Of a stretch of 64,000 nt of DNA, positions 1 to 64,000 are shown piece after piece. This stretch comes from Cellulomonas gelida (GTDB lineage Bacteria > Actinomycetota > Actinomycetes > Actinomycetales > Cellulomonadaceae), in the NCBI RefSeq assembly GCF_006538725.1, contig NZ_BJLQ01000005.1, positions 1 to 64,000 of the forward strand. Direction: 5' to 3'. Numbering within the stretch: position 1 is the stretch's first letter; the number at the start of each line of letters is the position of its first letter. Position numbers and translations under genes: made by a program. The notes under the pieces were generated by a model, which ran no database searches, was not told the origin of the DNA, and was given only the letters and a program-made list of their open reading frames with translations.

Positions 1-1095
1 GGCGAGCCGCTCGACGACGAACAGCAGCTCGCGCCGGTGCGGCTCGTTCGGCGACTCGGCCGACACGCGCGTCGCGATCGGCTCCGAGAGCGACCGCTGG
101 CGCTGCCACAGGGCGTTCAGCTCGGACGACGCGGGGGTCCCGGCGCCGTCGAGGGTCAGACCGGCCGCGGTGCGACGAGCCGACTTCTCGAGCTCGATGA
201 GCACCTGCTCGGACGCCAGCTGCGCGGCCGAGCGCGTGACCTCGGCGGTGACGTTGGGGTTGCCGTCGCGGTCGCCACCGATCCACGAGCCGAGCCGGGC
301 GAAGGGCCGGACCACGGGCTGGGTGGTCCCGGCCTCACCGTCGAGGAGCCAGTCGTCGAGCCGGCGGTAGACCGCGGGCAGGACGTCGGCGAGCGTCGAC
401 TCGAAGACGCCGAGCACGGTGCGGACCTCGTCCAGCACGCTCGGCTTGGCCTGGCGCAGCGGCGCGGTGCGCCACAGGGTGTCGATCTCGGCGAGGAGGC
501 GACGGTCGTTCTCCGCGAGCGAGACGCCACCCGAGCTGCGCACGTCACGCTCGGCGACGAGCTCGGCGATGCGGCGGATCGAGCGCGAGACCGCGCGGCG
601 GCGCGCCTCGGTGGGGTGGGCGGTGAGCACGGGACGGAACTCGACCTCGCGCAGCCGGCGCCGCGCCTCGTCGTCGCCGACCTCCTCGGCGAGCTTCACC
701 ACGGCCGCCGGGAGCGAGTCGTCCGGGGTCAGCGCGTGCGGGTCGGCGTTCGCCTCGCGCTCGCGCAGCACGCGCACGCGGTGGTACTCCTCCGCGGTGT
801 TCGCGAGGTGGAAGTAGCACGTGAACGCGCGTGCCACCTGCTCCGCGCGGTCGAGCGAGAAGCCCGCGACGAGTTCCTCGGCGAGCGCCAGGGCGTCGCC
901 CTCGGGCTCGTCGTGCGCGCGGATCGACAGCTCGCGCAGCCGCTCCACGTCGTTCAGGAGCTCCTCGCCACCGGCCTCACGCAGCACGCGGCCGAGGAAC
1001 TCCCCGAGTACCCGGACGTCGTTGCGGAGCGGTTCGGGGACCTCGTGGCGGGCCGAGCCGCGCCGGTTCTCGTGCGGAGCCAGGGGTGCTGTCAC
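1..1095 (-). CDS. ppc: Phosphoenolpyruvate carboxylase, N-terminal part (runs off the window)
   Basis: Carboxylates phosphoenolpyruvate with bicarbonate to oxaloacetate, an anaplerotic cytosolic reaction. The minus-strand frame gives 365 residues of the family's roughly 900. The conserved LTAHPTEA segment, which holds the catalytic His, lies near residue 157, and the GSWIGGDRDGNPNVTAE signature near residues 266-282. The rest of the gene lies left of base 1. I prefer the GTG at 1095 (VTAPLAPHE). A GTG two codons upstream (1101) is also in frame, but there is no Shine-Dalgarno. A TATGTT -10-like hexamer ends 6 bases before the 1095 GTG, which suggests a leaderless transcript. A DosR-like palindrome lies just upstream. 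Family assignment is certain; the start is moderately so. Confidence 0.95.
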   Translation of the reverse strand, partial: MTAPLAPHENRRGSARHEVPEPLRNDVRVLGEFLGRVLREAGGEELLNDVERLRELSIRAHDEPEGDALALAEELVAGFSLDRAEQVARAFTCYFHLANTAEEYHRVRVLREREANADPHALTPDDSLPAAVVKLAEEVGDDEARRRLREVEFRPVLTAHPTEARRRAVSRSIRRIAELVAERDVRSSGGVSLAENDRRLLAEIDTLWRTAPLRQAKPSVLDEVRTVLGVFESTLADVLPAVYRRLDDWLLDGEAGTTQPVVRPFARLGSWIGGDRDGNPNVTAEVTRSAAQLASEQVLIELEKSARRTAAGLTLDGAGTPASSELNALWQRQRSLSEPIATRVSAESPNEPHRRELLFVVERLA

Positions 1096-1101
1096 GCGCA
1101 C

Positions 1102-1127
1102 AACATAAGGCACGGGTCTTTCGTCCC
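1102..1127 (-). promoter_or_regulatory. Putative leaderless ppc promoter with DosR-like palindrome
   Basis: On the minus strand a TATGTT hexamer (1107-1102) is followed by six bases and then the GTG at 1095, the spacing of a leaderless promoter. Immediately upstream, 1114-1127 reads GGGTCTTTCGTCCC on the plus strand. That is an imperfect GGGAC-N4-GTCCC palindrome, 12 of 14 identical to the box before cydA. Its centre is about 25 bases before the inferred start of transcription, which would suit repression or an unusual activator position. Function is inferred from pattern only. Confidence 0.35.
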
Positions 1128-1184
1128 GGTGTCCCGGTCCACGGCCTGAGCAGGCGGGACCGCCCGCGGGCCGGCCGGGACACG

Positions 1185-1223
1185 CCTCGGGCCCGGCGTC
1201 AGGAGACGACGCCGGGCCCGAGG
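1185..1223 (-). terminator. Intrinsic terminator hairpin after the secreted-protein gene
   Basis: A perfect 16-bp inverted repeat (1185-1200 against 1208-1223) has a 7-base loop. It lies 17 bases beyond the stop of the gene at 1240-2004 and upstream of ppc. There is no clear U tract, as is common in GC-rich actinobacteria. It should insulate ppc from readthrough. Confidence 0.7.
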
Positions 1224-1239
1224 GGTGAGACAGGAGAGG

Positions 1240-2004
1240 TCAGCTCACCGCGAGCGACGCCGCCGAGGCGGACGAGGTCTTGACGATCTGGACGGACGAC
1301 GACTTGCTCGAGACCAGGAAGTCCGACTTCTCGGTCTTGACGTACGTGTAGCCGAGACCGAGCTTCGTCGTCTTGAGCGAGAAGGAGCCCGACGAGGAGA
1401 TCGTCGTCTTCCCGATGAGCTTGTAGGTCTTGGTGCCCTTCTTCTTGAAGTAGACCTTGACCGTCTTGCCCTTGGTGTCCACGCTCGGGTCCGCGTAGCC
1501 GCTGAGCGTGGCCGAGCCGCCGATGGTGCCGTACACGTTGCTGATCTTCAGCGCGGGCTTCACCCGGATGACGGACGAGACCGTGGCGGACGAGGCAACC
1601 GTGGAGCCCCCGGACTTGAGGACGACCTTGGCCTTCCAGGTGCCCGCCTTGTGGAGCGAGGAGCAGACGAAGGACTTGACCTTGTTGGTCCCGTTCTTCA
1701 CCTGGCTCTCGACCGTGTAGCTGCTGATCGAGTCGGTCGAGCGCTTCAGCGACGCGTCGGCGTAGTACGTCTGGCTGCTGCTCAGGCCGGACGCGGTGAA
1801 CGTCCAGTAGATGTACTTGCACGAGGTCGCCGACTTGCGCTGGTCGAACGACTTGACCGACACCGTGACGGCGGCCGGCTGGGCGTCGGAGGCGACGGCC
1901 GGCGCTGCGACGGCGGTCGAGGCGGCGAGCGCCACGCCCGCCAGGACGGCGATCAGTCGAGCGCGCTTGGTGCCCCCGGCGGCGTTCTGGCTGTTCACGG
2001 TCAT
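1240..2004 (-). CDS. Secreted Lys/Ser/Thr-rich protein of unknown function
   Basis: A 254-residue protein with a clear Sec signal peptide: basic KRAR, a hydrophobic LIAVLAGVALAAS stretch, then Ala-X-Ala cleavage options near residues 30-36. The mature part is unusually rich in Ser, Thr and Lys. It appears to be two beta-rich, Ig-like modules joined near residue 120, with a pair of Cys in the first (TSCKY and FVCSS) that could form a disulfide. The ATG at 2004 is preceded by a good GGGGAGA Shine-Dalgarno; an upstream in-frame GTG is not. I recognise no family. A cell-surface or exported adhesive or carbohydrate-binding role is possible but unsupported. The gene stands alone and ends at a strong hairpin. 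Confidence 0.8.
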   Translation of the reverse strand: MTVNSQNAAGGTKRARLIAVLAGVALAASTAVAAPAVASDAQPAAVTVSVKSFDQRKSATSCKYIYWTFTASGLSSSQTYYADASLKRSTDSISSYTVESQVKNGTNKVKSFVCSSLHKAGTWKAKVVLKSGGSTVASSATVSSVIRVKPALKISNVYGTIGGSATLSGYADPSVDTKGKTVKVYFKKKGTKTYKLIGKTTISSSGSFSLKTTKLGLGYTYVKTEKSDFLVSSKSSSVQIVKTSSASAASLAVS

Positions 2005-2143
2005 GCTGTGTCTCCCCACGTTCGTGTGGGCACCCGGAGGGTGGGTGCCGCGTGGAGAGTAACCGAGTCAAACCGGGCAATGGTGACCATTCCAGTCCTG
2101 TCACCCGTCTGCTGTCCAAGGCAAGCAGTTTGCCCGCGGTACG

Positions 2144-3997
2144 TCATCCTCCGGGGTGATCCCGCCGGTCCGGGCGCACCCACCAGCGGCTGTCCAGCAC
2201 CCATGAGCCGGCCCCCAGCCCGGTGAGCACGCCGAGGGAGATCGCGACCATCGTCGTGCCCGCCGTCACGACCGCGGTCAGCCCCTGGTCCGTCGACTCC
2301 CCGAGCACCGACGTGACCCCGACGAGCCCGAGCGCACCCGGCACGAGCAGCCAGAACGCGGGCAGGAAGCTGACCATCGCTGGCGGCCCACCCGCGTACC
2401 GCGCGACGACGAGCGCGACGGGCGTCATCGCGAGCGCGCCGACGAACGCCGACACCTGGGTCCCGAGCACCGCCCCGCCGACGAGCTGCCCCGCGTAGGC
2501 GACGACGAGGACGACGAGGATCCCCGGCACCGCGCGCCGCTGGGCGCTGTGCCGGATCGTCACGCCGACCCCGAAGATGCCGACCCCCACCCAGGCGCCG
2601 ACCCAGCCGAGCGCCTGGCTGCCCCCCGCGTGCAGGGAGGACGCGGGGATCCCGACGAGGTTCGCGCCCGCGACGATCCCGAGGGCGAGCAGCACGAGCA
2701 TCATGACGCCCGCGGACAGTCGCGCCGCGCCCGCGATCATCTGCCGCGTGGCGAGGTCGATCACCCCCGTCGTGAGCAGCGCGCCGGGCAGGAACGTGAT
2801 GAGCGGCGCCACGAGCGCGGGCAGCAGCGACACGTCCAGCCCCGTGCGGGCCAGCGAGAAGACCGCCGTCGAGACGGCGAACGCGCAGACCAGCACGACG
2901 ATCGCCTGGTACGGCTCCGCCCACCGGGCCGTGAGCGTCGCGAACCCGACGACCGCGGCCCCGAGCGCGGCAGCGAGCGCGACGTCGGTGAGCGAACCGC
3001 CGAGCACCAGGGCGAGTCCAGCCGCCGACAGGACATATCCGAGCGCCTGCTGCCACGCCGAGTACGGCGACGAACGTTCGAGCGCGTCGCCGATCCGGCG
3101 CATGCCCTCGGTCGGCCCGATCGAGCCCGCGCGCGCGAGGTCCGCGACCTCGAGCACCTCCTGCACCTGGTCGAGCCGCATCGACCGGGACCCGGCCGTG
3201 ACCGCCACCGTGCGCGCCGTCTGCGCACGCGGCGTGGACAGCACGAGCGCGGTCGGCAGCGCGACGACCTCGACGTCGGGGATCCCGTTCGCACGCGCGA
3301 CGTGCTCGAGCGCATCCTGCACCTGCACGACCGGCGCGGTCGTGTCGATCATCGCCTCGCCGAGCTGCAGGCAGAACCGGATCGTGTCGTCCGGCGAGGC
3401 GGGCGCCTCGCGCGGCCCTTCGTCGCCACCGGCCTCCTCGGCCGGCCCCGCGAGCACCTCCGCCACGGCCAGGCCAGCCGTGGTGTCCTCCACCACCGTC
3501 CACGGCTGCCCGGTGAGCCCGCCCGACGCGGGAACGGTGGCCCCGCCGGCCGCGACCCCCGGCGCATCGCCCACCTCGACCGCCGGCCGTCGCTCGCGTG
3601 CCCGGCGCACGACCAGCATCAGGGCCGCCGCGGCCGTGAGCAGGACGAGCAGCGCGAGGACGATCATCGCGACCGGGACCTCGCTCGTGGTGACCGTCGG
3701 CGGCGTGCTCCACACGGGCGCGGTCGACGTCGAGGTGGGCGACGGCTCGGGCGAGCGCGTCACGGTCGGTGAGGGCGTCGGCGAGGGTGTCGCCGACGGC
3801 GCCGCGGTGGTCGTCTCAGGCGACGGCTGCGGCGTGGGGCTCGGCGACGCGTCGGGCGTCGGCGTCGGCCCCGCCGACTGCGTGTCCTGCGGCATCGGCT
3901 CGGCCGTGACGGTGGGTTCCGCGCTCACCGCGGGCCGCTGCTCGGCGGGCGTGGTCGTGACGAGGGGGTCGTCGACCGCGGACCCGGCGCCCGTCAT
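2144..3997 (-). CDS. Threonine/serine exporter family protein (ThrE-like)
   Basis: A 617-residue inner-membrane protein of the ThrE type, which in Corynebacterium exports threonine and serine by proton motive force. After a Pro/Thr/Ser-rich tail (residues 1-105) comes one membrane segment (about 107-130) and a charged linker. The ThrE cytoplasmic domain follows from about residue 200 (FCLQLGEAMIDTTAPV, then the ALPTALVLST stretch), and then about ten hydrophobic helices covering both ThrE halves. It starts 4 bases after the DUF488 stop, so the two are probably one operon. The long low-complexity tail, perhaps extracytoplasmic, is the unusual part. The exact substrate is inferred from the family. 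Confidence 0.88.
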   Translation of the reverse strand: MTGAGSAVDDPLVTTTPAEQRPAVSAEPTVTAEPMPQDTQSAGPTPTPDASPSPTPQPSPETTTAAPSATPSPTPSPTVTRSPEPSPTSTSTAPVWSTPPTVTTSEVPVAMIVLALLVLLTAAAALMLVVRRARERRPAVEVGDAPGVAAGGATVPASGGLTGQPWTVVEDTTAGLAVAEVLAGPAEEAGGDEGPREAPASPDDTIRFCLQLGEAMIDTTAPVVQVQDALEHVARANGIPDVEVVALPTALVLSTPRAQTARTVAVTAGSRSMRLDQVQEVLEVADLARAGSIGPTEGMRRIGDALERSSPYSAWQQALGYVLSAAGLALVLGGSLTDVALAAALGAAVVGFATLTARWAEPYQAIVVLVCAFAVSTAVFSLARTGLDVSLLPALVAPLITFLPGALLTTGVIDLATRQMIAGAARLSAGVMMLVLLALGIVAGANLVGIPASSLHAGGSQALGWVGAWVGVGIFGVGVTIRHSAQRRAVPGILVVLVVAYAGQLVGGAVLGTQVSAFVGALAMTPVALVVARYAGGPPAMVSFLPAFWLLVPGALGLVGVTSVLGESTDQGLTAVVTAGTTMVAISLGVLTGLGAGSWVLDSRWWVRPDRRDHPGG

Positions 3998-4001
3998 GTG
4001 C

Positions 4002-4367
4002 TCAGCGCGCCCGCTCGTCCAGCAGCCTGACCAGCACGGTCAGGTGGCTCAGCTCGACCTCGCGGGTCGCCGTGAGCAGGGTCGTGGGCTCGAGCCCGAC
4101 GAGCGCGGCGAGCCGTGCGAACCCGTCCGCGCCGGGTTCCTGGTTCAGCTCGGCCTCGTACCGGCGCGCGAACTCGTCGTACTCCTCCGGGCGGTGCCCG
4201 TACCACCGGCGCAGCTCCGTGCTCGGCGCGACCTCCGGGAGCCACTCGTCGATCCGCGGGTCGTCCTTGCGGAACCCGCGCGGCCACAGCCGGTCGACGA
4301 GCACGCGCCGACTCCCGTCACCGACCTCGTCATAGACCCGCCCGACCCCCACCATGGGCCCCATCAT
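4002..4367 (-). CDS. DUF488 family protein
   Basis: A small soluble protein of about 117-121 residues with the DUF488 hallmarks: LVDRLWPRGFRK near the N-terminus, and a conserved WYGHRPEEYDEFARRYEAEL block in the middle. The family is widespread and its biochemical role is not settled. Two ATGs (4367 and 4355) are in frame; 4355 gives MVGVGRVYDEVG and 4367 adds four residues, with neither having a strong ribosome-binding site. An open frame continues further upstream but its residues look non-coding. The ThrE-like gene follows after 4 bases. Confidence 0.85.
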   Translation of the reverse strand: MMGPMVGVGRVYDEVGDGSRRVLVDRLWPRGFRKDDPRIDEWLPEVAPSTELRRWYGHRPEEYDEFARRYEAELNQEPGADGFARLAALVGLEPTTLLTATREVELSHLTVLVRLLDERAR

Positions 4368-4461
4368 GCTCCGACGAGCCCGCGCCGACCCGGCGAGCGC
4401 CCGACCGACCGCAGCGCACGCCCCGGGTGCGGCCCTCCGCACTCGAACGCACACTCGGACG

Positions 4462-5799
4462 ATGACTGCCGCGCCTGCCACGACAGAACGCCCGACCCGC
4501 CTCGCCCGGACGGTCACCGCGCCGCTGCTCTTCCTGTTCATCCTGGGCGACGTCCTGGGTGCGGGCGTGTACGCGCTCGTCGGCGAGCTGTCCGCCGAGG
4601 CCGGGGGCATGATCTGGCTCCCGCTGCTCGTCGCTCTCGGTATGGCGCTGCTCACCGCGGCGTCCTACGCCGAGCTCGTCACCAAGTACCCGCAGGCGGG
4701 CGGCTCCGCCGTCTACGCGCAGCGAGCGTTCGGACGACCGCTGGTGTCGTTCCTCGTCGGGTTCTGCATGCTCGCGGCGGGGGTCACCTCCGCGGCAGGG
4801 CTCTCGCTCGCGTTCGCGGGCGACTACCTCGGCACGTTCCTCGACGTGCCGACCATCCCGACCGCGCTCGTCTTCCTCGCGCTCGTGGCAGCGCTCAACC
4901 TGCGCGGGATCAAGGAGTCGCTGCGCGCCAACGTCGTGATGACCGCCGTCGAGCTCAGCGGCCTCGTGCTCGTCGTCGTGCTCGGAGCGCTCGTGCTCGG
5001 CCGGGGCGAGGGTGAGGTGTCCCGGCTCGCCGACCTGCCGTCGGGCACGGGTGTCGCCGCAGCGACGCTCGGCGGCGCGCTCATCGCCTTCTACTCGTTC
5101 GTCGGCTTCGAGACCTCAGCCAACATCGCGGAAGAGGTGCGTGACGTGCGGCGCGTCTACCCGCGCGCCCTGTTCGGCGCGATCGCGACCGCCGGCGTCG
5201 TCTACCTGCTCGTCGCTCTGGTGGCTCCCGCGGTCGTCGCCCCGGACGACCTGCAGGCGTCCAGCGGGCCGCTGCTCGAGGTCGTCAAGGTCGCCGGGGG
5301 CGTGCCGCTCGAGGTCTTCTCGGTCGTAGCGCTCGTCGCCGTCGCCAACGGCGCGCTCCTCACCATGGTCATGGCCAGCCGCCTCACCTACGGCATGGCG
5401 GAGGAAGGGCTGCTCCCGTCGGTGTTCGGGCGGGTGCTGCCCGAGCGTCGGACGCCCGTCGTGGCCATCCTGGCGACCACGGCGGTCGCCATGGTCCTGA
5501 CCCTGACGGGGTCGCTCGCCGACCTGGCCTCGACCGTGGTCCTGCTGCTCCTGTTCGTCTTCCTGAGCACCAACGTCGCCGTCCTGGTGCTGCGCCGCGA
5601 CCACGTCGAGCACGCGCACTTCCGTGCCTGGACGCCGCTGCCGGTGCTCGCCGTCGGGACGTGCCTGGTGCTGCTCACGCGCCAGGAAGCCAAGCACTGG
5701 CTGCTGGCCGCGATCCTGATCGCGCTCGGCGCGGTGCTCTACGCCGTCACGCGCCACCGCGGCCGCGAGCACGAAGGGTCAGCCGATCTCGGACGCTGA
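4462..5799 (+). CDS. APC-family amino acid permease
   Basis: A 445-residue polytopic membrane protein with about 12 hydrophobic helices. It opens with the APC signature (LFLFILGDVLGAGVYALVGE, residues about 23-42) and carries the helix-3 region VTKYPQAGGSAVYAQRAFGR and a typical NLRGIKES turn. These place it in the amino acid/polyamine/organocation superfamily. Transport of an amino acid across the cytoplasmic membrane is the expected role; the substrate cannot be read from the sequence. The ATG at 4462 (MTAAPATTERP) is preferred because upstream in-frame codons fall in non-coding-looking sequence. It is a single gene, divergent from DUF488. Confidence 0.9.
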   Translation: MTAAPATTERPTRLARTVTAPLLFLFILGDVLGAGVYALVGELSAEAGGMIWLPLLVALGMALLTAASYAELVTKYPQAGGSAVYAQRAFGRPLVSFLVGFCMLAAGVTSAAGLSLAFAGDYLGTFLDVPTIPTALVFLALVAALNLRGIKESLRANVVMTAVELSGLVLVVVLGALVLGRGEGEVSRLADLPSGTGVAAATLGGALIAFYSFVGFETSANIAEEVRDVRRVYPRALFGAIATAGVVYLLVALVAPAVVAPDDLQASSGPLLEVVKVAGGVPLEVFSVVALVAVANGALLTMVMASRLTYGMAEEGLLPSVFGRVLPERRTPVVAILATTAVAMVLTLTGSLADLASTVVLLLLFVFLSTNVAVLVLRRDHVEHAHFRAWTPLPVLAVGTCLVLLTRQEAKHWLLAAILIALGAVLYAVTRHRGREHEGSADLGR

Positions 5800-5887
5800 G
5801 CCGATCCCGTCGTCGGCGCGCCAGACGCCTGCCGCTCGCCCCGAACCGTCCGCGGCCCCCCGGCGTGGAGCCACCGGGTGTCGACGG

Positions 5888-6050
5888 TCACTCCGTCCAC
5901 GGGCCGAGGGCCGTCGGAACCTCTGCCGCCTCGGGTCGGGGCTCCTTGAGCTCCACGAAGATCACCTGCGTGTCCGTCGCGCCCGTGTTCCGCCCGGTAT
6001 GTGTCTGGGCACCCAGCCACCATCCGCGACGAGATCCGCACGCTCACCCT
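5888..6050 (-). pseudogene. Possible relic of a cupin-like gene (C-terminal fragment)
   Basis: In the 326-base space between the permease and the alcohol dehydrogenase, one minus-strand frame reads GWWLGAQTHTGRNTGATDTQ followed by VIFVELKEP and ends at a TGA (5888-5890). The NTGxTDTQVIFVELKEP run resembles the C-terminal strand of small cupin-type proteins. There is no intact start or N-terminal half in any frame: upstream codons (SRR, then a break) do not look coding. I read this as a decayed gene end, judged by eye only. The remaining bases of this gap hold nothing else I can support. Confidence 0.35.
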
Positions 6051-6125
6051 CACCCTGCTCGACGAGCTCGGAGTCTCCCCGTGCACGCCTGACGCACGAG
6101 TGCCCGCGGGAGGACGCTCGCACTG

Positions 6126-7313
6126 TCAGGCCGCCGGGTCCAGCACGACCTTGATGCAGCCGTCGGCCTTGCGCTGGAACATCTCGTACGCGCCCGGAGC
6201 GTCCTCGAGCGGCAGCCGGTGCGTGCGCAGCCCCAGCACGTCGAGAGGGTCGGTCGGGTCCGCCACGAGCGGGAGCAGGTCGTCGACCCATCGGCGCACG
6301 TTTGCCTGCCCGAACCTCAGCGTGAGCTGCCGGTCGAACACGTCCAGCAGGTTGATCGGGTCGGCCGCGCCGCCGTACACGCCCACCACGGAGACGGTCC
6401 CGCCGCGCCGAGCGGTCGCGATCGCGGTCCGCAGACCCGCGAGGCGGTCGATGCCGACCGTCTCCATCGCCTTGCGCCCCAGCGCGTCCGGGAGCACCGC
6501 CGTGACCCGGTGCGCGGCGTGCGCGAACGGTGCGCCGTGCGCCTCCATCCCGACGGCGTCGATCGTCGCGTCCGCGCCGCGGCCGCCGGTGAGCTCACGG
6601 ACCGCCTCCAGGACGCCGTCCCCGGAGTCCACCGTGTCCACCCCGTGCCGCGCCGCCATGGCGAGGCGCTCCGGCACCGAGTCGATCCCGATGACCCGTG
6701 ACGCCCCACGGTGCAGCGCGACACGCGCCGCCATCTGCCCGATCGGCCCGAGCCCCACGACCACGACGGTCCCGGAGTCCGGCACCGACGCGTACTCGAC
6801 GGCCTGCCACGCGGTCGGCAGCACGTCGGACAGGTACAGGTAGCGCTCGTCGGGCGTGCCGTCGTCGGGGACGACCACCGGACCGTAGTGCGCCTGGGGC
6901 ACCCGCAGGTACTGCGCCTGCCCACCCGGCACCGACCCGTACAGCGCCGTGTAGCCGAACAGCGCGGCACCGGAACCGTGCTCGCGCACCTGCGTGGTCT
7001 CGCACTGCGACTGCAGACCGAGCAGGCACATCGAGCAGCTGCCGCACGCGATGCCGAACGGGACGACGACCCGGTCCCCCACCCGCAGGTCCCCCGCGTC
7101 CGGTCCGACCTCCTCGACGATGCCCATCGCCTCATGGCCGAGCACGTCGCCGCGCGCCAGGTACGGTCCGAGCACCGAGTACAGGTGCAGGTCCGAGCCG
7201 CAGATCGCAGTGGACGTGACCCGGATGATCGCGTCGTGGCTCTCCTGGATCGTCGGGTCGGGGACGTCCTCGACGGCGACGTCCTGGGTTCCTTGCCAGG
7301 TCAGTGCACGCAC
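6126..7313 (-). CDS. Zinc-dependent alcohol dehydrogenase
   Basis: A 395-residue medium-chain dehydrogenase/reductase. Catalytic zinc ligands are visible as Cys in AICGSDLH (about residue 38) and in the GHEAMGIVEEVG motif. The structural-zinc cysteines lie in CGSCSMCLLGLQSQC (about 90-104). The NAD(P)-binding glycine motif is VVVVGLGPIGQMAA (about 184-197). It most resembles the formaldehyde-dehydrogenase-like branch of the family, so oxidation of an alcohol or S-hydroxymethyl thiol adduct with NAD+ is likely, but the substrate is not readable. It appears monocistronic and precedes tRNA-Ala on the same strand. Confidence 0.92.
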   Translation of the reverse strand: MRALTWQGTQDVAVEDVPDPTIQESHDAIIRVTSTAICGSDLHLYSVLGPYLARGDVLGHEAMGIVEEVGPDAGDLRVGDRVVVPFGIACGSCSMCLLGLQSQCETTQVREHGSGAALFGYTALYGSVPGGQAQYLRVPQAHYGPVVVPDDGTPDERYLYLSDVLPTAWQAVEYASVPDSGTVVVVGLGPIGQMAARVALHRGASRVIGIDSVPERLAMAARHGVDTVDSGDGVLEAVRELTGGRGADATIDAVGMEAHGAPFAHAAHRVTAVLPDALGRKAMETVGIDRLAGLRTAIATARRGGTVSVVGVYGGAADPINLLDVFDRQLTLRFGQANVRRWVDDLLPLVADPTDPLDVLGLRTHRLPLEDAPGAYEMFQRKADGCIKVVLDPAA

Positions 7314-7458
7314 GGCGACTCCTCACGGCTGGGCAGTCGCAGGCACCTCGCCGACCCGTCGCTGCCCGTCCACCCTCGCATCCTCACCGCGGGTCGGCAC
7401 CTGGGCGGCGCGCCTCGACCACTCGACGCCGGTCGGGTGTGGGGACCGCAGAAACGAC

Positions 7459-7491
7459 GACGCGGGACATCGATCGACGATGTCCCGCGTC
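7459..7491 (-). terminator. Terminator hairpin after tRNA-Ala
   Basis: A perfect 14-bp inverted repeat (7459-7472 and 7478-7491) with a 5-base loop, ten bases past the 3' end of the tRNA. On the minus strand it is followed by GTCGTTTC, a weak U-rich tail. Confidence 0.75.
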
Positions 7492-7500
7492 ATCACACGG

Positions 7501-7573
7501 TGGAGCTGAGGGGACTCGAACCCCTGACCCCCTGCATGCCATGCAGGTGCGCTACCAGCTGCGCCACAGCCCC
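7501..7573 (-). tRNA. tRNA-Ala (anticodon GGC)
   Basis: The reverse complement folds as a standard 73-base cloverleaf. The acceptor stem is GGGGCTG, the D arm contains GCAGCTGGTAGC, the anticodon stem is CCTGC/GCAGG with loop ATGGCAT, and the T arm contains GGTTCGAGTCC. The 3' end is CAGCTCCA without an encoded CCA. The anticodon GGC reads GCC, a major Ala codon in this genome. Flanking plus-strand frames through this region are spurious. Confidence 0.96.
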
Positions 7574-7608
7574 GTGTGAAGTTGTCGCCCCCGTGGGGAC
7601 GCTCGGAG

Positions 7609-7639
7609 AGTCTAGGACGAGGACGGCCCCGGACGCCAA
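7609..7639 (-). promoter_or_regulatory. Probable promoter of tRNA-Ala
   Basis: On the minus strand TTGGCG (7639-7634) and TAGACT (7614-7609) are separated by 19 bases. The -10 lies about 35 bases before the mature tRNA 5' end. The spacing is long, so this is a moderate call. Confidence 0.4.
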
Positions 7640-7699
7640 TCCGCTCCGAGCGACGCGCGTCACGTCCCGCACGTGCGGGCCGGCGCGCGCCGCGGGAGG

Positions 7700-8395
7700 T
7701 CAGTCGGGGTCGCGCGTCGAGCCTGCCTGCTCGTCGTCGGCGCGGTCCGGACCGGCGTTCCAGTCCGTCGAGGCGTCCGTCGGCCCCAGGTTGTAGGCGA
7801 CGAGACGCCACGCCGGGAGCACGTCGCCTGACGACGGCACGACCTCGGCCCAGTGCGCGTTGTGCATCCCGGCCATCCCCCGCCAGGCGGCCGGCATGCC
7901 GAGGAGCTCACCGACGGCGGAGCTGATCGCCGCACCGTGCGAGACGACGACGAGCGTCTCGTCGCGCGACATGGCCCGCGACAGCTCCGTGATCGCCTCG
8001 GCGGTGCGCCGTGCGACCACCTGGCGCGTCTCGGCGCCCACGCGCGTCGGCTCGCCGCCCGCGCGCCACAGCGCGTAGTCCTCGGGCCAGCGCTCGGCGA
8101 TCTCGGCGCCGCTCAGGCCCTCCCACTCGCCGAACCCGCGTTCGCGCACGCGCGCGTCGACCTCGACCACGACGCCCGCCATGCGGCCCAGCGCCTGCGC
8201 CGTCTCACGCGCACGATCGAGGTCGGAACTCACGATGCGTGTCGGCGTGTGCCGGGCGAGCATCGCGGCCGCGGCCGTGCGCGCCTGCCAGCGACCGACG
8301 TCGTCGAGCGGGATGTCGACCTGGCCCTGCAGCCGGGCCGTGGCGTTGTACTCCGTGCGCCCGTGGCGCCAGAGCAGCAGACGACCGACGCTCAC
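7700..8395 (-). CDS. Histidine phosphatase family protein
   Basis: A 231-residue phosphoglycerate-mutase-like hydrolase. The catalytic LLLWRHGRTEYN (RHG) motif is at residues about 6-17. The second catalytic His lies in the VVVSHGAAI motif (about 156-164), and a Glu in the SDLDRARETAQ region. Such enzymes transfer phosphate through phospho-His; the substrate is unknown. The GTG start overlaps the rsfS stop (GTGA), so translation is coupled to rsfS, a conserved actinobacterial arrangement. An alternative family label is phosphoglycerate mutase, but that activity is unlikely for this small-molecule-phosphatase type. Confidence 0.93.
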   Translation of the reverse strand: MSVGRLLLWRHGRTEYNATARLQGQVDIPLDDVGRWQARTAAAAMLARHTPTRIVSSDLDRARETAQALGRMAGVVVEVDARVRERGFGEWEGLSGAEIAERWPEDYALWRAGGEPTRVGAETRQVVARRTAEAITELSRAMSRDETLVVVSHGAAISSAVGELLGMPAAWRGMAGMHNAHWAEVVPSSGDVLPAWRLVAYNLGPTDASTDWNAGPDRADDEQAGSTRDPD

Positions 8396-8784
8396 TCGTC
8401 GTCCGCGGTGCCGTCACCGCCGCGCGCGTCCTCGGGGAGCTCGATCAGCGGGCAGTCCTTCCACAGTCGCTCGAGCGCGTAGTAGACGCGGTCCTCGGCG
8501 TGCTGCACGTGGACGACGATGTCGCCGAAGTCGATCAGCACCCACCGCCCGCTGGCCTTGCCCTCGCGACGCACCGGCTTGGAACCGAGCTTGTACAGCG
8601 CCTCCTCGACGGCGTCGACGATCGCGCCGACCTGCCGCTCGTTCGTCCCGGACGCGATGAGGAACACGTCCGTCAGGACGAGCTGCTCGCTCACGTCGAG
8701 CGCGATGATCTCCTGCGCCTTGAGGTCGGACGCTGCACGGGCAGCGGCGATGGCGAGCTCGACGGCACGTTCGGTGGCGGTCAC
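8392..8784 (-). CDS. rsfS: Ribosome silencing factor RsfS
   Basis: A 130-residue RsfS/Iojap protein that binds ribosomal protein L14 (uL14) on the 50S subunit and blocks joining with 30S when nutrients are low. Signature stretches are visible: KAQEIIALDVSEQLVLTDVF, then LIASGTNERQVGAI, GRWVLIDFGDIVVHVQH and YYALERLWKDCP. The GTG start has a good AAGGAG Shine-Dalgarno. It lies downstream of nadD, as in most bacteria, with the Pro/Ala-rich membrane protein gene between. Confidence 0.97.
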   Translation of the reverse strand: MTATERAVELAIAAARAASDLKAQEIIALDVSEQLVLTDVFLIASGTNERQVGAIVDAVEEALYKLGSKPVRREGKASGRWVLIDFGDIVVHVQHAEDRVYYALERLWKDCPLIELPEDARGGDGTADDE

Positions 8785-8809
8785 GGATCTCCTTGTGTCG
8801 GGGGCGGGC

Positions 8810-10189
8810 TCAGGCGCTCGGCCCGGCCCTCGGTGCGGTCGTGACGATGCTGAGCGCGCTCGAGGCGGCGCTCGCCCCGTCGTTGGCCTTGGTATAGAGC
8901 AGGACGAGCAGGAAGCCGAGCACGAACGCCACGAGGGCCAGCACGATCAGGTGCAGCCAGGTGTACGGGTGGCGCGGACGGGACTCGACCTCGTCGTCCT
9001 CGTCGTCGTCGTGCTCAGCGCCCGGGACAGGGGCGAAGGGTCGCTCCGACTCGGTGGCCGCGCTCACGGGCGTCGCACCCCACGCCGGCACGGCGGGCTG
9101 GTCCGGCTCGGGCGCGGCCGGCGCCGCGGGAGTCGGGGTCCACCCCGCGCCGGCGCCCGGGGCCCAGGTCCCGGCCGGTGCTGCGGCGGGAGCCGCCTGC
9201 GCGGCAGCTGCAGCGGCCGCCGACGTCGGCGCGAACGAGGCCGGTGCCTCGGCGGGCGCGGAGCCGGTGGGCGGCACGGGACTCGAGGTCTGCGGCGGTG
9301 CCGCCGCGGCAGGGTCGGGACGCCACGCGGGCGACGACCAGGACGGTGCCGTGCCCGCAGCCGGCGCGGCCGCGGGCGCCGTCGGGGCGGCCGCCGGCCG
9401 CGAGGTCGACGTGCGCGGCGGGACGCCACCCTGACGAGGCAGCTGCGGCCCGTCGGCGCCGGACTGTGCCGGGCCGGCGGGCGTGCGGCCCGGCACGGGC
9501 GTCGCTGGGGCCGGAGCGGTCGCCGCGCCCGGCCATGCGGACGTCCGCGCCGCGGGCACCACGGGGCTCGGCGCAGCGGGCGCCGCGGCAGGTGCGGCGC
9601 CCGCTGAGGGCGCGGCGGGCTGTCGCGGAGCGCTCGACGGGGCGGGGACCGACCGTGAGCTCGTCGGGTCGAGCATCGTGTCGCGTGCGGACCGGCGCTG
9701 CCGCTCGGCCTGCGGCGTGGGAGCAGGCGCGGACGGGCCGGCCCCGGGAGCCCCGGGAGCGGCCGGCCTGGGCGCGCCCGCCGGCTGGGCCGGGGCCCAC
9801 GCAGGCGCAGCGGCGGGGCGGACGGCGGACGGGCCGGCAGGCGCGGGACGCTGACGACCGTCGGCGGCAGGGCGCGGGGCGGACGGGCCACCCTGTCCAC
9901 CCGACCAACCCGTCGGCGGGGCGGCGGTCGGCGAGACCCGCTGCGGCGCAGGCTGCTGAGCGACCGGCGGAGGCGTGTAGGAGTGCGGCGCCTGCTGGGG
10001 CGACGGGCTCGGCGTGGCGCCGCTCTGCTCGCGGCGTGCGCGACGCGAGCCCGGCACGGGGCCGTCTGCGTGCGGCGTCGCCGCGCCGGCACCGGGCGCT
10101 CGCTCGGGGCTGACGGGGTTCGTCCCCGTCACTCCCTCGTCGCTGCGGTGCAGGTCACGGCGCCGCGGCCGTGCTCCTGGTTCCGTCAT
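8810..10189 (-). CDS. Pro/Ala-rich single-pass membrane protein
   Basis: A 459-residue protein with no recognised catalytic domain. Residues 1-395 are low-complexity, dominated by Ala, Pro, Gly and Ser with scattered basic patches ([10 protein letters not shown]). An acidic stretch [14 protein letters not shown] follows, then one strong transmembrane helix [19 protein letters not shown] near residue 420 and a short tail. It was probably built by repeat expansion. The ATG overlaps the nadD stop (ATGA), so it is co-translated with nadD and sits between nadD and rsfS. The topology is probably a long cytoplasmic N-terminus anchored near the C-terminus. Role unknown; a scaffold is conceivable but not shown. 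Confidence 0.8.
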
Positions 10190-10773
10190 GACAAACCTCG
10201 ATACAGCTGGTGCTTCGCGATGTACTGAACGACCCCGTCAGGGACGAGGTACCAGACCGGCTGGCCGGCCCGTGCCCGGGCCCGCACGTCGGTCGAGGAG
10301 ATCGCCAGTGCCGGGATCTCGACCACGTGCACCCGATCCTCCGGCAATCCCTCGATCGAGAGCGCATGCCCGGGACGGGTGACCGCCACGAACTGCGCCA
10401 TCGAGAACAGCTCCTGGGCATCCTTCCACGTCAGGATCTGTGCGATCGCGTCGGCACCGGTGATGAAGAAGATCTCGGCACCCGGACGCTGCGCCTTGAG
10501 GTCCCGGAGCGTGTCCACGGTGAACGTCACACCGCCACGGTCGATGTCCACGCGGCTGACCGTGAACCGCGGGTTGGACGCCGTCGCGATCACGGTCATC
10601 AGGTAGCGGTGCTCAGCGGGGGTGACGTCCTGGTCCTGCTTGAACGACGGGACGCCCGTCGGCACGAACACGACCTCGTCGAGCCCGAACCGCGCCGCGA
10701 CCTCGCTCGCCGCCACCAGGTGGCCGTGGTGGACGGGATCGAACGTCCCGCCCATCACGCCCAGTCGCGTCAC
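10186..10773 (-). CDS. nadD: Nicotinate-nucleotide adenylyltransferase
   Basis: Transfers AMP from ATP to nicotinate mononucleotide in NAD biosynthesis. The 195-residue protein opens with [19 protein letters not shown], which contains the nucleotidyltransferase HxGH motif. It ends with the second signature [13 protein letters not shown] (about residues 153-165). GTG 10773 gives the usual N-terminus; a GTG five codons upstream (10788) is also in frame. Upstream the 51-residue membrane peptide ends 20 bases away. Downstream it overlaps the Pro/Ala-rich gene by 4 bases. Confidence 0.96.
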
Positions 10774-10793
10774 CTGCCGACCGAGCACGCCGG

Positions 10794-10949
10794 TCAGTGA
10801 CGGGTGCCGACGAGGCGGAACGCGTACGTGAACAGCAGCATCGCAACCAGTCCGACGAACGCCCCGATCCCGAAGACGATCGGAGGGAACGGCAGCTCGT
10901 GCGCCTTCTCGGCGGCTTCCTCGGCGGCGACGATCAAGGCGGCGTGCAC
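10794..10949 (-). CDS. 51-residue membrane peptide upstream of nadD
   Basis: A very small gene with an excellent ribosome-binding site (GGAGGACC, 7 bases before GTG 10949). It encodes [20 protein letters not shown], then one hydrophobic helix ([21 protein letters not shown]) and a basic tail (RLVGTRH). The N-terminal Glu/Ala helix is amphipathic. Similar tiny proteins are annotated next to nadD in many actinobacteria. No function is known to me; a small membrane-bound regulator or stabiliser is a guess. Probably co-transcribed with nadD. Confidence 0.8.
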
Positions 10950-11148
10950 GGCGGTCCTCCGGGTGCTCGAGTAAGTGCTGACTGGTGCGGCGCGACTCTC
11001 GCAGTACGTGAGCCGAGCGGTATCGATTGTCGCACGCCGCACCACGACCGCGGGGCCGGGTGGGCACGCGTGTGCAGGTGGACGCCCGTCGTGACCCTGC
11101 ACACGGTCCGTCGGGCGGTGGGACGTGCGACGAGTCGCAGGGCGCCGC

Positions 11149-12291
11149 TCAGGCCTGCCGACGCCGTACGAGCACGAGGTCGTCGCGGTGCACGAGCTCG
11201 CGGTCGTAGCCGGCGCCCAGCTCGCGCCGCAGGTCGTGCGTCGACCGTCCGAGCAGGCTCGGCACCTCGTCGGCGCCGAACGCCACGAGGCCTCGCGCCA
11301 CGACGCGACCGTCCGGCGCGACGATCTCGACCGGGTCGCCCGCCTCGAACGTCCCCTCGACGGCGGTGACGCCCGCGGGCAGCAGCGAGGTCCGCCGCTC
11401 GACGACCGCACGCACGGCACCCTCGTCCAGCACGAGTCGACCCCGCATCCGGGCGGCGTGCGCGAGCCACAGGAGCCGGATGGGCTTGCGGCGGCCCGTC
11501 GCGGCGAACCAGGTACCCACGTCGTCGCCCTCGAGCGCCTGGGCGGCCTGTGCGGCGGACGTGAGCACCACCGGGATGCCCGACCCGGTCGCGATGGCGA
11601 CGGACTCCAGCTTGGTCACCATGCCCCCGGTGCCGACGGCGGAGCCGCGCCGCGAGACGTCGACGCCCTCGAGGTCCCGAGGGCCGTCCACCCGCGCGAT
11701 CCGCCGCGAGCCGGGCTGCGACGGCGCGGCCGTGTACAGCGCGTCGACGTCGGTGAGCAGGACGAGCGCGTCGGCGTGCACGAGGTGCGAGACGAGCGCC
11801 GCCAGGCGGTCGTTGTCCCCGAACCGGATCTCGTCGGTCGCGACCGCGTCGTTCTCGTTGATGATCGGCACGACGCCGAGGTCGAGCAGCCGGGTCAGGG
11901 CGCGGTGCGCGTTGCGGTAGTGCCCGCGACGCACGGTGTCGTCCGCAGTCAGCAGCACCTGCCCGACGCGCAGCCCGTGGTCCGCGAACGCCTTGGTGTA
12001 GTGCGCGACGAGCAGCCCCTGCCCCACCGACGCGGCGGCCTGCTGGGTCGCCAGGTCCCGCGGCCGCGCCGCGAGGCCGAGCGGGCCGATCGCCGCGGCG
12101 ATCGCACCCGACGAGACGAGGACGACCTGCCCGCCGGCCGCGCGCCGCGCCGCGAGCACGTCGACGAGCGCACGCAGGCGGTCCGGGTCCAGCCGCCCGT
12201 CCGGGCTCGTGAGCGACGACGACCCGACCTTGACGACGACCCGGCCGGCCGAGCCGAGCTCGGAGCGTGCGATCAAGGCAGCAGCGGTCAC
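11149..12291 (-). CDS. proB: Glutamate 5-kinase
   Basis: Phosphorylates L-glutamate at the gamma carboxyl, the first step of proline synthesis, and is usually feedback-inhibited by proline. The 380-residue protein has the amino-acid-kinase fold: VVVKVGSSSLTS (about 18-29), VVLVSSGAIAA (about 56-66), the INENDAVATDEIRFGDNDRL substrate loop (about 144-163) and GTGGMVTKL. A C-terminal PUA domain follows from about residue 290. The GTG at 12291 starts it. No proA follows; instead there are 199 bases and then the small membrane peptide. Confidence 0.97.
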   Translation of the reverse strand: MTAAALIARSELGSAGRVVVKVGSSSLTSPDGRLDPDRLRALVDVLAARRAAGGQVVLVSSGAIAAAIGPLGLAARPRDLATQQAAASVGQGLLVAHYTKAFADHGLRVGQVLLTADDTVRRGHYRNAHRALTRLLDLGVVPIINENDAVATDEIRFGDNDRLAALVSHLVHADALVLLTDVDALYTAAPSQPGSRRIARVDGPRDLEGVDVSRRGSAVGTGGMVTKLESVAIATGSGIPVVLTSAAQAAQALEGDDVGTWFAATGRRKPIRLLWLAHAARMRGRLVLDEGAVRAVVERRTSLLPAGVTAVEGTFEAGDPVEIVAPDGRVVARGLVAFGADEVPSLLGRSTHDLRRELGAGYDRELVHRDDLVLVRRRQA

Positions 12292-12378
12292 GTGCGCATT
12301 CTGCCTCTCCGTGCAGCCTCACCGTCCCCGCGCCCGAGTCGCGGACCGATCCGCGATCCGGCGCCGGGTTCGTCCTGC

Positions 12379-13896
12379 TCAGTCCTTGTCCGGGTCCGTC
12401 CAGACGCCGTGCTGCCGCTCGGTCCACAGCTCGGCGCGCGCCGCCGCCTTGGCGTCCATGCGCTCCTTGAACTCGGTGCGCTTCTCGCCGCGGGTCGGCC
12501 GCGAGTGGTCGTCGAGGCGGGCGTCGGTACCGCGGCGGCCGAGCAGCTCGGCGCCCGTGATGAGCGTCGGCTCCCAGTCGAACACCACGGAGTTGGAGTC
12601 GGGACCGATCCGTACCTCGTCACCCGCGACGGCACCCGCTGCGTACAGACGCTCCTCGACCCCCAGCCGGGCGAGGCGGTCGGCCAGGTAGCCCACGGCC
12701 TCGTCGTTGTTGAAGTCCGTCTGGCGCACCCAGCGCTCGGGCTTCTCGCCGCGGACGTGGAACCACACCGAGCCGCCCTCCTCGCGACGCTTCACGGTGA
12801 ACCCCGCGTCGTCGACCGCGCGCGGCCGCAGGACGACGCGCGTCGCCTCGGGCGCGGGCGCGTCCCGACGAGCCTTCGCGACCATCTCGGCGAGCGCGAA
12901 CGTCAGCGGCCGGAGGCCCTCGTGGCTCGCGGTCGAGACCTCGAACACGCGCAGCCCACGCGCCTCGAGCTCGGGGCGGACGAGCTCGGCGAGCTCGCGT
13001 GCCTCGGGCACGTCGATCTTGTTGAGGACGACGACGCGCGGGCGCTCAGTCAGCGGAACGCGGCCACCCTCGATCGACAGGTCCCCCGCGTACGCCGCAA
13101 GCTCCGCCTCGATCACGTCGAGGTCGGAGATCGGGTCACGGCCAGGCTCGAGCGTCGCGCAGTCGAGCACGTGCACGAGCACCGCGCACCGCTCGACGTG
13201 GCGCAGGAACTCCAGGCCGAGCCCGCGCCCCTCGGAGGCGCCCGGGATGAGACCCGGCACGTCGGCGACGGTGTAGCGCGCGTCGCCCGCCTGCACCACG
13301 CCCAGGTTGGGCACCAGCGTGGTGAACGGGTAGTCGGCGATCTTGGGCCGCGCCGCGGAGATCGCGGCGACCAGGCTGGACTTGCCCGCGCTGGGGTAGC
13401 CCACCAGTGCGACGTCGGCGATCGTCTTGAGCTCGAGGACGACGTCCGCGCTCGAACCCGGCTCGCCGAGCAGCGCGAAGCCGGGCGCCTTGCGACGCGG
13501 CGAGGCCAACGCGGCGTTCCCGAGCCCACCGCGGCCGCCCGCCGCCACCACGTACTGCGCGCCGACGCCGACGAGGTCGGCGAGGACCTCGCCGTCGGGC
13601 GACTTCACGACCGTGCCGTCCGGCACGCCGAGGACCAGGTCCTCGCCCGTGGAGCCCGCGCGGTGGTCGCCCATCCCCTGCGTGCCCGAGGGCGCGTGGC
13701 GGTGCGGCAGGTGGTGGAACTCGAGCAGCGTGGTGATCTGCGGGTCGACCGCGAGGATCACCGACCCGCCGTTGCCGCCGTTGCCCCCGTCGGGGCCGGC
13801 GAGCGGCTTGAACTTCTCGCGGTGGATGGACGCGCAGCCGTGCCCACCGTCACCACCGGTCGCGTGCAGCACCACGCGGTCGACGAACGTCGCCAT
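12379..13896 (-). CDS. obgE: GTPase Obg/CgtA
   Basis: An essential ribosome-associated GTPase acting in 50S maturation and stress signalling. The 505-residue protein has the glycine-rich Obg fold (residues 1-158, with [13 protein letters not shown]). The G domain carries G1 [11 protein letters not shown] (about 167-177), G3 DVPGLIPGA and G4 NKID. The C-terminal OCT domain extends from about residue 340 with an extra basic tail. The ATG at 13896 has a strong AGGAGG site. It lies downstream of rpmA but a hairpin separates them. Confidence 0.97.
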
Positions 13897-13980
13897 GGTG
13901 GACCTCCTGGGGTGTCGGGAGCAGTGGACTACTCGTGTCGATCATGCGCCCGCGGCGGGCCGCGACGACCGACAACATGA

Positions 13981-14014
13981 CGAAGGGGCGCACCGAGTGC
14001 GGTGCGCCCCTTCG
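13981..14014 (-). terminator. Terminator hairpin between rpmA and obgE
   Basis: A 14-bp perfect inverted repeat (13981-13994 and 14001-14014) with a 6-base loop, 26 bases after the rpmA stop and 84 bases before the obgE start. It probably ends most rplU-rpmA transcripts and lowers obgE expression relative to the ribosomal proteins. Confidence 0.75.
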
Positions 14015-14040
14015 CGTCGCTGAACGCGTCAGCGAAAGAC

Positions 14041-14298
14041 TCAGACCTCGGCGGCCACGATGTCGATGACCTTGCGGCCACGGCGCGTGCCGAACTGGAC
14101 CGCACCGGCGGCCAGCGCGAACAGCGTGTCGTCGCCACCGCGACCGACGTTGTTGCCGGGGTGGAAGTGCGTGCCGCGCTGGCGGACGAGGATCTCGCCG
14201 GCCTTGACGACCTGGCCACCGAAGCGCTTCACGCCCAGGCGCTGGGCGTTCGAGTCGCGACCGTTGCGCGAGGAGCTCGCGCCCTTCTTGTGTGCCAT
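14041..14298 (-). CDS. rpmA: 50S ribosomal protein L27
   Basis: An 85-residue L27 (bL27), which reaches the peptidyl-transferase centre with its N-terminus. The start [20 protein letters not shown] is the canonical uncleaved form: it begins directly with AHKKG and lacks the Firmicute prepeptide. The family blocks [17 protein letters not shown] and [14 protein letters not shown] are intact. It is the second gene of the rplU-rpmA operon, 64 bases after rplU. Confidence 0.98.
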
Positions 14299-14362
14299 GA
14301 CGAACCTGCTCTCGGGTTGCTCAGACTTTGTCGCTGCAGCCGCGGCGTGCCGCGGCGCGAGA

Positions 14363-14683
14363 TCACTTGATGCCGGTGACCTTGAGGCGGGTCAGCGCCT
14401 GGCGGTGACCCTGACGCTTGCGGTAGCCGGTCTTGTTCTTGTACTTGAGGATGTCGATCTTCGGGCCCTTCTCGTCCCGGACGACCTCCGCCGTGACCTT
14501 GACCTTGGCGAGCGCACCCGCGTCGGTCGTCACCTTCTCGCCGTCCACGAGCAGCAGCGCCGGCAGCTCGACGGTCGAACCCGCCTGGGCGGCGAGACGG
14601 TCGACGACGACGATGTCGCCCACGGCGACCTTCTCCTGGCGGCCGCCGGCCTTCACGATCGCGTACACCACGTTGCTGCTCAT
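14363..14683 (-). CDS. rplU: 50S ribosomal protein L21
   Basis: A 106-residue L21 (bL21) that binds 23S rRNA. Motifs include [18 protein letters not shown] at the N-terminus and the C-terminal [15 protein letters not shown] with LTRLKVTGI. The ATG at 14683 (MSSNVVYAI) is chosen because upstream in-frame sequence looks non-coding. It is the first gene of the operon and has a roughly 150-base leader from a good promoter. Confidence 0.97.
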
Positions 14684-14840
14684 CTCTGCTCGTCGAACTG
14701 CTCGGTCCAAAGTTCGCCGGTGCCCGCCTGCGCCCGCGCACGTCCCTCTACGTCCGGTGAGGACCGGTGCCGTGGGGGTGTCGCGTCGGCGCCTTGATGG
14801 CGGCACACATGACTAGCGCGCGTAGACGCGCCGGTGTTCT

Positions 14841-14869
14841 AGGGTACGGACCCCACGCCGCACGGTCAA
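14841..14869 (-). promoter_or_regulatory. rplU-rpmA promoter
   Basis: On the minus strand TTGACC (14869-14864) and TACCCT (14846-14841) are separated by exactly 17 bases, a near-consensus housekeeping sigma promoter. Predicted transcription starts near 14834, leaving about 150 bases of leader before rplU. Confidence 0.65.
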
Positions 14870-14903
14870 ACCTGACCGACGTGAGGTACGCCCCTCCCTG
14901 CCG

Positions 14904-17900
14904 TCAGTCCTCGGCGTCCTGCTCCGACTCGTCGGAGTCGAACGTCACGAACACCGACGGGTCCACAGGCGTGAGCTCGAGGTGCTCCTCCTGCGCGCCC
15001 GTGCCACGCAGCGTCGCGAGCTCAGCGAGCACGTCGAGCGTCGGCTGCGTGTGCCCGGCGCCCGCCGCTCCCGTGTCGACCGGCTGGGCGCCTGCGGGTT
15101 CCGCGACAGTGTGCTCGTCGTCGGCCGCCTGGACGTCCGTGGCGCCGGCGTCCGGCTCCGGCGTGCCGTGCTCGACAACGGGCCCGTCCTGCGGGCGCAC
15201 GTCACCGGGCTGCTCGTCCGCCGGGTGCTGGTCGTGCAGCTCGTGAGCGTGCGCGGCCGCGGCCGCGATCGTCGCGAGCGTGGCCGTGACCGCCGCACGC
15301 TCCTGCGGCAGCACGGGGACCGGGGCGTGCGCGGCGGGTGCGGGCTCCTTCGCACCGCGCTTGCGACGCGAGCGCTTCGGCTCGTCGGCCGACGGCGCAG
15401 GCTGCTGCGGAGCACCGGAGTCCGGGCGCGCGTTCTTCTCGACCGGGTCGCTGTGCACGATGAACCCACGGCCGTGGCAGTGCTCGCACGTCTCCGAGAA
15501 CGCCTCGACCAGGCCCTGGCCGACGCGCTTGCGCGTCATCTGGACCAGGCCGAGCGAGGTCACCTCGGCGACCTGGTGCTTGGTCCGGTCGCGCCCGAGG
15601 CACTCGACCAGACGCCGCAGGACCAGGTCACGGTTCGACTCGAGCACCATGTCGATGAAGTCGATGACGATGATGCCGCCGATGTCGCGCAGCCTCAGCT
15701 GGCGCACGATCTCCTCGGCCGCCTCGAGGTTGTTGCGCGTCACGGTCTCCTCGAGCGTGCCGCCCGAACCCGTGAACTTGCCGGTGTTGACGTCGACGAC
15801 CGTCATCGCCTCGGTGCGGTCGATGACGAGCGAGCCGCCCGACGGCAGCCAGACCTTGCGGTCCATGCCCTTGACGAGCTGCTCGTCGATCCGGTGCGCG
15901 GCGAACACGTCGCCCGTGCCGGTGTACTTCGAGACCTTGCGCGCGAGGTCCGGCGCGAGCTCGTCGATGTACGACGAGATCGTCGACCACGCCTCGTCGC
16001 CCTGCACCACGAGCGACGAGAAGTCGTCGTTGAAGATGTCACGGACCACACGGATCGCCATGTCGGGCTCACCCTGGAGCAGCGCCGGCGCGGACGCGGT
16101 CTTCGACTTGGCCTCGATGGCCTCCCACTGCGACTGCAGGCGGGCGATGTCCGCACGCAGCTCGTCCTCGCTCGCGCCCTCGGCCGCGGTGCGCACGATC
16201 ACGCCCGCCGAGTCCGGGACGACCTCGCGCAGGATCTTCTTGAGGCGGTTGCGCTCGGTGTCGGGCAGCTTGCGGCTGATCCCGGTCATGCCGCCGCCCG
16301 GCACGTACACGAGGTAGCGACCGGCGAGGGTCACCTGCGACGTGAGACGCGCGCCCTTGTGGCCGATCGGGTCCTTGGTGACCTGCACCAGCACGGAGTC
16401 GCCCGACTTGAGCGCCTGCTCGATGCGCCGCGGCTGCCCCTCGAGGCCGGCCGCGTCCCAGTTGACCTCGCCCGCGTAGAGGACCGCGTTGCGGCCCTTG
16501 CCGACGTCGACGAACGCCGCCTCCATGCTCGGCAGCACGTTCTGCACGCGGCCCAGGTAGACGTTGCCGACCATCGAGGCCTGCTGCTGGTTCGAGACGT
16601 AGTGCTCGACGAGCACGCCGTCCTCGAGCACCGCGATCTGCATGCGGTTGTGCAGCTCGCGCACGATCATCGAGCGCTCGACCGACTCCCGGCGAGCCAG
16701 GAACTCCGACTCGGTGATGATCTGGCGGCGCCGACCGGCGTCACGCCCCTCGCGACGGCGCTGACGCTTGGCCTCGAGCCGGGTCGAGCCGCGCAGCGCG
16801 GTGACCTCGTCGCTGCCCCGACGACGCGACTCGGCGGGCTCCGACGAGGTCTCCCCCGCACGCGAGCCCCGGCGGCGACGACGACGGCGACGGCTCGAGC
16901 CACCGTCCTCCTGGTCGTCCTCGGCGTCCTGCTCGTCTGCGGCCTCGGAGGGCTCCTCGGACTCGTCGGTCGCGGGGGCCTCGCCGTCCTCGTCACGCTC
17001 GGACGCGTCGGGCCGACGACGGCCACGACCACCCCGGCGGCGACGACGACGCTGCGCCGGCTGGCCGTCGGCCTCGTCCTGCTGGTCGTCGTCCTGGTCG
17101 TCCACCAGCTCGTCGGCCTCGGCGGACTCCGGCGACTCGTCGGCCGGCGCGCCCCCGTCGAGAACGGGCTCGACCTCGTCGTCCTTCGGCTCGTCGCCCA
17201 CGGGCGCCTCGCCGGAGCGCGCCGCGCCACCACGGCCGCGGCGGCCACGCCGGCGGCTCGGCCGCTCCTCGGTCTGCTCCGCGGTCTCGTCCTGGCGCGG
17301 CTCGTCGGTCGCCTCGGGCGCGGCAGACGCCTCGTCCTGCGCGCGCTCGGCGTCGAGCAGCGCCTGACGCGCGGCCTGCGAGATCTCCTCGGGCGAACCC
17401 GCGCTCGAAGTCACGCGACGGCGGCGGGGCCGGGCCTGCGCGGGGTCGGGCGCCTGGAAGAGCAGTGCGGTCGTGGCGAGGCGCGGGGCGACGCGCTCCT
17501 TGGCTGCGGGGGCCGCAGCCTCGACCACGGCGGCCTCGCCCTGAGTCGTCTCGACCCGGATCGTCTCGTCCTGGATCGTCTCGTCCCGGATCGCCGCGTC
17601 CTCGGCCGCCTCGTCCTCGGCAGGCTCGTCCGTCGCCTGGTCCTCGACGGTCGTGTCCGCCGCGGGCGCCGGCTCGTCGGCGGGCGCGCTCGCGCGACGG
17701 CCGCGCCGGCGAGCGGGCTTCTTCTCCGCGGGCGCCTCCTCAGCCACGGGCGCGTCGGCCACAGGGGCGTCACCGGCCGGTGCCGCCGCGACGGGTGCGT
17801 CGCTCGCAGCAGGGAGCTCGATCTCGGGAGCCGCGACCGGGCGAACCGCGGCGCGGCGACGGCGAGCAGGCTTCTCGGGCGCGGCCTCGTCGGCCGCAGG

Positions 17901-18410
17901 CATGCTCGAACCGGCGACGTCGACCTGCGCCCCGGTGTCCTGCGAGGCAGGCGCAGCGGCGTTCGCGTCGTCGGCCGCCGTGGCCGAACCGGTCGCCCGG
18001 GTCGCCCGCTTGCGGCGGGTCGCCCGCGCGGGCGCCTCGGAGACCTGGGCCGACTCGACGGCGCCGGACTCGACGGCGCCGGACTCGACAGCGGCAGGCT
18101 CGGCGGCACCGGACTCGGCGAGACCCGGCTCGGCAGCGGCGGCCAGCGTGGATGCCTTCGACTTCGCGGACGTCGACTTCGAGGACGCCCGGCGGGTCCG
18201 GGTGGAGGACGACGCCTCGGCGGCCGCCTCGGCCGCGGGTTCGACGGCCGGCGTCTCGACCGCCTGCGTCTCGACGGCGGTGGTCTGGACGGCCGCCTCG
18301 GGTGCCGCCGCCGGGCGGGACACGCGTCGGCGGCGCGGGGGTGCGGCGGCCGCACCTGCCCCCTCCTGCGTCGACGCTGCTGCGAGGTCGGGGGTGTTCT
18401 GATCGGTCAC
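14904..18410 (-). CDS. rne: Ribonuclease E/G family protein
   Basis: An endoribonuclease for mRNA decay and rRNA processing; 1,168 residues. The first 560 or so are low-complexity: Ala/Glu/Pro with runs such as AVESGAVESGAVES, ending in acidic stretches and Arg blocks (RRRRRRRGSRAG). The catalytic core then begins: an S1 domain near 580-680, the metal-binding DVNTGKFTG near 875 and VIDFIDM near 915. The Zn-link CEHCHGRG lies near 977. The C-terminal tail is again disordered. The GTG at 18410 has an AGGAG site 9 bases upstream. N-terminal extension in place of the E. coli C-terminal scaffold is typical of actinobacterial RNase E. Confidence 0.95.
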   Translation of the reverse strand: MTDQNTPDLAAASTQEGAGAAAAPPRRRRVSRPAAAPEAAVQTTAVETQAVETPAVEPAAEAAAEASSSTRTRRASSKSTSAKSKASTLAAAAEPGLAESGAAEPAAVESGAVESGAVESAQVSEAPARATRRKRATRATGSATAADDANAAAPASQDTGAQVDVAGSSMPAADEAAPEKPARRRRAAVRPVAAPEIELPAASDAPVAAAPAGDAPVADAPVAEEAPAEKKPARRRGRRASAPADEPAPAADTTVEDQATDEPAEDEAAEDAAIRDETIQDETIRVETTQGEAAVVEAAAPAAKERVAPRLATTALLFQAPDPAQARPRRRRVTSSAGSPEEISQAARQALLDAERAQDEASAAPEATDEPRQDETAEQTEERPSRRRGRRGRGGAARSGEAPVGDEPKDDEVEPVLDGGAPADESPESAEADELVDDQDDDQQDEADGQPAQRRRRRRGGRGRRRPDASERDEDGEAPATDESEEPSEAADEQDAEDDQEDGGSSRRRRRRRRGSRAGETSSEPAESRRRGSDEVTALRGSTRLEAKRQRRREGRDAGRRRQIITESEFLARRESVERSMIVRELHNRMQIAVLEDGVLVEHYVSNQQQASMVGNVYLGRVQNVLPSMEAAFVDVGKGRNAVLYAGEVNWDAAGLEGQPRRIEQALKSGDSVLVQVTKDPIGHKGARLTSQVTLAGRYLVYVPGGGMTGISRKLPDTERNRLKKILREVVPDSAGVIVRTAAEGASEDELRADIARLQSQWEAIEAKSKTASAPALLQGEPDMAIRVVRDIFNDDFSSLVVQGDEAWSTISSYIDELAPDLARKVSKYTGTGDVFAAHRIDEQLVKGMDRKVWLPSGGSLVIDRTEAMTVVDVNTGKFTGSGGTLEETVTRNNLEAAEEIVRQLRLRDIGGIIVIDFIDMVLESNRDLVLRRLVECLGRDRTKHQVAEVTSLGLVQMTRKRVGQGLVEAFSETCEHCHGRGFIVHSDPVEKNARPDSGAPQQPAPSADEPKRSRRKRGAKEPAPAAHAPVPVLPQERAAVTATLATIAAAAAHAHELHDQHPADEQPGDVRPQDGPVVEHGTPEPDAGATDVQAADDEHTVAEPAGAQPVDTGAAGAGHTQPTLDVLAELATLRGTGAQEEHLELTPVDPSVFVTFDSDESEQDAED

Positions 18411-18870
18411 GCGGAGCGCTCCTGGGTGCCGCGAACCGCCCTCCACACGCGTGGCGGTCCTCGGTCGGTCGGTCGTCACTCACGCGGCGCGTGGCGACGG
18501 AAGTCGTCGGGCGCGGCCGCACACCGGGCCGGCGGGCGCCTTCGCCTGCCTCGTCCGTCCGGGCCCGGTTGGGCCTCTCGACGGTGCGGCGGCGGCTGGC
18601 GCGCGCAGCGCACTGGGTGCGAGCTCACGGGTTCGCCTCGCGGTGTGGACGCTCGTCGAACCGCGGCCAGTATCGCACAGAGCGCCGGAACCGGCGTGCT
18701 CGCGACGCGCGAGGGGATGACGACAAGTCGTCAGCACCCGGGACCTTCGTCCCGGCCTGGCCCGGGTGCCCGCCCTAGCGTTCCCCTCGGGTGGGATCAC
18801 CGCCTGCAGGACTCCCTGCGCTCTGACGCACGCCCCCACCCATTCGCCGCCCGCACCGCACGGAGAACAC
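18411..18870. other. 460-base divergent intergenic region between rne and cydA
   Basis: This region carries the 5' leader of rne (reading left) and the cydA control region (reading right). The leader may matter for RNase E autoregulation, but I see no specific element in it. The right-hand part holds the DosR-like box at 18740-18753 and a TAGCGT -10 candidate. Overlapping the box is a wider inverted repeat, GCACCCGGG (18734-18742) with CCCGGGTGC (18761-18769). No credible small gene is visible. Confidence 0.6.
18740..18781 (+). promoter_or_regulatory. cydA promoter with DosR/DevR-type operator
   Basis: GGGACCTTCGTCCC (18740-18753) is a perfect GGGAC-N4-GTCCC palindrome matching the core of the mycobacterial DosR consensus. 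A TAGCGT hexamer (18776-18781) could be the -10, giving a start near 18788. The palindrome centre would then lie about 41 bases upstream, the usual place for a DosR-class activator. A matching kinase and regulator are encoded at the end of the same locus. Binding is inferred. Confidence 0.6.
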
Positions 18871-20397
18871 GTGGACGCCCTCGATCTGGCCCGCTGGCAG
18901 TTCGGCATCACGACCGTCTACCACTTCATCTTCGTCCCGCTCACGATCGGCCTGGCGCCGCTCGTCGCGATCATGCAGACGATCTGGTACCGCACCGGCA
19001 ACGAGCGCTGGCTGCGCCTGACCAAGTTCTTCGGCAAGCTCCTGCTGATCAACTTCGCGATCGGCGTCGCCACCGGCATCGTGCAGGAGTTCCAGTTCGG
19101 CATGGCGTGGAGCGAGTACTCCCGCTTCGTCGGGGACGTCTTCGGGGCGCCGCTCGCCATGGAGGCGCTCGCCGCGTTCTTCATCGAGTCGACGTTCCTC
19201 GGGCTGTGGATCTTCGGCTGGGACAAGCTGCCCAAGAAGATCCACCTCGCGTGCATCTGGGCGGTCGCGATCGCGACGAACCTGTCGGCGTTCTTCATCC
19301 TCGCGGCCAACTCGTGGATGCAGCACCCCGTGGGCATCACGTACAACTTCGAGACCGGCCGCGCCGAGATGAACGACATCGGCGCCGTGCTCACGAACCC
19401 GACCGTGCTCGCCGCATTCCCGCACACGATCACCGCCGCACTCCTGACCGCGGGCACGTTCGTCGCCGGCATCGCCGCGTGGTGGATGGTCAAGAAGGTC
19501 CGCGCGGGCGACGCCGCCACGGCGCGCGACGTGTACCGACCGGCCGTGATCCTCGGGCTGGTCGCGATGCTCGTCGGCGGCGCGGGCGTCGCGGTCTCCG
19601 GCGACGCGCAGGCCAAGCTCATGTTCGACCAGCAGCCGGCGAAGATGGCGGCGGCCGAGGGCCTGTGCGAGTCGGCCGACGGCGCATCGTTCTCGATCCT
19701 GGCGATCGGCGACCTCACCAACGACTGCGCGGGCGTCAAGCACCTCATCGAGATCCCGGGTCTGACCTCGTTCCTCGCGACCGGCGACTTCGACTCCCGT
19801 GTCCGGGGCGTCGACGAGCTGCAGGACTACTACGCGCAGTGGATCCGCGACTGGGAGGAGGCCAACGGCGTCGCCCCCACGTTCGACGACGACACGCGCT
19901 TCTATCCGAACCTCGCGATCACCTACTGGTCGTTCCGCCTCATGATCGGCTTCGGCGCCGGTGCGGCGGCCCTGTCGCTCGCCGCCCTGTGGCTGCTGCG
20001 CAAGAAGGGCTCGGTCACGGACAAGAAGTGGTTCGGCACGCTCGGCATCGCCGCGATCGCCACGCCGTTCCTGGCCTCGTCGTTCGGCTGGATCTTCACC
20101 GAGATGGGCCGGCAGCCGTGGGTGGTCGCCCCGAACCCGAACTCCTCGGGCGTCGACGGCGTGTGGCTGCTGACCGCACGGGGCGTCTCGGTCGTCACGA
20201 GCCCGACGACGATCTGGATCTCCCTGATCGGCTTCACGCTCCTGTACGGCGTGCTCGCGGTGCTCTGGTACCGCCTCATGCACCGCTACGCGGTCGAGGG
20301 CGTCGCCGCCAGCGAGAAGGACCCGAGCCCCGAGGCGCGCGCCGCCGCCGGGCGCGACGGCTCCGACGACGACTCGACCCTGTCCTTCGCCTACTGA
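18871..20397 (+). CDS. cydA: Cytochrome bd ubiquinol/menaquinol oxidase subunit I
   Basis: The catalytic, heme-bearing subunit of the high-affinity terminal oxidase; it oxidises quinol and reduces O2 to water in the membrane. 508 residues. The N-terminus LARWQFGITTVYHFIFVPL contains the early His ligand, EFQFGMAWSEYSRFVGDVFG contains the conserved Glu helix, and ESTFLGLWIFGW is intact. The GRQPWVV motif is also present. The Q-loop is of the short type. The GTG at 18871 has a CGGAG site; upstream in-frame residues are not conserved-looking. First gene of cydABDC. Confidence 0.98.
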   Translation: MDALDLARWQFGITTVYHFIFVPLTIGLAPLVAIMQTIWYRTGNERWLRLTKFFGKLLLINFAIGVATGIVQEFQFGMAWSEYSRFVGDVFGAPLAMEALAAFFIESTFLGLWIFGWDKLPKKIHLACIWAVAIATNLSAFFILAANSWMQHPVGITYNFETGRAEMNDIGAVLTNPTVLAAFPHTITAALLTAGTFVAGIAAWWMVKKVRAGDAATARDVYRPAVILGLVAMLVGGAGVAVSGDAQAKLMFDQQPAKMAAAEGLCESADGASFSILAIGDLTNDCAGVKHLIEIPGLTSFLATGDFDSRVRGVDELQDYYAQWIRDWEEANGVAPTFDDDTRFYPNLAITYWSFRLMIGFGAGAAALSLAALWLLRKKGSVTDKKWFGTLGIAAIATPFLASSFGWIFTEMGRQPWVVAPNPNSSGVDGVWLLTARGVSVVTSPTTIWISLIGFTLLYGVLAVLWYRLMHRYAVEGVAASEKDPSPEARAAAGRDGSDDDSTLSFAY

Positions 20398-20419
20398 GCC
20401 GCGAGACGGAGACATCACC

Positions 20420-21508
20420 ATGGAGCTCACGACCGTCTGGTTCGTCCTCATCGCGGTCCTGTGGACCGGCTACCTCGTGCTCGAGGGGTTCGACTTCGGT
20501 GTCGGCATGCTGCTCGGCCTCCTGCCCAAGAAGGGCGACAAGGAGCGCGAGCGGCGCGTCATGATCAACACGATCGGCCCCGTCTGGGACGGCAACGAGG
20601 TGTGGCTGCTCACCGCGGGCGGCGCGATGTTCGCGGCGTTCCCCGAGTGGTACGCGACCCTGTTCAGCGGGTTCTACCTGCCGCTGTTCCTCATCCTCAT
20701 CGCGCTCATCGTGCGCGTCGTGGCGTTCGAGTGGCGCGGCAAGATCAACGACGACCGCTGGCGCACCTGGGCCGACCGCGCGCTGATCTTCGGCTCCTGG
20801 CTGCCGTCCGTGCTGTGGGGCGTCGCCTTCGCGAACATCGTGCGCGGGGTCGAGCTCGACGCCGACCACCAGTACGTGGGCGGGTTCTTCGCGCTGCTCA
20901 ACCCGTTCGCGCTGCTCGGCGGCGCGGTCACCACGCTGATCTTCCTCACGCACGGCGCGATCTTCCTGGCGCTGAAGTCCGACGGCGACATCCGCCGTCG
21001 CGCGGGAGACTTCGCGGCGCGCTCGTCGGTCGTGACGCTCGTCGTCGCCGGCGCGTGGGCGATCTGGGCGCAGCTCGCCTACTCCGACAACGCGTGGACG
21101 TGGGCCGCCGTGGCGGTCGCCGCCGTCGCGCTCGTGCTCGTGGTGCTCGCGACGCGGGCACGACGCGAGGGCCAGGCGTTCGTCGCCTCGGCCGTCGCGA
21201 TCGTGGGCGCCGTCGTGCTGATCTTCGGCTCGCTGTTCCCCGACGTGATGCCCGCGTTCGACCCGGCGAACTCGCTCACGGTCGACAACGCGTCGTCGAC
21301 CGACTACACGCTCACGGTCATGACGTGGGTCGCCGTGGTCCTCACGCCGCTCGTGCTGCTCTACCAGGGCTGGACGTACTGGGTGTTCCGCAAGCGACTG
21401 ACCACCGACCACATCCCGGCGCACACCGGCCTGACGTTCCGCCGCGACGAGCCCGCGGCCGTCGCGGCCGGCTCGTCGGGCGAGGGATCCGGCACGATCG
21501 AGGCGTGA
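20420..21508 (+). CDS. cydB: Cytochrome bd oxidase subunit II
   Basis: The 362-residue partner of CydA, a multi-helix membrane subunit needed for assembly of the heme centre. Landmarks are WTGYLVLEGFDFGVGMLLG near the N-terminus, then INTIGPVWDGNEVWLLTAGG and the AAFPEWYATLFSGFYLPLF helix. It starts 22 bases after cydA with a GGAGAC site. Its TGA overlaps the cydD GTG, so translation is coupled. Confidence 0.98.
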   Translation: MELTTVWFVLIAVLWTGYLVLEGFDFGVGMLLGLLPKKGDKERERRVMINTIGPVWDGNEVWLLTAGGAMFAAFPEWYATLFSGFYLPLFLILIALIVRVVAFEWRGKINDDRWRTWADRALIFGSWLPSVLWGVAFANIVRGVELDADHQYVGGFFALLNPFALLGGAVTTLIFLTHGAIFLALKSDGDIRRRAGDFAARSSVVTLVVAGAWAIWAQLAYSDNAWTWAAVAVAAVALVLVVLATRARREGQAFVASAVAIVGAVVLIFGSLFPDVMPAFDPANSLTVDNASSTDYTLTVMTWVAVVLTPLVLLYQGWTYWVFRKRLTTDHIPAHTGLTFRRDEPAAVAAGSSGEGSGTIEA

Positions 21509-23184
21509 AGCCCCTCGACCCGCGCCTGCTGCGCCACGCCCGCGCGGCGCGGTGGTACGTCGCCCTGACCGTCGCGCTCGGCATCGTCACCGCCGCGCTC
21601 GTCGTGGCCCAGGCACTCCTGCTGGCGCACGCCCTCGGGCGCGCCGTGAGCGACGGCGTCGCCCTCGGCGCGCGGGCATGGGACGCGGTCGCGCCGCTCG
21701 TCGGCTGGTTCGCGCTCGTCGTGGCGGCGCGCGTGCTCGTGACGGTCGTGCAGGAGCGGTACGCCCACCGGGCCGCCGCCCGGGCCGTCGCCGAGCTGCG
21801 CGAGCAGGTGGTGGCGCGCGCGACCGCCCTCGGGCCGCGCCGGCTCGGCGACGGGCGCGCCCCCGAGCTGGTCACGCTCGCGACGCGCGGGCTCGACGAC
21901 CTCGAGCCGTACTTCGTGCGGTACCTGCCCCAGCTCGTCCTCGCCGCGACGGTCACACCCGCGACCCTGCTCGTCGTCCTCGAACTCGAGTGGGTCTCGG
22001 CGGTGATCCTCGTGGCGGTCCTGCCCCTCGTGCCGATCTTCATGTGGCTCGTCGGTGTGCTCACGCAGGGCCGCTCGGAACTCGGGCTCGCCGCGATGCA
22101 GCGGCTGTCCGCACAGGTGCTCGACCTCATCGCGGGTCTGCCGACGCTGCGCGCGCTCGGTCGCGAACGCGGCCCGGGTGCCCGCGTGCACGCCCTGGGC
22201 GACGCGCACCGGCGCGCGACGATGGGCACGCTGCGCATCGCGTTCCTGTCCGGCATGGTGCTGGAGCTGTTGTCGACGCTGTCGGTCGCGCTCGTCGCGG
22301 TGGGTATCGGCCTGCGCCTCGTGCACGGCGACCTCGACCTCGTGACGGGCCTCGCGGTGCTGGTGCTCGCCCCCGAGGTGTTCGCCCCGCTGCGCGCGGT
22401 GGGTGCGCAGTTCCACGCCTCGACGGACGGCGTCGCCGCCGCCGAGGCCGCGTTCGCGGTGCTCGACGAGCCCGCCCCGGACAGGTCGGGCACCGCGCCG
22501 GCACCCGACCTCCCCCGCGTCGGTGTCCGCGTCGAGCACGTGAGCGTGCGCACCGCGCGCGGCGAGACGCCGCGTGACCTGTCGTTCGCGGTCGTCCCGG
22601 GCCGCGTGACCGCGCTCGCGGGGCCGCCCGGGTCCGGCAAGTCGACCGCGGTCGAGGTGCTGCTGGGGCTCCTCACGCCCGACGAGGGCGTCGTGCGGGT
22701 CGGCGACGACGTCGTGGTCGCCGCGCACGAGCCCGGCGCCGTGGACCTCGAGACGTTCTGGCGGCAGGTCGCCTGGCTCCCCCAGCGGCCGGTCCTCGAG
22801 CCCGGCACGCTCGCACAGGTCGTCGGCGGCGACGACGAGCAACGCCGGCGCGCGGCGGAGGTGACCGGGCTGGACGCGGTCGTCGTCGACCTCCCCGACG
22901 GCTGGTCGACCCGCATCGGTCGCGGCGGTCACGGGCTGTCCGTCGGCCAGGCGCAGCGCGTCGCGCTGACCCGCGCGCTCGTGGGCTCGGCGCCGCTGGT
23001 GGTCCTCGACGAGCCCACCGCCCACCTGGACGACGTCGCCGAGCGCACCGTCCTGCGCACGGTGGCCGCGCTGCGCGACGCGGGACGCGCGGTCCTGCTC
23101 GTCGCGCACCGCGCCGCCCTGCTCGCGTGCGCGGACGACGTGGTCACGCTGGACGACGCGCACCTCGCGGCGGTGACGCGATGA
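21505..23184 (+). CDS. cydD: Thiol reductant ABC exporter subunit CydD
   Basis: One half of the heterodimeric ABC exporter that moves cysteine/glutathione-type thiols to the outside and is needed for cytochrome bd assembly. 559 residues: a six-helix membrane domain (about 15-310), then an ATPase domain with Walker A GPPGSGKST, ABC signature GLSVGQAQR and Walker B LVVLDEPTAHLD. The GTG at 21505 overlaps the cydB stop as GTGA. Probable partner is CydC directly downstream. Confidence 0.95.
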   Translation: MKPLDPRLLRHARAARWYVALTVALGIVTAALVVAQALLLAHALGRAVSDGVALGARAWDAVAPLVGWFALVVAARVLVTVVQERYAHRAAARAVAELREQVVARATALGPRRLGDGRAPELVTLATRGLDDLEPYFVRYLPQLVLAATVTPATLLVVLELEWVSAVILVAVLPLVPIFMWLVGVLTQGRSELGLAAMQRLSAQVLDLIAGLPTLRALGRERGPGARVHALGDAHRRATMGTLRIAFLSGMVLELLSTLSVALVAVGIGLRLVHGDLDLVTGLAVLVLAPEVFAPLRAVGAQFHASTDGVAAAEAAFAVLDEPAPDRSGTAPAPDLPRVGVRVEHVSVRTARGETPRDLSFAVVPGRVTALAGPPGSGKSTAVEVLLGLLTPDEGVVRVGDDVVVAAHEPGAVDLETFWRQVAWLPQRPVLEPGTLAQVVGGDDEQRRRAAEVTGLDAVVVDLPDGWSTRIGRGGHGLSVGQAQRVALTRALVGSAPLVVLDEPTAHLDDVAERTVLRTVAALRDAGRAVLLVAHRAALLACADDVVTLDDAHLAAVTR

Positions 23185-25025
23185 CGACGACCGCCATGAC
23201 CGCGAGCCCCGAGACCGCGCGCCCCGACGACGTCGCGGTCCCCCCGCGCGGGACGCTGCGCCGTGCCGTCGCCCTGCTCGAGGTCGACCGCCGACGCTTC
23301 GCCCTCGCGGTCGCGCTCGGCACGCTCGCGCTCGGCTGCGCGGTCGCGCTGGCGGCGGTCTCCGCGTGGCTGATCGCACGTGCGTCGCAGATGCCGCCGG
23401 TGCTCACGCTGTCCGTCGCCACGGTCGGGGTGCGCGCGTTCGGCATCGGTCGCGGCGTGCTGCGGTACGTCGAGCGGCTGGTCTCCCACGACCTCGCCCT
23501 GTCCGGCATGACGCGGCTGCGCACCACGCTGTACGAGAGGCTCGCGGACGGTCGCGCGGGGGCGGTGCTCAGCGTGCGCCGCGGCGACCTGCTCGCACGG
23601 GTCGGGGCGGACGTCGACGACGTCGGCGACCTCGTGGTGCGCGGTCTGCTGCCCGCGGCCGTCGCGGCCACGCTCGGCGTCGCGACCAGCGCCGCGATGA
23701 TCCTCATCTGGCCGCCGGCGGGGCTCGCGCTCGTCGCGTGCCTGCTGCTCGCCGGGGTGGTCGCCCCGTGGCTCGCCGGCCGCGCCGCTCGCAAAACCGA
23801 GCGCCTGGGCGCCCAGGCGCGGGCGGACGTGAACGCCGAGGCGCTCGGTCTGCTCGACGACGCCGGTCCGCTCACCGTCGCGGGCCGCGTGCCCGCGCGC
23901 CTGGACGCGCTGCGCGACGCGGACCGCCGGGCGCGGGGCGCCGTCGACGCAGGGGCAGGCGCCGCCGCCGTCGCAGCGGGGCTCGGGCTGCTCGCGACGG
24001 GCCTTGCCGTGCTCGCCGCCCTGGTCACGGGTGTGCCGGCCGTCGGCGACGGGCGCCTGGACCCCGTGCTGCTCGCGGTCGTGGTGCTCACGCCGCTCGC
24101 GGCCTTCGAGGCGACGTCGGTGCTCCCCCAGGCCGCCGTGCAGGTGCACCGCTCACGTGCCGCGGCGGCGCGCATCCTCGCGCTCGTCGACGCCGCGGAT
24201 GCCGCGGACCCTGCGGACCCTGCAGGCATCGCGGCGCCGCCTGCCGTCGCACCCGGGCCGTCGCCCACCTCTGCGGCTCTCCTCGGCTCCCCCGCGGACG
24301 ACGGGCCCACCCCGCACCTCGCCGCGCGCGGGCTCGTCGTGGGCTGGCCCGGTGGGCCGCCGCTCGTCTCCGGCCTCGACCTCGACCTGCGCCCCGGCCG
24401 GGTCGTCGCCGTCGTCGGCCCGAGCGGCACCGGCAAGACCACTCTCCTGCTCACGCTCGCGGGCCTGCTGCCGCCGCAGGGCGGCTCGTTGACGCTCGAC
24501 ACGGACCCGCGGCTGACGCCCGGCACCGCGGTCGCGCTCACGGCCGAGGACGCGCACGTCTTCGGCACGAGCGTCCTGGAGAACCTGCGTGTCGCACGCG
24601 GCGACGTGAGGGACGACGAGGCGCGCGACGCGCTCGAGCTGGCCGGGCTCGGTCCCTGGGTCGCGGGCCTGCCCGACGGTCTGGCGACCGTGCTGGGGCC
24701 TGACGGCCGCACGCTGTCGGGCGGCGAGCGGCGCCGCCTGCTGCTCGCCCGCGCGCTCGTCGCTCCCGCGCCGCTGCTCCTGCTCGACGAGCCGACCGAG
24801 CACCTCGACGTCACCGGCGCCGACGCGGTGCTGCGCACGCTGCGCGCGCAGGCCGACCGCGGCGTGCTCGTCGTCACGCACCGCCTGACGGGGCTCGAGG
24901 TCGTCGACGAGGTCCTGCGGCTCGCCGACGGTCACGTCGCGGCGCGCGGGACCCACGCGGACCTCCTGGCGCGTGACGCCGACTACCGTGAGGCCGTGTG
25001 GCACGAGACCGAGGACCGCGCATGA
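23181..25025 (+). CDS. cydC: Thiol reductant ABC exporter subunit CydC
   Basis: The second half of the CydDC exporter; 614 residues. The transmembrane region (about 30-330) opens with SAWLIARASQMPPVLTL. It is followed by an Ala/Pro-rich linker and the nucleotide-binding domain: Walker A GPSGTGKTT, signature TLSGGERRR and Walker B LLLLDEPTEHLD. It is coupled to cydD (ATGA) and to the downstream kinase (ATGA), so all five genes form one translation-linked unit. Confidence 0.95.
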   Translation: MTTTAMTASPETARPDDVAVPPRGTLRRAVALLEVDRRRFALAVALGTLALGCAVALAAVSAWLIARASQMPPVLTLSVATVGVRAFGIGRGVLRYVERLVSHDLALSGMTRLRTTLYERLADGRAGAVLSVRRGDLLARVGADVDDVGDLVVRGLLPAAVAATLGVATSAAMILIWPPAGLALVACLLLAGVVAPWLAGRAARKTERLGAQARADVNAEALGLLDDAGPLTVAGRVPARLDALRDADRRARGAVDAGAGAAAVAAGLGLLATGLAVLAALVTGVPAVGDGRLDPVLLAVVVLTPLAAFEATSVLPQAAVQVHRSRAAAARILALVDAADAADPADPAGIAAPPAVAPGPSPTSAALLGSPADDGPTPHLAARGLVVGWPGGPPLVSGLDLDLRPGRVVAVVGPSGTGKTTLLLTLAGLLPPQGGSLTLDTDPRLTPGTAVALTAEDAHVFGTSVLENLRVARGDVRDDEARDALELAGLGPWVAGLPDGLATVLGPDGRTLSGGERRRLLLARALVAPAPLLLLDEPTEHLDVTGADAVLRTLRAQADRGVLVVTHRLTGLEVVDEVLRLADGHVAARGTHADLLARDADYREAVWHETEDRA

Positions 25026-26797
25026 GCGACGACACCAGCGTCACCGACCTGATCGGGTCGGGTGACGACGGGCTGGTACCCGTGGCCGGCACCCCGTTCA
25101 CCGGCGGTGTGATGTCCGACTCGCACGCGAACCCCGTCCCGCTGACCGGCGACGCGCTCACCGACCTGCTCGATGCGATCCTCGCCGTCGCCAGCGAGCT
25201 CGAGCTGCCGGCGGTGCTCAACCGCTTCGTGCAGGTCAGCGCCGAGCTCACGGGAGCGCGGTACGGCGCCATCAACGTGCTCGACGGCAACGGCACGTCG
25301 ACGACGTTCGTCTACACCGGCATCCCCACCGCGGTCGCCCGCATGATGAAGCACGCCCCCCACGCGCGCGGCGTGCTCGGCCAGATCCCCGCGGTCGGCG
25401 CGCTGCGGCTCGACGACCTGCGCGAGCACCCCGCCTTCCAGGGCTGGCCCTCGAACCACCCGCCGATGGGCTCGTTCCTCGGGGCGTCGGTGCGTGTCGG
25501 CGAGCACGTGTTCGGCCAGCTCTACCTCTCGGAGAAGCCCGGCGGCTTCACCGAGTCCGACGAGCAGACCGTGATCGCCCTCGCCGCCGCGACCGGCGTC
25601 GCGGTCGAGAACGCCCAGCTCTACGCCGAGTCCGCGCGCCGCGAGCACTGGCTGCGCGCCGGTCAGGAGATCACGACGATGCTGCTCGAGGGCGTCGACG
25701 AGGAGGACGCGCTCGCGCACATCGCCGCGACCGCACGTGCCGTCGCCGGCGCCGACACCGCCGCGCTCGCGCTGCCCGGCGTGGGCGGGCGGCTGTTCAT
25801 CGAGCTCGCCGACGGTCACAACGCCGACGAGCTCGTCGGCGTCGCGATGCCCGAGCACGGGCGCGCGTGGACCGTGATGACCGAGGGCCACGGGCTGCTG
25901 ACGCCGTCGCTGTCCGCGTCGCGCAACGTCAAGGTCGAGCAGATGCGCGCGTTCGGACCGGCGATGTTCGCACCGCTGCAGACCTCGGGCCGCGGCGTCG
26001 GCGTGCTCATCCTGCTGCGGCGCGTCGGGAGCCTGCCGTTCGAGGAGAGCGACCTCACCACGGCCGAGTCGTTCGCGGCGCAGGCCGCGCTCGCGTTCGT
26101 GCTCGCCGAGGCCCGGCACGCCCAGGACATCGCGGCGCTGCTCGACGAGCGCGAGAGGATCGCGCGCGACCTGCACGACATGGCGATCCAGCAGCTGTTC
26201 GCCACGGGCATGCAGCTCGAAACCGTCCGGCGACGCGCCGCACGCGGAGTCGAGGCCAGCGAGCTCACCTCGATCGTCGAGGAGGCCCTCGACAACGTGG
26301 ACTCCTCGGTCCGGGAGATCCGCACGATCGTGCACGCGCTGCGTGACCCCGACGCCGCGACCGGCCTCGTCGAGCGACTGCGCCGCGAGGCCTCGCTGGC
26401 CCGCACCGGGCTGGGCTTCGCCCCGTCGCTCGTCGTGACCCTCGACGGCGCTCCCCTGTCCGACGACGGTCTCGACGAGGACCGGCTCGACGAGCGCGTC
26501 GGCCTCGCGCTCACCGACGACGTCGTGGCCGTCGTGCGCGAAGGACTGGCGAACGCCGCGCGGCACGCGCACGCGCAGTCGGTGACCGTGCGCGTCGACG
26601 TGCGCGGCCAGGGGCCGCTCGGCTCGGTGCGCGTCGAGGTCGAGGACGACGGCGTCGGGCTGCCCGCCCAGCGGGACCGCCGCTCCGGGACCGGCAACCT
26701 CGCCTCACGCGCGCGTCAGCACGGCGGCACGTTCACGATCGGTGCCGCACCCGCCGGCCGCGGCACGCTCCTGAGCTGGCAGGTCGCGCTCGACTGA
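25022..26797 (+). CDS. DevS/DosT-like GAF-GAF sensor histidine kinase
   Basis: A 591-residue soluble kinase: GAF1 (about 55-200), GAF2 (about 215-365), a HisKA_3 dimerisation helix with ERERIARDLHDMAIQQLF (phospho-His near 383), and a HATPase domain (about 475-590; NAARHAHA N-box, DDGVG and GTGNL). GAF1 keeps the SNHPPMGSFLGASVRV segment; in mycobacterial DevS/DosT the corresponding HHPPM region carries the heme-ligating His (recalled, not checked). It is therefore a candidate O2/NO/CO or redox sensor. Its ATG overlaps the cydC stop. The likely partner is the regulator converging from the right, 3 bases from its stop. Confidence 0.9.
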   Translation: MSDDTSVTDLIGSGDDGLVPVAGTPFTGGVMSDSHANPVPLTGDALTDLLDAILAVASELELPAVLNRFVQVSAELTGARYGAINVLDGNGTSTTFVYTGIPTAVARMMKHAPHARGVLGQIPAVGALRLDDLREHPAFQGWPSNHPPMGSFLGASVRVGEHVFGQLYLSEKPGGFTESDEQTVIALAAATGVAVENAQLYAESARREHWLRAGQEITTMLLEGVDEEDALAHIAATARAVAGADTAALALPGVGGRLFIELADGHNADELVGVAMPEHGRAWTVMTEGHGLLTPSLSASRNVKVEQMRAFGPAMFAPLQTSGRGVGVLILLRRVGSLPFEESDLTTAESFAAQAALAFVLAEARHAQDIAALLDERERIARDLHDMAIQQLFATGMQLETVRRRAARGVEASELTSIVEEALDNVDSSVREIRTIVHALRDPDAATGLVERLRREASLARTGLGFAPSLVVTLDGAPLSDDGLDEDRLDERVGLALTDDVVAVVREGLANAARHAHAQSVTVRVDVRGQGPLGSVRVEVEDDGVGLPAQRDRRSGTGNLASRARQHGGTFTIGAAPAGRGTLLSWQVALD

Positions 26798-26800
26798 GCG

Positions 26801-27496
26801 TCAGTGCCCGGGCTCGGCCCGCCAGCTCGAGTGCTTGCGCGACGCGACCCACGCGGCCACCTGCGTGCGCCGCTGCAGGCCCATCTTCGCCAGCAGCGAC
26901 GTGATGTGGTTCTTGACGGTCTTCTCCGCCACCCCGAGGCGCTCGGCGATCTCGCGGTTCGACAGGCCCTCGCCGATGAGGTCGAGCACGCGCAGCTCGC
27001 TGGGCGTGAGGTTCTCGGTCGGGTCGTCCTGACCCGCCCGACGGCGCGTGACCGTGCGCTCGTCGAGGAGCGTACGGCCCGCGGCGACGCTACGGATCAC
27101 GTCGGTGATCTCGGCACCGCGCACGGACTTCAGCAGGTATGCGGCGGCGCCGGCCTCGAGCGCGGCGGCCAGTGCGTCGTCGTCGTCGAACGACGTCAGG
27201 ACGATCGCCCGAGCGGCAGGGTGTGCCTCGCGCACCTGCTTCATGAGGTCGATCCCCGTCCCGTCGGGGAGCTGCAGGTCGACGAGCATCACCTGGGGGT
27301 GGACGAGCGTCGCACGACGCACACCGTCGGCCACGGATCCGGCCTCGGCGACGACGGTCATCCCCTCGGTCCGCTCGACGACCTCGGCGATCCCTCGTCG
27401 GACGACCTCGTGGTCGTCGACGATCATGACCGTGATAGGTCCCTGCTTCCCGGGGGCGGCATCAAGGTTCGGCACGGTGGCATCGTATCCAGGCAT
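26801..27496 (-). CDS. NarL/DevR-like response regulator
   Basis: A 231-residue two-component regulator. The receiver domain has acidic pair D27-D28, phospho-acceptor D73 (VMLVDLQLPDG), LTSFDDDD and YLLKSVRG. A LuxR-type helix-turn-helix follows near 163-220 (LTPSELRVLDLIGEGLSNRE, then EKTVKNHITSLLAKMG). It probably takes phosphate from the adjacent kinase and binds the GGGAC-N4-GTCCC box before cydA; both points are inference from neighbourhood and family. The start is uncertain: ATG 27496 shares bases with the ATG of the divergent dehydrogenase, and GTG 27475 is an alternative. It is convergent with the kinase gene. Confidence 0.9.
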   Translation of the reverse strand: MPGYDATVPNLDAAPGKQGPITVMIVDDHEVVRRGIAEVVERTEGMTVVAEAGSVADGVRRATLVHPQVMLVDLQLPDGTGIDLMKQVREAHPAARAIVLTSFDDDDALAAALEAGAAAYLLKSVRGAEITDVIRSVAAGRTLLDERTVTRRRAGQDDPTENLTPSELRVLDLIGEGLSNREIAERLGVAEKTVKNHITSLLAKMGLQRRTQVAAWVASRKHSSWRAEPGH

Positions 27497-28460
27497 GAGG
27501 ACGATCCTGTTGCCCACCACGCTCGACGAGCGTGTCGACCTGCCTGCGGGGTGGCGTTCGCTCCCGTACGACCCGGCCCTGCCGCTGCCGACCGAGGGTC
27601 AGGACGCCGAGGTCCTCGTCGTGTGGGGCAACCGCCGCGCCGCGCTCGCGGACGCCGCCGAGCGCCTCGGCGACCTGCGCTGGGTCGCGTGCCTCGCGGC
27701 CGGCACCGACGCGATCGACGACGCCGGGTTCGACCCCGGCGTGCTGGTGACCTCGGGGCGAGGGCTGCACGACGGCCCCGTGACCGAGCACGCCCTCGCG
27801 CTCGTGCTGGCGTGCGCGCGTCGCCTGCCGGACCTCGTGCGCGCCCAGGACGAGCGCCGCTGGGCGGGCGAGCTCGGCGGCGTCCAGCCGGTGCACGACA
27901 CGCAGGTGCGCACGCTGGCCGGCGCGCACGTCGTCGTGTGGGGCTTCGGCTCGATCGCCGCGCGGCTCGCCCCGCTGCTCGTCGCACTCGGTGCGAGCGT
28001 CACCGGCGTCGCGACGAGCGCGGGCGAGCGGCACGGGTTCCCCGTCGTCACGCCCGACGAGCTGGGCACCGTCCTGCCGTCCGCGGACGTGCTGATCGGC
28101 ATCCTGCCCGCGACCCCGCAGACGCGGCACGCGATCGGTGCGCCCGTGCTGGCTCAGCTCCCGCAGCGGGCGTTCGTCGTGAACGTCGGCCGGGGCAGCA
28201 CGCTCGACGAGACCGCGCTGCTCGACGCGGTGCGCACGCGACGTCTCGCGGGCGCCGCGCTCGATGTGTTCGAGCGCGAGCCACTGCCTGCGTCCAGCCC
28301 GCTGTGGGGCGAACCGCGGATCCTCGTGAGCCCGCACGCCGCCGGCGGGCGGCCGCAGCACGCGGGCACGTTCCTCACGGCCGCCCTGCGCGCGTACGAC
28401 GCGGGCCAGGATCCGCCCAACGTCGTGCCGCGCACGGGCGCCAGCGCCCCGAGGCGCTGA
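27495..28460 (+). CDS. D-isomer-specific 2-hydroxyacid dehydrogenase family protein
   Basis: A 321-residue NAD-dependent oxidoreductase of the D-2-hydroxyacid family. It has a Rossmann motif VVVWGFGSIAARLAP (about 138-152) and the catalytic set Arg in NVGRGSTLDE, Glu in ALDVFEREPLP and His in SPHAAGG. The physiological substrate is unknown; a phosphoglycerate- or glyoxylate-type reductase is possible. The ATG at 27495 overlaps the start codon of the response regulator on the other strand, and there is no clear Shine-Dalgarno, so it may be leaderless. Confidence 0.9.
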   Translation: MRTILLPTTLDERVDLPAGWRSLPYDPALPLPTEGQDAEVLVVWGNRRAALADAAERLGDLRWVACLAAGTDAIDDAGFDPGVLVTSGRGLHDGPVTEHALALVLACARRLPDLVRAQDERRWAGELGGVQPVHDTQVRTLAGAHVVVWGFGSIAARLAPLLVALGASVTGVATSAGERHGFPVVTPDELGTVLPSADVLIGILPATPQTRHAIGAPVLAQLPQRAFVVNVGRGSTLDETALLDAVRTRRLAGAALDVFEREPLPASSPLWGEPRILVSPHAAGGRPQHAGTFLTAALRAYDAGQDPPNVVPRTGASAPRR

Positions 28461-28482
28461 CCGGGCCGGGCCCGGGCCTGGC

Positions 28483-29430
28483 TCAGCCGCGCTTCGTGCG
28501 GCGCTGGGGGTCGCGGGGCGCGCGCGGAGGCGGCTGGCACCGCGGGCAGAACGCCGCGCTGCGGTTCATGAACTCCACCCGCCTGATCGGGGTGCCGCAC
28601 CGCGGGCACGGGCGGCCCTCCTGCCCGTAGACCGCGAGGCTGCGGTCGAAGTACCCCGACGCGCCGTTGACGTTGACGTACAGCGCGTCGAAGCTCGTCC
28701 CGCCCTGGACCAGCGCCTCGCTCATGACCTCGGCCGCCGCGTCCAGCACGCGCGAGACGTCGGCCGGTCGCAGGGCCGCGGTCGGACGTGCGAAGTGCAC
28801 CTGAGCGCGCCACAGCGCCTCGTCGGCGTAGATGTTCCCGATGCCCGAGACGAGGCCCTGGTCGAGCAGCGCGCGCTTGATGCCCGTGCGCCGGGAGCGG
28901 ATCGCGCGCACGAGCGCCGGGCGGTCGAGCACCGGGTCGAGCAGGTCGCGCGCGATGTGCGCGACCGGCTCGGGCACGGTCGGCGACGACGAGCCGCGGC
29001 CCCCGGGTGCGCCGTCGGCGGTGGGGACCAGGTCCTGCACGCTGACATGGCCGAACGTCCGCTGGTCGACGAAGTCGAGAGCCCCGCCGTCGTCGAGGAG
29101 CAGGCGCACGCGCAGGTGCGGGTGCCCCGCCCCGTCCGCCGCGACCGCCTCGGCCGAGCGGACGAGCAGCTGACCGCTCATCCCGAGGTGGACCAGCATC
29201 GCGTCGTCGCTCTCGCCCTCGGGCCGCGCGAGCGGGACCCACAGGAATTTGCCCCGGCGCACCGCCGCGGCGAGCGTGCGGCCGTGCAGGCGTCCGGCGA
29301 GGTCCGCGGGACCACCCAGGTGCCGTCGCACGCTGTACTCGCGACGCACGTCGACGCCGAGCACACGACGACCCACCACGTGCCGCTCGAGCCCGTCTCG
29401 GACGGTCTCGACCTCGGGGAGCTCCGGCAC
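28483..29430 (-). CDS. mutM: Formamidopyrimidine-DNA glycosylase (Fpg)
   Basis: Excises oxidised purines (8-oxoG, FapyG) and nicks the abasic site. 315 residues: the N-terminal [15 protein letters not shown] provides the catalytic Pro2 and Glu3. The H2TH region contains [18 protein letters not shown] (about 197-214). The C-terminal zinc finger has four Cys (CPRC then FCPRC) near residues 272-298. A Lys/Arg-rich tail follows. It begins 4 bases after the rnc stop, so it is operonic with rnc. Confidence 0.97.
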
Positions 29431-29433
29431 GGC

Positions 29434-30186
29434 TCAGCCCGCGGAGGTGGCGAGGCCCGCGCCCTCGACGTCGGCGCCCTGGAGGTCGGCTGCGACGCGC
29501 TGCAGGGCCAGGTACGCGGCCTCGGCCGCCTGCTGCTCCGCGAGCTTCTTCGCCGGGCCCACGCCGGTGCCCCGCACCTCGCCGCCCACGACCGCGTGGG
29601 CGGTGAACGTCCGCGCGTGGTCCGGGCCCTCGCCCTGCACGTCGTAGTGCGGAGCGCCCAGACCCAGGCCCGCCGACAGCTCCTGCAGCGACGTCTTCCA
29701 GTCGAGCCCCGCGCCGAGGTGGGCCGCGTTCGCCAGCGTCGGTCCGACGAGGCGCTCGACGACCGCGCGCGCGGTCTCGAGCCCGTGCGAGAGATAGATC
29801 GCGCCGAACACGGCCTCGAGCGTGTCGGACAGGATCGAGTCCTTGTCCCGCCCGCCGGTCGCGAGCTCACCCTTGCCGAGCAGCACGTACCGCCCGAGGT
29901 CCAGCTCGCGGGCGACGCCCGCGAGGCCGCGCTGCGAGACCGTCGCGGCACGCATCTTCGCGAGCGATCCCTCGCTCTCGTCGGGACGCGACCGGTAGAG
30001 CGACTCGGTCACCACGAGGCCCAGGACGGTGTCGCCCAGGAACTCCAGGCGCTCGTTGGTGGGGATGCCACCGGCCTCGTGCGCGAACGACCGATGGGTC
30101 AGGGCCAGCACGAGAAGCTCGGGGTCCAGGTGGACCCCGAGCTTCTCGAGAAGTTCAGTGGCCGAGCCGTCCTTGCCGGCGTTCAT
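29434..30186 (-). CDS. rnc: Ribonuclease III
   Basis: A double-strand-specific endoribonuclease for rRNA maturation. 250 residues: the catalytic signature [14 protein letters not shown] (about 43-56), a second acidic site [13 protein letters not shown] (about 119-131), and a C-terminal dsRNA-binding domain (about 160-235) ending [19 protein letters not shown] 30186 ([11 protein letters not shown]) is chosen over longer in-frame extensions with poor composition. It lies between rpmF and mutM in the standard actinobacterial order. Confidence 0.97.
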
Positions 30187-30223
30187 GCCGAGCTCCTGGA
30201 CGTCACGACTGCACGCACCCGCG

Positions 30224-30421
30224 TCAGCGGGCGTCGTGCTCGCTGCGCAGCGCCTCGGCGTACTGCCGGCCGTTGTAGGCACCGCACGACGGGCACGCCG
30301 TGTGGGGCTTCTTGTCGGCCTTGCAGGTCGGGCACGCGGTGATCGTCGTGGCAGTGGTCTTCCACTGCGACCGACGCGCACGGGTGTTGCTGCGCGACAT
30401 CTTGCGCTTCGGAACCGCCAC
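30224..30421 (-). CDS. rpmF: 50S ribosomal protein L32
   Basis: A 65-residue L32 (bL32). It starts [20 protein letters not shown]. It carries the zinc-ribbon form with CPTC and CPSCG pairs (residues about 30-33 and 43-46), so this copy is zinc-binding. It follows DUF177 by 2 bases and precedes rnc by 37. Confidence 0.98.
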
Positions 30422-30423
30422 GG

Positions 30424-31002
30424 CTAGCTCTCTTTCGTCTCGTCGTCCTGGCTCGCCAGTCCGCCCAGGGCGGCCCAGCGAGGGTCAAGCGTCTCATGCG
30501 AATGGTCAGGGTCGTCCGCCAGGGGCGCTCCGCACTCGGAGCACAGACCCGGGCAGTCCTCGCGGCACAACGGCTGGAACGGCAGAGCCGGCACCACCGC
30601 GTCCCGCAGCGCGGTCTCCAGGTCGATCAGGTCGCCCTGGAGCTCACGCACGTCCTCGTCCTCGTCGCCCGCCTCCGTCGCAGCAGCCTGGCGCTCGGGG
30701 TAGACGTAGAGCTCCGCGAGCGTGACGTCGACATCCTCGACGACCTCGCCCAGGCAGCGCACGCACTCCCCGATCGCCCGGCCACGGACGGATCCGGTGA
30801 CCAGGACCCCCTCCATGACGGCCTCGAGCCGCAGATCCAGCTCGACGTCCGCCCCTTCGGGGATGCCGATCACGTCGGTACCGAGATCAGCAGGAGCGGA
30901 GACGGTGCGCTGCACAATCCGCGTCGATCCCGCACGTCGACCGAGCTCGTGGGTGTCGAGCACGAAGGGCGAGCGGGGATCGAGGTGAACTGGGCGGTGC
31001 AC
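30424..31002 (-). CDS. DUF177 (YceD-like) protein
   Basis: A 192-residue protein of the DUF177 family that is almost always coded directly before rpmF. It is linked in other bacteria to rRNA processing or 23S accumulation. Visible features are the conserved C-x2-C pair GECVRCLG (about residue 100), the acidic middle EAGDEDEDVRELQGD, and C-terminal CREDCPGLCSECG with four Cys (about 153-165), suggesting metal binding. GTG 31002 has a GAGGGGAC ribosome-binding site. Confidence 0.92.
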   Translation of the reverse strand: MHRPVHLDPRSPFVLDTHELGRRAGSTRIVQRTVSAPADLGTDVIGIPEGADVELDLRLEAVMEGVLVTGSVRGRAIGECVRCLGEVVEDVDVTLAELYVYPERQAAATEAGDEDEDVRELQGDLIDLETALRDAVVPALPFQPLCREDCPGLCSECGAPLADDPDHSHETLDPRWAALGGLASQDDETKES

Positions 31003-31186
31003 GGCCGTCCCCTCGTCGTCTTGCTGCTTCTGCAGATCTCGGTCCGCCGACCGGCAGGACCAACGCGCAACTCTACAGGTCGGGGCGAACGCCCCCCAAA
31101 TCGCGCCGACGTGACCGAGGCCACGTCCGGCCGCTTCCCGCGGTCGACCCGCGCCCCCGAGCACCGCCCGGTCGGCTGGGCCGCCC

Positions 31187-31669
31187 TCAGGCGTCCGTCG
31201 AGAGGCGTCCGGCGAGCTTCGCCCGGCCCGCCTGGACCTGCGCGAGCACCTTGCCGAGGTCGATCTCGAAGTCCGCGAGGCGTCGGTCGCAGTAGTCGTC
31301 CGCGTCGCGGCGCAGCTCGTCGGCGGTGCGCTGGGCGTCCGCGACGATCTCGACGGCACGCTCCTGCGCCGCGGTCACGACCGTCTCCCGCGCGACCAGG
31401 TCGGCCGCGTCCGTGCGCGCCCGCTCGAGGATCCTGTCGGCGTCCTCCTGCGCCGCGGTCCGCGCGGCGTCCGCGTCCGCGAGGACCTGGTCGGCACGCG
31501 TCAGCTGGTCCGGCAGCACCTCGCGCGCCTGCGCGACGAGGTCGAGCAGCTCGGCACGGCTGACCAGGACCGACGACGACATCGGCATGTTCCGCGCCGC
31601 GACCACGGCCTCCTCGATCGCGTCGAGCACGCCCGTCAGGCCTTCCGTGCGCTCCTCGGCCTCGCTCAC
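31187..31669 (-). CDS. DivIVA/SepIVA-like coiled-coil protein
   Basis: A 160-residue, almost wholly helical and highly charged protein. A stretch of heptad-like Ala/Glu/Arg/Asp (about 50-125: DQVLADADAARTAAQEDADR) predicts a coiled coil. The position upstream of DUF177-rpmF-rnc matches mycobacterial SepIVA, a septum-associated DivIVA-domain protein. It is often mis-annotated as an ATP synthase b-like subunit because of composition. A cell-division or envelope-growth role is an inference from synteny. GTG 31669 has a strong GGAGGAGG site. Confidence 0.82.
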   Translation of the reverse strand: MSEAEERTEGLTGVLDAIEEAVVAARNMPMSSSVLVSRAELLDLVAQAREVLPDQLTRADQVLADADAARTAAQEDADRILERARTDAADLVARETVVTAAQERAVEIVADAQRTADELRRDADDYCDRRLADFEIDLGKVLAQVQAGRAKLAGRLSTDA

Positions 31670-31754
31670 GACTTCCTCCTCCCGACGCCTGGGCGGCCGT
31701 CCGCCGCCCGGGTGCGCAACCCCCAGCCTCGCACCCCGGGCCCGTGCGTGCGCC

Positions 31755-32237
31755 TCACGCGCGCGCCGCCCACGCCGCACGCACCGCGTCCGCCACCCCG
31801 GGCGGCACGAGGTCGTCGATCGGTCCGGCGAACCGCGCCACGTCCTTGACCAGGGACGACGCGATGTGCGCGAGCGCGGGGTCACCCACCACGAACACGG
31901 TCTCGACGCCGGTCAGGTGACGGTTCATGAGCGCCATGGGCAGCTCGCCGTCGAAGTCCGCTCCCCCGCGCAGACCCTTGACGACGGCCACGGCGCCGAC
32001 CTCGCGCACGAAGTCCGCCAGCAGTCCGGGCACCACCTCGACCCGCACCCCGGGGTCGGCCGCGAACGCCTCGCGCGCGAGTGCGACCCGGTGCTCGGCC
32101 GCGAGCAGCGGGGACTTCGCGGAGTTGCGTGCGATGCCCACGACGACCTCGTCGAACATCGACCGAGCGCGCCGCACGACGTCGACGTGGCCCAGGGTCA
32201 ACGGGTCGAACGACCCGGGGCAGACAGCGAGGCTCAC
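31755..32237 (-). CDS. coaD: Pantetheine-phosphate adenylyltransferase
   Basis: Adds AMP to 4'-phosphopantetheine in coenzyme A synthesis. 160 residues with the nucleotidyltransferase motif GSFDPLTLGHVDVVRRA (TxGH), then VVKGLRGGADFDGELPMALM and the C-terminal ASSLVKDVARFAG. It lies downstream of rsmD in the widespread rsmD-coaD order, with the broken GNAT gene between them. Confidence 0.98.
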   Translation of the reverse strand: MSLAVCPGSFDPLTLGHVDVVRRARSMFDEVVVGIARNSAKSPLLAAEHRVALAREAFAADPGVRVEVVPGLLADFVREVGAVAVVKGLRGGADFDGELPMALMNRHLTGVETVFVVGDPALAHIASSLVKDVARFAGPIDDLVPPGVADAVRAAWAARA

Positions 32238-32247
32238 GTGCGTCAGC

Positions 32248-32870
32248 CTAGCCAGCGGCCCGCGGGGCCCGGTGCATCACGCGCAGCGTCGCAGCGTCGT
32301 CGAGCAGCACGTCGCCCACGCCGACGAACCCGAGTCGCTCGTAGAGCACCACGTTGCGCTGCTCGGCCGTGCACAGCCAGGCGGTGATGCCCCGGCGGTC
32401 GGACGCCGCGAGCCCGCGCGTCGCCAGCAGCGTGCCCAGACCGCGGCCCTGCTGATCGGGGCGGACCGCGAGCAGGTGCAGGTACGTCGCGGTCTCGGCG
32501 GGCGCGAGCGCCGACGTGCGACCGAGCGTGGCGAACACATGGGCGGCTCGCTCGGGGCCGACGACGGCGGAGACGACGCCGGGCACCGACGGCAGGGTCG
32601 CCAGGACCGGGTGGTCGTCCGGGACGTCCGGCGGGCGCCACGCAGCCACTGCCGCGACCGAGCCGTCCACCTCGACCACCTCGACCTGCCCGACCGCGAC
32701 GTAGCGGTCGACGAGCGCGCCGAACCACGCGCGCACACCTCGTCCCGCGTCGCCTCGTCGGGCAGCGCCCAGCGGACCAGCGCGTCGTCGTGGAACGCCC
32801 GGGCCATGACGGTCCGGATCGCCGGGACGTCGTCGGCGCGCGCCGAGCGCGCCGTGGGCTCCTGCGTCAT
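32248..32870 (-). pseudogene. GNAT acetyltransferase with an internal frameshift
   Basis: The N-terminus MTQEPTARSARADDVPAIRT (from 32870) and the catalytic part are in different frames. The first frame runs convincingly to DEATRDE, near 32742. The homologous continuation RAWFGALVDRYVAVG starts in the next frame at about 32736 and ends at 32248. One missing base in the GG run at 32738-32741 would restore one roughly 207-residue protein (DEG-VRAWF). The second half has the acetyl-CoA motif RPDQQGRGLGTLL and a C-terminal LYERLGFVGVG. It overlaps rsmD by 4 bases (ATGA), as an intact operon gene would. It is either a true frameshift or an assembly error. Confidence 0.8.
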
Positions 32871-33457
32871 CCGTGCTCCCTCTCCTCGTCCCGTACGGCG
32901 TCAGCCTCGTCCGGCTCCGCGAACCACACCGCGGTCTCGCCGTAGGAGCGCGCGTCGAAGCGGCTCAACCCGTCGGGCCAGTCGGGCTCGGGCGCACGGC
33001 CCGAGCGTTCGACGACGACCACCGCGCCGTGTCCGAGGGTCCCGACGAGCCCGCGCAGCACCGTCCCGAGGTCGGCCTCGGGCAGGTCGTACGGCGGGTC
33101 GATCAGCACGAGGTCCCACGGCGCGAGCGGGGGTCGCTCGACGAAGCGCTCCGCTCTCTCGGCGGCGACGGCGACCCGGTCCCCCACGCCGAGGGTCACG
33201 ACGTTGCGCCGGCACACGTCCGCAGCCTGGCGGGCGACCTCGACGAGCGTGACCGCGGCGGCGCCCCGGCTCACGGCCTCGAGCCCGAGCGCACCCGAGC
33301 CCGCGTAGAGGTCCAGGACGCGCGCCCCGGCGATGACGTCGAGGTGCTCGAGCCGCGAGAAGAGCGCCTCGCGCACGCGCTCGCTCGTCGGACGCGTGCC
33401 GGCACGCGGCACCTGCAGCACGCGCCCCCCGACGCTGCCCGCGACGATCCTCGTCAC
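32867..33457 (-). CDS. rsmD: 16S rRNA (guanine(966)-N2)-methyltransferase
   Basis: Methylates G966 of 16S rRNA with S-adenosylmethionine. 196 residues: a start block MTRIVAGSVGGRVLQVP, then RPTSERVREALFSRLEH, SAM motif LDLYAGSGALGLEAVSRG (about 49-66) and the catalytic LIDPPYDLP (about 117-125). GTG 33457 starts it. Its 3' end overlaps the frameshifted GNAT gene. Confidence 0.97.
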   Translation of the reverse strand: MTRIVAGSVGGRVLQVPRAGTRPTSERVREALFSRLEHLDVIAGARVLDLYAGSGALGLEAVSRGAAAVTLVEVARQAADVCRRNVVTLGVGDRVAVAAERAERFVERPPLAPWDLVLIDPPYDLPEADLGTVLRGLVGTLGHGAVVVVERSGRAPEPDWPDGLSRFDARSYGETAVWFAEPDEADAVRDEEREHG

Positions 33458-33577
33458 GCCGTCCTCCCGTCCCGGCTCGCACCCGCCGCGCCCGGACGGG
33501 CGGGCGGTGTGCGCACAGCCTCACCCACGACCGGCCCGGGCGTCACGTCGCGGTGCCCGCAGCAGGCGGACGTCACC

Positions 33578-35809
33578 TCAGGCACGGTCAAGGAACTCCT
33601 CGCGCTCGCCCGCGAGCAGCACGTCGATCGCGTCCCGCAGCGCGGGGTGCGACTCGAGCTCGGGGTCCTGCTCGACCACCGCACGCGCGTCGGCGCGCGC
33701 CTGCTCGATCAGGTCGGCGTCGCGCGTCACGCGCAGCAGCCGCAGCGACGAGGCCACCCCGGACTGCGACGCGCCGAGCACGTCACCCTCGCGCCGTTGC
33801 TCGAGGTCGAACGCCGCGAGCGCGAACCCGTCGAGCGTCTCGGCGACGGTCGTGAGCCGCTGGTGCCCGGGGCTGCCCTCCCGGGCGCCCGAGACGAGCA
33901 GGCACACGCCCGGCGCGGTGCCGCGGCCGACGCGGCCCCGCAGCTGGTGGAGCTGGGAGACGCCGAACAGGTCGGCGTCGAGGATCACCATCGCGGTCGC
34001 CTCGGGGACGTCCACGCCGACCTCGACGACCGTCGTCGAGACGAGCACGGGCACCGCACCCGAGGCGAACTGTGCGAGCGCGCGGTCCTTGTCCTCGGCC
34101 GCGAGCCGGCCGTGCAGCACGCCGATCTCGAGCCCCGCGAGCTCGGGCAGCGCGCGCAGCTCCTCGACGACCTCGAGGACCGCGCTCGGGGGCCGCCGCG
34201 GCGCCGTCCCCGCCTCGCCGAGCGTCGCGGGCTCGTCGGCGACGAGGTCGGCGCCGTCGGCGTCGTCGCCCGTGATCCGCGGGCACACGACGTACGCACG
34301 GCCGCCCTTGTCGACCTCCTCGCGCACGCGGCTCCAGGTCCGCGCGAGCCACGCAGGCCGGTCCGCCGGCACGACGAACGACGTGATCGGCGACCGGCCC
34401 GCGGGCAGCTCGCTGAGCACCGAGGTCTCGAGGTCGCCGAACACGGTCATCGCGACCGTGCGCGGGATCGGCGTCGCGGTCATCGCCAGCAGGTGCGGCT
34501 GGGCGGAGGCCTTGGCCCGCAGCCGGTCGCGCTGCTCGACGCCGAACCGGTGCTGCTCGTCGACCACGACGAGCCCGAGCTCGGCGAACTGCACGGTCTT
34601 CTCGAGCAGCGCGTGGGTCCCGACGACGATGCCGGCGGCGCCCGAGGCCGCGTCCAGCAGCGCCTGGCGTCGCGCGGCACCGGTCACCGAGCCGGTCAGC
34701 AGCGCGACGCGCGTGCCCTGGTCCGCGCCGCCGAGCATGCCGCCCTCGGCGAGGTCGCCGAGCAACGCACGCAGCGAGCGGGCGTGCTGCGCCGCGAGCA
34801 CCTCGGTGGGCGCGAGCAGCGCCGCCTGCCCCCCGGCGTCCACGACCTGCAGCATCGCGCGCAGCGCCACCACGGTCTTGCCCGAGCCGACCTCACCCTG
34901 CAGCAGCCGCTGCATCGGCACGGGCTGGGCGATCTCGTCGGCGATCTGCGCGCCGACCTCACGCTGGCCGGTCGTGAGCTCGAACGGGAGCCGCTGGTCG
35001 AACGCGTCGAGCAGGCCACCGGCCACTCGGGGCCGGGCGACGGCGGGCTGCGCGGCCGCGCGGGCACGTCGCCGCGCGAGCTCGGCCTGCAGGACGAACG
35101 CTTCCTCGTAGCGCTGCCGGCGCTGCGCCTGGACCCAGTCCTGCTCGGTCTCCGGCCGGTGCAGCCGTCGCAGCGCAGGGAGCAGCTCGCCGAGGTCGCG
35201 CGCGGCCCGCACCTGAGCGGGTACCGGGTCCGGCACGTCGCCCTCGCGCAGCGGGCCGAGCACCACCTGGACGGTCGCGGCGATCTTCTCGCTGTCGAGC
35301 TGGCCGCTCGCCGGGTAGACGGGCAGCGGTCGCTCCGCGTGCTCGACCACGCCGTCCTCGTCGTCGGCGTCGAACCACACGACCGCGGGGTTCGCGAGCT
35401 GGGCGCGGCCGTTGAACCAGCCGACCTTCCCCGTGAACAGGCCGCGTCGACCCGGCCGCAGGTCGCGCTCGAACTTCTTGGCCATGCCCTCGCGCTGCGC
35501 GAAGAACGCGAGGTGCAGCACCGACCTGCCGTCGGTCACCTGCGCCTCGACGCGCAGCTTGCCCGACGACCGCGAGCGCAGCACGCCGGAGGACGAGCGC
35601 ACCTCGGCGACGACCGACGCCTTCTCGTCGATCTCGAGCCCGGCGATGTCGGTCAGCCGGCTCGGGTCGGCGTACCGGCGCGGGTAGTAGCGCAGCAGGT
35701 CACCAGCCGTGCGCACGCCGAGCGCCTCGAACTTCGGCCCGGTGCGGGCTGCGACCGAGCCGATCGGCCGGTCCAGCGCACTCGAGCGCACGACCCCGTC
35801 CGCGTACAC
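33578..35809 (-). CDS. recG: ATP-dependent DNA helicase RecG
   Basis: Remodels stalled replication forks and Holliday junctions. 743 residues: an N-terminal OB-fold wedge domain (about 25-230; DLLRYYPRRYADPSRL), then Walker A LLQGEVGSGKT near 300 and the DEAD-box-like VVVDEQHRFG near 415. Helicase motif V/VI GVSQLHQLRGRVGRG sits near 625. GTG 35809 begins MYADGVVRSSALDRP. It lies just after the DAK2-like gene (20 bases), as in mycobacteria. Confidence 0.98.
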   Translation of the reverse strand: MYADGVVRSSALDRPIGSVAARTGPKFEALGVRTAGDLLRYYPRRYADPSRLTDIAGLEIDEKASVVAEVRSSSGVLRSRSSGKLRVEAQVTDGRSVLHLAFFAQREGMAKKFERDLRPGRRGLFTGKVGWFNGRAQLANPAVVWFDADDEDGVVEHAERPLPVYPASGQLDSEKIAATVQVVLGPLREGDVPDPVPAQVRAARDLGELLPALRRLHRPETEQDWVQAQRRQRYEEAFVLQAELARRRARAAAQPAVARPRVAGGLLDAFDQRLPFELTTGQREVGAQIADEIAQPVPMQRLLQGEVGSGKTVVALRAMLQVVDAGGQAALLAPTEVLAAQHARSLRALLGDLAEGGMLGGADQGTRVALLTGSVTGAARRQALLDAASGAAGIVVGTHALLEKTVQFAELGLVVVDEQHRFGVEQRDRLRAKASAQPHLLAMTATPIPRTVAMTVFGDLETSVLSELPAGRSPITSFVVPADRPAWLARTWSRVREEVDKGGRAYVVCPRITGDDADGADLVADEPATLGEAGTAPRRPPSAVLEVVEELRALPELAGLEIGVLHGRLAAEDKDRALAQFASGAVPVLVSTTVVEVGVDVPEATAMVILDADLFGVSQLHQLRGRVGRGTAPGVCLLVSGAREGSPGHQRLTTVAETLDGFALAAFDLEQRREGDVLGASQSGVASSLRLLRVTRDADLIEQARADARAVVEQDPELESHPALRDAIDVLLAGEREEFLDRA

Positions 35810-35828
35810 CTGTGCCCTCCTCGTGCTC

Positions 35829-37388
35829 TCAGTCCACCGCGACGAGCACGGCGTCGGCCGTGGCGTCGCTCAGGATCGTCGGCTCCAGCCCGTGCGCCGC
35901 GGCCGCGGCCTCGATGTCGGCAGCGAGCGCGTCCTCGAGCGCTCCGGGCACGACGACCGTCAGGCTCTCGGGCCGCGTGCCGGTCGCGCGGTCGTCGGAC
36001 GGGGGCGCCACGACGAGCCGGGCGACCGTCTCGTCGAGCGCCGCGCCAGCGTCCCGGGGTGCGAGCTCCGCGACCCGGACACGGCCGGTGGCGAGCGCCG
36101 CGGCGTGCACCGGGGCGGCACTGTCGCTCGTCACGAACGCGAGGGTCGCGACCGCCGCGCGCGCCTCGTCGTGCGCGCCCAGGACCTCGACGCCGTCCAG
36201 CGCCAGCAACGACTCGAGCTCGTGACCCGACACCACCCCTCCCGGCACGACGAGCACGTCCGGGCAGCCCGCGTCCTCGACCGCGCGGCGCACGTGGGCC
36301 GCCGTCACCGGCTCCTCGGGGCACCGCACGACGACGACGGCACCGGCGGTCGCGTACCAGGAGGCGAGCGCGGGCGACCCGGTCACGACGACGAGCCCCC
36401 ACCCCCGTCCGGGTCCTGCCACGACACCGAGGTCGACCACGTCGAGCCGCCGCACGACGACCTGTTCACGCCGGCCCACCGCGCACGCAGCGATCGCCGC
36501 GGCCGGGTCGTCGGTGTGCACGTGGGCGTGCCACCAGCCGTCCGCGCCCACGACCGCGACCGAGTCGCCGACCTCGCCGAGCACCGAGCGCAGCCCGTCG
36601 GCCAGGTCGGGCGCTGACGACTCCCCACCCCCCTGGTCGAGACCCCGCACGACGAGCATGACCTCGAACGCACCACCCGCCGCCGCGTGCTCCGTGCCGC
36701 ACTCGCCGGGCTGCGCCTCGTGCGCACTCCCACGCTCGGGGAGCCACTCGGCAGGGCTGCGCGGGGCGCCGCCCGTCACCGCGAGGACGAGCGCGTCGAC
36801 GACGACGAGCAGCGCGCAGGCGCCCGCGTCCGGCACGTGCGCCCGACGCAGGACGGGGTGCGTCGCACTGATCCGGGCGAGCGACTGGTGCCCGGCGGTC
36901 GCGGCCTGCGCGAGCACCGCCGGGGCCGTGGCGCCCGAGTCCGCGCCCAGCACGGCCGCGTCGGCGACCTCGTCGGCGAGGGTCAGCACGGTGCCGTCCT
37001 GAGGCTCGGCGAGCGCGTGCCGCGCCGCGCGTGCCGCCGCTCGCAGGGCCTGCGCGAGAACGGCGCCCGCGGGCTCGTCGGCCGCGGCTGCGGTCGTACG
37101 CCGGACGAACCCCGCGAGCCACTGGCTGAGGATCACGCCCGAGTTCCCGCGCGCGGCTAGCATCGCGCCGCGCGCGAACACCGCCAGGACCTCGGCGGCC
37201 GTGCGCTCGGCCGCGCCGAGGTCGTCGACCGCGCGCGCACCGCCCTCGATCGTCAGCCACGCGTTGGTGCCCGTGTCGGCATCGGCCACGGGGAAGACGT
37301 TCACCGCGTCGATGCGTCCGCGCGCGTCGGCGAGCCCGGTGCGCGCGCCGTGGACCCAGGCGAGGACCTGGTCGACCTCCAACGTCAC
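35829..37388 (-). CDS. DAK2 domain / fatty-acid-kinase-like protein
   Basis: A 519-residue protein with an N-terminal DAK2 (dihydroxyacetone kinase L-like) domain: DAVNVFPVADADTGTN (about 26-41) holds the Asp residues that bind Mg-ATP, and ARGNSGVILSQWLAGF lies near residues 82-97. The C-terminal half resembles the FakA-type C-terminal domains. In Firmicutes FakA phosphorylates FakB-bound fatty acids; the actinobacterial homologue before recG has no proven role that I know. GTG 37388 has GGAGG seven bases upstream. Confidence 0.9.
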   Translation of the reverse strand: MTLEVDQVLAWVHGARTGLADARGRIDAVNVFPVADADTGTNAWLTIEGGARAVDDLGAAERTAAEVLAVFARGAMLAARGNSGVILSQWLAGFVRRTTAAAADEPAGAVLAQALRAAARAARHALAEPQDGTVLTLADEVADAAVLGADSGATAPAVLAQAATAGHQSLARISATHPVLRRAHVPDAGACALLVVVDALVLAVTGGAPRSPAEWLPERGSAHEAQPGECGTEHAAAGGAFEVMLVVRGLDQGGGESSAPDLADGLRSVLGEVGDSVAVVGADGWWHAHVHTDDPAAAIAACAVGRREQVVVRRLDVVDLGVVAGPGRGWGLVVVTGSPALASWYATAGAVVVVRCPEEPVTAAHVRRAVEDAGCPDVLVVPGGVVSGHELESLLALDGVEVLGAHDEARAAVATLAFVTSDSAAPVHAAALATGRVRVAELAPRDAGAALDETVARLVVAPPSDDRATGTRPESLTVVVPGALEDALAADIEAAAAAHGLEPTILSDATADAVLVAVD

Positions 37389-37495
37389 GCGCGCACCTCC
37401 CTGTCTCGTCGTCTCGTCGTCGTGCACGTCGGCGCCCGCGGCACAGCGCGGCTGACCCGTGCGGCGCATCTCACCCTGCCGCACGTCGCCCACAT

Positions 37496-37525
37496 TTGGG
37501 GCGCCCGTCCGCCATGGGCTAGTCT
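37496..37525 (+). promoter_or_regulatory. Candidate rpmB promoter
   Basis: TTGGGG (37496-37501) and TAGTCT (37520-37525) are separated by 18 bases, about 137 bases before the rpmB GTG and divergent from the DAK2-like gene. The -35 match is poor; only the -10 is persuasive. Confidence 0.3.
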
Positions 37526-37661
37526 TGACCGGTTGCCCGACGGGATCGGGCGCGCCCGGAGTGGACCGAATGCTTGCCCTTAGGGGCTCAGGGTCCGTCC
37601 ACCAGACTTCGCCGCGGTACTCGCGGCTGTTCATGTTCGACCAGAGCAACAGGAGAAGACC

Positions 37662-37853
37662 GTGGCCGCCACCTGCGACGTCTGCGCCAAGCGCCCGAGC
37701 TTCGGGCACAGCGTCTCGCATTCGCACGTCCGCACGAAGCGTCGTTGGAACCCGAACATCCAGCGCGTCCGCGCTGTCGTGGCGGGGACCCCGAAGCGTC
37801 TCAACGTGTGCACCTCGTGCCTCAAGGCCGGCAAGGTCCAGCGCGCCGTCTGA
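37662..37853 (+). CDS. rpmB: 50S ribosomal protein L28
   Basis: A 63-residue L28 (bL28): CDVCAKRPSFGHSVSHSHVR at the N-terminus and NVCTSCLKAGKVQRAV at the end. Both Cys pairs are present, so this is the zinc-binding form. The GTG at 37662 has an ideal AGGAG site. It is a single-gene unit ended by a strong hairpin and divergent from the DAK2-like gene, as in mycobacteria. Confidence 0.98.
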   Translation: MAATCDVCAKRPSFGHSVSHSHVRTKRRWNPNIQRVRAVVAGTPKRLNVCTSCLKAGKVQRAV

Positions 37854-37879
37854 GCTCGCGTCGCACCTTTCAGCACATC

Positions 37880-37921
37880 GACGCAAGGCCCGTGAGGAAT
37901 TGTCCTCACGGGCCTTGCGTC
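37880..37921 (+). terminator. rpmB terminator
   Basis: A perfect 19-bp inverted repeat (37880-37898 and 37903-37921) with a 4-base loop, 26 bases after the rpmB stop. It is the strongest hairpin in the window and separates rpmB from the acetyltransferase gene 27 bases further on. Confidence 0.85.
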
Positions 37922-37948
37922 GTCGTGCCCATGTGGCAGGGTGACTCC

Positions 37949-38473
37949 ATGGCCGAGCAGATCGACGAGCTGACGATCCGCACCGCGGGTCCCGCGGACG
38001 CGAACTCGATCGCCGCGGTGCACGTGCGCTCGTGGCAAGAGGCGTACGCGGGGATCGTCTCCGAGCGCTACCTCGCCTCGCTCGACCCCGCCGAGCGCGC
38101 GGTGCGCTGGGCCCGGCACCTCGAGCACGGGCCTGCCGACGGCGTGCGGACCTGGATCGCGCAGGACGGCCCGCGGCTGCTGGGGTTCGCCTCGGTCGGC
38201 CCGAGCCGCGACGAGGACGCGGCCCGCGGCGAGCTCGAGGTGTACTCGATCTACCTCGAGCCCTCGACCTGGGGCCACGGCGTGGCCCGCGAGCTCATGC
38301 GCACCGTCATCGGCGAGTCCGGCGAGAACACACCCATGAGCCTCTGGGTGCTGGCCGCCAACGAGCGCGCACGGCACTTCTACCGCCGCCACGGCTTCCA
38401 GCCCGACGGCGTGGAGCGCTACGAGGACGTCGGCGGCGAGGAGCTGCTCGAGGTCCGCTACCGCCGCGGCTGA
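37949..38473 (+). CDS. GNAT family N-acetyltransferase
   Basis: A 174-residue acetyl-CoA-dependent acetyltransferase. N-terminal IRTAGPADANSIAAVHVRSW is typical of the family. The acetyl-CoA region is ELEVYSIYLEPSTWGHGVAR (about 93-112), and RHFYRRHGFQPDG is the C-terminal substrate strand. The acceptor is unknown. ATG 37949 has an AGGGTGA ribosome-binding site; an ATG six codons upstream is possible. It is convergent with thiL. Confidence 0.9.
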   Translation: MAEQIDELTIRTAGPADANSIAAVHVRSWQEAYAGIVSERYLASLDPAERAVRWARHLEHGPADGVRTWIAQDGPRLLGFASVGPSRDEDAARGELEVYSIYLEPSTWGHGVARELMRTVIGESGENTPMSLWVLAANERARHFYRRHGFQPDGVERYEDVGGEELLEVRYRRG

Positions 38474-38492
38474 GCCCTCCTGCGGGCCGCGC

Positions 38493-39491
38493 TCAGTCCG
38501 GCCGTCCCGCGAAGTGGTCCCATCCGGGTCCGACCGCGGGGGCGACGGCATCGACCGTCACCGCGGGGTCGTCGGCGGCCCGGGACTCGACCCGGCCGAT
38601 CACCCGGAACGACGCCGGCACCACTGCATCGGGACCGAACGTCGCGAGCAGGCCGTGGTCCTCTCCCCCGCCCAGCACCCACGCCCACGGGTCCGCGCCC
38701 ACGGCCAGTGCTGCGTTCGCCAGCTCCGTCACGTCCGCCGCGAACGCGTCCGCGTGCAGGTCGAGCCGCACACCGCTCGCGCGCGCCATCCGGCCCGCGT
38801 CCCGCAGCAGCCCGTCGGAGACGTCGAGCATCGCGGTGGCGCCCGCGCGAGCCGCCTCCGGGCCGGCAGGCAGCGGTGATGTCGGCCGCAGGTAGGCCGT
38901 GACGAGACCGTCGTGGGACACGTCGTCGTCGCCCGGCCCGGCGGTCCCCCCGGCCGCCGCGCGGTCGACGAGCGCGAGCCCGGCGGCGGACCGGCCCAGC
39001 ACCCCGGCGTGCGCGACGACGTCACCGACGCGAGCGCCCGACCTCAGCACGGGCGGGCGGCCCTGCAGGTCACCATGCGCCGCGACGCTCACGACGACGA
39101 GCGGGCTGCCCGACAGGTCCCCGCCGACGACCCCCACCCCGAGCGGCCCGCACACGGCGGCCAGACCGCGCGCGAGCCCGACGACCCACGCGACGTCGAG
39201 CTCGCCCGGAACGGCGAGCGTCACGACGAGGCTGGTCGGGACGGCCCCCATCGCAGCGACGTCCGCGAGGTTCTGCACGGCGGCGCGTCGGCCCACGTCC
39301 TCACCCGAGGACCACGCGCGGCGGAAGTGGCGGTCCTCGACCAGCACGTCGGTGGTCACGACGAAGCGGCCGTCGGGCGCGGCCACGATCGCGGCGTCGT
39401 CCCCGGGCCCGAGCAGGGTCGACGACCCGAGGGGCAGCTCCGGGACGATCAGCGCGAGCAGCTGCTCCTCGGTCAGGTCGGCGACATGCAC
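38493..39491 (-). CDS. thiL: Thiamine-monophosphate kinase
   Basis: Phosphorylates thiamine phosphate to thiamine diphosphate. 332 residues of the AIR-synthase-like fold: LLGPGDDAAIVAAPDGR (about 26-42), the Mg-binding TTDVLVEDRHFRRAW (about 46-60), AAVQNLADVAAMGA and AMLDVSDGLLRDAGRMA (about 218-234). GTG 39491 starts it. It is divergent from the DUF3515 lipoprotein gene; uracil-DNA glycosylase, found near thiL in mycobacteria, is not present here. Confidence 0.97.
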   Translation of the reverse strand: MHVADLTEEQLLALIVPELPLGSSTLLGPGDDAAIVAAPDGRFVVTTDVLVEDRHFRRAWSSGEDVGRRAAVQNLADVAAMGAVPTSLVVTLAVPGELDVAWVVGLARGLAAVCGPLGVGVVGGDLSGSPLVVVSVAAHGDLQGRPPVLRSGARVGDVVAHAGVLGRSAAGLALVDRAAAGGTAGPGDDDVSHDGLVTAYLRPTSPLPAGPEAARAGATAMLDVSDGLLRDAGRMARASGVRLDLHADAFAADVTELANAALAVGADPWAWVLGGGEDHGLLATFGPDAVVPASFRVIGRVESRAADDPAVTVDAVAPAVGPGWDHFAGRPD

Positions 39492-39537
39492 GACGTCACG
39501 CTAACGCCGTCCGGGACGTCGTCGACAACTCGTTACG

Positions 39538-40032
39538 GTGGTGGATGTGCCTGCCCCGCGTCGCCTCGTCGTCCTCGTCCTGCTGCCGGCCGCCCTCGCC
39601 GGCTGCTCGTCCGTCGTCGCGACCTCCCCGGGGCCGTTCGCGACCGACCCGGTGTGCGCACAGGTCGTGCTCGCGACGCCCGAGGAGCTCGCGGACGGCC
39701 TGACCCGGCAGGACACCAACGCGCAGGCGACCACGGCGTGGAGCGACGGGTCGGCGGCCGTCGTGCTGCGCTGCGGCGTGACGCCGCTCGAGCCCACCAC
39801 CGACCGCTGCCAGAGCGTCGAGGCCGCCGACGGCACCTCGGTCGACTGGGTGATCGTGGCGTCCGAGCCCGACCACGAGGACAGCAGCGACTGGACGTTC
39901 ACGACCTACGGACGCGTCCCCGCGGTCGAGGTGCTCGTCCCCGCGGAGATCGCCCGCACGCACCCGACGTCGTTCCTCGACCGGCTCGGCGCCGCCGTGG
40001 CGCTCACCGAGCGCGAGCGCGGGTGCCTGTAG
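39538..40032 (+). CDS. DUF3515 family lipoprotein
   Basis: A 164-residue exported protein with a lipoprotein signal: PRRLVVLVLLPAALAGCSS, so Cys near residue 23 would be lipidated. The DUF3515 body shows DPVCAQVVLATPEELADG, then LRCGV, a Cys-containing DRCQSVE and the VDWVIVASE region near residue 102; paired cysteines probably form disulfides. It is common in actinobacteria beside thiL and ddl; function unknown. Three GTG codons near 39538-39547 could start it. Confidence 0.85.
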   Translation: MVDVPAPRRLVVLVLLPAALAGCSSVVATSPGPFATDPVCAQVVLATPEELADGLTRQDTNAQATTAWSDGSAAVVLRCGVTPLEPTTDRCQSVEAADGTSVDWVIVASEPDHEDSSDWTFTTYGRVPAVEVLVPAEIARTHPTSFLDRLGAAVALTERERGCL

Positions 40033-40062
40033 CCGCTGCGGACCGCAGCCAGGGCGGACGGC

Positions 40063-41271
40063 TCAGCGCAGGCCGGTGGGCCGCTCCAGCGCGAGGCGCA
40101 CGAGGTCGTCGACGAGCTCGGGGTAGCTCACGCCCGACGCCTCCCACATGCGCGGGTACATCGAGAACGGCGTGAAGCCAGGCATGGTGTTGATCTCGTT
40201 GACGACGACCTCGTCGTCCGGCGTGACGAACACGTCGACGCGCGCGAGACCCTCGCAGCCGAGCGCCTCGAACGCCTGCACGGCGATCTCCCGGACGCGT
40301 GCCGTGACCTCGTCGGGCAGGTCGGCCGGGCAGGCGAGCCGCACCGCGGCCTCGTCGAGGTACTTGGCCTCGAAGTCGTAGAACGCGTGCTTGCCGTGGT
40401 CCACGACGATCTCGCCGGGCAGCGACGCGCGCGCCCGCTCACCGTGGTGCCCGCCGAGCACGCCGCACTCGATCTCGCGGCCCTCGATGCCCGCCTCGAC
40501 GACGACCTTGGGGTCGTGCTCACGTGCGTGCGCGATCGCGGCGGGCAGGTCCGCCAGGTCGTCCACGCGCGAGATGCCCAGGCTCGAGCCCGCACGTGCG
40601 GGCTTGACGAACACGGGCAGCCCGAGCGCCGCGATGCGCTCCGTCTGGCCCTGCGGGTCGCGCTCGTAGGCACCGGGCAGCAGCACGACGAACGGGCCCA
40701 CGGGCAGCCCCTGCCCCGCGAAGACGAGCTTCATCATGTGCTTGTCCATGCCCACCGCCGAGGCGAGCACCCCGTCGCCGACGTACCGCACGTCGGCGAG
40801 CTCGAGCATGCCCTGCAACGTGCCGTCCTCGCCGAACGGCCCGTGCAGCAGCGGGAAGACGACGTCGACCTCGCCGACCGCCTGCGCGAGGCTGTCCGCG
40901 CCGAGTACGCGCACCGCGCGGTCGGTCGGGTCCTGCGGCAGCAGCACGTGCGCGGCGGCGTCCTCGACCTGCGGCAGGTGGCCGTCCTCGATCGTCCAGC
41001 GGTCCGGGTCGTCGTCCGCGAGCACCCAGCGACCCTCGCGCGTGATGCCGACCGCGAGCACGTCGTAGCGGTCGCGGTCCAGCGCCCGCAGCACGCCGCC
41101 GGCGGTCGCACAGCTGATCGCGTGCTCCCCGGAGCGTCCACCGAACAGGACCATCACCCGCGGACGACGAGCAGGGTCCCCGACGGCAGGGTCCGCGGCG
41201 GTCTGGTCGGCGTCGGGGGTCGCGGTCGGGCCGGTGAGGTCGGCTGAGGCAGGAGTCGGCACGGCGTTCAT
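40063..41271 (-). CDS. ddl: D-alanine--D-alanine ligase
   Basis: Joins two D-Ala with ATP for peptidoglycan. 402 residues: after a roughly 35-residue Ala/Pro/Thr-rich lead, the N-domain has VMVLFGGRSGEHAISCATA. It is followed by FPLLHGPFGEDGTLQGMLEL and the ATP-grasp blocks VFVKPARAGSSLGISRV, ARVDVFVTPDDEVVVNEINT and MPGFTPFSMYP. ATG 41271 lacks a clear Shine-Dalgarno; it is 36 bases from the divergent PLP-enzyme GTG. It has the usual place near gpsA and thiL. Confidence 0.97.
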   Translation of the reverse strand: MNAVPTPASADLTGPTATPDADQTAADPAVGDPARRPRVMVLFGGRSGEHAISCATAGGVLRALDRDRYDVLAVGITREGRWVLADDDPDRWTIEDGHLPQVEDAAAHVLLPQDPTDRAVRVLGADSLAQAVGEVDVVFPLLHGPFGEDGTLQGMLELADVRYVGDGVLASAVGMDKHMMKLVFAGQGLPVGPFVVLLPGAYERDPQGQTERIAALGLPVFVKPARAGSSLGISRVDDLADLPAAIAHAREHDPKVVVEAGIEGREIECGVLGGHHGERARASLPGEIVVDHGKHAFYDFEAKYLDEAAVRLACPADLPDEVTARVREIAVQAFEALGCEGLARVDVFVTPDDEVVVNEINTMPGFTPFSMYPRMWEASGVSYPELVDDLVRLALERPTGLR

Positions 41272-41306
41272 CGGGGACGACCCTACCCGCCGCGTACGCT
41301 GGCGCC

Positions 41307-42482
41307 GTGACCTCGCCGAACCCGTCCCGGGTGAGCCCACCCACGGTCAGCCCGTCCACGCTCGTCGTCTCCGCGGGGCGACCGGACCGCACCCAGGGCG
41401 CGGCGCTCAACCCGACCCTCGTCCTGTCCTCGACCTTCGTGTCGCAGGGCGTGCCGGGGCCCGACGAGCCGATGTACGCGAGGAACGACACCCCGGCCTG
41501 GCACGCGTTCGAGGAGGCGCTCGGCGCGCTGGAGCGGTGCCCGCAGCCCGCGCTCGTGCTCGGGTCCGGGATGGCCGCGATCGCCGCGGCGCTCTCCCTC
41601 GTGCCGCCGGGCGGTCGGCTCGTCCTGCCCCGCCACTGCTACCAGGTGACGCTCGGCTACGCGGCCGACCTGACGCAGCGCAGCGGCGTGCGCGTGACGC
41701 TCGTCGACATCGCGGACACCGACGCCGTGCTCGCGGCCGTGCGCGGCAGCGGTGACGACGGGCCCGCGGACCTGCTGTGGGTCGAGACACCGACCAACCC
41801 GATGCTCGAGGTGGCCGACCTGCCGGCGCTCGTCGCGGGTGCGCACGACGCCGGGACGCTCGTCGCCGTCGACAACACGTTCGCCACGCCCCTCGTCCAG
41901 CGCCCGTTCGAGCACGGCGCCGACGTGGTGGTGCACTCGGTGACCAAGTACCTCGCCGGGCACAGCGACGTGGTGCTGGGCGCGGCGCTCGCGGCCGACT
42001 CCGCGCTGCACGCACGCCTGCACGCCTACCGCACGCTGCACGGCGCGATCGCGGGGCCGTTCGAGGTGTGGCTCGCGCTGCGCGGCCTGCGCACGCTGGC
42101 CCTGCGCGTCGAGCGCGCGCAGGCGTCCGCGCTCGAGCTCGCGCGCCGTCTCGAGGCGCACCCGCGGGTCGTCTCGGTCCGCCACCCGGGGCTGCCCGAC
42201 GACCCCGGGCACACGCGCGCGAGCCGGCTCATGGACGGGTACGGCTCGATCATCGGGCTGCGGCCCGCGGGCGGTGCCGCCGCAGCCGACGCGCTCGTCG
42301 AGGCCGTCCGCCTGTGGGTCCCGGCCACGAGCCTGGGGGGTGTCGAGTCGACGCTCGAGCGCCGGCGGCGGTTCGCCACCGAGTCGCCGACGGTGCCCGA
42401 GGACCTGCTGCGCCTCAGCGTCGGGATCGAGGACGTCGAGGACCTGTGGCGCGACCTCGCGGACGCGCTCGACGCCCTGTGA
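41307..42482 (+). CDS. Cys/Met metabolism PLP-dependent enzyme (cystathionine gamma-synthase/lyase-like)
   Basis: A 391-residue fold-type I PLP enzyme. The PLP lysine lies in VVHSVTKYLAGHSDVVLGAA (near residue 214), preceded by VETPTNPMLEVADL and VAVDNTFATPLVQRP. The catalytic Tyr/Arg region reads MYARNDTPAWHAFEEALG. It could be cystathionine gamma-lyase or -synthase, or a homocysteine-sulfhydrylase relative; sequence alone does not decide. GTG 41307 is the only sensible start. It is inserted between the ddl and gpsA genes on the opposite strand. Confidence 0.9.
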   Translation: MTSPNPSRVSPPTVSPSTLVVSAGRPDRTQGAALNPTLVLSSTFVSQGVPGPDEPMYARNDTPAWHAFEEALGALERCPQPALVLGSGMAAIAAALSLVPPGGRLVLPRHCYQVTLGYAADLTQRSGVRVTLVDIADTDAVLAAVRGSGDDGPADLLWVETPTNPMLEVADLPALVAGAHDAGTLVAVDNTFATPLVQRPFEHGADVVVHSVTKYLAGHSDVVLGAALAADSALHARLHAYRTLHGAIAGPFEVWLALRGLRTLALRVERAQASALELARRLEAHPRVVSVRHPGLPDDPGHTRASRLMDGYGSIIGLRPAGGAAAADALVEAVRLWVPATSLGGVESTLERRRRFATESPTVPEDLLRLSVGIEDVEDLWRDLADALDAL

Positions 42483-42512
42483 CGTCCTTCGGGCGCGACG
42501 AGCGGAGCTCGC

Positions 42513-43547
42513 TCAGCCGGTGACGACCTCGGAGCGCCGTGGGCGGGCCAGCAGCATCGGGGCGAGCTGGTCGACCGGCAGGCCCTCGTAGAGCACGCGG
42601 ACGACGGCCTCCGTGATGGGCATCTCGATGCCCAGCCGGCGCGCGAGCTCAAGCACCGGCCGGCACGTCTTGACGGCCTCGGCCGTGCCGCCGGTCGCCG
42701 CGATCGCCTCGTCGAGCGCCATCCCGCGGCCGATGTGCCCGCCGAGGGTGTGGTTGCGGGAGTCGGGCGACGCGCACGTCGCCATGAGGTCGCCCATGCC
42801 CGCGAGGCCCGGGAAGGTCTCGGGTTGGGCACCGAGCGCGAGCCCGAGACGGGTGATCTCGACGAGCCCGCGCGTGATGACGGTCGCCATCGTGTTGTAG
42901 CCCAGCCCGCGACCCTGCGAGATGCCCACCGCGAGCGCGATGACGTTCTTGACCGCACCGCACAGCTCGACACCGACGACGTCCGGGTTGGTGTACGGGC
43001 GGAAGTACGACGATGCCACGGCGCGCGCGACGAGGGCCGCGGTCTGCGGTGACGCGGACGCCACGACCGTCGCGGTCGGCTGGTGGCGGGCGATCTCGCG
43101 CGCCAGGTTGGGCCCGGAGACCACCGCGACACGCTCGTCGGGCAGGTCCAGGGTCTGGGCGACGACCTCGCTCATGCGACGGTCGGTGCCCAGCTCGACG
43201 CCCTTCATGAGCGAGACGACGACCGCGTCGTCCCGCAGCGCGCCGCGCAGCGGGGCGAGGGTGTCGCGCGCGACCTGCGACGGGACGGCGACCGCGACGA
43301 TGCGCGCGTCCGCGACCGCGGCACGGGCGTCGGTCGTCGCCGTCACCGACTCGGGCAGGTCGATGCCCGGCAGGTACACGTCGTTGCGGTGCTGGTCGGC
43401 GATCTGCCGCACGACCTCGGCCGACCGGCCCCAGACGGTGACCTCGCAGCCCGCGTCCGCGAGCACGGCGGCGAAGGTCGTCCCCCAGCTGCCGGTCCCC
43501 AGGACCGCGGTGCGCAGCGGCAGACCCTGCTCGTCGACGCCCGTCAC
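42513..43547 (-). CDS. gpsA: Glycerol-3-phosphate dehydrogenase [NAD(P)+]
   Basis: Reduces dihydroxyacetone phosphate to sn-glycerol-3-phosphate for phospholipid synthesis. 344 residues: NAD motif AVLGTGSWGTTFAAVLAD (about 14-31), VVVSLMKGVELGTDRRMSE, and the catalytic Lys in CGAVKNVIALAVGI (about 200-213). FPGLAGMGDLMATC is also intact. GTG 43547 overlaps the plsC stop (GTGA), which couples two consecutive steps of phospholipid synthesis. Confidence 0.98.
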   Translation of the reverse strand: MTGVDEQGLPLRTAVLGTGSWGTTFAAVLADAGCEVTVWGRSAEVVRQIADQHRNDVYLPGIDLPESVTATTDARAAVADARIVAVAVPSQVARDTLAPLRGALRDDAVVVSLMKGVELGTDRRMSEVVAQTLDLPDERVAVVSGPNLAREIARHQPTATVVASASPQTAALVARAVASSYFRPYTNPDVVGVELCGAVKNVIALAVGISQGRGLGYNTMATVITRGLVEITRLGLALGAQPETFPGLAGMGDLMATCASPDSRNHTLGGHIGRGMALDEAIAATGGTAEAVKTCRPVLELARRLGIEMPITEAVVRVLYEGLPVDQLAPMLLARPRRSEVVTG

Positions 43548-44299
43548 GGCAGCTCGGGCCGCGTCGCGTGGTCGCCGCCGACCCGCCCGGTGTCGGGCTT
43601 GCGCATGTCGTACCGCACGGCGGGCGCGGCCTCGCCGCGGATCTCGACGAGCAGCGCGGTGATCGCGTCCATGACGCGCTCGGTCGCCTCGCGCAGCGTC
43701 GCGGTGTCCTGCGGCCGGTCGTACAGGTCGTCGAGGTCCACCGGCGGGCCGGCGACGATCGTGACCTTCTTGCGCGGGATCGGCTTGAGCAGCTTCTTGT
43801 AGCGGCCGAGCAGGTTCTGCGGACCCCACTGAGCGACCGGGATGAGGGGCGCGCGGGTGGTCAGCGCGAGGCGCGCGACACCCGTCTTGCCGACCATCGG
43901 CCACAGGTCAGGGTCCCGGGTCAGCGTGCCCTCCGGGAACACCGCCACGACCTCGCCGTCGGCGATGGCCTGCACGGCCGCCTGGAGCGACTCCCCCGCG
44001 GCTGCGGTGTTCCGGTAGACGGGGATCTGCCCGGTCGCGTGCAGCACCGACCGGACGACGGGCACCTTGAACAGGGACGCCTTCGCCAGGACCCGCGGGG
44101 CCACGCCGTTGTCCCACAAGAAGTGCGCGAACGTCAGCGGGTCGACGTTCGTCATGTGGTTGGCCGCGACGATGAAACCGCGGTCGGTCGGGAAGTTCTC
44201 GGCACCGTGCCAGTCGCGCGTCGTCGTCGCCTTGAGCAGCGGACGGACGATCCTGGCGACGTTGCGGTAGGCACGGTTGGAACGAGCAGGGGAACGCAC
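43544..44299 (-). CDS. plsC: 1-acylglycerol-3-phosphate acyltransferase (PlsC-like)
   Basis: A membrane-associated acyltransferase of glycerophospholipid synthesis. About 251 residues with the HX4D catalytic motif NHMTNVDPLTF (about 49-59) and the second block FPEGTLTRD. A Lys-rich region (YKKLLKPIPRKKV) probably contacts membrane. GTG 44299 (VRSPARSNRAYRN) is preferred; an in-frame GTG at 44356 would overlap the end of murA by 23 bases. Neither has a strong ribosome-binding site. The gene is coupled to gpsA. Confidence 0.93.
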   Translation of the reverse strand: MRSPARSNRAYRNVARIVRPLLKATTTRDWHGAENFPTDRGFIVAANHMTNVDPLTFAHFLWDNGVAPRVLAKASLFKVPVVRSVLHATGQIPVYRNTAAAGESLQAAVQAIADGEVVAVFPEGTLTRDPDLWPMVGKTGVARLALTTRAPLIPVAQWGPQNLLGRYKKLLKPIPRKKVTIVAGPPVDLDDLYDRPQDTATLREATERVMDAITALLVEIRGEAAPAVRYDMRKPDTGRVGGDHATRPELP

Positions 44300-44333
44300 G
44301 ACGAGCAGGCTACCCGGTACCGGCGTGCGCGGA

Positions 44334-45650
44334 TCAGTCGCGGCTGAACTCGGCACCGAGTGCCGTCAGCTTGTCCATGAAGTGCTCGTAGCCGCGGTCG
44401 ATCAGGCTGATGCCGCGCACCTGCGAGGTGCCCTTCGCGGTGAGCGCCGCGATGAGGTGGCTGAACCCGCCGCGCAGGTCCGGCACCTCGATGTCGGCCG
44501 CCGACAGCGGCGTCGGACCGCTGATGACCGCCGAGTGGTAGAAGTTGCGCTGACCGAACCGGCACGGCCGGCCGCCCAGGCACTCCTTGTAGACCTGGAT
44601 CGTCGCGCCCATCCCGACGAGGGCGTCGACGAACCCGAAGCGGTTCTCGTACACGGTCTCGTGCACGATCGACAGACCCTTGGCCTGCGTGAGGGCGACG
44701 ACGAGCGGCTGCTGCCAGTCCGTCATGAAGCCCGGGTGCACGTCGGTCTCGAGCTGGATCGAGCGCAGGTCCCCGCCCGGGTGATAGAAGCGGATGCCCT
44801 CGTCGTCGACCACGAACTCGCCACCGACCTTGCGGAACGTGTTGAGGAACGTCGTCATCTCGGGCTGCGTGGCGCCGCGGACGTAGATGTCGCCGCCGGT
44901 CGCGAGCGCCGCAGAGGCCCACGAGGCCGCCTCGATGCGGTCGGAGAGGGCGGTGTGCTGGTAGCCCTCGAGCCGGTCCACGCCCTCGATGCGGATCACC
45001 CGGTCCGTGTCGACCGAGATGATCGCGCCCATCTTCTGCAGGACGTTGATGAGATCCATGATCTCGGGCTCGATCGCCGCGCCTGCGAGCTCGGTGATGC
45101 CGTCGGCCCGCACGGCCGTCAGCAGGAGCTGCTCGGTGGCACCCACGCTCGGGTACGGGAGGGCGATCTTCGTGCCCTGCAGGCGCTTGGGGGCGCTCAG
45201 GTAGATGCCCTGGGGGCGCTTCTCGACCACCGCGCCGAACTGCCGCAGGATGTCGAGGTGGTAGTTGATCGGCCGGTCGCCGATCCGGCAGCCGCCCAGG
45301 TCGGGGATGAACGCCTCACCGAGGCGGTGCAGCAGCGGGCCGCAGAACAGGATCGGGATCCGGCTCGAGCCCGCGTGCGCGTCGATGTCCGCGACGTGCG
45401 CGATCTCGACGTCGCTCGGGTCCAGGTGCAGCGTTCCCGCCGCGTCGTCCGCGTCGACCCGGACGCCGTGCAGCTCGAGCAGACCGCGCACGACCGCGAC
45501 GTCGCGGATCTGAGGGACGTTGCGCAGGACGCTCGGCGTCTCGCCGAGGAGCGCGGCGACCATGGCCTTCGAGACGAAGTTCTTGGCGCCCCTGACCGTG
45601 ATGTCCCCGCGCAGCGGGTTACCACCGTTGACGTACAGCAGATCGTTCAC
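44334..45650 (-). CDS. murA: UDP-N-acetylglucosamine 1-carboxyvinyltransferase
   Basis: Transfers enolpyruvate from PEP to UDP-GlcNAc, the committed step of peptidoglycan synthesis. 438 residues: NGGNPLRGDITVRGAKNFVS holds the Lys-Asn pair (about 22-23), and LGGCRIGDRPINYHL near residue 120 keeps the catalytic Cys, the fosfomycin target (in Mycobacterium this residue is Asp). SRIPILFCGPLLHRLGEA and DLRGGFSHLIAALTAKG are intact. GTG 45650 has GAGGATGG upstream. It is upstream of plsC-gpsA on the same strand. Confidence 0.96.
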   Translation of the reverse strand: MNDLLYVNGGNPLRGDITVRGAKNFVSKAMVAALLGETPSVLRNVPQIRDVAVVRGLLELHGVRVDADDAAGTLHLDPSDVEIAHVADIDAHAGSSRIPILFCGPLLHRLGEAFIPDLGGCRIGDRPINYHLDILRQFGAVVEKRPQGIYLSAPKRLQGTKIALPYPSVGATEQLLLTAVRADGITELAGAAIEPEIMDLINVLQKMGAIISVDTDRVIRIEGVDRLEGYQHTALSDRIEAASWASAALATGGDIYVRGATQPEMTTFLNTFRKVGGEFVVDDEGIRFYHPGGDLRSIQLETDVHPGFMTDWQQPLVVALTQAKGLSIVHETVYENRFGFVDALVGMGATIQVYKECLGGRPCRFGQRNFYHSAVISGPTPLSAADIEVPDLRGGFSHLIAALTAKGTSQVRGISLIDRGYEHFMDKLTALGAEFSRD

Positions 45651-45989
45651 GCGCCCATCCTCGCCTACCCGCGGCGCAGGGCCCGCTTCTCGGGCACCCC
45701 GCGACCGTCCTCGCACCACACCTTCACAGACCCCCGACCGCTCCGCGATCGGACCTGACGCACCCGGCGACGGCCATGACCGCGCCGTGACGTCTCGCTT
45801 GCTCGCGCCTGACCCGTGCACGGCGTTCGCCCGTGGTCCACGCGCCCCGGGGCGCGCTCGTACCGCCTTCGCAACCTGCGGCGGCCGCGCGTTCTTCCCG
45901 GCGGGCCACCCGCTCACGGTAGCGCGCGGGCCGCGCACGCGCGTGAGCCCGGCGCACCCTGGGCGCGCCGGGCTCACATCACGTCACGT
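45651..45989. other. 339-base intergenic region between leuD and murA
   Basis: It holds the leuD terminator at its right end (45943-45977). Left of that is GC-rich sequence that must contain the murA promoter. I see no convincing -35/-10 pair, no conserved small gene and no RNA fold that I can name. Plus-strand frames crossing it look non-coding. Confidence 0.5.
45943..45977 (-). terminator. leuCD terminator
   Basis: A perfect 13-bp inverted repeat (45943-45955 and 45965-45977) with a 9-base loop, beginning 12 bases past the leuD stop. No U tract is evident. Confidence 0.7.
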
Positions 45990-46652
45990 TCAGGCGGGCC
46001 GACGACCGATCGACACCTCGACCGGACGCGCCGCCTTGATCTCGACGGGCGGCAGGTGCTTGGCCGGCAGCGTCGCGGGACGCCACGGCTCACGACGCGC
46101 CTCGAACTCGGCGATCTCGTCGACGTGCTGCAGCGTCAGGCCGATGTCGTCCAGGCCCTCCATGAGCCGCCAGCGCGTGTACGCGTCGACCTGGAACGGC
46201 ACGACGACGTCGTCGCACACCACGGTGCGCGCGTCGAGGTCGACCGTGATCTCGGTGCCGGGCCTGGTCTCGAGGATCTTCCAGATCAGCTCGATGTCCT
46301 CCTGGGCGACCTGAGCGGCCAGGAGCCCCTGCTTGCCCGAGTTCCCGCGGAAGATGTCCGCGAACCGCGACGCGATCACGACCTTGAAGCCGTAGTCCTT
46401 GAGCGCCCACACGGCGTGCTCACGCGACGAGCCCGTACCGAAGTCCGGTCCGGCGACGAGCACCGAGCCCGAGCGGTACGCGTCCTGGTTGAGGACGAAC
46501 GCCGGGTCGCCGCGCCAGGCGGCGAACAGCGCGTCCTCGAAGCCCGTCCGGGTCACGCGCTTGAGGTACACGGCGGGGATGATCTGGTCGGTGTCGACGT
46601 TGCTGCGACGCAGCGGCACGCCGACGCCCGTGTGCTGGGTGAACTTCTCCAT
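45990..46652 (-). CDS. leuD: 3-isopropylmalate dehydratase small subunit
   Basis: With LeuC isomerises 2-isopropylmalate to 3-isopropylmalate in leucine synthesis. 220 residues: [19 protein letters not shown] (about 19-37) and [20 protein letters not shown] (about 71-90), the swivel-domain signature, then [11 protein letters not shown]. The ATG at 46652 has an AGAAGG site. It is 31 bases after leuC and is the last gene of the operon. Confidence 0.98.
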
Positions 46653-46683
46653 GGTCTGCCTTCTCTCGTCTCTCGTCGTCCGG

Positions 46684-48147
46684 TCAGACCGTCTGGAGCC
46701 CGGCCACGTCGGCCAGCGGGGAGCCGTCCGGCACCGGCTCGCCGGTGGCGAGGTCGCCGTACGACGAGAGCGTGCCCCGGATCGCGGTCGCGGCGGCGAC
46801 GAGCGGGGACACGAGGTGGGTGCGACCGCCCTTGCCCTGGCGGCCCTCGAAGTTGCGGTTCGACGTCGAGGCCGACCGCTCCCCCGACGCGAGCTGGTCG
46901 GGGTTCATGCCCAGGCACATCGAGCAGCCCGCGTTGCGCCACTCGGCGCCGAAGTCGAGGAAGATCTGGTCGAGCCCCTCGGCCTCGGCCTGCAGACGCA
47001 CGCGCGCCGAGGCGGGCACGACGAGGACGCGCACGTCGTCGGCCTTCTTCTTGCCCCGCACGACCTTGGCGACCGAGCGCAGGTCCTCGATCCGGCCGTT
47101 GGTGCACGAGCCGATGAAGACCGTGTCGACCTTGATCTCGCGCAGCGGCTGGCCCGGCGTCAGACCCATGTACTCGATCGCGCGCTCGGCCGCGACGCGC
47201 TCGTTGGCGTCGGCGATCGCCTCGGGCACGGGCACGCTGCCCGACAGCGGCAGGCCCTGGCCGGGGTTCGTGCCCCACGTGACGAAGGGCTCGAGGTCGC
47301 TCGCGGCGAGCACGATCTCCTCGTCGAACACCGCGTCGTCGTCCGAGCGCAGCGTCGACCAGTACGCGACCGCGGCGTCCCAGTCGGCACCCTCGGGCGC
47401 GTGCGGACGACCCTTGAGGTACGCGAACGTCGTCTCGTCGGGCGCGATCATGCCGGCGCGGGCGCCGGCCTCGATCGACATGTTGCAGATGGTCATCCGC
47501 GCCTCCATCGACAGGCTGCGGATGGCCTCGCCGCGGTACTCCAGGACGTAGCCCTGGCCACCGCCGGTGCCGATCTTGGCGATGATCGCCAGGATGATGT
47601 CCTTGCTCGTCGCACCGGGCGGGAGCTGGCCGTCGACCGTGATCGCCATGGTCTTGAACGGCGCCAGCGGGAGCGTCTGCGTGGCGAGCACGTGCTCGAC
47701 CTCGGACGTGCCGATGCCGAACGCGAGGGCACCGAACGCGCCGTGCGTCGAGGTGTGCGAGTCGCCGCAGACGACCGTCAGGCCGGGCTGCGTGAGGCCG
47801 AGCTGCGGGCCGACCTGGTGGACGATCCCCTGGTCCGCGTCACCCAGCGAGTGGATGCGCACGCCGAACTCCGCCGCGTTGGTGCGCAGCGTCTCGATCT
47901 GCGTGCGGCTCGTCGTGTCCGCGATCGGCAGGTCGATGTCGAGCGTCGGGGTGTTGTGGTCCTCGGTCGCGAGCGTGAGGTCCGGACGGCGGACCTTGCG
48001 CCCCGCCAGGCGCAGGCCCTCGAAGGCCTGCGGGCTCGTGACCTCGTGGACGAGGTGGAGGTCGATGTACAGGAGGTCGGGCGCTCCGTCGGTGCCTCGT
48101 CGCACGACGTGCGCGTCCCAGACCTTCTCTGCCAACGTGCCGGCCAT
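46684..48147 (-). CDS. leuC: 3-isopropylmalate dehydratase large subunit
   Basis: The catalytic [4Fe-4S] aconitase-fold subunit; 487 residues. Cluster cysteines are visible in [13 protein letters not shown] (near 350) and [10 protein letters not shown] (near 411-420). [20 protein letters not shown] is the active-site block. ATG 48147 has an AGGACC ribosome-binding site 8 bases upstream. It is divergent from the IclR-family gene, which probably regulates it. Confidence 0.98.
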
Positions 48148-48230
48148 GTGGTGCGGTCCTGTTCTGCTCGTCCGGGTGGGGGTCGTCCCGGTTCTTCGGC
48201 CAATCGGGCTGACTTCTGGTGTCGGTACTT

Positions 48231-48251
48231 GCATCTCAGCCTTCGAGACGC
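48231..48251. promoter_or_regulatory. Candidate IclR/NdgR-type operator between leuC and the regulator
   Basis: GCATCTCA (48231-48238) and CGAGACGC (48244-48251) form an imperfect inverted repeat, 6 of 8 pairs, between the divergent leuC and IclR genes. A CAATAT hexamer (48252-48257) six bases before the IclR ATG could be a leaderless -10, in which case the repeat would cover the -35 region and allow autoregulation. Pattern only. Confidence 0.4.
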
Positions 48252-48263
48252 CAATATCGGCCT

Positions 48264-48983
48264 ATGGACAACTCTAGCGGAGTCGGCGTCCTGGACAAGG
48301 CCGCATCGGTCCTCAGCGCTCTCGAGGCCGGGCCGGCAACCCTTGCGCAGCTCGTGACCGCCACCCATCTTGCTCGCCCGACGGCCCACCGGCTCGCCGT
48401 CGCGCTCGAGCACCATCGCCTCGTCGCCCGCGACATGCAGGGGCGTTTCGTGCTCGGACCGCGACTGTCCGAGCTCGCGACGGCCGCCGGCGAGGACCGC
48501 CTGCTCGCCGCCGCCGGGCCCGTGCTCGCGGCCGTGCGCGACCATACCGGTGAGAGCGCCCAGCTCTACCGCCGGCAGGGTGACCAGCGCATCTGCGTCG
48601 CCGCCGCCGAGCGGCCCATCGGCCTACGCGACTCGATCCCCGTCGGCGCGACCCTCACCATGCAGGCCGGGTCGGCCGCGCAGGTGCTGCTCGCGTGGGA
48701 GGAGCCGGACCGGCTGCACCGAGGGCTGCAGGGCGCCAAGTTCACCGCGACGATCCTGTCGGGCGTGCGTCGCCGTGGCTGGGCGCAGTCGGTCTCGGAG
48801 CGCGAGGTAGGCGTGGCGTCGGTCTCCGCCCCCGTGCGCGGGCCCTCGGGCCGCGTCGTGGCCGCCGTGTCGGTCTCCGGGCCGCTCGAGCGCCTCACAC
48901 GGCAGCCGGGCCGTCTGCACGCCGCAGCCGTCGTCTCGGCCGCCAACCGCCTCACGGAGGTCCTGCGCCGCACCGCGGAGTGA
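48264..48983 (+). CDS. IclR-family transcriptional regulator (NdgR/LtbR-like)
   Basis: A 239-residue DNA-binding protein. The winged helix-turn-helix (about 8-65) includes GVLDKAASVLSALEAGPATL and ARPTAHRLAVALEHH. A C-terminal GAF-like effector domain runs from about 80 to 235. Divergence from leuCD matches the NdgR/LtbR regulators of Streptomyces and Corynebacterium that control leucine and related amino-acid genes, so regulation of leuCD is likely. There is no Shine-Dalgarno before ATG 48264. The 3' end overlaps a 20-bp tandem repeat. Confidence 0.92.
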   Translation: MDNSSGVGVLDKAASVLSALEAGPATLAQLVTATHLARPTAHRLAVALEHHRLVARDMQGRFVLGPRLSELATAAGEDRLLAAAGPVLAAVRDHTGESAQLYRRQGDQRICVAAAERPIGLRDSIPVGATLTMQAGSAAQVLLAWEEPDRLHRGLQGAKFTATILSGVRRRGWAQSVSEREVGVASVSAPVRGPSGRVVAAVSVSGPLERLTRQPGRLHAAAVVSAANRLTEVLRRTAE

Positions 48984-49030
48984 TGAGCCGCACCGCGGTG
49001 TGACGAACAGCACCGCGGAGTGACGAACAC
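48971..49030 (+). repeat. Three tandem 20-bp repeats across the IclR gene 3' end
   Basis: Three consecutive copies of a 20-base unit (CACCGCGGAGTGACGAACAG-like) occupy 48971-48990, 48991-49010 and 49011-49030. They differ at only a few positions. The first copy contains the stop codon of the regulator (48981-48983); the other copies repeat its last codons and stop as GCGGTGTGA and GCGGAGTGA. It looks like local slippage or duplication just before the terminator. Confidence 0.85.
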
Positions 49031-49041
49031 CACGCCTGCCG

Positions 49042-49073
49042 AAGGCCCCGGGTCACGATGACCCGGGGCCTTT
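49042..49073 (+). terminator. IclR gene terminator
   Basis: A perfect 14-bp inverted repeat (49042-49055 and 49059-49072), minimal loop CGA, followed by TTTCG. It lies 58 bases past the stop codon, just after the tandem repeats. Confidence 0.8.
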
Positions 49074-49149
49074 CGCATGCCGCACGGACATCGAGGCGGT
49101 CGCAGGCAGTCGTTGCCGAGGGCGGGGAGTCGCAGTGCTCAGGAACGAC

Positions 49150-49181
49150 GAAGGCCCGGTCACCGTGGTGACCGGGCCTTC
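49150..49181 (-). terminator. Terminator of the tRNA-Gln/tRNA-Glu unit
   Basis: A 14-bp inverted repeat (49150-49163 and 49168-49181) with a 4-base loop, starting 5 bases beyond the 3' end of tRNA-Glu on the minus strand. Confidence 0.75.
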
Positions 49182-49186
49182 CGCTG

Positions 49187-49259
49187 TACCCCCGACCGGA
49201 TTCGAACCGGCGCTACCGCCGTGAGAGGGCGGCGTGCTAGGCCGCTACACAACGGGGGC
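49187..49259 (-). tRNA. tRNA-Glu (anticodon CTC)
   Basis: The reverse complement gives a 73-base cloverleaf: acceptor GCCCCCG/CGGGGGT with discriminator A, the anticodon stem CCGCC/GGCGG with loop CTCTCAC, and T arm GCCGGTTCGAATCCGGT. Anticodon CTC reads GAG, the dominant Glu codon here. CCA is not encoded. It lies 94 bases downstream of tRNA-Gln and is probably co-transcribed. Confidence 0.96.
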
Positions 49260-49353
49260 CTATCGCCTGCGTGACCCGTGGGCCTCGCTTGCGTGTGAAC
49301 ACTTTACCCGAAGGTCCGGAGTGCTCCGAACTCGCAGGTCAGCGGTGCTCGCG

Positions 49354-49425
49354 CTGGGGTACCAGGACTCGAACCTAGACTAACTGAACCAGAATCAGTC
49401 GTGCTGCCAATTACACCATACCCCA
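49354..49425 (-). tRNA. tRNA-Gln (anticodon CTG)
   Basis: A 72-base cloverleaf on the minus strand: acceptor TGGGGTA/TACCCCA, D arm with GTGTAATTGGCAGC, anticodon stem ACTGA/TCAGT with loop TTCTGGT, and T arm AGGTTCGAGTCCT. Discriminator G, no encoded CCA. Anticodon CTG reads CAG. It is first in the Gln-Glu pair. Confidence 0.96.
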
Positions 49426-49504
49426 TGGGGGTATAACCCCCGCTCCTCGGACGTCGCCGCGACCTGCGCGACACGTCCCCGGGCGGGCGTCGTACCGGGC
49501 GTGA

Positions 49505-49534
49505 ACGATACCCGGTCGCGAGCCCCGCGACCAA
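49505..49534 (-). promoter_or_regulatory. Probable promoter of the tRNA-Gln/Glu unit
   Basis: On the minus strand TTGGTC (49534-49529) and TATCGT (49510-49505) are separated by 18 bases, 80 bases before the mature tRNA-Gln 5' end. A second TATACC nearer the tRNA is too close to serve. Confidence 0.4.
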
Positions 49535-49591
49535 ACCGCGACCTTCGGCACCCTGCGCTGCGGCGCTCGAGCCGGCCGCTCGCCGTCCGGG

Positions 49592-50056
49592 TCAGCGTGG
49601 CAGCTCGGCGAGCTCCGCGACGTCGTACCAGAGCAGGTCCGCCTCGGCGACGCGCTCCGCCGCGGCCTCGTCGCCCGCGAGCGCCGCGCGCACGTCGTCG
49701 CGCAGCGCGGGCTCGTCGACGTGCACGCACACGATCGCGTCGCGTCCCACGGGCTCGACGAGCTCGACCGCACTGGGGCCCGCGTCCGTCGCAGTCCCCT
49801 CCCGCACGGCACCCGCCGGGACGTCGACCGTCACGACGAGCCGCAGCTGCGGAGCGGCCGGGGCCACCGCGAGCAGCGCGAGGCTGTCGTCGGCCGCGGC
49901 CAGGTGCGCGGAGAACTCGAGGCCCTCCTCGTCCTCGTCGGGCAGCGCCGCACGCAGCTCCGGCGTGACCGCGTGCGCCACGCGTGGCGTGAGCGTCACG
50001 GCGCCGTCGGCGGCGAGGGCGAGGTCGTCCAGCGTGGCAGGCAGGTAGAGGCGCAC
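49592..50056 (-). CDS. DUF6912-like hypothetical protein
   Basis: A 154-residue acidic soluble protein starting MRLYLPATLDDLALAADGAV and containing PRVAHAVTPELRAALPDEDE, a pattern I associate with the actinobacterial DUF6912 family (name recalled, not checked). The C-terminal half ends with LLWYDVAELAEL. No catalytic motif is visible. GTG 50056 is 51 bases after the CpaE-like stop, so the genes may be co-transcribed. Confidence 0.72.
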   Translation of the reverse strand: MRLYLPATLDDLALAADGAVTLTPRVAHAVTPELRAALPDEDEEGLEFSAHLAAADDSLALLAVAPAAPQLRLVVTVDVPAGAVREGTATDAGPSAVELVEPVGRDAIVCVHVDEPALRDDVRAALAGDEAAAERVAEADLLWYDVAELAELPR

Positions 50057-50107
50057 GTCGTCAGTCTGCCTGCTCGCACGGCCGCCTGCGCACGGCGGCG
50101 CGCGCCC

Positions 50108-51430
50108 TCAGGCGAACGGCGCCGGGACCGCTGACCGCCGCGGGGCCTCGCCGCGCGCGGCGCCGTTCGTCCCGCCGAGGCGACCCGCGAGCTCGACCAG
50201 TGCTCGACGCGCCGGGGACCCCGGCGCGATCTCGCGCAGCGTGCGCGCCTCCAGCACGGCTGCGTCGAGGCTCGGGCGGTCGTCGGGCACTAGGATCGCG
50301 TCGCGGATGCCCGCGTAGCGCTCGAGCGCGCGCGCCACGGCCCGCGCCGGCTGCGGCCCCGCGACCGAGGCCCGCACCCGGTTCACGACGACGTGCTGCG
50401 GGCTCACCCCGAGCTCCGCCAGGTCCGACAGCGCCCGCACCAGGCGCTGGATCCCGACCGGGTCCGCCGCACCGACCACCACGACCTCGTCGGCCGCGGC
50501 GAGCGCGCCCAGGGTCGCCGCGTTGCGCCGAGGCGCTCGTGTGTCGTAGCTGAGCACCTCGTCCTGCTCGACCGAGAAGCCGCAGTCGAGGACCACGACG
50601 GCCGCGAGGCGGCGCGCGACCACCCAGACGGCGTCGAGCGCCGTCGCCGCGAGCTCGGGCCAGCGGTCCGCGCGCGTGATGCCGGACAGCAGCCGCAGGT
50701 CGGGCGCCACGTACGGGGCCAGACGCGCGAGCATCACGAGGTCGAGCGAACCCTGCCCCGCCGCACGCGCCGCTGCGGCGAGCCCCGGCGCCTCGTCGAG
50801 CACGCCGAGCAGCTGGGCGAGGCACCCGCCGTAGCTGTCCGCGTCCGCCAGCAGGGTCGCGGTCCCGCTCGCGGCGACCTCCGCAGCCAGGTGCAGGGCG
50901 ACCGTCGAGCGACCGGGCGCCCCCGTGGGCCCCCAGACCGCGACAAGCCTGCCGCGCTGCACCGGCGGCGCGGCGACCGCGTCCCACGGGTCACCGCCGG
51001 CCGAGACGCGCTCCTGCGGATGCACGACGTGCGCGGACCCGACCGTCGTCGCGAGCACCGCGACGCGGTCGGCCAGCATGGCCGCACCCGCGGGCTCGGT
51101 GGGCGCCTCGAGCACCAGGTCGGCACCCGCGACGCGAGCGCGCTCGGCCGCCGTCGTCCGTTCCGGGTCGAGCAGGACGACCACGGCCACGCCCGTCGCC
51201 CGCAGCGTCGCGACCGCCGTCAGGTCGAGCTGGTCGAGATCGGCCGACAGCACGGCCACCCTGCCGAGCCCCGCCTCGGCCGCGGCCTGCAGCTCGGCGA
51301 GATCGGCGCAACGCCGCGTGACGCGCAGCCCCGGTCCGTCGTCGAGCGCGCGTACGACCAGCACCTCGCCGCCTCCGCGCACGCCGCACAGCACCCCGAC
51401 TGCAGCCGCGCGGGCCGTCGTCTCCGCCAT
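50108..51430 (-). CDS. CpaE-like MinD/ParA-family ATPase
   Basis: A 440-residue protein: an N-terminal degenerate receiver-like domain (about 1-130), then a MinD/ParA-type domain with deviant Walker A VWGPTGAPGRSTVALHLA (about 160-177). The P-loop Lys is replaced by Arg. ADSYGGCL follows and VVLDCGFSVEQDE acts as Walker B. In Tad/Flp pilus systems CpaE positions the secretion machinery; here only the SAF-domain gene accompanies it, with no CpaF/TadA ATPase, prepilin or peptidase in the window. Its ATG overlaps the SAF stop by one base. Confidence 0.85.
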   Translation of the reverse strand: MAETTARAAAVGVLCGVRGGGEVLVVRALDDGPGLRVTRRCADLAELQAAAEAGLGRVAVLSADLDQLDLTAVATLRATGVAVVVLLDPERTTAAERARVAGADLVLEAPTEPAGAAMLADRVAVLATTVGSAHVVHPQERVSAGGDPWDAVAAPPVQRGRLVAVWGPTGAPGRSTVALHLAAEVAASGTATLLADADSYGGCLAQLLGVLDEAPGLAAAARAAGQGSLDLVMLARLAPYVAPDLRLLSGITRADRWPELAATALDAVWVVARRLAAVVVLDCGFSVEQDEVLSYDTRAPRRNAATLGALAAADEVVVVGAADPVGIQRLVRALSDLAELGVSPQHVVVNRVRASVAGPQPARAVARALERYAGIRDAILVPDDRPSLDAAVLEARTLREIAPGSPARRALVELAGRLGGTNGAARGEAPRRSAVPAPFA

Positions 51431-52110
51431 CAGCGGGCCCCGCCCGGGACGGGGAGCACGTCGAGCCCGCCGTCGGCCGAGAGCGCCTCGAGCAGGGGTT
51501 CGAGGGCGTCCTGAGGCACCAGGACGTGGACGACGCTCGCCCCGCTCGCGGAGAACGCACCGTCCGGCCGCCGCACCTCGGCGACGGTGACCGCGGTGGC
51601 CAGCGCGCGCGGCGCGAGCTCCGCCGCCGGCGCGTCGTCCGAACCCGCACCCGTCGGGCGCGCGGGGGTGAACCACACGTCGACCACCGCGCCGGGGACC
51701 ACCGCGTCCGACGGCGCGGCGCGCACGGGGATCGCCACGGGCCGCAGCGCGACGTCGGCCGCCGCTCCGACCGCATCCTGGGGCACGAGCTCTCCCGCGC
51801 CGACGGTCCGCAGCGCCACGACGTCCTCGGGCAACGGCTCGAGCGCCGACAGGTAGCCCCCGCTCGCGATCTCCGGGAGCCTGACGTCGACGACCACCAG
51901 CGCGGCGGCGTCGACCGACGTCCCGGGGACCAGCACGGCCCGCGTCGCGTACACCGGGACCGTCGCCTGTGCCGAGCGCACCGCCCACGCACCGAGCGCC
52001 ACGGCGGCGGCCACCAGGGCGATCCCCGCCAGCAGGCGAGGGTCGCGCCAGCCCGGGCGGCGCAGCCGCGCGGCCGTCGGCGCGGGGAGGTCGAGCAGGG
52101 CGGTGTCCAC
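51430..52110 (-). CDS. SAF-domain (RcpC/CpaB-like) membrane-anchored protein
   Basis: A 226-residue protein with an N-terminal cytoplasmic tail, one membrane helix LLAGIALVAAAVALGAWAV (about 29-47) and an exported SAF domain (about 60-125) resembling CpaB/RcpC, the pilus outer component. The domain begins VYATRAVLVPGTSVDAAALV. GTG 52110 has a GGAG site. It is co-translated with the CpaE-like gene. In Gram-positives such orphan pairs are frequent and their role is unclear. Confidence 0.82.
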   Translation of the reverse strand: MDTALLDLPAPTAARLRRPGWRDPRLLAGIALVAAAVALGAWAVRSAQATVPVYATRAVLVPGTSVDAAALVVVDVRLPEIASGGYLSALEPLPEDVVALRTVGAGELVPQDAVGAAADVALRPVAIPVRAAPSDAVVPGAVVDVWFTPARPTGAGSDDAPAAELAPRALATAVTVAEVRRPDGAFSASGASVVHVLVPQDALEPLLEALSADGGLDVLPVPGGAR

Positions 52111-52234
52111 AGGCGGGCTCCTTCGTCGTGAGGTCCAGCGCGTCGCATCCTGCCGCAGGCGAGCGGACAAAGGGTGCGAACCGCAGCATTGTGGATAACC
52201 GGAGACGCGCGCTCCCGCGTGCCAGACTGCGGGC

Positions 52235-52471
52235 ATGCCGCAGCAGTACCTCTCCCTCGCCGACGTCGCCGAGATCCTCGGGGTCTCGGTCGGGCAGGTG
52301 CGCACGCTCGTGACATCCGGGGATCTCGAGGGGTTCCAGATGGGCGGACGCAACATCTGGCGGGTCGGCGTGGACGACCTCGAGGCCTACGTGCAGCGCG
52401 CGAAGGCGCGCACGCGCGAGCGCATCACGAGCGGCGCGGGCTTCGACGACGACGCGGAGCGCGCCGACTGA
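52235..52471 (+). CDS. BldC/excisionase-like helix-turn-helix protein
   Basis: A 78-residue MerR-type winged helix protein: YLSLADVAEILGVSVGQVRT is the helix-turn-helix, the wing contains GFQMGGRNIWRVGVDDLEAY, and a short charged tail follows. Small stand-alone proteins of this class include Streptomyces BldC, a developmental regulator, and phage excisionases. No integrase or phage gene is near, so a chromosomal BldC-like regulator is more likely. It is divergent from the SAF gene, 124 bases away. Confidence 0.88.
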   Translation: MPQQYLSLADVAEILGVSVGQVRTLVTSGDLEGFQMGGRNIWRVGVDDLEAYVQRAKARTRERITSGAGFDDDAERAD

Positions 52472-52551
52472 GCCACGCCTCGGGCCCGGTCGCGGGCCGC
52501 CGGGCGTCCGCCCGCTCCGCAGGGGCGGGACCCGCGCGTTCCCTCGCCGGG

Positions 52552-53079
52552 TCAGCCCGAGCGGACGACGACGAGCGCGTCGAAGGCGAACGTCCAGGCG
52601 GCCGTCGCACGCTCCGCGTGCATCGGGGTGACGTCGACGTGATCGGCACCGACACGCTCGAGCCGGCCTGACACGCTGACGCCGTCGGCGTCGACACGGA
52701 CCGCCGTCCGGTCGCGGGCCAGCGCCCGCAGCGCATGCCCGAGGGCGAGCCTGCGCTCGACCTCCCCCGCGGACGGCGCGGCATACGGCGCGAGCCCGAC
52801 GACGGCGGTCACCGCGGGCACCGGCACGAGCGCGCGGCGCACCGGGTCGGGCGCGAGCAGCACCCATTGCGGCGCCGTGTCGACGACCACGCCGTCGACG
52901 CTCTGACCGTCGCGCAGCACGAGCCGCAGCGGCGTGGCACGTGAAGCCCGCAACCGGTCCGCGAGGCGCACCTGAGCACGTTCCGCGCGCGTGAGCTCGG
53001 CGACCTCGTCGCGCAGGTCCTGCGCCGCCGCAGCGTCGAGCCCCGCCTCCAGGTCCGCGAAGAGCGCCTCCCACCGCAC
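52552..53079 (-). CDS. Hypothetical protein, 175 residues
   Basis: I do not recognise a family. The N-terminus MRWEALFADLEAGLDAAAAQ with the following charged helix (about 1-45) suggests a coiled coil. The remainder alternates short strands (LRLVLRDGQSVDGVVVDTAP, then QWVLLAPDPVRRALVPVPAV), possibly a small beta-barrel. No signal or membrane segment. It converges with the HTH gene and diverges from the LysM gene. A coding call rests on composition and frame. Confidence 0.65.
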   Translation of the reverse strand: MRWEALFADLEAGLDAAAAQDLRDEVAELTRAERAQVRLADRLRASRATPLRLVLRDGQSVDGVVVDTAPQWVLLAPDPVRRALVPVPAVTAVVGLAPYAAPSAGEVERRLALGHALRALARDRTAVRVDADGVSVSGRLERVGADHVDVTPMHAERATAAWTFAFDALVVVRSG

Positions 53080-53251
53080 CGCCCCACCGTAGGGCCGTGC
53101 GCGCGCACGCGACCGGCCTTCTCGCCGGCCGGACGGCGCACCTCCTCACCTGACGACGGGCAGGACTGGACAGATCGGACACGCACCCGGTAGACCTAGG
53201 GGCCTCAAACGAAATCAAACGGCATCATCAGTACCTAAGCAGGGGGAAACG

Positions 53252-54334
53252 ATGGTTGGGACGGGACAACGGAGGCTGGTCACGCTGACGCTGCTGGCGC
53301 TGGGAGCGCTCGGCGCCGGGCTGCTGGCCGTCGTGCTGGCGGCGGTCGCCCTGGCCGCGGCGCGCCCCGGCCGCCCGGTCGCAGTGCAGGACCTGGTCAG
53401 CGCAGGCGTCGCGACTCTCGGCGCGGTGACGGCCGCCTGGCTCGCGGCGTCCTGCGCCCTCGGGTGGGCCTGCCTCGCCGGGCGCCTGCTCGGCGCTCAC
53501 TGGCGGGCAGGCGAGATCGCGCTGCGGCGGTGCGCGCCGGTCGTCGTCCGACGGGCCGTCGCCGGCGCGGTCGGGGCGAGCCTGGGGCTCGGGTTGGTCG
53601 CGACCGGTGCACACGCGGCTCCGGTCGTCGAGCCGACGTCAGTGAGCACGGCGGCGGACTCCACCGCGACCACCGGGTGGCGACCGTCGGCCGCCGACGC
53701 CGCGGGCACCGCTGCGGGGACCGGCGTCGGCGCCGGTACCGGCACCGACGCAGGCACGGGCGCCGACACGGGGGCGGACGGCTTCGTCGGCGTCGCCCCC
53801 GGCGCGGGCGGACGTGCCGCACAGGGCCGCGACGCGGGTGTCGCACCCGAGGTCGCGGGAGTGACGGCACCGGACCCCGGAGCGCCGCCCCTCACGTGGC
53901 AGGTCACGACGCCCGAGCAGGCTCCCCGCGTCGACCCGCAGGAGTCCTCTGCTCCGTCGCCCGCTCTCGACGCGACCGACGAGGGACGTGACGCGACGAC
54001 CGGTACGGCTCCGGCCACCGCTGACGCACCGGGAGACCTCACCGTCACCGCCACGTCCCCGACGCGCGCCGCGGCGCAGCGGTCCACGGACCCCGATCAC
54101 GACGGAGACCGCCTCGTCGACGTGGACGAGGACGTCGCCCCGCGCGTCGTCGTCGGGCAGGGCGACTCGCTGTGGTCGATCGCCGCGGCCCACCTTCCTG
54201 CTGGCGCGAGCGACGCCGCCATCGCCGCGGCGTGGCCGCGCTGGTACGAGGCGAACCGCACGGTGATCGGTGCAGACCCCGACGTGCTGCTCGTCGGCCA
54301 GTCCCTCGAGGTCCCGATGGAGACGGCACGATGA
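53252..54334 (+). CDS. LysM-domain membrane protein
   Basis: A 360-residue protein with three N-terminal hydrophobic segments (about 9-35, 47-78, 98-118), then a long Ala/Gly/Thr/Pro-rich, probably extracellular region (about 120-285), and a C-terminal LysM domain (about 292-356; VVVGQGDSLWSIAAAHL and VLLVGQSLEVP). LysM binds N-acetylglucosamine polymers, so cell-wall attachment is expected. ATG 53252 has AGGGGGAAA upstream. It overlaps the next gene by 4 bases (ATGA). Confidence 0.85.
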   Translation: MVGTGQRRLVTLTLLALGALGAGLLAVVLAAVALAAARPGRPVAVQDLVSAGVATLGAVTAAWLAASCALGWACLAGRLLGAHWRAGEIALRRCAPVVVRRAVAGAVGASLGLGLVATGAHAAPVVEPTSVSTAADSTATTGWRPSAADAAGTAAGTGVGAGTGTDAGTGADTGADGFVGVAPGAGGRAAQGRDAGVAPEVAGVTAPDPGAPPLTWQVTTPEQAPRVDPQESSAPSPALDATDEGRDATTGTAPATADAPGDLTVTATSPTRAAAQRSTDPDHDGDRLVDVDEDVAPRVVVGQGDSLWSIAAAHLPAGASDAAIAAAWPRWYEANRTVIGADPDVLLVGQSLEVPMETAR

Positions 54335-54936
54335 CCGCGCTCACGGTGGCCGAGGCGACGTCGACGCTCGAGGACGCACTGGCCGCAGGCCTCGCGCACC
54401 CTCGTCCTCGACCGGGTCCGCGCCCGCGCCGGGCCGCGCTCCCCCGCGTGCGCCCCGTGCCCGAGGTCGGGCCCGCGTTGGCTCCGGTGCCCCGCGTCGA
54501 GCACGACCTGCGGCCCGTGCACACGCTGCGCACCCGGATCTCCGTGCTCCGCGGCGCCGACCGCACGCACGTCCAAGAGGCCGCCGACGACCAGCCCGCC
54601 GCCGTCGCCGTCGACCACCGCTCGCTCGTCGGCTCGTTGGCGCTCGCGAGCATCGAGTCGCTCGTGGGCCGTCGGCCCGTGGCGCAGCTCGCCCGGTGGC
54701 TCACCCCCGGCGTCTACGACGCCCTGCACGCGCGTGCGACCGCGTCCGCGCGGGTCCTGGGACCGCGGTCGGGTGGACGCGCCGTCGTCGTGCGCAACGT
54801 GCGGACGTGCCGGCTCGACGAGCGCGTCGTCGAGGCGAGCGCCGTGGTGGACGACGGCATCCGCGTGCGCGCGCTGGCGCTGCGGCTCGAGGCCCACCGG
54901 CAGTCCTGGCGGGTCACCGCGCTCGAGATCGGCTGA
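54331..54936 (+). CDS. DUF6459-like (Rv3231c-type placement) hypothetical protein
   Basis: A 201-residue basic protein. After an Arg/Pro-rich lead (about 25-70) comes a compact domain with LVGSLALASIESLVGRRPVA, then QLARWLTPGVYDALHARA and VVVRNVRTCRLDERVVEASA. The pattern resembles the alanine/arginine-rich DUF6459 family next to secA in actinobacteria (recollection; the Mycobacterium number in the label is unchecked). Function unknown. It is translationally coupled to the LysM gene and ends at a strong hairpin. Confidence 0.65.
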   Translation: MTALTVAEATSTLEDALAAGLAHPRPRPGPRPRRAALPRVRPVPEVGPALAPVPRVEHDLRPVHTLRTRISVLRGADRTHVQEAADDQPAAVAVDHRSLVGSLALASIESLVGRRPVAQLARWLTPGVYDALHARATASARVLGPRSGGRAVVVRNVRTCRLDERVVEASAVVDDGIRVRALALRLEAHRQSWRVTALEIG

Positions 54937-54957
54937 CGGCGCACACCCCCAGGGACG

Positions 54958-54997
54958 ACGAACGCCGCCGACGGGAGATCCCGTCGGCGGCGTTCGT
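54958..54997. terminator. Bidirectional terminator between the DUF6459-like gene and secA
   Basis: A perfect 18-bp inverted repeat (54958-54975 and 54980-54997) with a 4-base loop lies 22 bases past the plus-strand gene stop and 52 bases past the secA stop on the other strand. It probably serves both. Confidence 0.8.
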
Positions 54998-55048
54998 GCG
55001 CTCTGCTGCCCTGTGCTCGACCGACCGGCCGCGCTCAGAGTCGCGCCA

Positions 55049-57829
<2,781 letters not shown>

Positions 57830-58798
57830 GCATGACTCCTGGTGTAGATGTCCCGGGCTCGGACGGCGCGGGGTGGCGCGGGAGCCCGGCGGCGTCGCCG
57901 AGCGCGACCATCCTAGGCGAGGCGGACGCGCGTGGGCGCAGCACGACCACAGCCGAGACGAGCAAGATCGCTCCGAGCACCCCGAAGAGCCCCAGGTGCT
58001 CGTCCCGCAGCGCCACCGCGAGCACCGCGGCGGTCACCGGCTCGAGCAGCGAGAGCAGCGTCGCCGACGTCGCGGGGACGGTGCGCAGGCCCGTGAAGTA
58101 GGCGCTGTAGGCGGCCGCCGTGGGCACCACGGCGAGGTACACGAGCCACGCCCACCCTGTGCCGTCGGTGGGGAGCTGCAAGCCGCCGGGGCTCGCGAGC
58201 GCGTACGGCACGAGCAGCAGTCCGCCGAGGGTGAACGCGAGCGCGGTGACCGCGAGCCCGTCCAGCCCGGGGACCGGCCGCGCGTTGACGCCCGTGATCG
58301 CCGCGAACGCGGCCGCAGCGACGAGCGCGAGCCCGATGCCCCACGGGTCGACCGCGTGGCTCGGGTCCTGACCGAGAACGAGCGCCCCGAGCCCGGACAG
58401 CGCCAGCACGAGCGCCGACGTCGTCGTCCGCGACGGCCACGACCGGGCCCGCACCGCCGTCACCCCCGCGACGAGCAGCGGAGCCGTGCCGAGCGTGACG
58501 AGCGTCGCGACCGCCACGCCCGCGCGCTCGACCGCCTCGAAGTACGCGGCCTCGAACGCGGCGATGAGCACCGCGGTCGCGACGACCCGCGTGACCGCCG
58601 GGCGGGAGCGCGGCAGCCCGCGCAGCCGGCCGAGCGCCGCCAGCACGACGAGCAGGGCACCTCCCCCGCCGAGGAGGCGGTAGTCCGCGACAGCGCCCGA
58701 CGACAGCCGTGCGGCGTCGCCGAGCTCGGCGCCCGCCAGCCCACCGGTCCCCCACAGCACGCCCGCGAGCGCGACCAGGACGAAGTCGGACCGGCGCG

Positions 58799-60133
58799 TC
58801 ACCCCACGGCCCCGGCTGTGCCCGCGAGGCCGGCCGACGACGGTCGCACCGCCCGGGTGAGCGCGGGTACCAGGTCCCCGCCGACGCCGTCCGCGCCGAA
58901 CGTGATCTCGTCGAGCCCGGTCCATCGCGCCACGAGCCAGAGCTCGTCCGCGAGCGCCCGCGCGACCTCGTCGTCGCCCGGCGCCCCCTGCCGGTCGCGC
59001 GCGCCGGGTGCGCGGTGCGCGGCCTGCACGACGAGCCGGCCGGTCGCGCGGTCCGCCTTGAGGTCGACGAGCGCCTCGATCGCGTCACCCAGCAGGAACG
59101 GCAGCACGTAGTAGCCCCACTGCCGCTGCGCCTGCGGGACGTAGATCTCGATCCGGTACCGCAGGCCGAACAGCTCCTCGAGCCTGCGACGTTCGAAGAC
59201 GAGCGGGTCGAACGGGCTCAGCAGCGCGGCGCCGGTCGCGCGGCGCGGCACGCGCGCCTCGACGTGCCGGTACACCTCGCGGTCCCAGCCCGCCACCTGC
59301 GCGGGGACCAGGACGCCGTCCGCGACGAGCGAGCTCACCGCGCGCTGGGCGCGGGCGGTCGAGAGCCGGAAGTAGTCGGCCAGGCAGCGCAGCGTCCCGA
59401 TCCCGTGCGCGCGGGCCGAGATCTCGACGAGCCGGCGCACGGCCTCCTCGTCGTCCGGCACCTGCCGAGCGGCCACGTCGCTCGGCAGGACGCGCTCGGT
59501 CAGGTCGTAGCGCCGCTCGAACGCCGGCGTGCGCCCCGCGACCGCGACCTCGCCCGCGAAGAAGAGGTACTCGAGCGCGCTCTTGGCCACGGTCCAGTTC
59601 CAGCCCCAGGCACCCGTCTCGCGCGGGAAGCGCTCGGCGAACAGCTCGTGCGCCTGCTGCGAGGTGACCGGCCCGCGATCGGCGACCATCGTGCGGACCT
59701 CGTCGAGCACAGGGGACTCCCGCAGCGGCACACCCTCGACGACTGAGGCGCCGTACCGCTCGCGATCCGCGCGCCGCCGCCACTCGAGCAGCTGGTACGT
59801 CGTCGGCGGGACGTAGGAGGCCACGTGCGCCCACGACTCCATGAGACGGCGCGGCGCACGCGACGCCGCCCGGTCGAGCAGCGCGACGTCGTACGGGCCG
59901 AGGCGGGAGAACAGCGGCACCTGGTGCGCACGCGCGAGGACGTTCACGGAGTCGATCTGCAGCAGGCCCACCCGGTCGATGACCTGCTGCACCTGCCGGA
60001 TCGTGATCGGGCCGTCCGGGCGCGGCCGGTGCAGGCCCTGCGCCGCGAGCGCGATGCGCCGCGCCTGGGCGAGCGTGTACCGCTCGGGGACCGGGACCGG
60101 CGTCGGTGCCGACGTACGCGTTGGCGTGACCAC
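58799..60133 (-). CDS. Winged-helix DNA glycosylase of the YcaQ/AlkX (HTH_42) family
   Basis: A 444-residue member of the HTH_42 family. E. coli YcaQ (AlkX) and Streptomyces AlkZ in this family excise alkylated bases and unhook interstrand crosslinks. The QxD catalytic motif is visible in GLLQIDSVNVLARAHQVPLF (near residue 52). Further landmarks are GAWGWNWTVAKSALEYLFFA and LLSPFDPLVFERRRLEELFG. The region after 300 matches the barrel domain. GTG 60133 is the most plausible start; sites are weak. It is coupled to the EamA gene. Confidence 0.85.
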   Translation of the reverse strand: MVTPTRTSAPTPVPVPERYTLAQARRIALAAQGLHRPRPDGPITIRQVQQVIDRVGLLQIDSVNVLARAHQVPLFSRLGPYDVALLDRAASRAPRRLMESWAHVASYVPPTTYQLLEWRRRADRERYGASVVEGVPLRESPVLDEVRTMVADRGPVTSQQAHELFAERFPRETGAWGWNWTVAKSALEYLFFAGEVAVAGRTPAFERRYDLTERVLPSDVAARQVPDDEEAVRRLVEISARAHGIGTLRCLADYFRLSTARAQRAVSSLVADGVLVPAQVAGWDREVYRHVEARVPRRATGAALLSPFDPLVFERRRLEELFGLRYRIEIYVPQAQRQWGYYVLPFLLGDAIEALVDLKADRATGRLVVQAAHRAPGARDRQGAPGDDEVARALADELWLVARWTGLDEITFGADGVGGDLVPALTRAVRPSSAGLAGTAGAVG

Positions 60134-60222
60134 GAGGACATCCTGCCCTCCGGGTCCGACATCGCCCCGACTCCGCACGCAGCCGACGGTCCCGGGCGCA
60201 GCGCGGGGCCCGGGCACGACGA

Positions 60223-60254
60223 CGCCCGGCCGGGAGAAGGACACCGGCCGGGCG
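60223..60254 (-). terminator. hpf terminator
   Basis: An 11-bp GC-rich inverted repeat (60223-60233 and 60244-60254) with a 10-base loop begins 34 bases past the hpf stop. No U tract. Confidence 0.55.
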
Positions 60255-60288
60255 CGTCAGTCGCGGTGGCGCCTGCGAGGCGCGCGGG

Positions 60289-60912
60289 TCACCCGACCCG
60301 CGCCTGCGCAGACACCGGGGTGTCGAGCTTGATCACGCCGTAGCTCCACCCGCGCCGCCGGTAGGCGACCGCGGGCTGCGCGGTCTCCGCGTCGACGAAC
60401 AGGAAGAAGTCGTGCCCGACCAGCTCCATCTCGTACAGCGCGTCGTCGATCGTCATCGGCAGCGCCTGGTGCGTCTTCTCCCGGATCACCACGGGCGAGT
60501 CACCGAGGGTGACCTCGGTGGTGCCGTCGGCTGCGACGGCGGACTCTTGCACGGGTGGCTCCTCCTGAGGCGGTCGCACGTCGACCGGCGTGAGCGGAGT
60601 GTGGTTGCGGTGGTCCTTGCGACGGTCGCGCGTCCGTCGCAGGCGCTCGAGGAGCTTGGTGAGCGCGAGGTCCAGTGCTGCATACCTGTCATCGGCGCAC
60701 GCCTCGGCGCGGATCACGGGCCCCTTGTCGATGACGGTGAGCTCGACCCGTTCCGAGCTGTCCGCCTGCCGGGGGTTCGTCTCGTGCGAGACGAGGACGT
60801 CGATCCGCTGGGCGCGGGGGGCCAGCTGCTCGATCTTCGAGAGCTTGTCCGTCAGGTGCGCCCGAAACTTCGGGGACACCTCGGTGCGCCGGCCGGCAAC
60901 CACGATCTCCAT
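60289..60912 (-). CDS. hpf: Ribosome hibernation-promoting factor, long form
   Basis: Dimerises or inactivates 70S ribosomes in stationary phase. 207 residues: an N-terminal HPF/RaiA domain (about 1-100; MEIVVAGRRTEVSPKFRAHL and RAEACADDRYAALDLALTKL), a flexible Glu/Pro linker, and the C-terminal dimerisation domain (about 147-205; FLFVDAETAQPAVAYRRRGW). It is thus the long form that makes 100S particles. The ATG at 60912 has CCAGGAGG. A second strong AGGAGG-ATG occurs in the leader at 60994 in a different frame. The 218-base spacer to comF shows no other feature except a GGCCCTCGAGAGGGCC palindrome at 60968-60983. Confidence 0.96.
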   Translation of the reverse strand: MEIVVAGRRTEVSPKFRAHLTDKLSKIEQLAPRAQRIDVLVSHETNPRQADSSERVELTVIDKGPVIRAEACADDRYAALDLALTKLLERLRRTRDRRKDHRNHTPLTPVDVRPPQEEPPVQESAVAADGTTEVTLGDSPVVIREKTHQALPMTIDDALYEMELVGHDFFLFVDAETAQPAVAYRRRGWSYGVIKLDTPVSAQARVG

Positions 60913-61130
60913 GTGAGCCTCCTGGGAGGTGAGGGGCGGCGGCTCGCCGCCCGGTGTCTGCGGTCGTGGCCCTCGAGAGGGCCGCTTCGGGCATCACCTC
61001 CTCCACGCGCCGGCCGGTCCGAGGACCGTCCCGTGCGACGTCGGCTCGGACTGACACGCTAACCCCGCCGAGGTCGCATCACCACTGTGCGCTCGCCGGA
61101 CGCGCCGAAGTCAGGCTGAAGGTCCCGGGA

Positions 61131-61928
61131 TCACCCGTTCAGAGCACCGGGGCCGGGCGTGGACGCGAGCGTCACGGCCGCCACGGGCAGCGCGCCGGCC
61201 GAGGTGAGCGCACGCGCCGCGGCGGCGAGCGTCGCCCCGCTCGTGAGCACGTCGTCGACGAGCACGACGAGCCGCCCGTGGACGGCCGCTCCGTGCCGGG
61301 ACGCCACGCGCACCCGGCCGAGTCGTGCGCGGTCCCGGACCCCGAGGCCCACCTGGTCCGCGCCGTCGCGGAGCAGCACCCGCGCGCGGTGCGCGACGAG
61401 CCCCGTCGACCGCAGCCCGTCCACCACACCGTCCGCGAGCTCGTCGACGTGCGCGAAGCCGCGCCGCCGGAGAGCGGCACGCGTCGACGGCGCGGGGACG
61501 ACGAGCACGCTCGTGCCCGGCACCAGCGCCGCGAGCGAGGCCACGCCGGGCGGGCCGACGACCAGGGCGGACCCGAGGCGGGACGCGCACGCCACGAGCG
61601 GCCGCGTCAGGTCGCGGCGCCCGCGGTCCTTCCAGGCGATGACGGCCGCGCGCACCACGCCGACGCAGTCCGCGAGCGTCAGCACGGGCAGCGGCGCGGC
61701 GTCGAGCGGGTCGAGCCGGCCCGCGCGCTGCTCGCAGCGCCACGGCTCGCGGTCGAACGCCGCGCGGCACGGCGGGCACCACGCCTCGTCGTCCCGGCCG
61801 CAGCCCGCGCACTGCACGGGCAGGACGAGACCCGCGAGCTCGTGCCATACCTCGCGCAGGCCCGCCGCGATCCGCGCACGTCGCTCGCACGACGCGCGGC
61901 GCCCTGTGCCCTGCCCGACCCGACCCAT
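61131..61928 (-). CDS. comF: ComF family phosphoribosyltransferase-like protein
   Basis: A 265-residue ComF protein. The N-terminal zinc ribbon has CAGCGRDDEAWCPPC (about 40-54). The PRPP-binding motif is LVVLVDDVLTSGATL (about 221-235), and YxxR-type sequence ALRRRGFAHVDELADG is near residue 152. In Bacillus ComFC acts in natural transformation; in actinobacteria a comF copy sits near hpf and lpqB without proven competence. ATG 61928 (MGRVGQGTG) is preferred to upstream extensions. It is divergent from the small membrane peptide, 236 bases away. Confidence 0.92.
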   Translation of the reverse strand: MGRVGQGTGRRASCERRARIAAGLREVWHELAGLVLPVQCAGCGRDDEAWCPPCRAAFDREPWRCEQRAGRLDPLDAAPLPVLTLADCVGVVRAAVIAWKDRGRRDLTRPLVACASRLGSALVVGPPGVASLAALVPGTSVLVVPAPSTRAALRRRGFAHVDELADGVVDGLRSTGLVAHRARVLLRDGADQVGLGVRDRARLGRVRVASRHGAAVHGRLVVLVDDVLTSGATLAAAARALTSAGALPVAAVTLASTPGPGALNG

Positions 61929-62164
61929 CCCGCGATCGTGCCGTCCACCCGGCCGCCGCGGGCCGCGCACCCTCGACCTGGGGACGACGAGGGGTCACTT
62001 CCGACCGGCCCGTCGTGTCGCTTTCGGGTGAAACGTGCCGGTCTGTACTGTGTGCGCCGACCGGTGGGCCGGCGACGGCCCGTCGGCGACCGACCGGACG
62101 ACGACGGCGGCGGTGACCAGCAGCACCTGACCACGCGACGACGAGCCACCCGGAGGAGCCGACG

Positions 62165-62332
62165 ATGCCGGCGAGAGCCAAGAACATCCTGATGTGGATC
62201 GTCGTGATCTTCCTCATCTACGCCGTGGTGCAGAACCCGGACAAGGCCGCCGACGTCGTGCGGTCGATCTGGGACTTCATCTACGACGCGTTCGCGGGGT
62301 TCGGGCGCTTCTTCAGCAACCTGGCGTCCTGA
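62165..62332 (+). CDS. 55-residue membrane peptide
   Basis: A tiny gene with a strong GGAGGAG site and ATG 62165. It encodes MPARAKNILMWIVVIFLIYA, with one hydrophobic helix (about 8-22), followed by an amphipathic aromatic-rich C-terminus containing WDFIYDAFAGFGRFF. Unusually for the window it is rich in Ile and Phe. Its frame use and ribosome-binding site support coding. It precedes the PH-domain membrane gene by 54 bases, likely the same operon. Function unknown. Confidence 0.82.
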   Translation: MPARAKNILMWIVVIFLIYAVVQNPDKAADVVRSIWDFIYDAFAGFGRFFSNLAS

Positions 62333-62386
62333 CGGGCGCGGCGCCGACGCCCGACGGCGGGCCTCACGCGGACGGGAGGTGACGAC

Positions 62387-63409
62387 GTGACGACGGACGA
62401 CGCCACGCGCATCGTCATGACCCACCGGCTGCTGCGCCGGTACGTCCTGCCCGGCGAGCGCGTCGTGCTGGCGGCCCGCTGGCACTGGGCCAAGCTCGTC
62501 GAGCCCGCGGTGACGGCGTCCGTCGTGTTCTGCGTGTGCGGGTGGCTGACCTACGTCCTGCAGTCGTCGCTCGGCGACCGGGCGCTCGTGGTGTGGTGGT
62601 TGTGGGTGGCGGCGCTGCTGCGGTTCGGCTGGCTGCTGCTGGTGTGGCGCGTCGAGTGGTTCGTCGCGACCGACAAGCGGATGCTGCTGCTCACGGGCCT
62701 CGTGACCCACCAGATCGGCATGATGCCGCTGATGAAGGTCACGGACATGCGGTACTCGCGGTCGGTGCTGGGCCAGGTGCTCGGCTACGGGCAGTTCCTG
62801 CTGGAGTCCGCCGGGCAGGACCAGGCGCTGCGCCAGATCAACTGGGTCGCACGTCCCGACGCCACCTACCGCGACCTGTGCGCGCTGATCTTCACGCCAG
62901 CGGACATGCCGCCGTCGGACGGCGAGGACGACGCGGGTCCGCCCACGCGACCGCGCCCGCGTCCCGATGGTTCGCGCCCGGACGGCCCACCCGGCTCGGT
63001 CCCACCCGGCTCAGCCCCACCCGGTTCGGTCCCGCCCGGCTCGGTCCCGCCCGCGGTCGTGCCGGCACGGCCGAGCGGTGGCGGACGGCTCGCGGTCACC
63101 GCCGACCGCTGGGCCGAGCCCCTCGTCGTGTGGCCGACGCGCGACCACCCGTTCGACCCGGACGACACCCAGCCGCTGCGGGTTTCGCGGCGTGCCACGA
63201 CCGACGCCGCACGCGTCGCACCCGTCGGACCCGTCGCCCCCGTCCCGCCCGGCACGGACGAGGACGAGTCGCACGAGCCGTCCTGGTACGTCTCGGAGCC
63301 GACCGCGCGGTTCGTCGACCTCCACGGTGCCCGGCACGACCCGGACACCGCAGACGACACCGACGACCGACAGGAGCCGCGCGAGCCGCGGGCGGATCAG
63401 CCGGGGTAG
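62387..63409 (+). CDS. PH-domain membrane protein
   Basis: A 340-residue protein: two membrane helices (about 43-58 and 66-85), followed by a bacterial PH-like domain (about 88-170) with the segment FVATDKRMLLLTGLVTHQIG and KVTDMRYSRSVLGQVLGYGQ. From 175 to the end it is a hydrophilic Pro/Asp-rich tail with four PPGSV-type repeats. GTG 62387 has GGGAGGTG. The role of bPH_2 proteins is unknown. The stop overlaps the lpqB stop by 13 bases on the other strand. Confidence 0.85.
   Translation: MTTDDATRIVMTHRLLRRYVLPGERVVLAARWHWAKLVEPAVTASVVFCVCGWLTYVLQSSLGDRALVVWWLWVAALLRFGWLLLVWRVEWFVATDKRMLLLTGLVTHQIGMMPLMKVTDMRYSRSVLGQVLGYGQFLLESAGQDQALRQINWVARPDATYRDLCALIFTPADMPPSDGEDDAGPPTRPRPRPDGSRPDGPPGSVPPGSAPPGSVPPGSVPPAVVPARPSGGGRLAVTADRWAEPLVVWPTRDHPFDPDDTQPLRVSRRATTDAARVAPVGPVAPVPPGTDEDESHEPSWYVSEPTARFVDLHGARHDPDTADDTDDRQEPREPRADQPG
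62986..63045 (+). repeat. Four tandem 15-bp repeats in the PH-domain gene
   Basis: Bases 62986-63045 are four copies of a 15-base unit (CCCACCCGGCTCGGT with few changes) that encode PPGSV, PPGSA, PPGSV and PPGSV. A partial fifth follows. In-frame repeat number can vary without breaking the gene. Confidence 0.9.
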
Positions 63410-64000
63410 CTCGGGTCGCGCACGCCCTCGACGTCGGCCACCGTGGCCCACGTCGTGCCGACCAGCTTGTGCAGCACGCCGTCGGTGGTCGTGAGGTAGA
63501 CGACCCGACCGCCCGCGAGCGCCTCGACGTCCGGCACCTCGGGCTCGGCGGTCGTCGGACCGAACACGGGCACGCGGTGCACCAGGAGCGTCTCGCCGTC
63601 GCTGCGCCCGACCACGCCGAGCACGGACTCGTCGAGCCAGACGACCTCGGTCGCGTCCTCGAGGACCGCGCCGACGCGCACGGGCTCGCCGAGCTTCTGC
63701 GGCGTCCCCTGCGCGTCGCGCACGACCGGGAACACGTTGACCCACACGCCGTCGGCCCCGCGGGACACCACGGCGAGCCGGGTCGCGTCGCGGGCCATCC
63801 GCACGGCGACCGTCGTGCGGCCCTCGAGCCACTCGGCGGGCACCACGAGCGGGTCCTCGCCGTCCTTGACCGCGATCACGCCCTCACCCGCCCGTGCCGT
63901 CCACACCCAGCCGAGCCGGTCCACGGACGGCGCGACGAGCGCAGGCCCCGGCACGAGCACCCGGGACTCGGCGTCGACGCGCGGCACGGTCACGAGCGAG
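63397..64000 (-). CDS. lpqB: LpqB-family beta-propeller lipoprotein, C-terminal part (runs off the window)
   Basis: The last 200 or so residues of a protein whose beta-propeller repeats include VDRLGWVWTARAGEGVIAVK, then VVWLDESVLGVVGRSDGETL and GRVVYLTTTDGVLHKL. In actinobacteria LpqB is a lipoprotein encoded with the MtrAB two-component system and modulates MtrB and envelope homeostasis. The start, lipobox and mtrAB would lie right of base 64000. It ends TVADVEGVRDPSYPG. Family call is from the motif pattern and the hpf-comF neighbourhood. Confidence 0.88.
   Translation of the reverse strand, partial: SLVTVPRVDAESRVLVPGPALVAPSVDRLGWVWTARAGEGVIAVKDGEDPLVVPAEWLEGRTTVAVRMARDATRLAVVSRGADGVWVNVFPVVRDAQGTPQKLGEPVRVGAVLEDATEVVWLDESVLGVVGRSDGETLLVHRVPVFGPTTAEPEVPDVEALAGGRVVYLTTTDGVLHKLVGTTWATVADVEGVRDPSYPG

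Follow-up and report, generated by a model that had tools for sequence, protein, structure and literature searches.

The window analysed here is the whole 64,000-nucleotide stretch of Cellulomonas gelida DNA (assembly GCF_006538725.1, contig NZ_BJLQ01000005.1, positions 1 to 64,000). It carries a cytochrome bd operon that is followed by a sensor histidine kinase gene and faced by a response regulator gene, which raises the question of whether the oxidase is controlled by a sensor encoded in its own operon. Elsewhere, FNR or ArcAB is the aerobic-anaerobic switch, and DosR-type systems have been studied mainly as mycobacterial dormancy switches. Judged from sequence, this locus is likely to hold a low-oxygen switch of the DosS/DosR type, with the sensor gene inside its own target operon, that would activate cydABDC together with the kinase gene. 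The features of the locus are the following.

18718..18733, no strand: second upstream dyad, TGACGACAAGTCGTCA, preceding the main palindrome by about 20 bases; its conserved core is GAC-N5-GTC
18740..18753, no strand: candidate DosR-type operator, GGGACCTTCGTCCC, an exact GGGAC-N4-GTCCC palindrome conserved in relatives, predicted centre at -41.5
18776..18781, plus strand: predicted -10 hexamer TAGCGT; predicted +1 near 18788, by arithmetic from the hexamer
18871..20397, plus strand: cydA, cytochrome bd oxidase subunit I (Pfam Cyt_bd_oxida_I), GTG start with GGAG upstream
20420..21508, plus strand: cydB, cytochrome bd oxidase subunit II (Pfam Cyt_bd_oxida_II)
21505..23184, plus strand: cydD, ABC exporter subunit (NCBIfam CydD, over the cut-off), GTG start overlapping the cydB stop
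23181..25025, plus strand: cydC, ABC exporter subunit (NCBIfam CydC, over the cut-off), ATG overlapping the cydD stop
25022..26797, plus strand: DosS/DosT-like sensor histidine kinase (GAF-GAF-HisKA_3-HATPase), ATG overlapping the cydC stop
25457..25468, plus strand: HPPM motif of GAF1, residues 146-149 of the kinase when numbered from the ATG at 25022; its His aligns with DosS His149
26801..27520, minus strand: DevR/DosR-like response regulator of the NarL family (Response_reg-GerE), convergent with the kinase

The coordinates agree with the initial annotation, which had described cydA, cydB, cydD, cydC and the kinase gene as one unit with overlapping stop and start codons, spaced only between cydA and cydB, and a NarL-type regulator converging on it. 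A gap of 22 bases separates the end of the cydA stop (20397) from the first base of cydB (20420), and the other three junctions are 4-base overlaps (GTGA for cydB/cydD, ATGA for cydD/cydC and for cydC/kinase). Only 3 bases separate the kinase stop (26795-26797) from the convergent regulator stop (26801-26803). In Cellulomonas fimi Clb-11, cydA, B, C and D decrease jointly under Cr(VI) (PMC10251745), which is compatible with a single operon and uninformative on oxygen.

It had also been guessed that this wiring is common in relatives, and this turned out to be the case. A scan of named genomes gave 189 confirmed kinase loci, and the best 80 of them were surveyed, bearing in mind that related loci are not independent samples. 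The kinase gene lies within 500 bases downstream of cydC in 67 of these best 80 loci, 56 of which contain all four cyd genes; four more are too short to judge, and in nine the kinase (51-67% identity) is unlinked to cyd. C. humilata, Root930 and BP9.bin26 have both an unlinked and a cyd-linked copy in this set. The regulator is convergent within 1 kb in 53 of the best 80 and elsewhere in the locus in 12; it was not found in seven, and eight more, which end within 1.5 kb, cannot be judged. The linked loci of the set come from Cellulomonas, Actinotalea, Georgenia, Flavimobilis, Sanguibacter, Bowdeniella, Varibaculum, Actinomyces and Gleimia. Among the matches listed, the closest named relatives of the window kinase are those of C. 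persica (95% identity over the best segment) and C. uda (91%).

Regarding the kinase, its GAF-GAF-HisKA_3-HATPase architecture is that of DosS and DosT, and GAF1 aligns with the heme domains of DosT and DosS GAF-A (E 6e-32 and 2e-29). The resemblance of a GAF1 segment to the heme-binding region, pointed out in the initial annotation, holds at the level of residues: His146 of the window kinase, in the HPPM motif, corresponds to His149, the heme ligand of DosS, whose Tyr171 is needed for gas discrimination (PMC4082495). The proximal His is present in 78 of 81 kinases and the distal Tyr in 79 of 81, including that of the window. The kinase was also modelled with AlphaFold2 (33 sequences, mean pLDDT 81, pTM 0.51), and the model was compared with the PDB. 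Ranked by E-value, long multi-domain proteins come first (phytochromes and PDE5 GAF domains, for example), and the model superposes on DosT/DosS GAF-A at 1.5-2.0 Å for most chains, with 44-47% identity. How stable the O2 complex is depends in part on residue 87, a Glu in DosS and a Gly in DosT (PMC4082495). The window kinase has Asn there, as do 59 of the 81 kinases, so it is filed under neither subtype.

The signal itself could be of another kind. The same circuit might be driven by a redox or NO sensor that reports the state of electron transport in order to balance the oxidases, rather than by a direct O2 sensor. DosS itself is the subject of a gas-versus-redox debate (PMC4082495), and the Asn at residue 87 makes the behaviour of these kinases hard to predict. 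This reading is nevertheless rather unlikely, as the gas-discrimination Tyr is kept almost throughout and several of the co-regulated genes described below encode anaerobic enzymes.

The regulator has DevR as its best match among solved structures, and it combines a receiver carrying the phospho-Asp54 site with a NarL-type HTH. The equivalents of Asp54, Thr82, Lys104, Lys179, Lys182 and Asn183 are kept in 66 of 66 regulators; K179, K182 and N183 are the base contacts of DevR/DosR (PMC4082495), and all three are therefore kept in the whole set.

The third element is the palindrome upstream of cydA, which has the GGGAC-type consensus of mycobacterial DosR. The initial annotation had placed it about 41 bases before a plausible cydA start, in agreement with a predicted +1 near 18788 and a centre at -41.5, and had made its reading depend on conservation of the palindrome in relatives that share the module. 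The reading stood up to this comparison. Among 57 cydA upstream regions (the window and 56 loci with cydA), GGGAC-N4-GTCCC occurs at ≤1 mismatch in 50, exactly in 33, and 46 distinct rows of the 50 have a TANNNT that starts 29, 30 or 31 bases from the palindrome centre (24, 14 and 8 rows, respectively). With TANNNT allowed at 28-32 bases past the centre, which is taken hereafter as promoter geometry, 47 of the 57 cydA promoters qualify, the start sites being predicted. By this distance the centre falls near -41.5, over the -35 region.

GGGAC was the best of all 1024 possible arms in these upstream regions. For exact matches it reached 33/57 and the next arm 6; with geometry added, 31/57 and 1; at ≤1 mismatch, 50/57 and 32; and at ≤1 mismatch with geometry, 47/57, followed by 17 for the neighbouring arm AGGAC and then 1.

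A site over the -35 region could also block RNA polymerase, and the sign of regulation is not given by sequence alone. The operator could thus be repressive, with the regulator at -41.5 excluding the polymerase until its release at low O2. This is very improbable, since DevR boxes overlap the -35 region at DevR-induced promoters of M. tuberculosis, where such an overlap is a common feature of the analysed target promoters (PMC3029386).

The second dyad, upstream of the palindrome, was considered as a general second DosR box and this was not supported, because it is nearly confined to cyd promoters: it is found at 31 of 49 of them (the 50 palindrome rows minus L089, whose nearest match lacks promoter geometry) versus 1 of 57 other target promoters.

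The cydA operator is absent in some genomes that keep both the kinase and the regulator, namely C. terrae and C. humilata BE332 (loci L058 and L064) and genome G018; in C. terrae the heme motif is degenerate too. In a further set of 28 genomes searched, chosen by hand (6 of the genus and 22 of the order), 30 cydA loci of 27 genomes gave 11 with a site, 9 of them with geometry. No site was found at cydA of three same-genus genomes without the regulator, nor at cydA of G018, in which the regulator is present.

Moreover, the heme motif and the operator seem to decay together. Where HPxM and the Tyr are intact, the operator with geometry is present in 47 of 51 loci, versus none of six where they are degenerate (Fisher 5.8e-6); conversely, 6 of the 10 cydA loci lacking operator geometry have a degenerate heme motif, versus 0 of the 47 with geometry. 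A weaker criterion, His and Tyr only, gave 47/54 versus 0/3 (p 0.004). As the loci are related, the decay was judged to represent three or four independent cases. In two of the six degenerate loci (L076 and L079), the palindrome remains with 0 or 1 mismatch and TANNNT is absent. Loci that combine a degenerate heme motif with a lost operator provide natural test cases.

The gene order, the conservation of residues, and the conservation and geometry of the operator are the directly observed part of the model, and on the whole they support the interpretation of the locus given in the initial annotation. In the preferred O2-sensing model, a fall in O2 would strip the predicted heme of GAF1 of its ligand and turn the kinase on. 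The kinase would then autophosphorylate and transfer the phosphoryl group to the Asp54 equivalent of the convergent regulator, which in its phosphorylated form would bind GGGAC-N4-GTCCC at -41.5, overlapping the -35 region. Binding would activate cydABDC and, presumably on the same transcript, the kinase gene, creating a positive feedback tied to the production of the O2-scavenging oxidase.

Counts within the window are not evidence for this operator: enrichment there was rejected, with 5 palindrome matches at ≤1 mismatch versus 8.65 expected. The palindrome is above chance genome-wide and by its conservation in relatives. The genome of the window (3.79 Mb in 91 contigs) has 29 exact sites versus 4 for the reversed pattern; 15 of them lie inside predicted ORFs and 14 are intergenic, according to a crude ORF caller. 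Near these 29 sites, on both strands, TANNNT occurs seven times at offsets 28-31 and four times at the other scanned offsets. In the genus, sites outnumber the reversed control in 34 of 36 genomes, on average by a factor of about 5.8; this does not hold for G004, which has the regulator yet fewer palindromes (5) than control (10), or for G005 (7 and 7).

These counts bear on whether the palindrome, although real, is bound by another NarL-family regulator while the neighbouring one controls something else. A loose first look gave 68 NarL-type candidates in the genome of the window, and genome G024, where this regulator is absent at E 1e-60, still has a one-mismatch site with geometry at nrdD. 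Such an assignment is improbable all the same, given the DevR match of the neighbouring regulator, its three conserved DNA-contact residues, and a mean of 26.8 sites (control 4.2) across 33 genomes of the genus with this regulator, versus 7, 12 and 17 sites (controls 7, 5 and 8) in the three with no match at E 1e-60, a small sample.

The initial annotation also spoke of a self-contained module. The module is indeed present, but this description is too narrow because in relatives the palindrome is found in front of further genes as well, namely nrdD, feoAB and one resembling pyruvate:ferredoxin oxidoreductase (por). Of the 14 sites that lie between genes in the genome of the window, about seven are next to a gene compatible, to varying degrees, with low oxygen: cydA, NrdD, a POR-domain gene with a GltD-like flavoprotein gene after it, FeoA-FeoB, PntA, an OYE-type reductase and a YwiC-like protein. 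NrdD, FeoB and PntA are over their NCBIfam cut-offs; the POR protein scores 383 bits against a cut-off of 911 for pyruvate:ferredoxin oxidoreductase, so its substrate is uncertain. No universal-stress protein, a type of target that marks the DosR dormancy regulon, was found among the site neighbours scanned with Pfam.

Of the 36 genomes of the genus, 27 have nrdD, 8 have por, 17 have feoB and 35 have pntA. Upstream regions of 400 bases were taken, or 700 for feoB in order to take in feoA; L249, the second fragment of one gene, was left out of the feoB set of 17. At ≤1 mismatch, the palindrome was found in 24/27 for nrdD (GGGAC rank 1 of 1024), 16/17 for feoB (rank 2, after CGTCG with 17/17; exact in 12/17, rank 1) and 7/8 for por (tied first with CGACG; exact in 2/8, rank 2). 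For pntA it was found in 10/30 (30 of the 35 matches; rank 20 of 1024), and pntA was rejected as a conserved target beyond near relatives. Promoter geometry was present in 16/18 loci for feoB, 7/8 for por, 4/30 for pntA and 2/27 for nrdD. From these data, it is very likely that the same regulator activates feoAB and the por-like gene, and nrdD is probably under its control as well.

A wider role may be considered, though only tentatively: the heme-GAF DosS/DosR pair might be the main aerobic-anaerobic switch of facultatively anaerobic Cellulomonadaceae and their relatives, with the sensor gene placed within the cyd operon, making oxidase and sensor rise jointly, and with the cyd-only second operator, about 20 bases upstream, integrating another signal. 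FNR was tried as a rival and set aside; four Crp-family matches exceed the cut-off, and the two best lack a four-cysteine N-terminus by eye. A Rex-type protein is encoded in the genome, so other redox regulators exist.

Compared with known systems, the pair resembles DosS/DosT-DosR (DevS/DevR) of Mycobacterium, both in the two-GAF kinase with a heme His and a distal Tyr and in the NarL-type regulator, which has identical DNA-contact residues and a box overlapping the -35 region. The difference is one of location: the present kinase gene comes after cydC as part of the cyd operon, whose promoter carries the box. For M. smegmatis it is reported that a devR mutant induces cydA under hypoxia as before (a result given without data in that paper) and that cydAB lies outside the 49-gene DevR regulon; cytochrome bd is likewise induced there when respiration is inhibited, but through Crp1, a cAMP receptor protein, and not DevR (PMC7739888). 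OsdK/OsdR of Streptomyces coelicolor is a DevR-orthologous system with a palindromic site, but its reported consensus is AGGGCCGATCGGCCCT, and neither "cyd" nor "cytochrome" occurs in the main text of that paper (PMC5069765). PolS/PolR of Microlunatus phosphovorus is also a DevS/DevR-like pair tied to the aerobic/anaerobic shift; it differs by its direct-repeat site, GTTCACnnnnnGTTCaC, and its phosphate-metabolism targets (PMC6754071). Among the matches listed from open-licence papers, no DevS/DevR-cyd link is described for Cellulomonas or its relatives. The component parts are known, and the wiring and the content of the regulon appear new.

In Cellulomonas and its relatives, Actinomycetaceae among them, the bd oxidase and some core anaerobic enzymes appear to be under the control of a DosS/DosR-type pair, which suggests a broader role of the DosR family in oxygen metabolism. 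DosR-type signalling gains a non-pathogenic model in this way, and how anaerobic growth is controlled in Cellulomonas becomes directly testable.

Some minor observations concern the promoters and the other sites. Many nrdD promoters show, by eye, TAGAAA instead at roughly the TANNNT distance. Promoter geometry is also present at L006, whose gene was not recognised, and at L010 and L134, whose genes, for a DegT aminotransferase and a GntR regulator, have no obvious fit. Sites L132 and L136 lie at contig ends.

Besides the predicted DosR-type operator, the promoter of cydA in the window carries a further symmetrical element:

18718-18733: second upstream dyad, GAC-N5-GTC, some 20 bases 5' of the operator

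When 49 cydA promoters were compared, 31 carried this second dyad at about that distance on the 5' side of the operator, whereas only one of the 57 other target promoters (such as those of nrdD and feoAB) presented it.

Concerning the loci in which the heme motif of the kinase GAF1 domain (HPxM plus Tyr) is degenerate, those of C. terrae and C. humilata BE332 (L058 and L064) retain the module and have lost the cydA operator, their motifs being HPTT, with Cys replacing the Tyr, and HPSE. The heme His is absent from three further kinases (L093, L094 and L095), of which L093 and L094 are cyd-linked, and no palindrome was found upstream of cydA in these two loci.

A second DosS-like kinase, with about 52-55% identity, was found at L073 and L075 and as second matches in the genomes G006, G011 and G014. 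At L073 and L075, neither cyd genes nor the regulator surround it.

Regarding the other target promoters, a TGAGGTGAGGCTTGCCT-like stretch is repeated in those of feoAB (L235-L252), between the palindrome and the predicted -10, and it is similar to the box of the iron regulators DtxR/IdeR. This suggests that iron and oxygen control are combined at feoAB. Many nrdD promoters (L170-L196) present a CATAGAAATTCCCACA-like stretch 3' of the palindrome, at the expected -10 position. In the window's own genome, another palindrome with the promoter geometry (L006, C3:160383) lies 5' of a membrane-protein-like ORF that has no match in Pfam, and on visual inspection the divergent ORF resembles a helix-turn-helix regulator.
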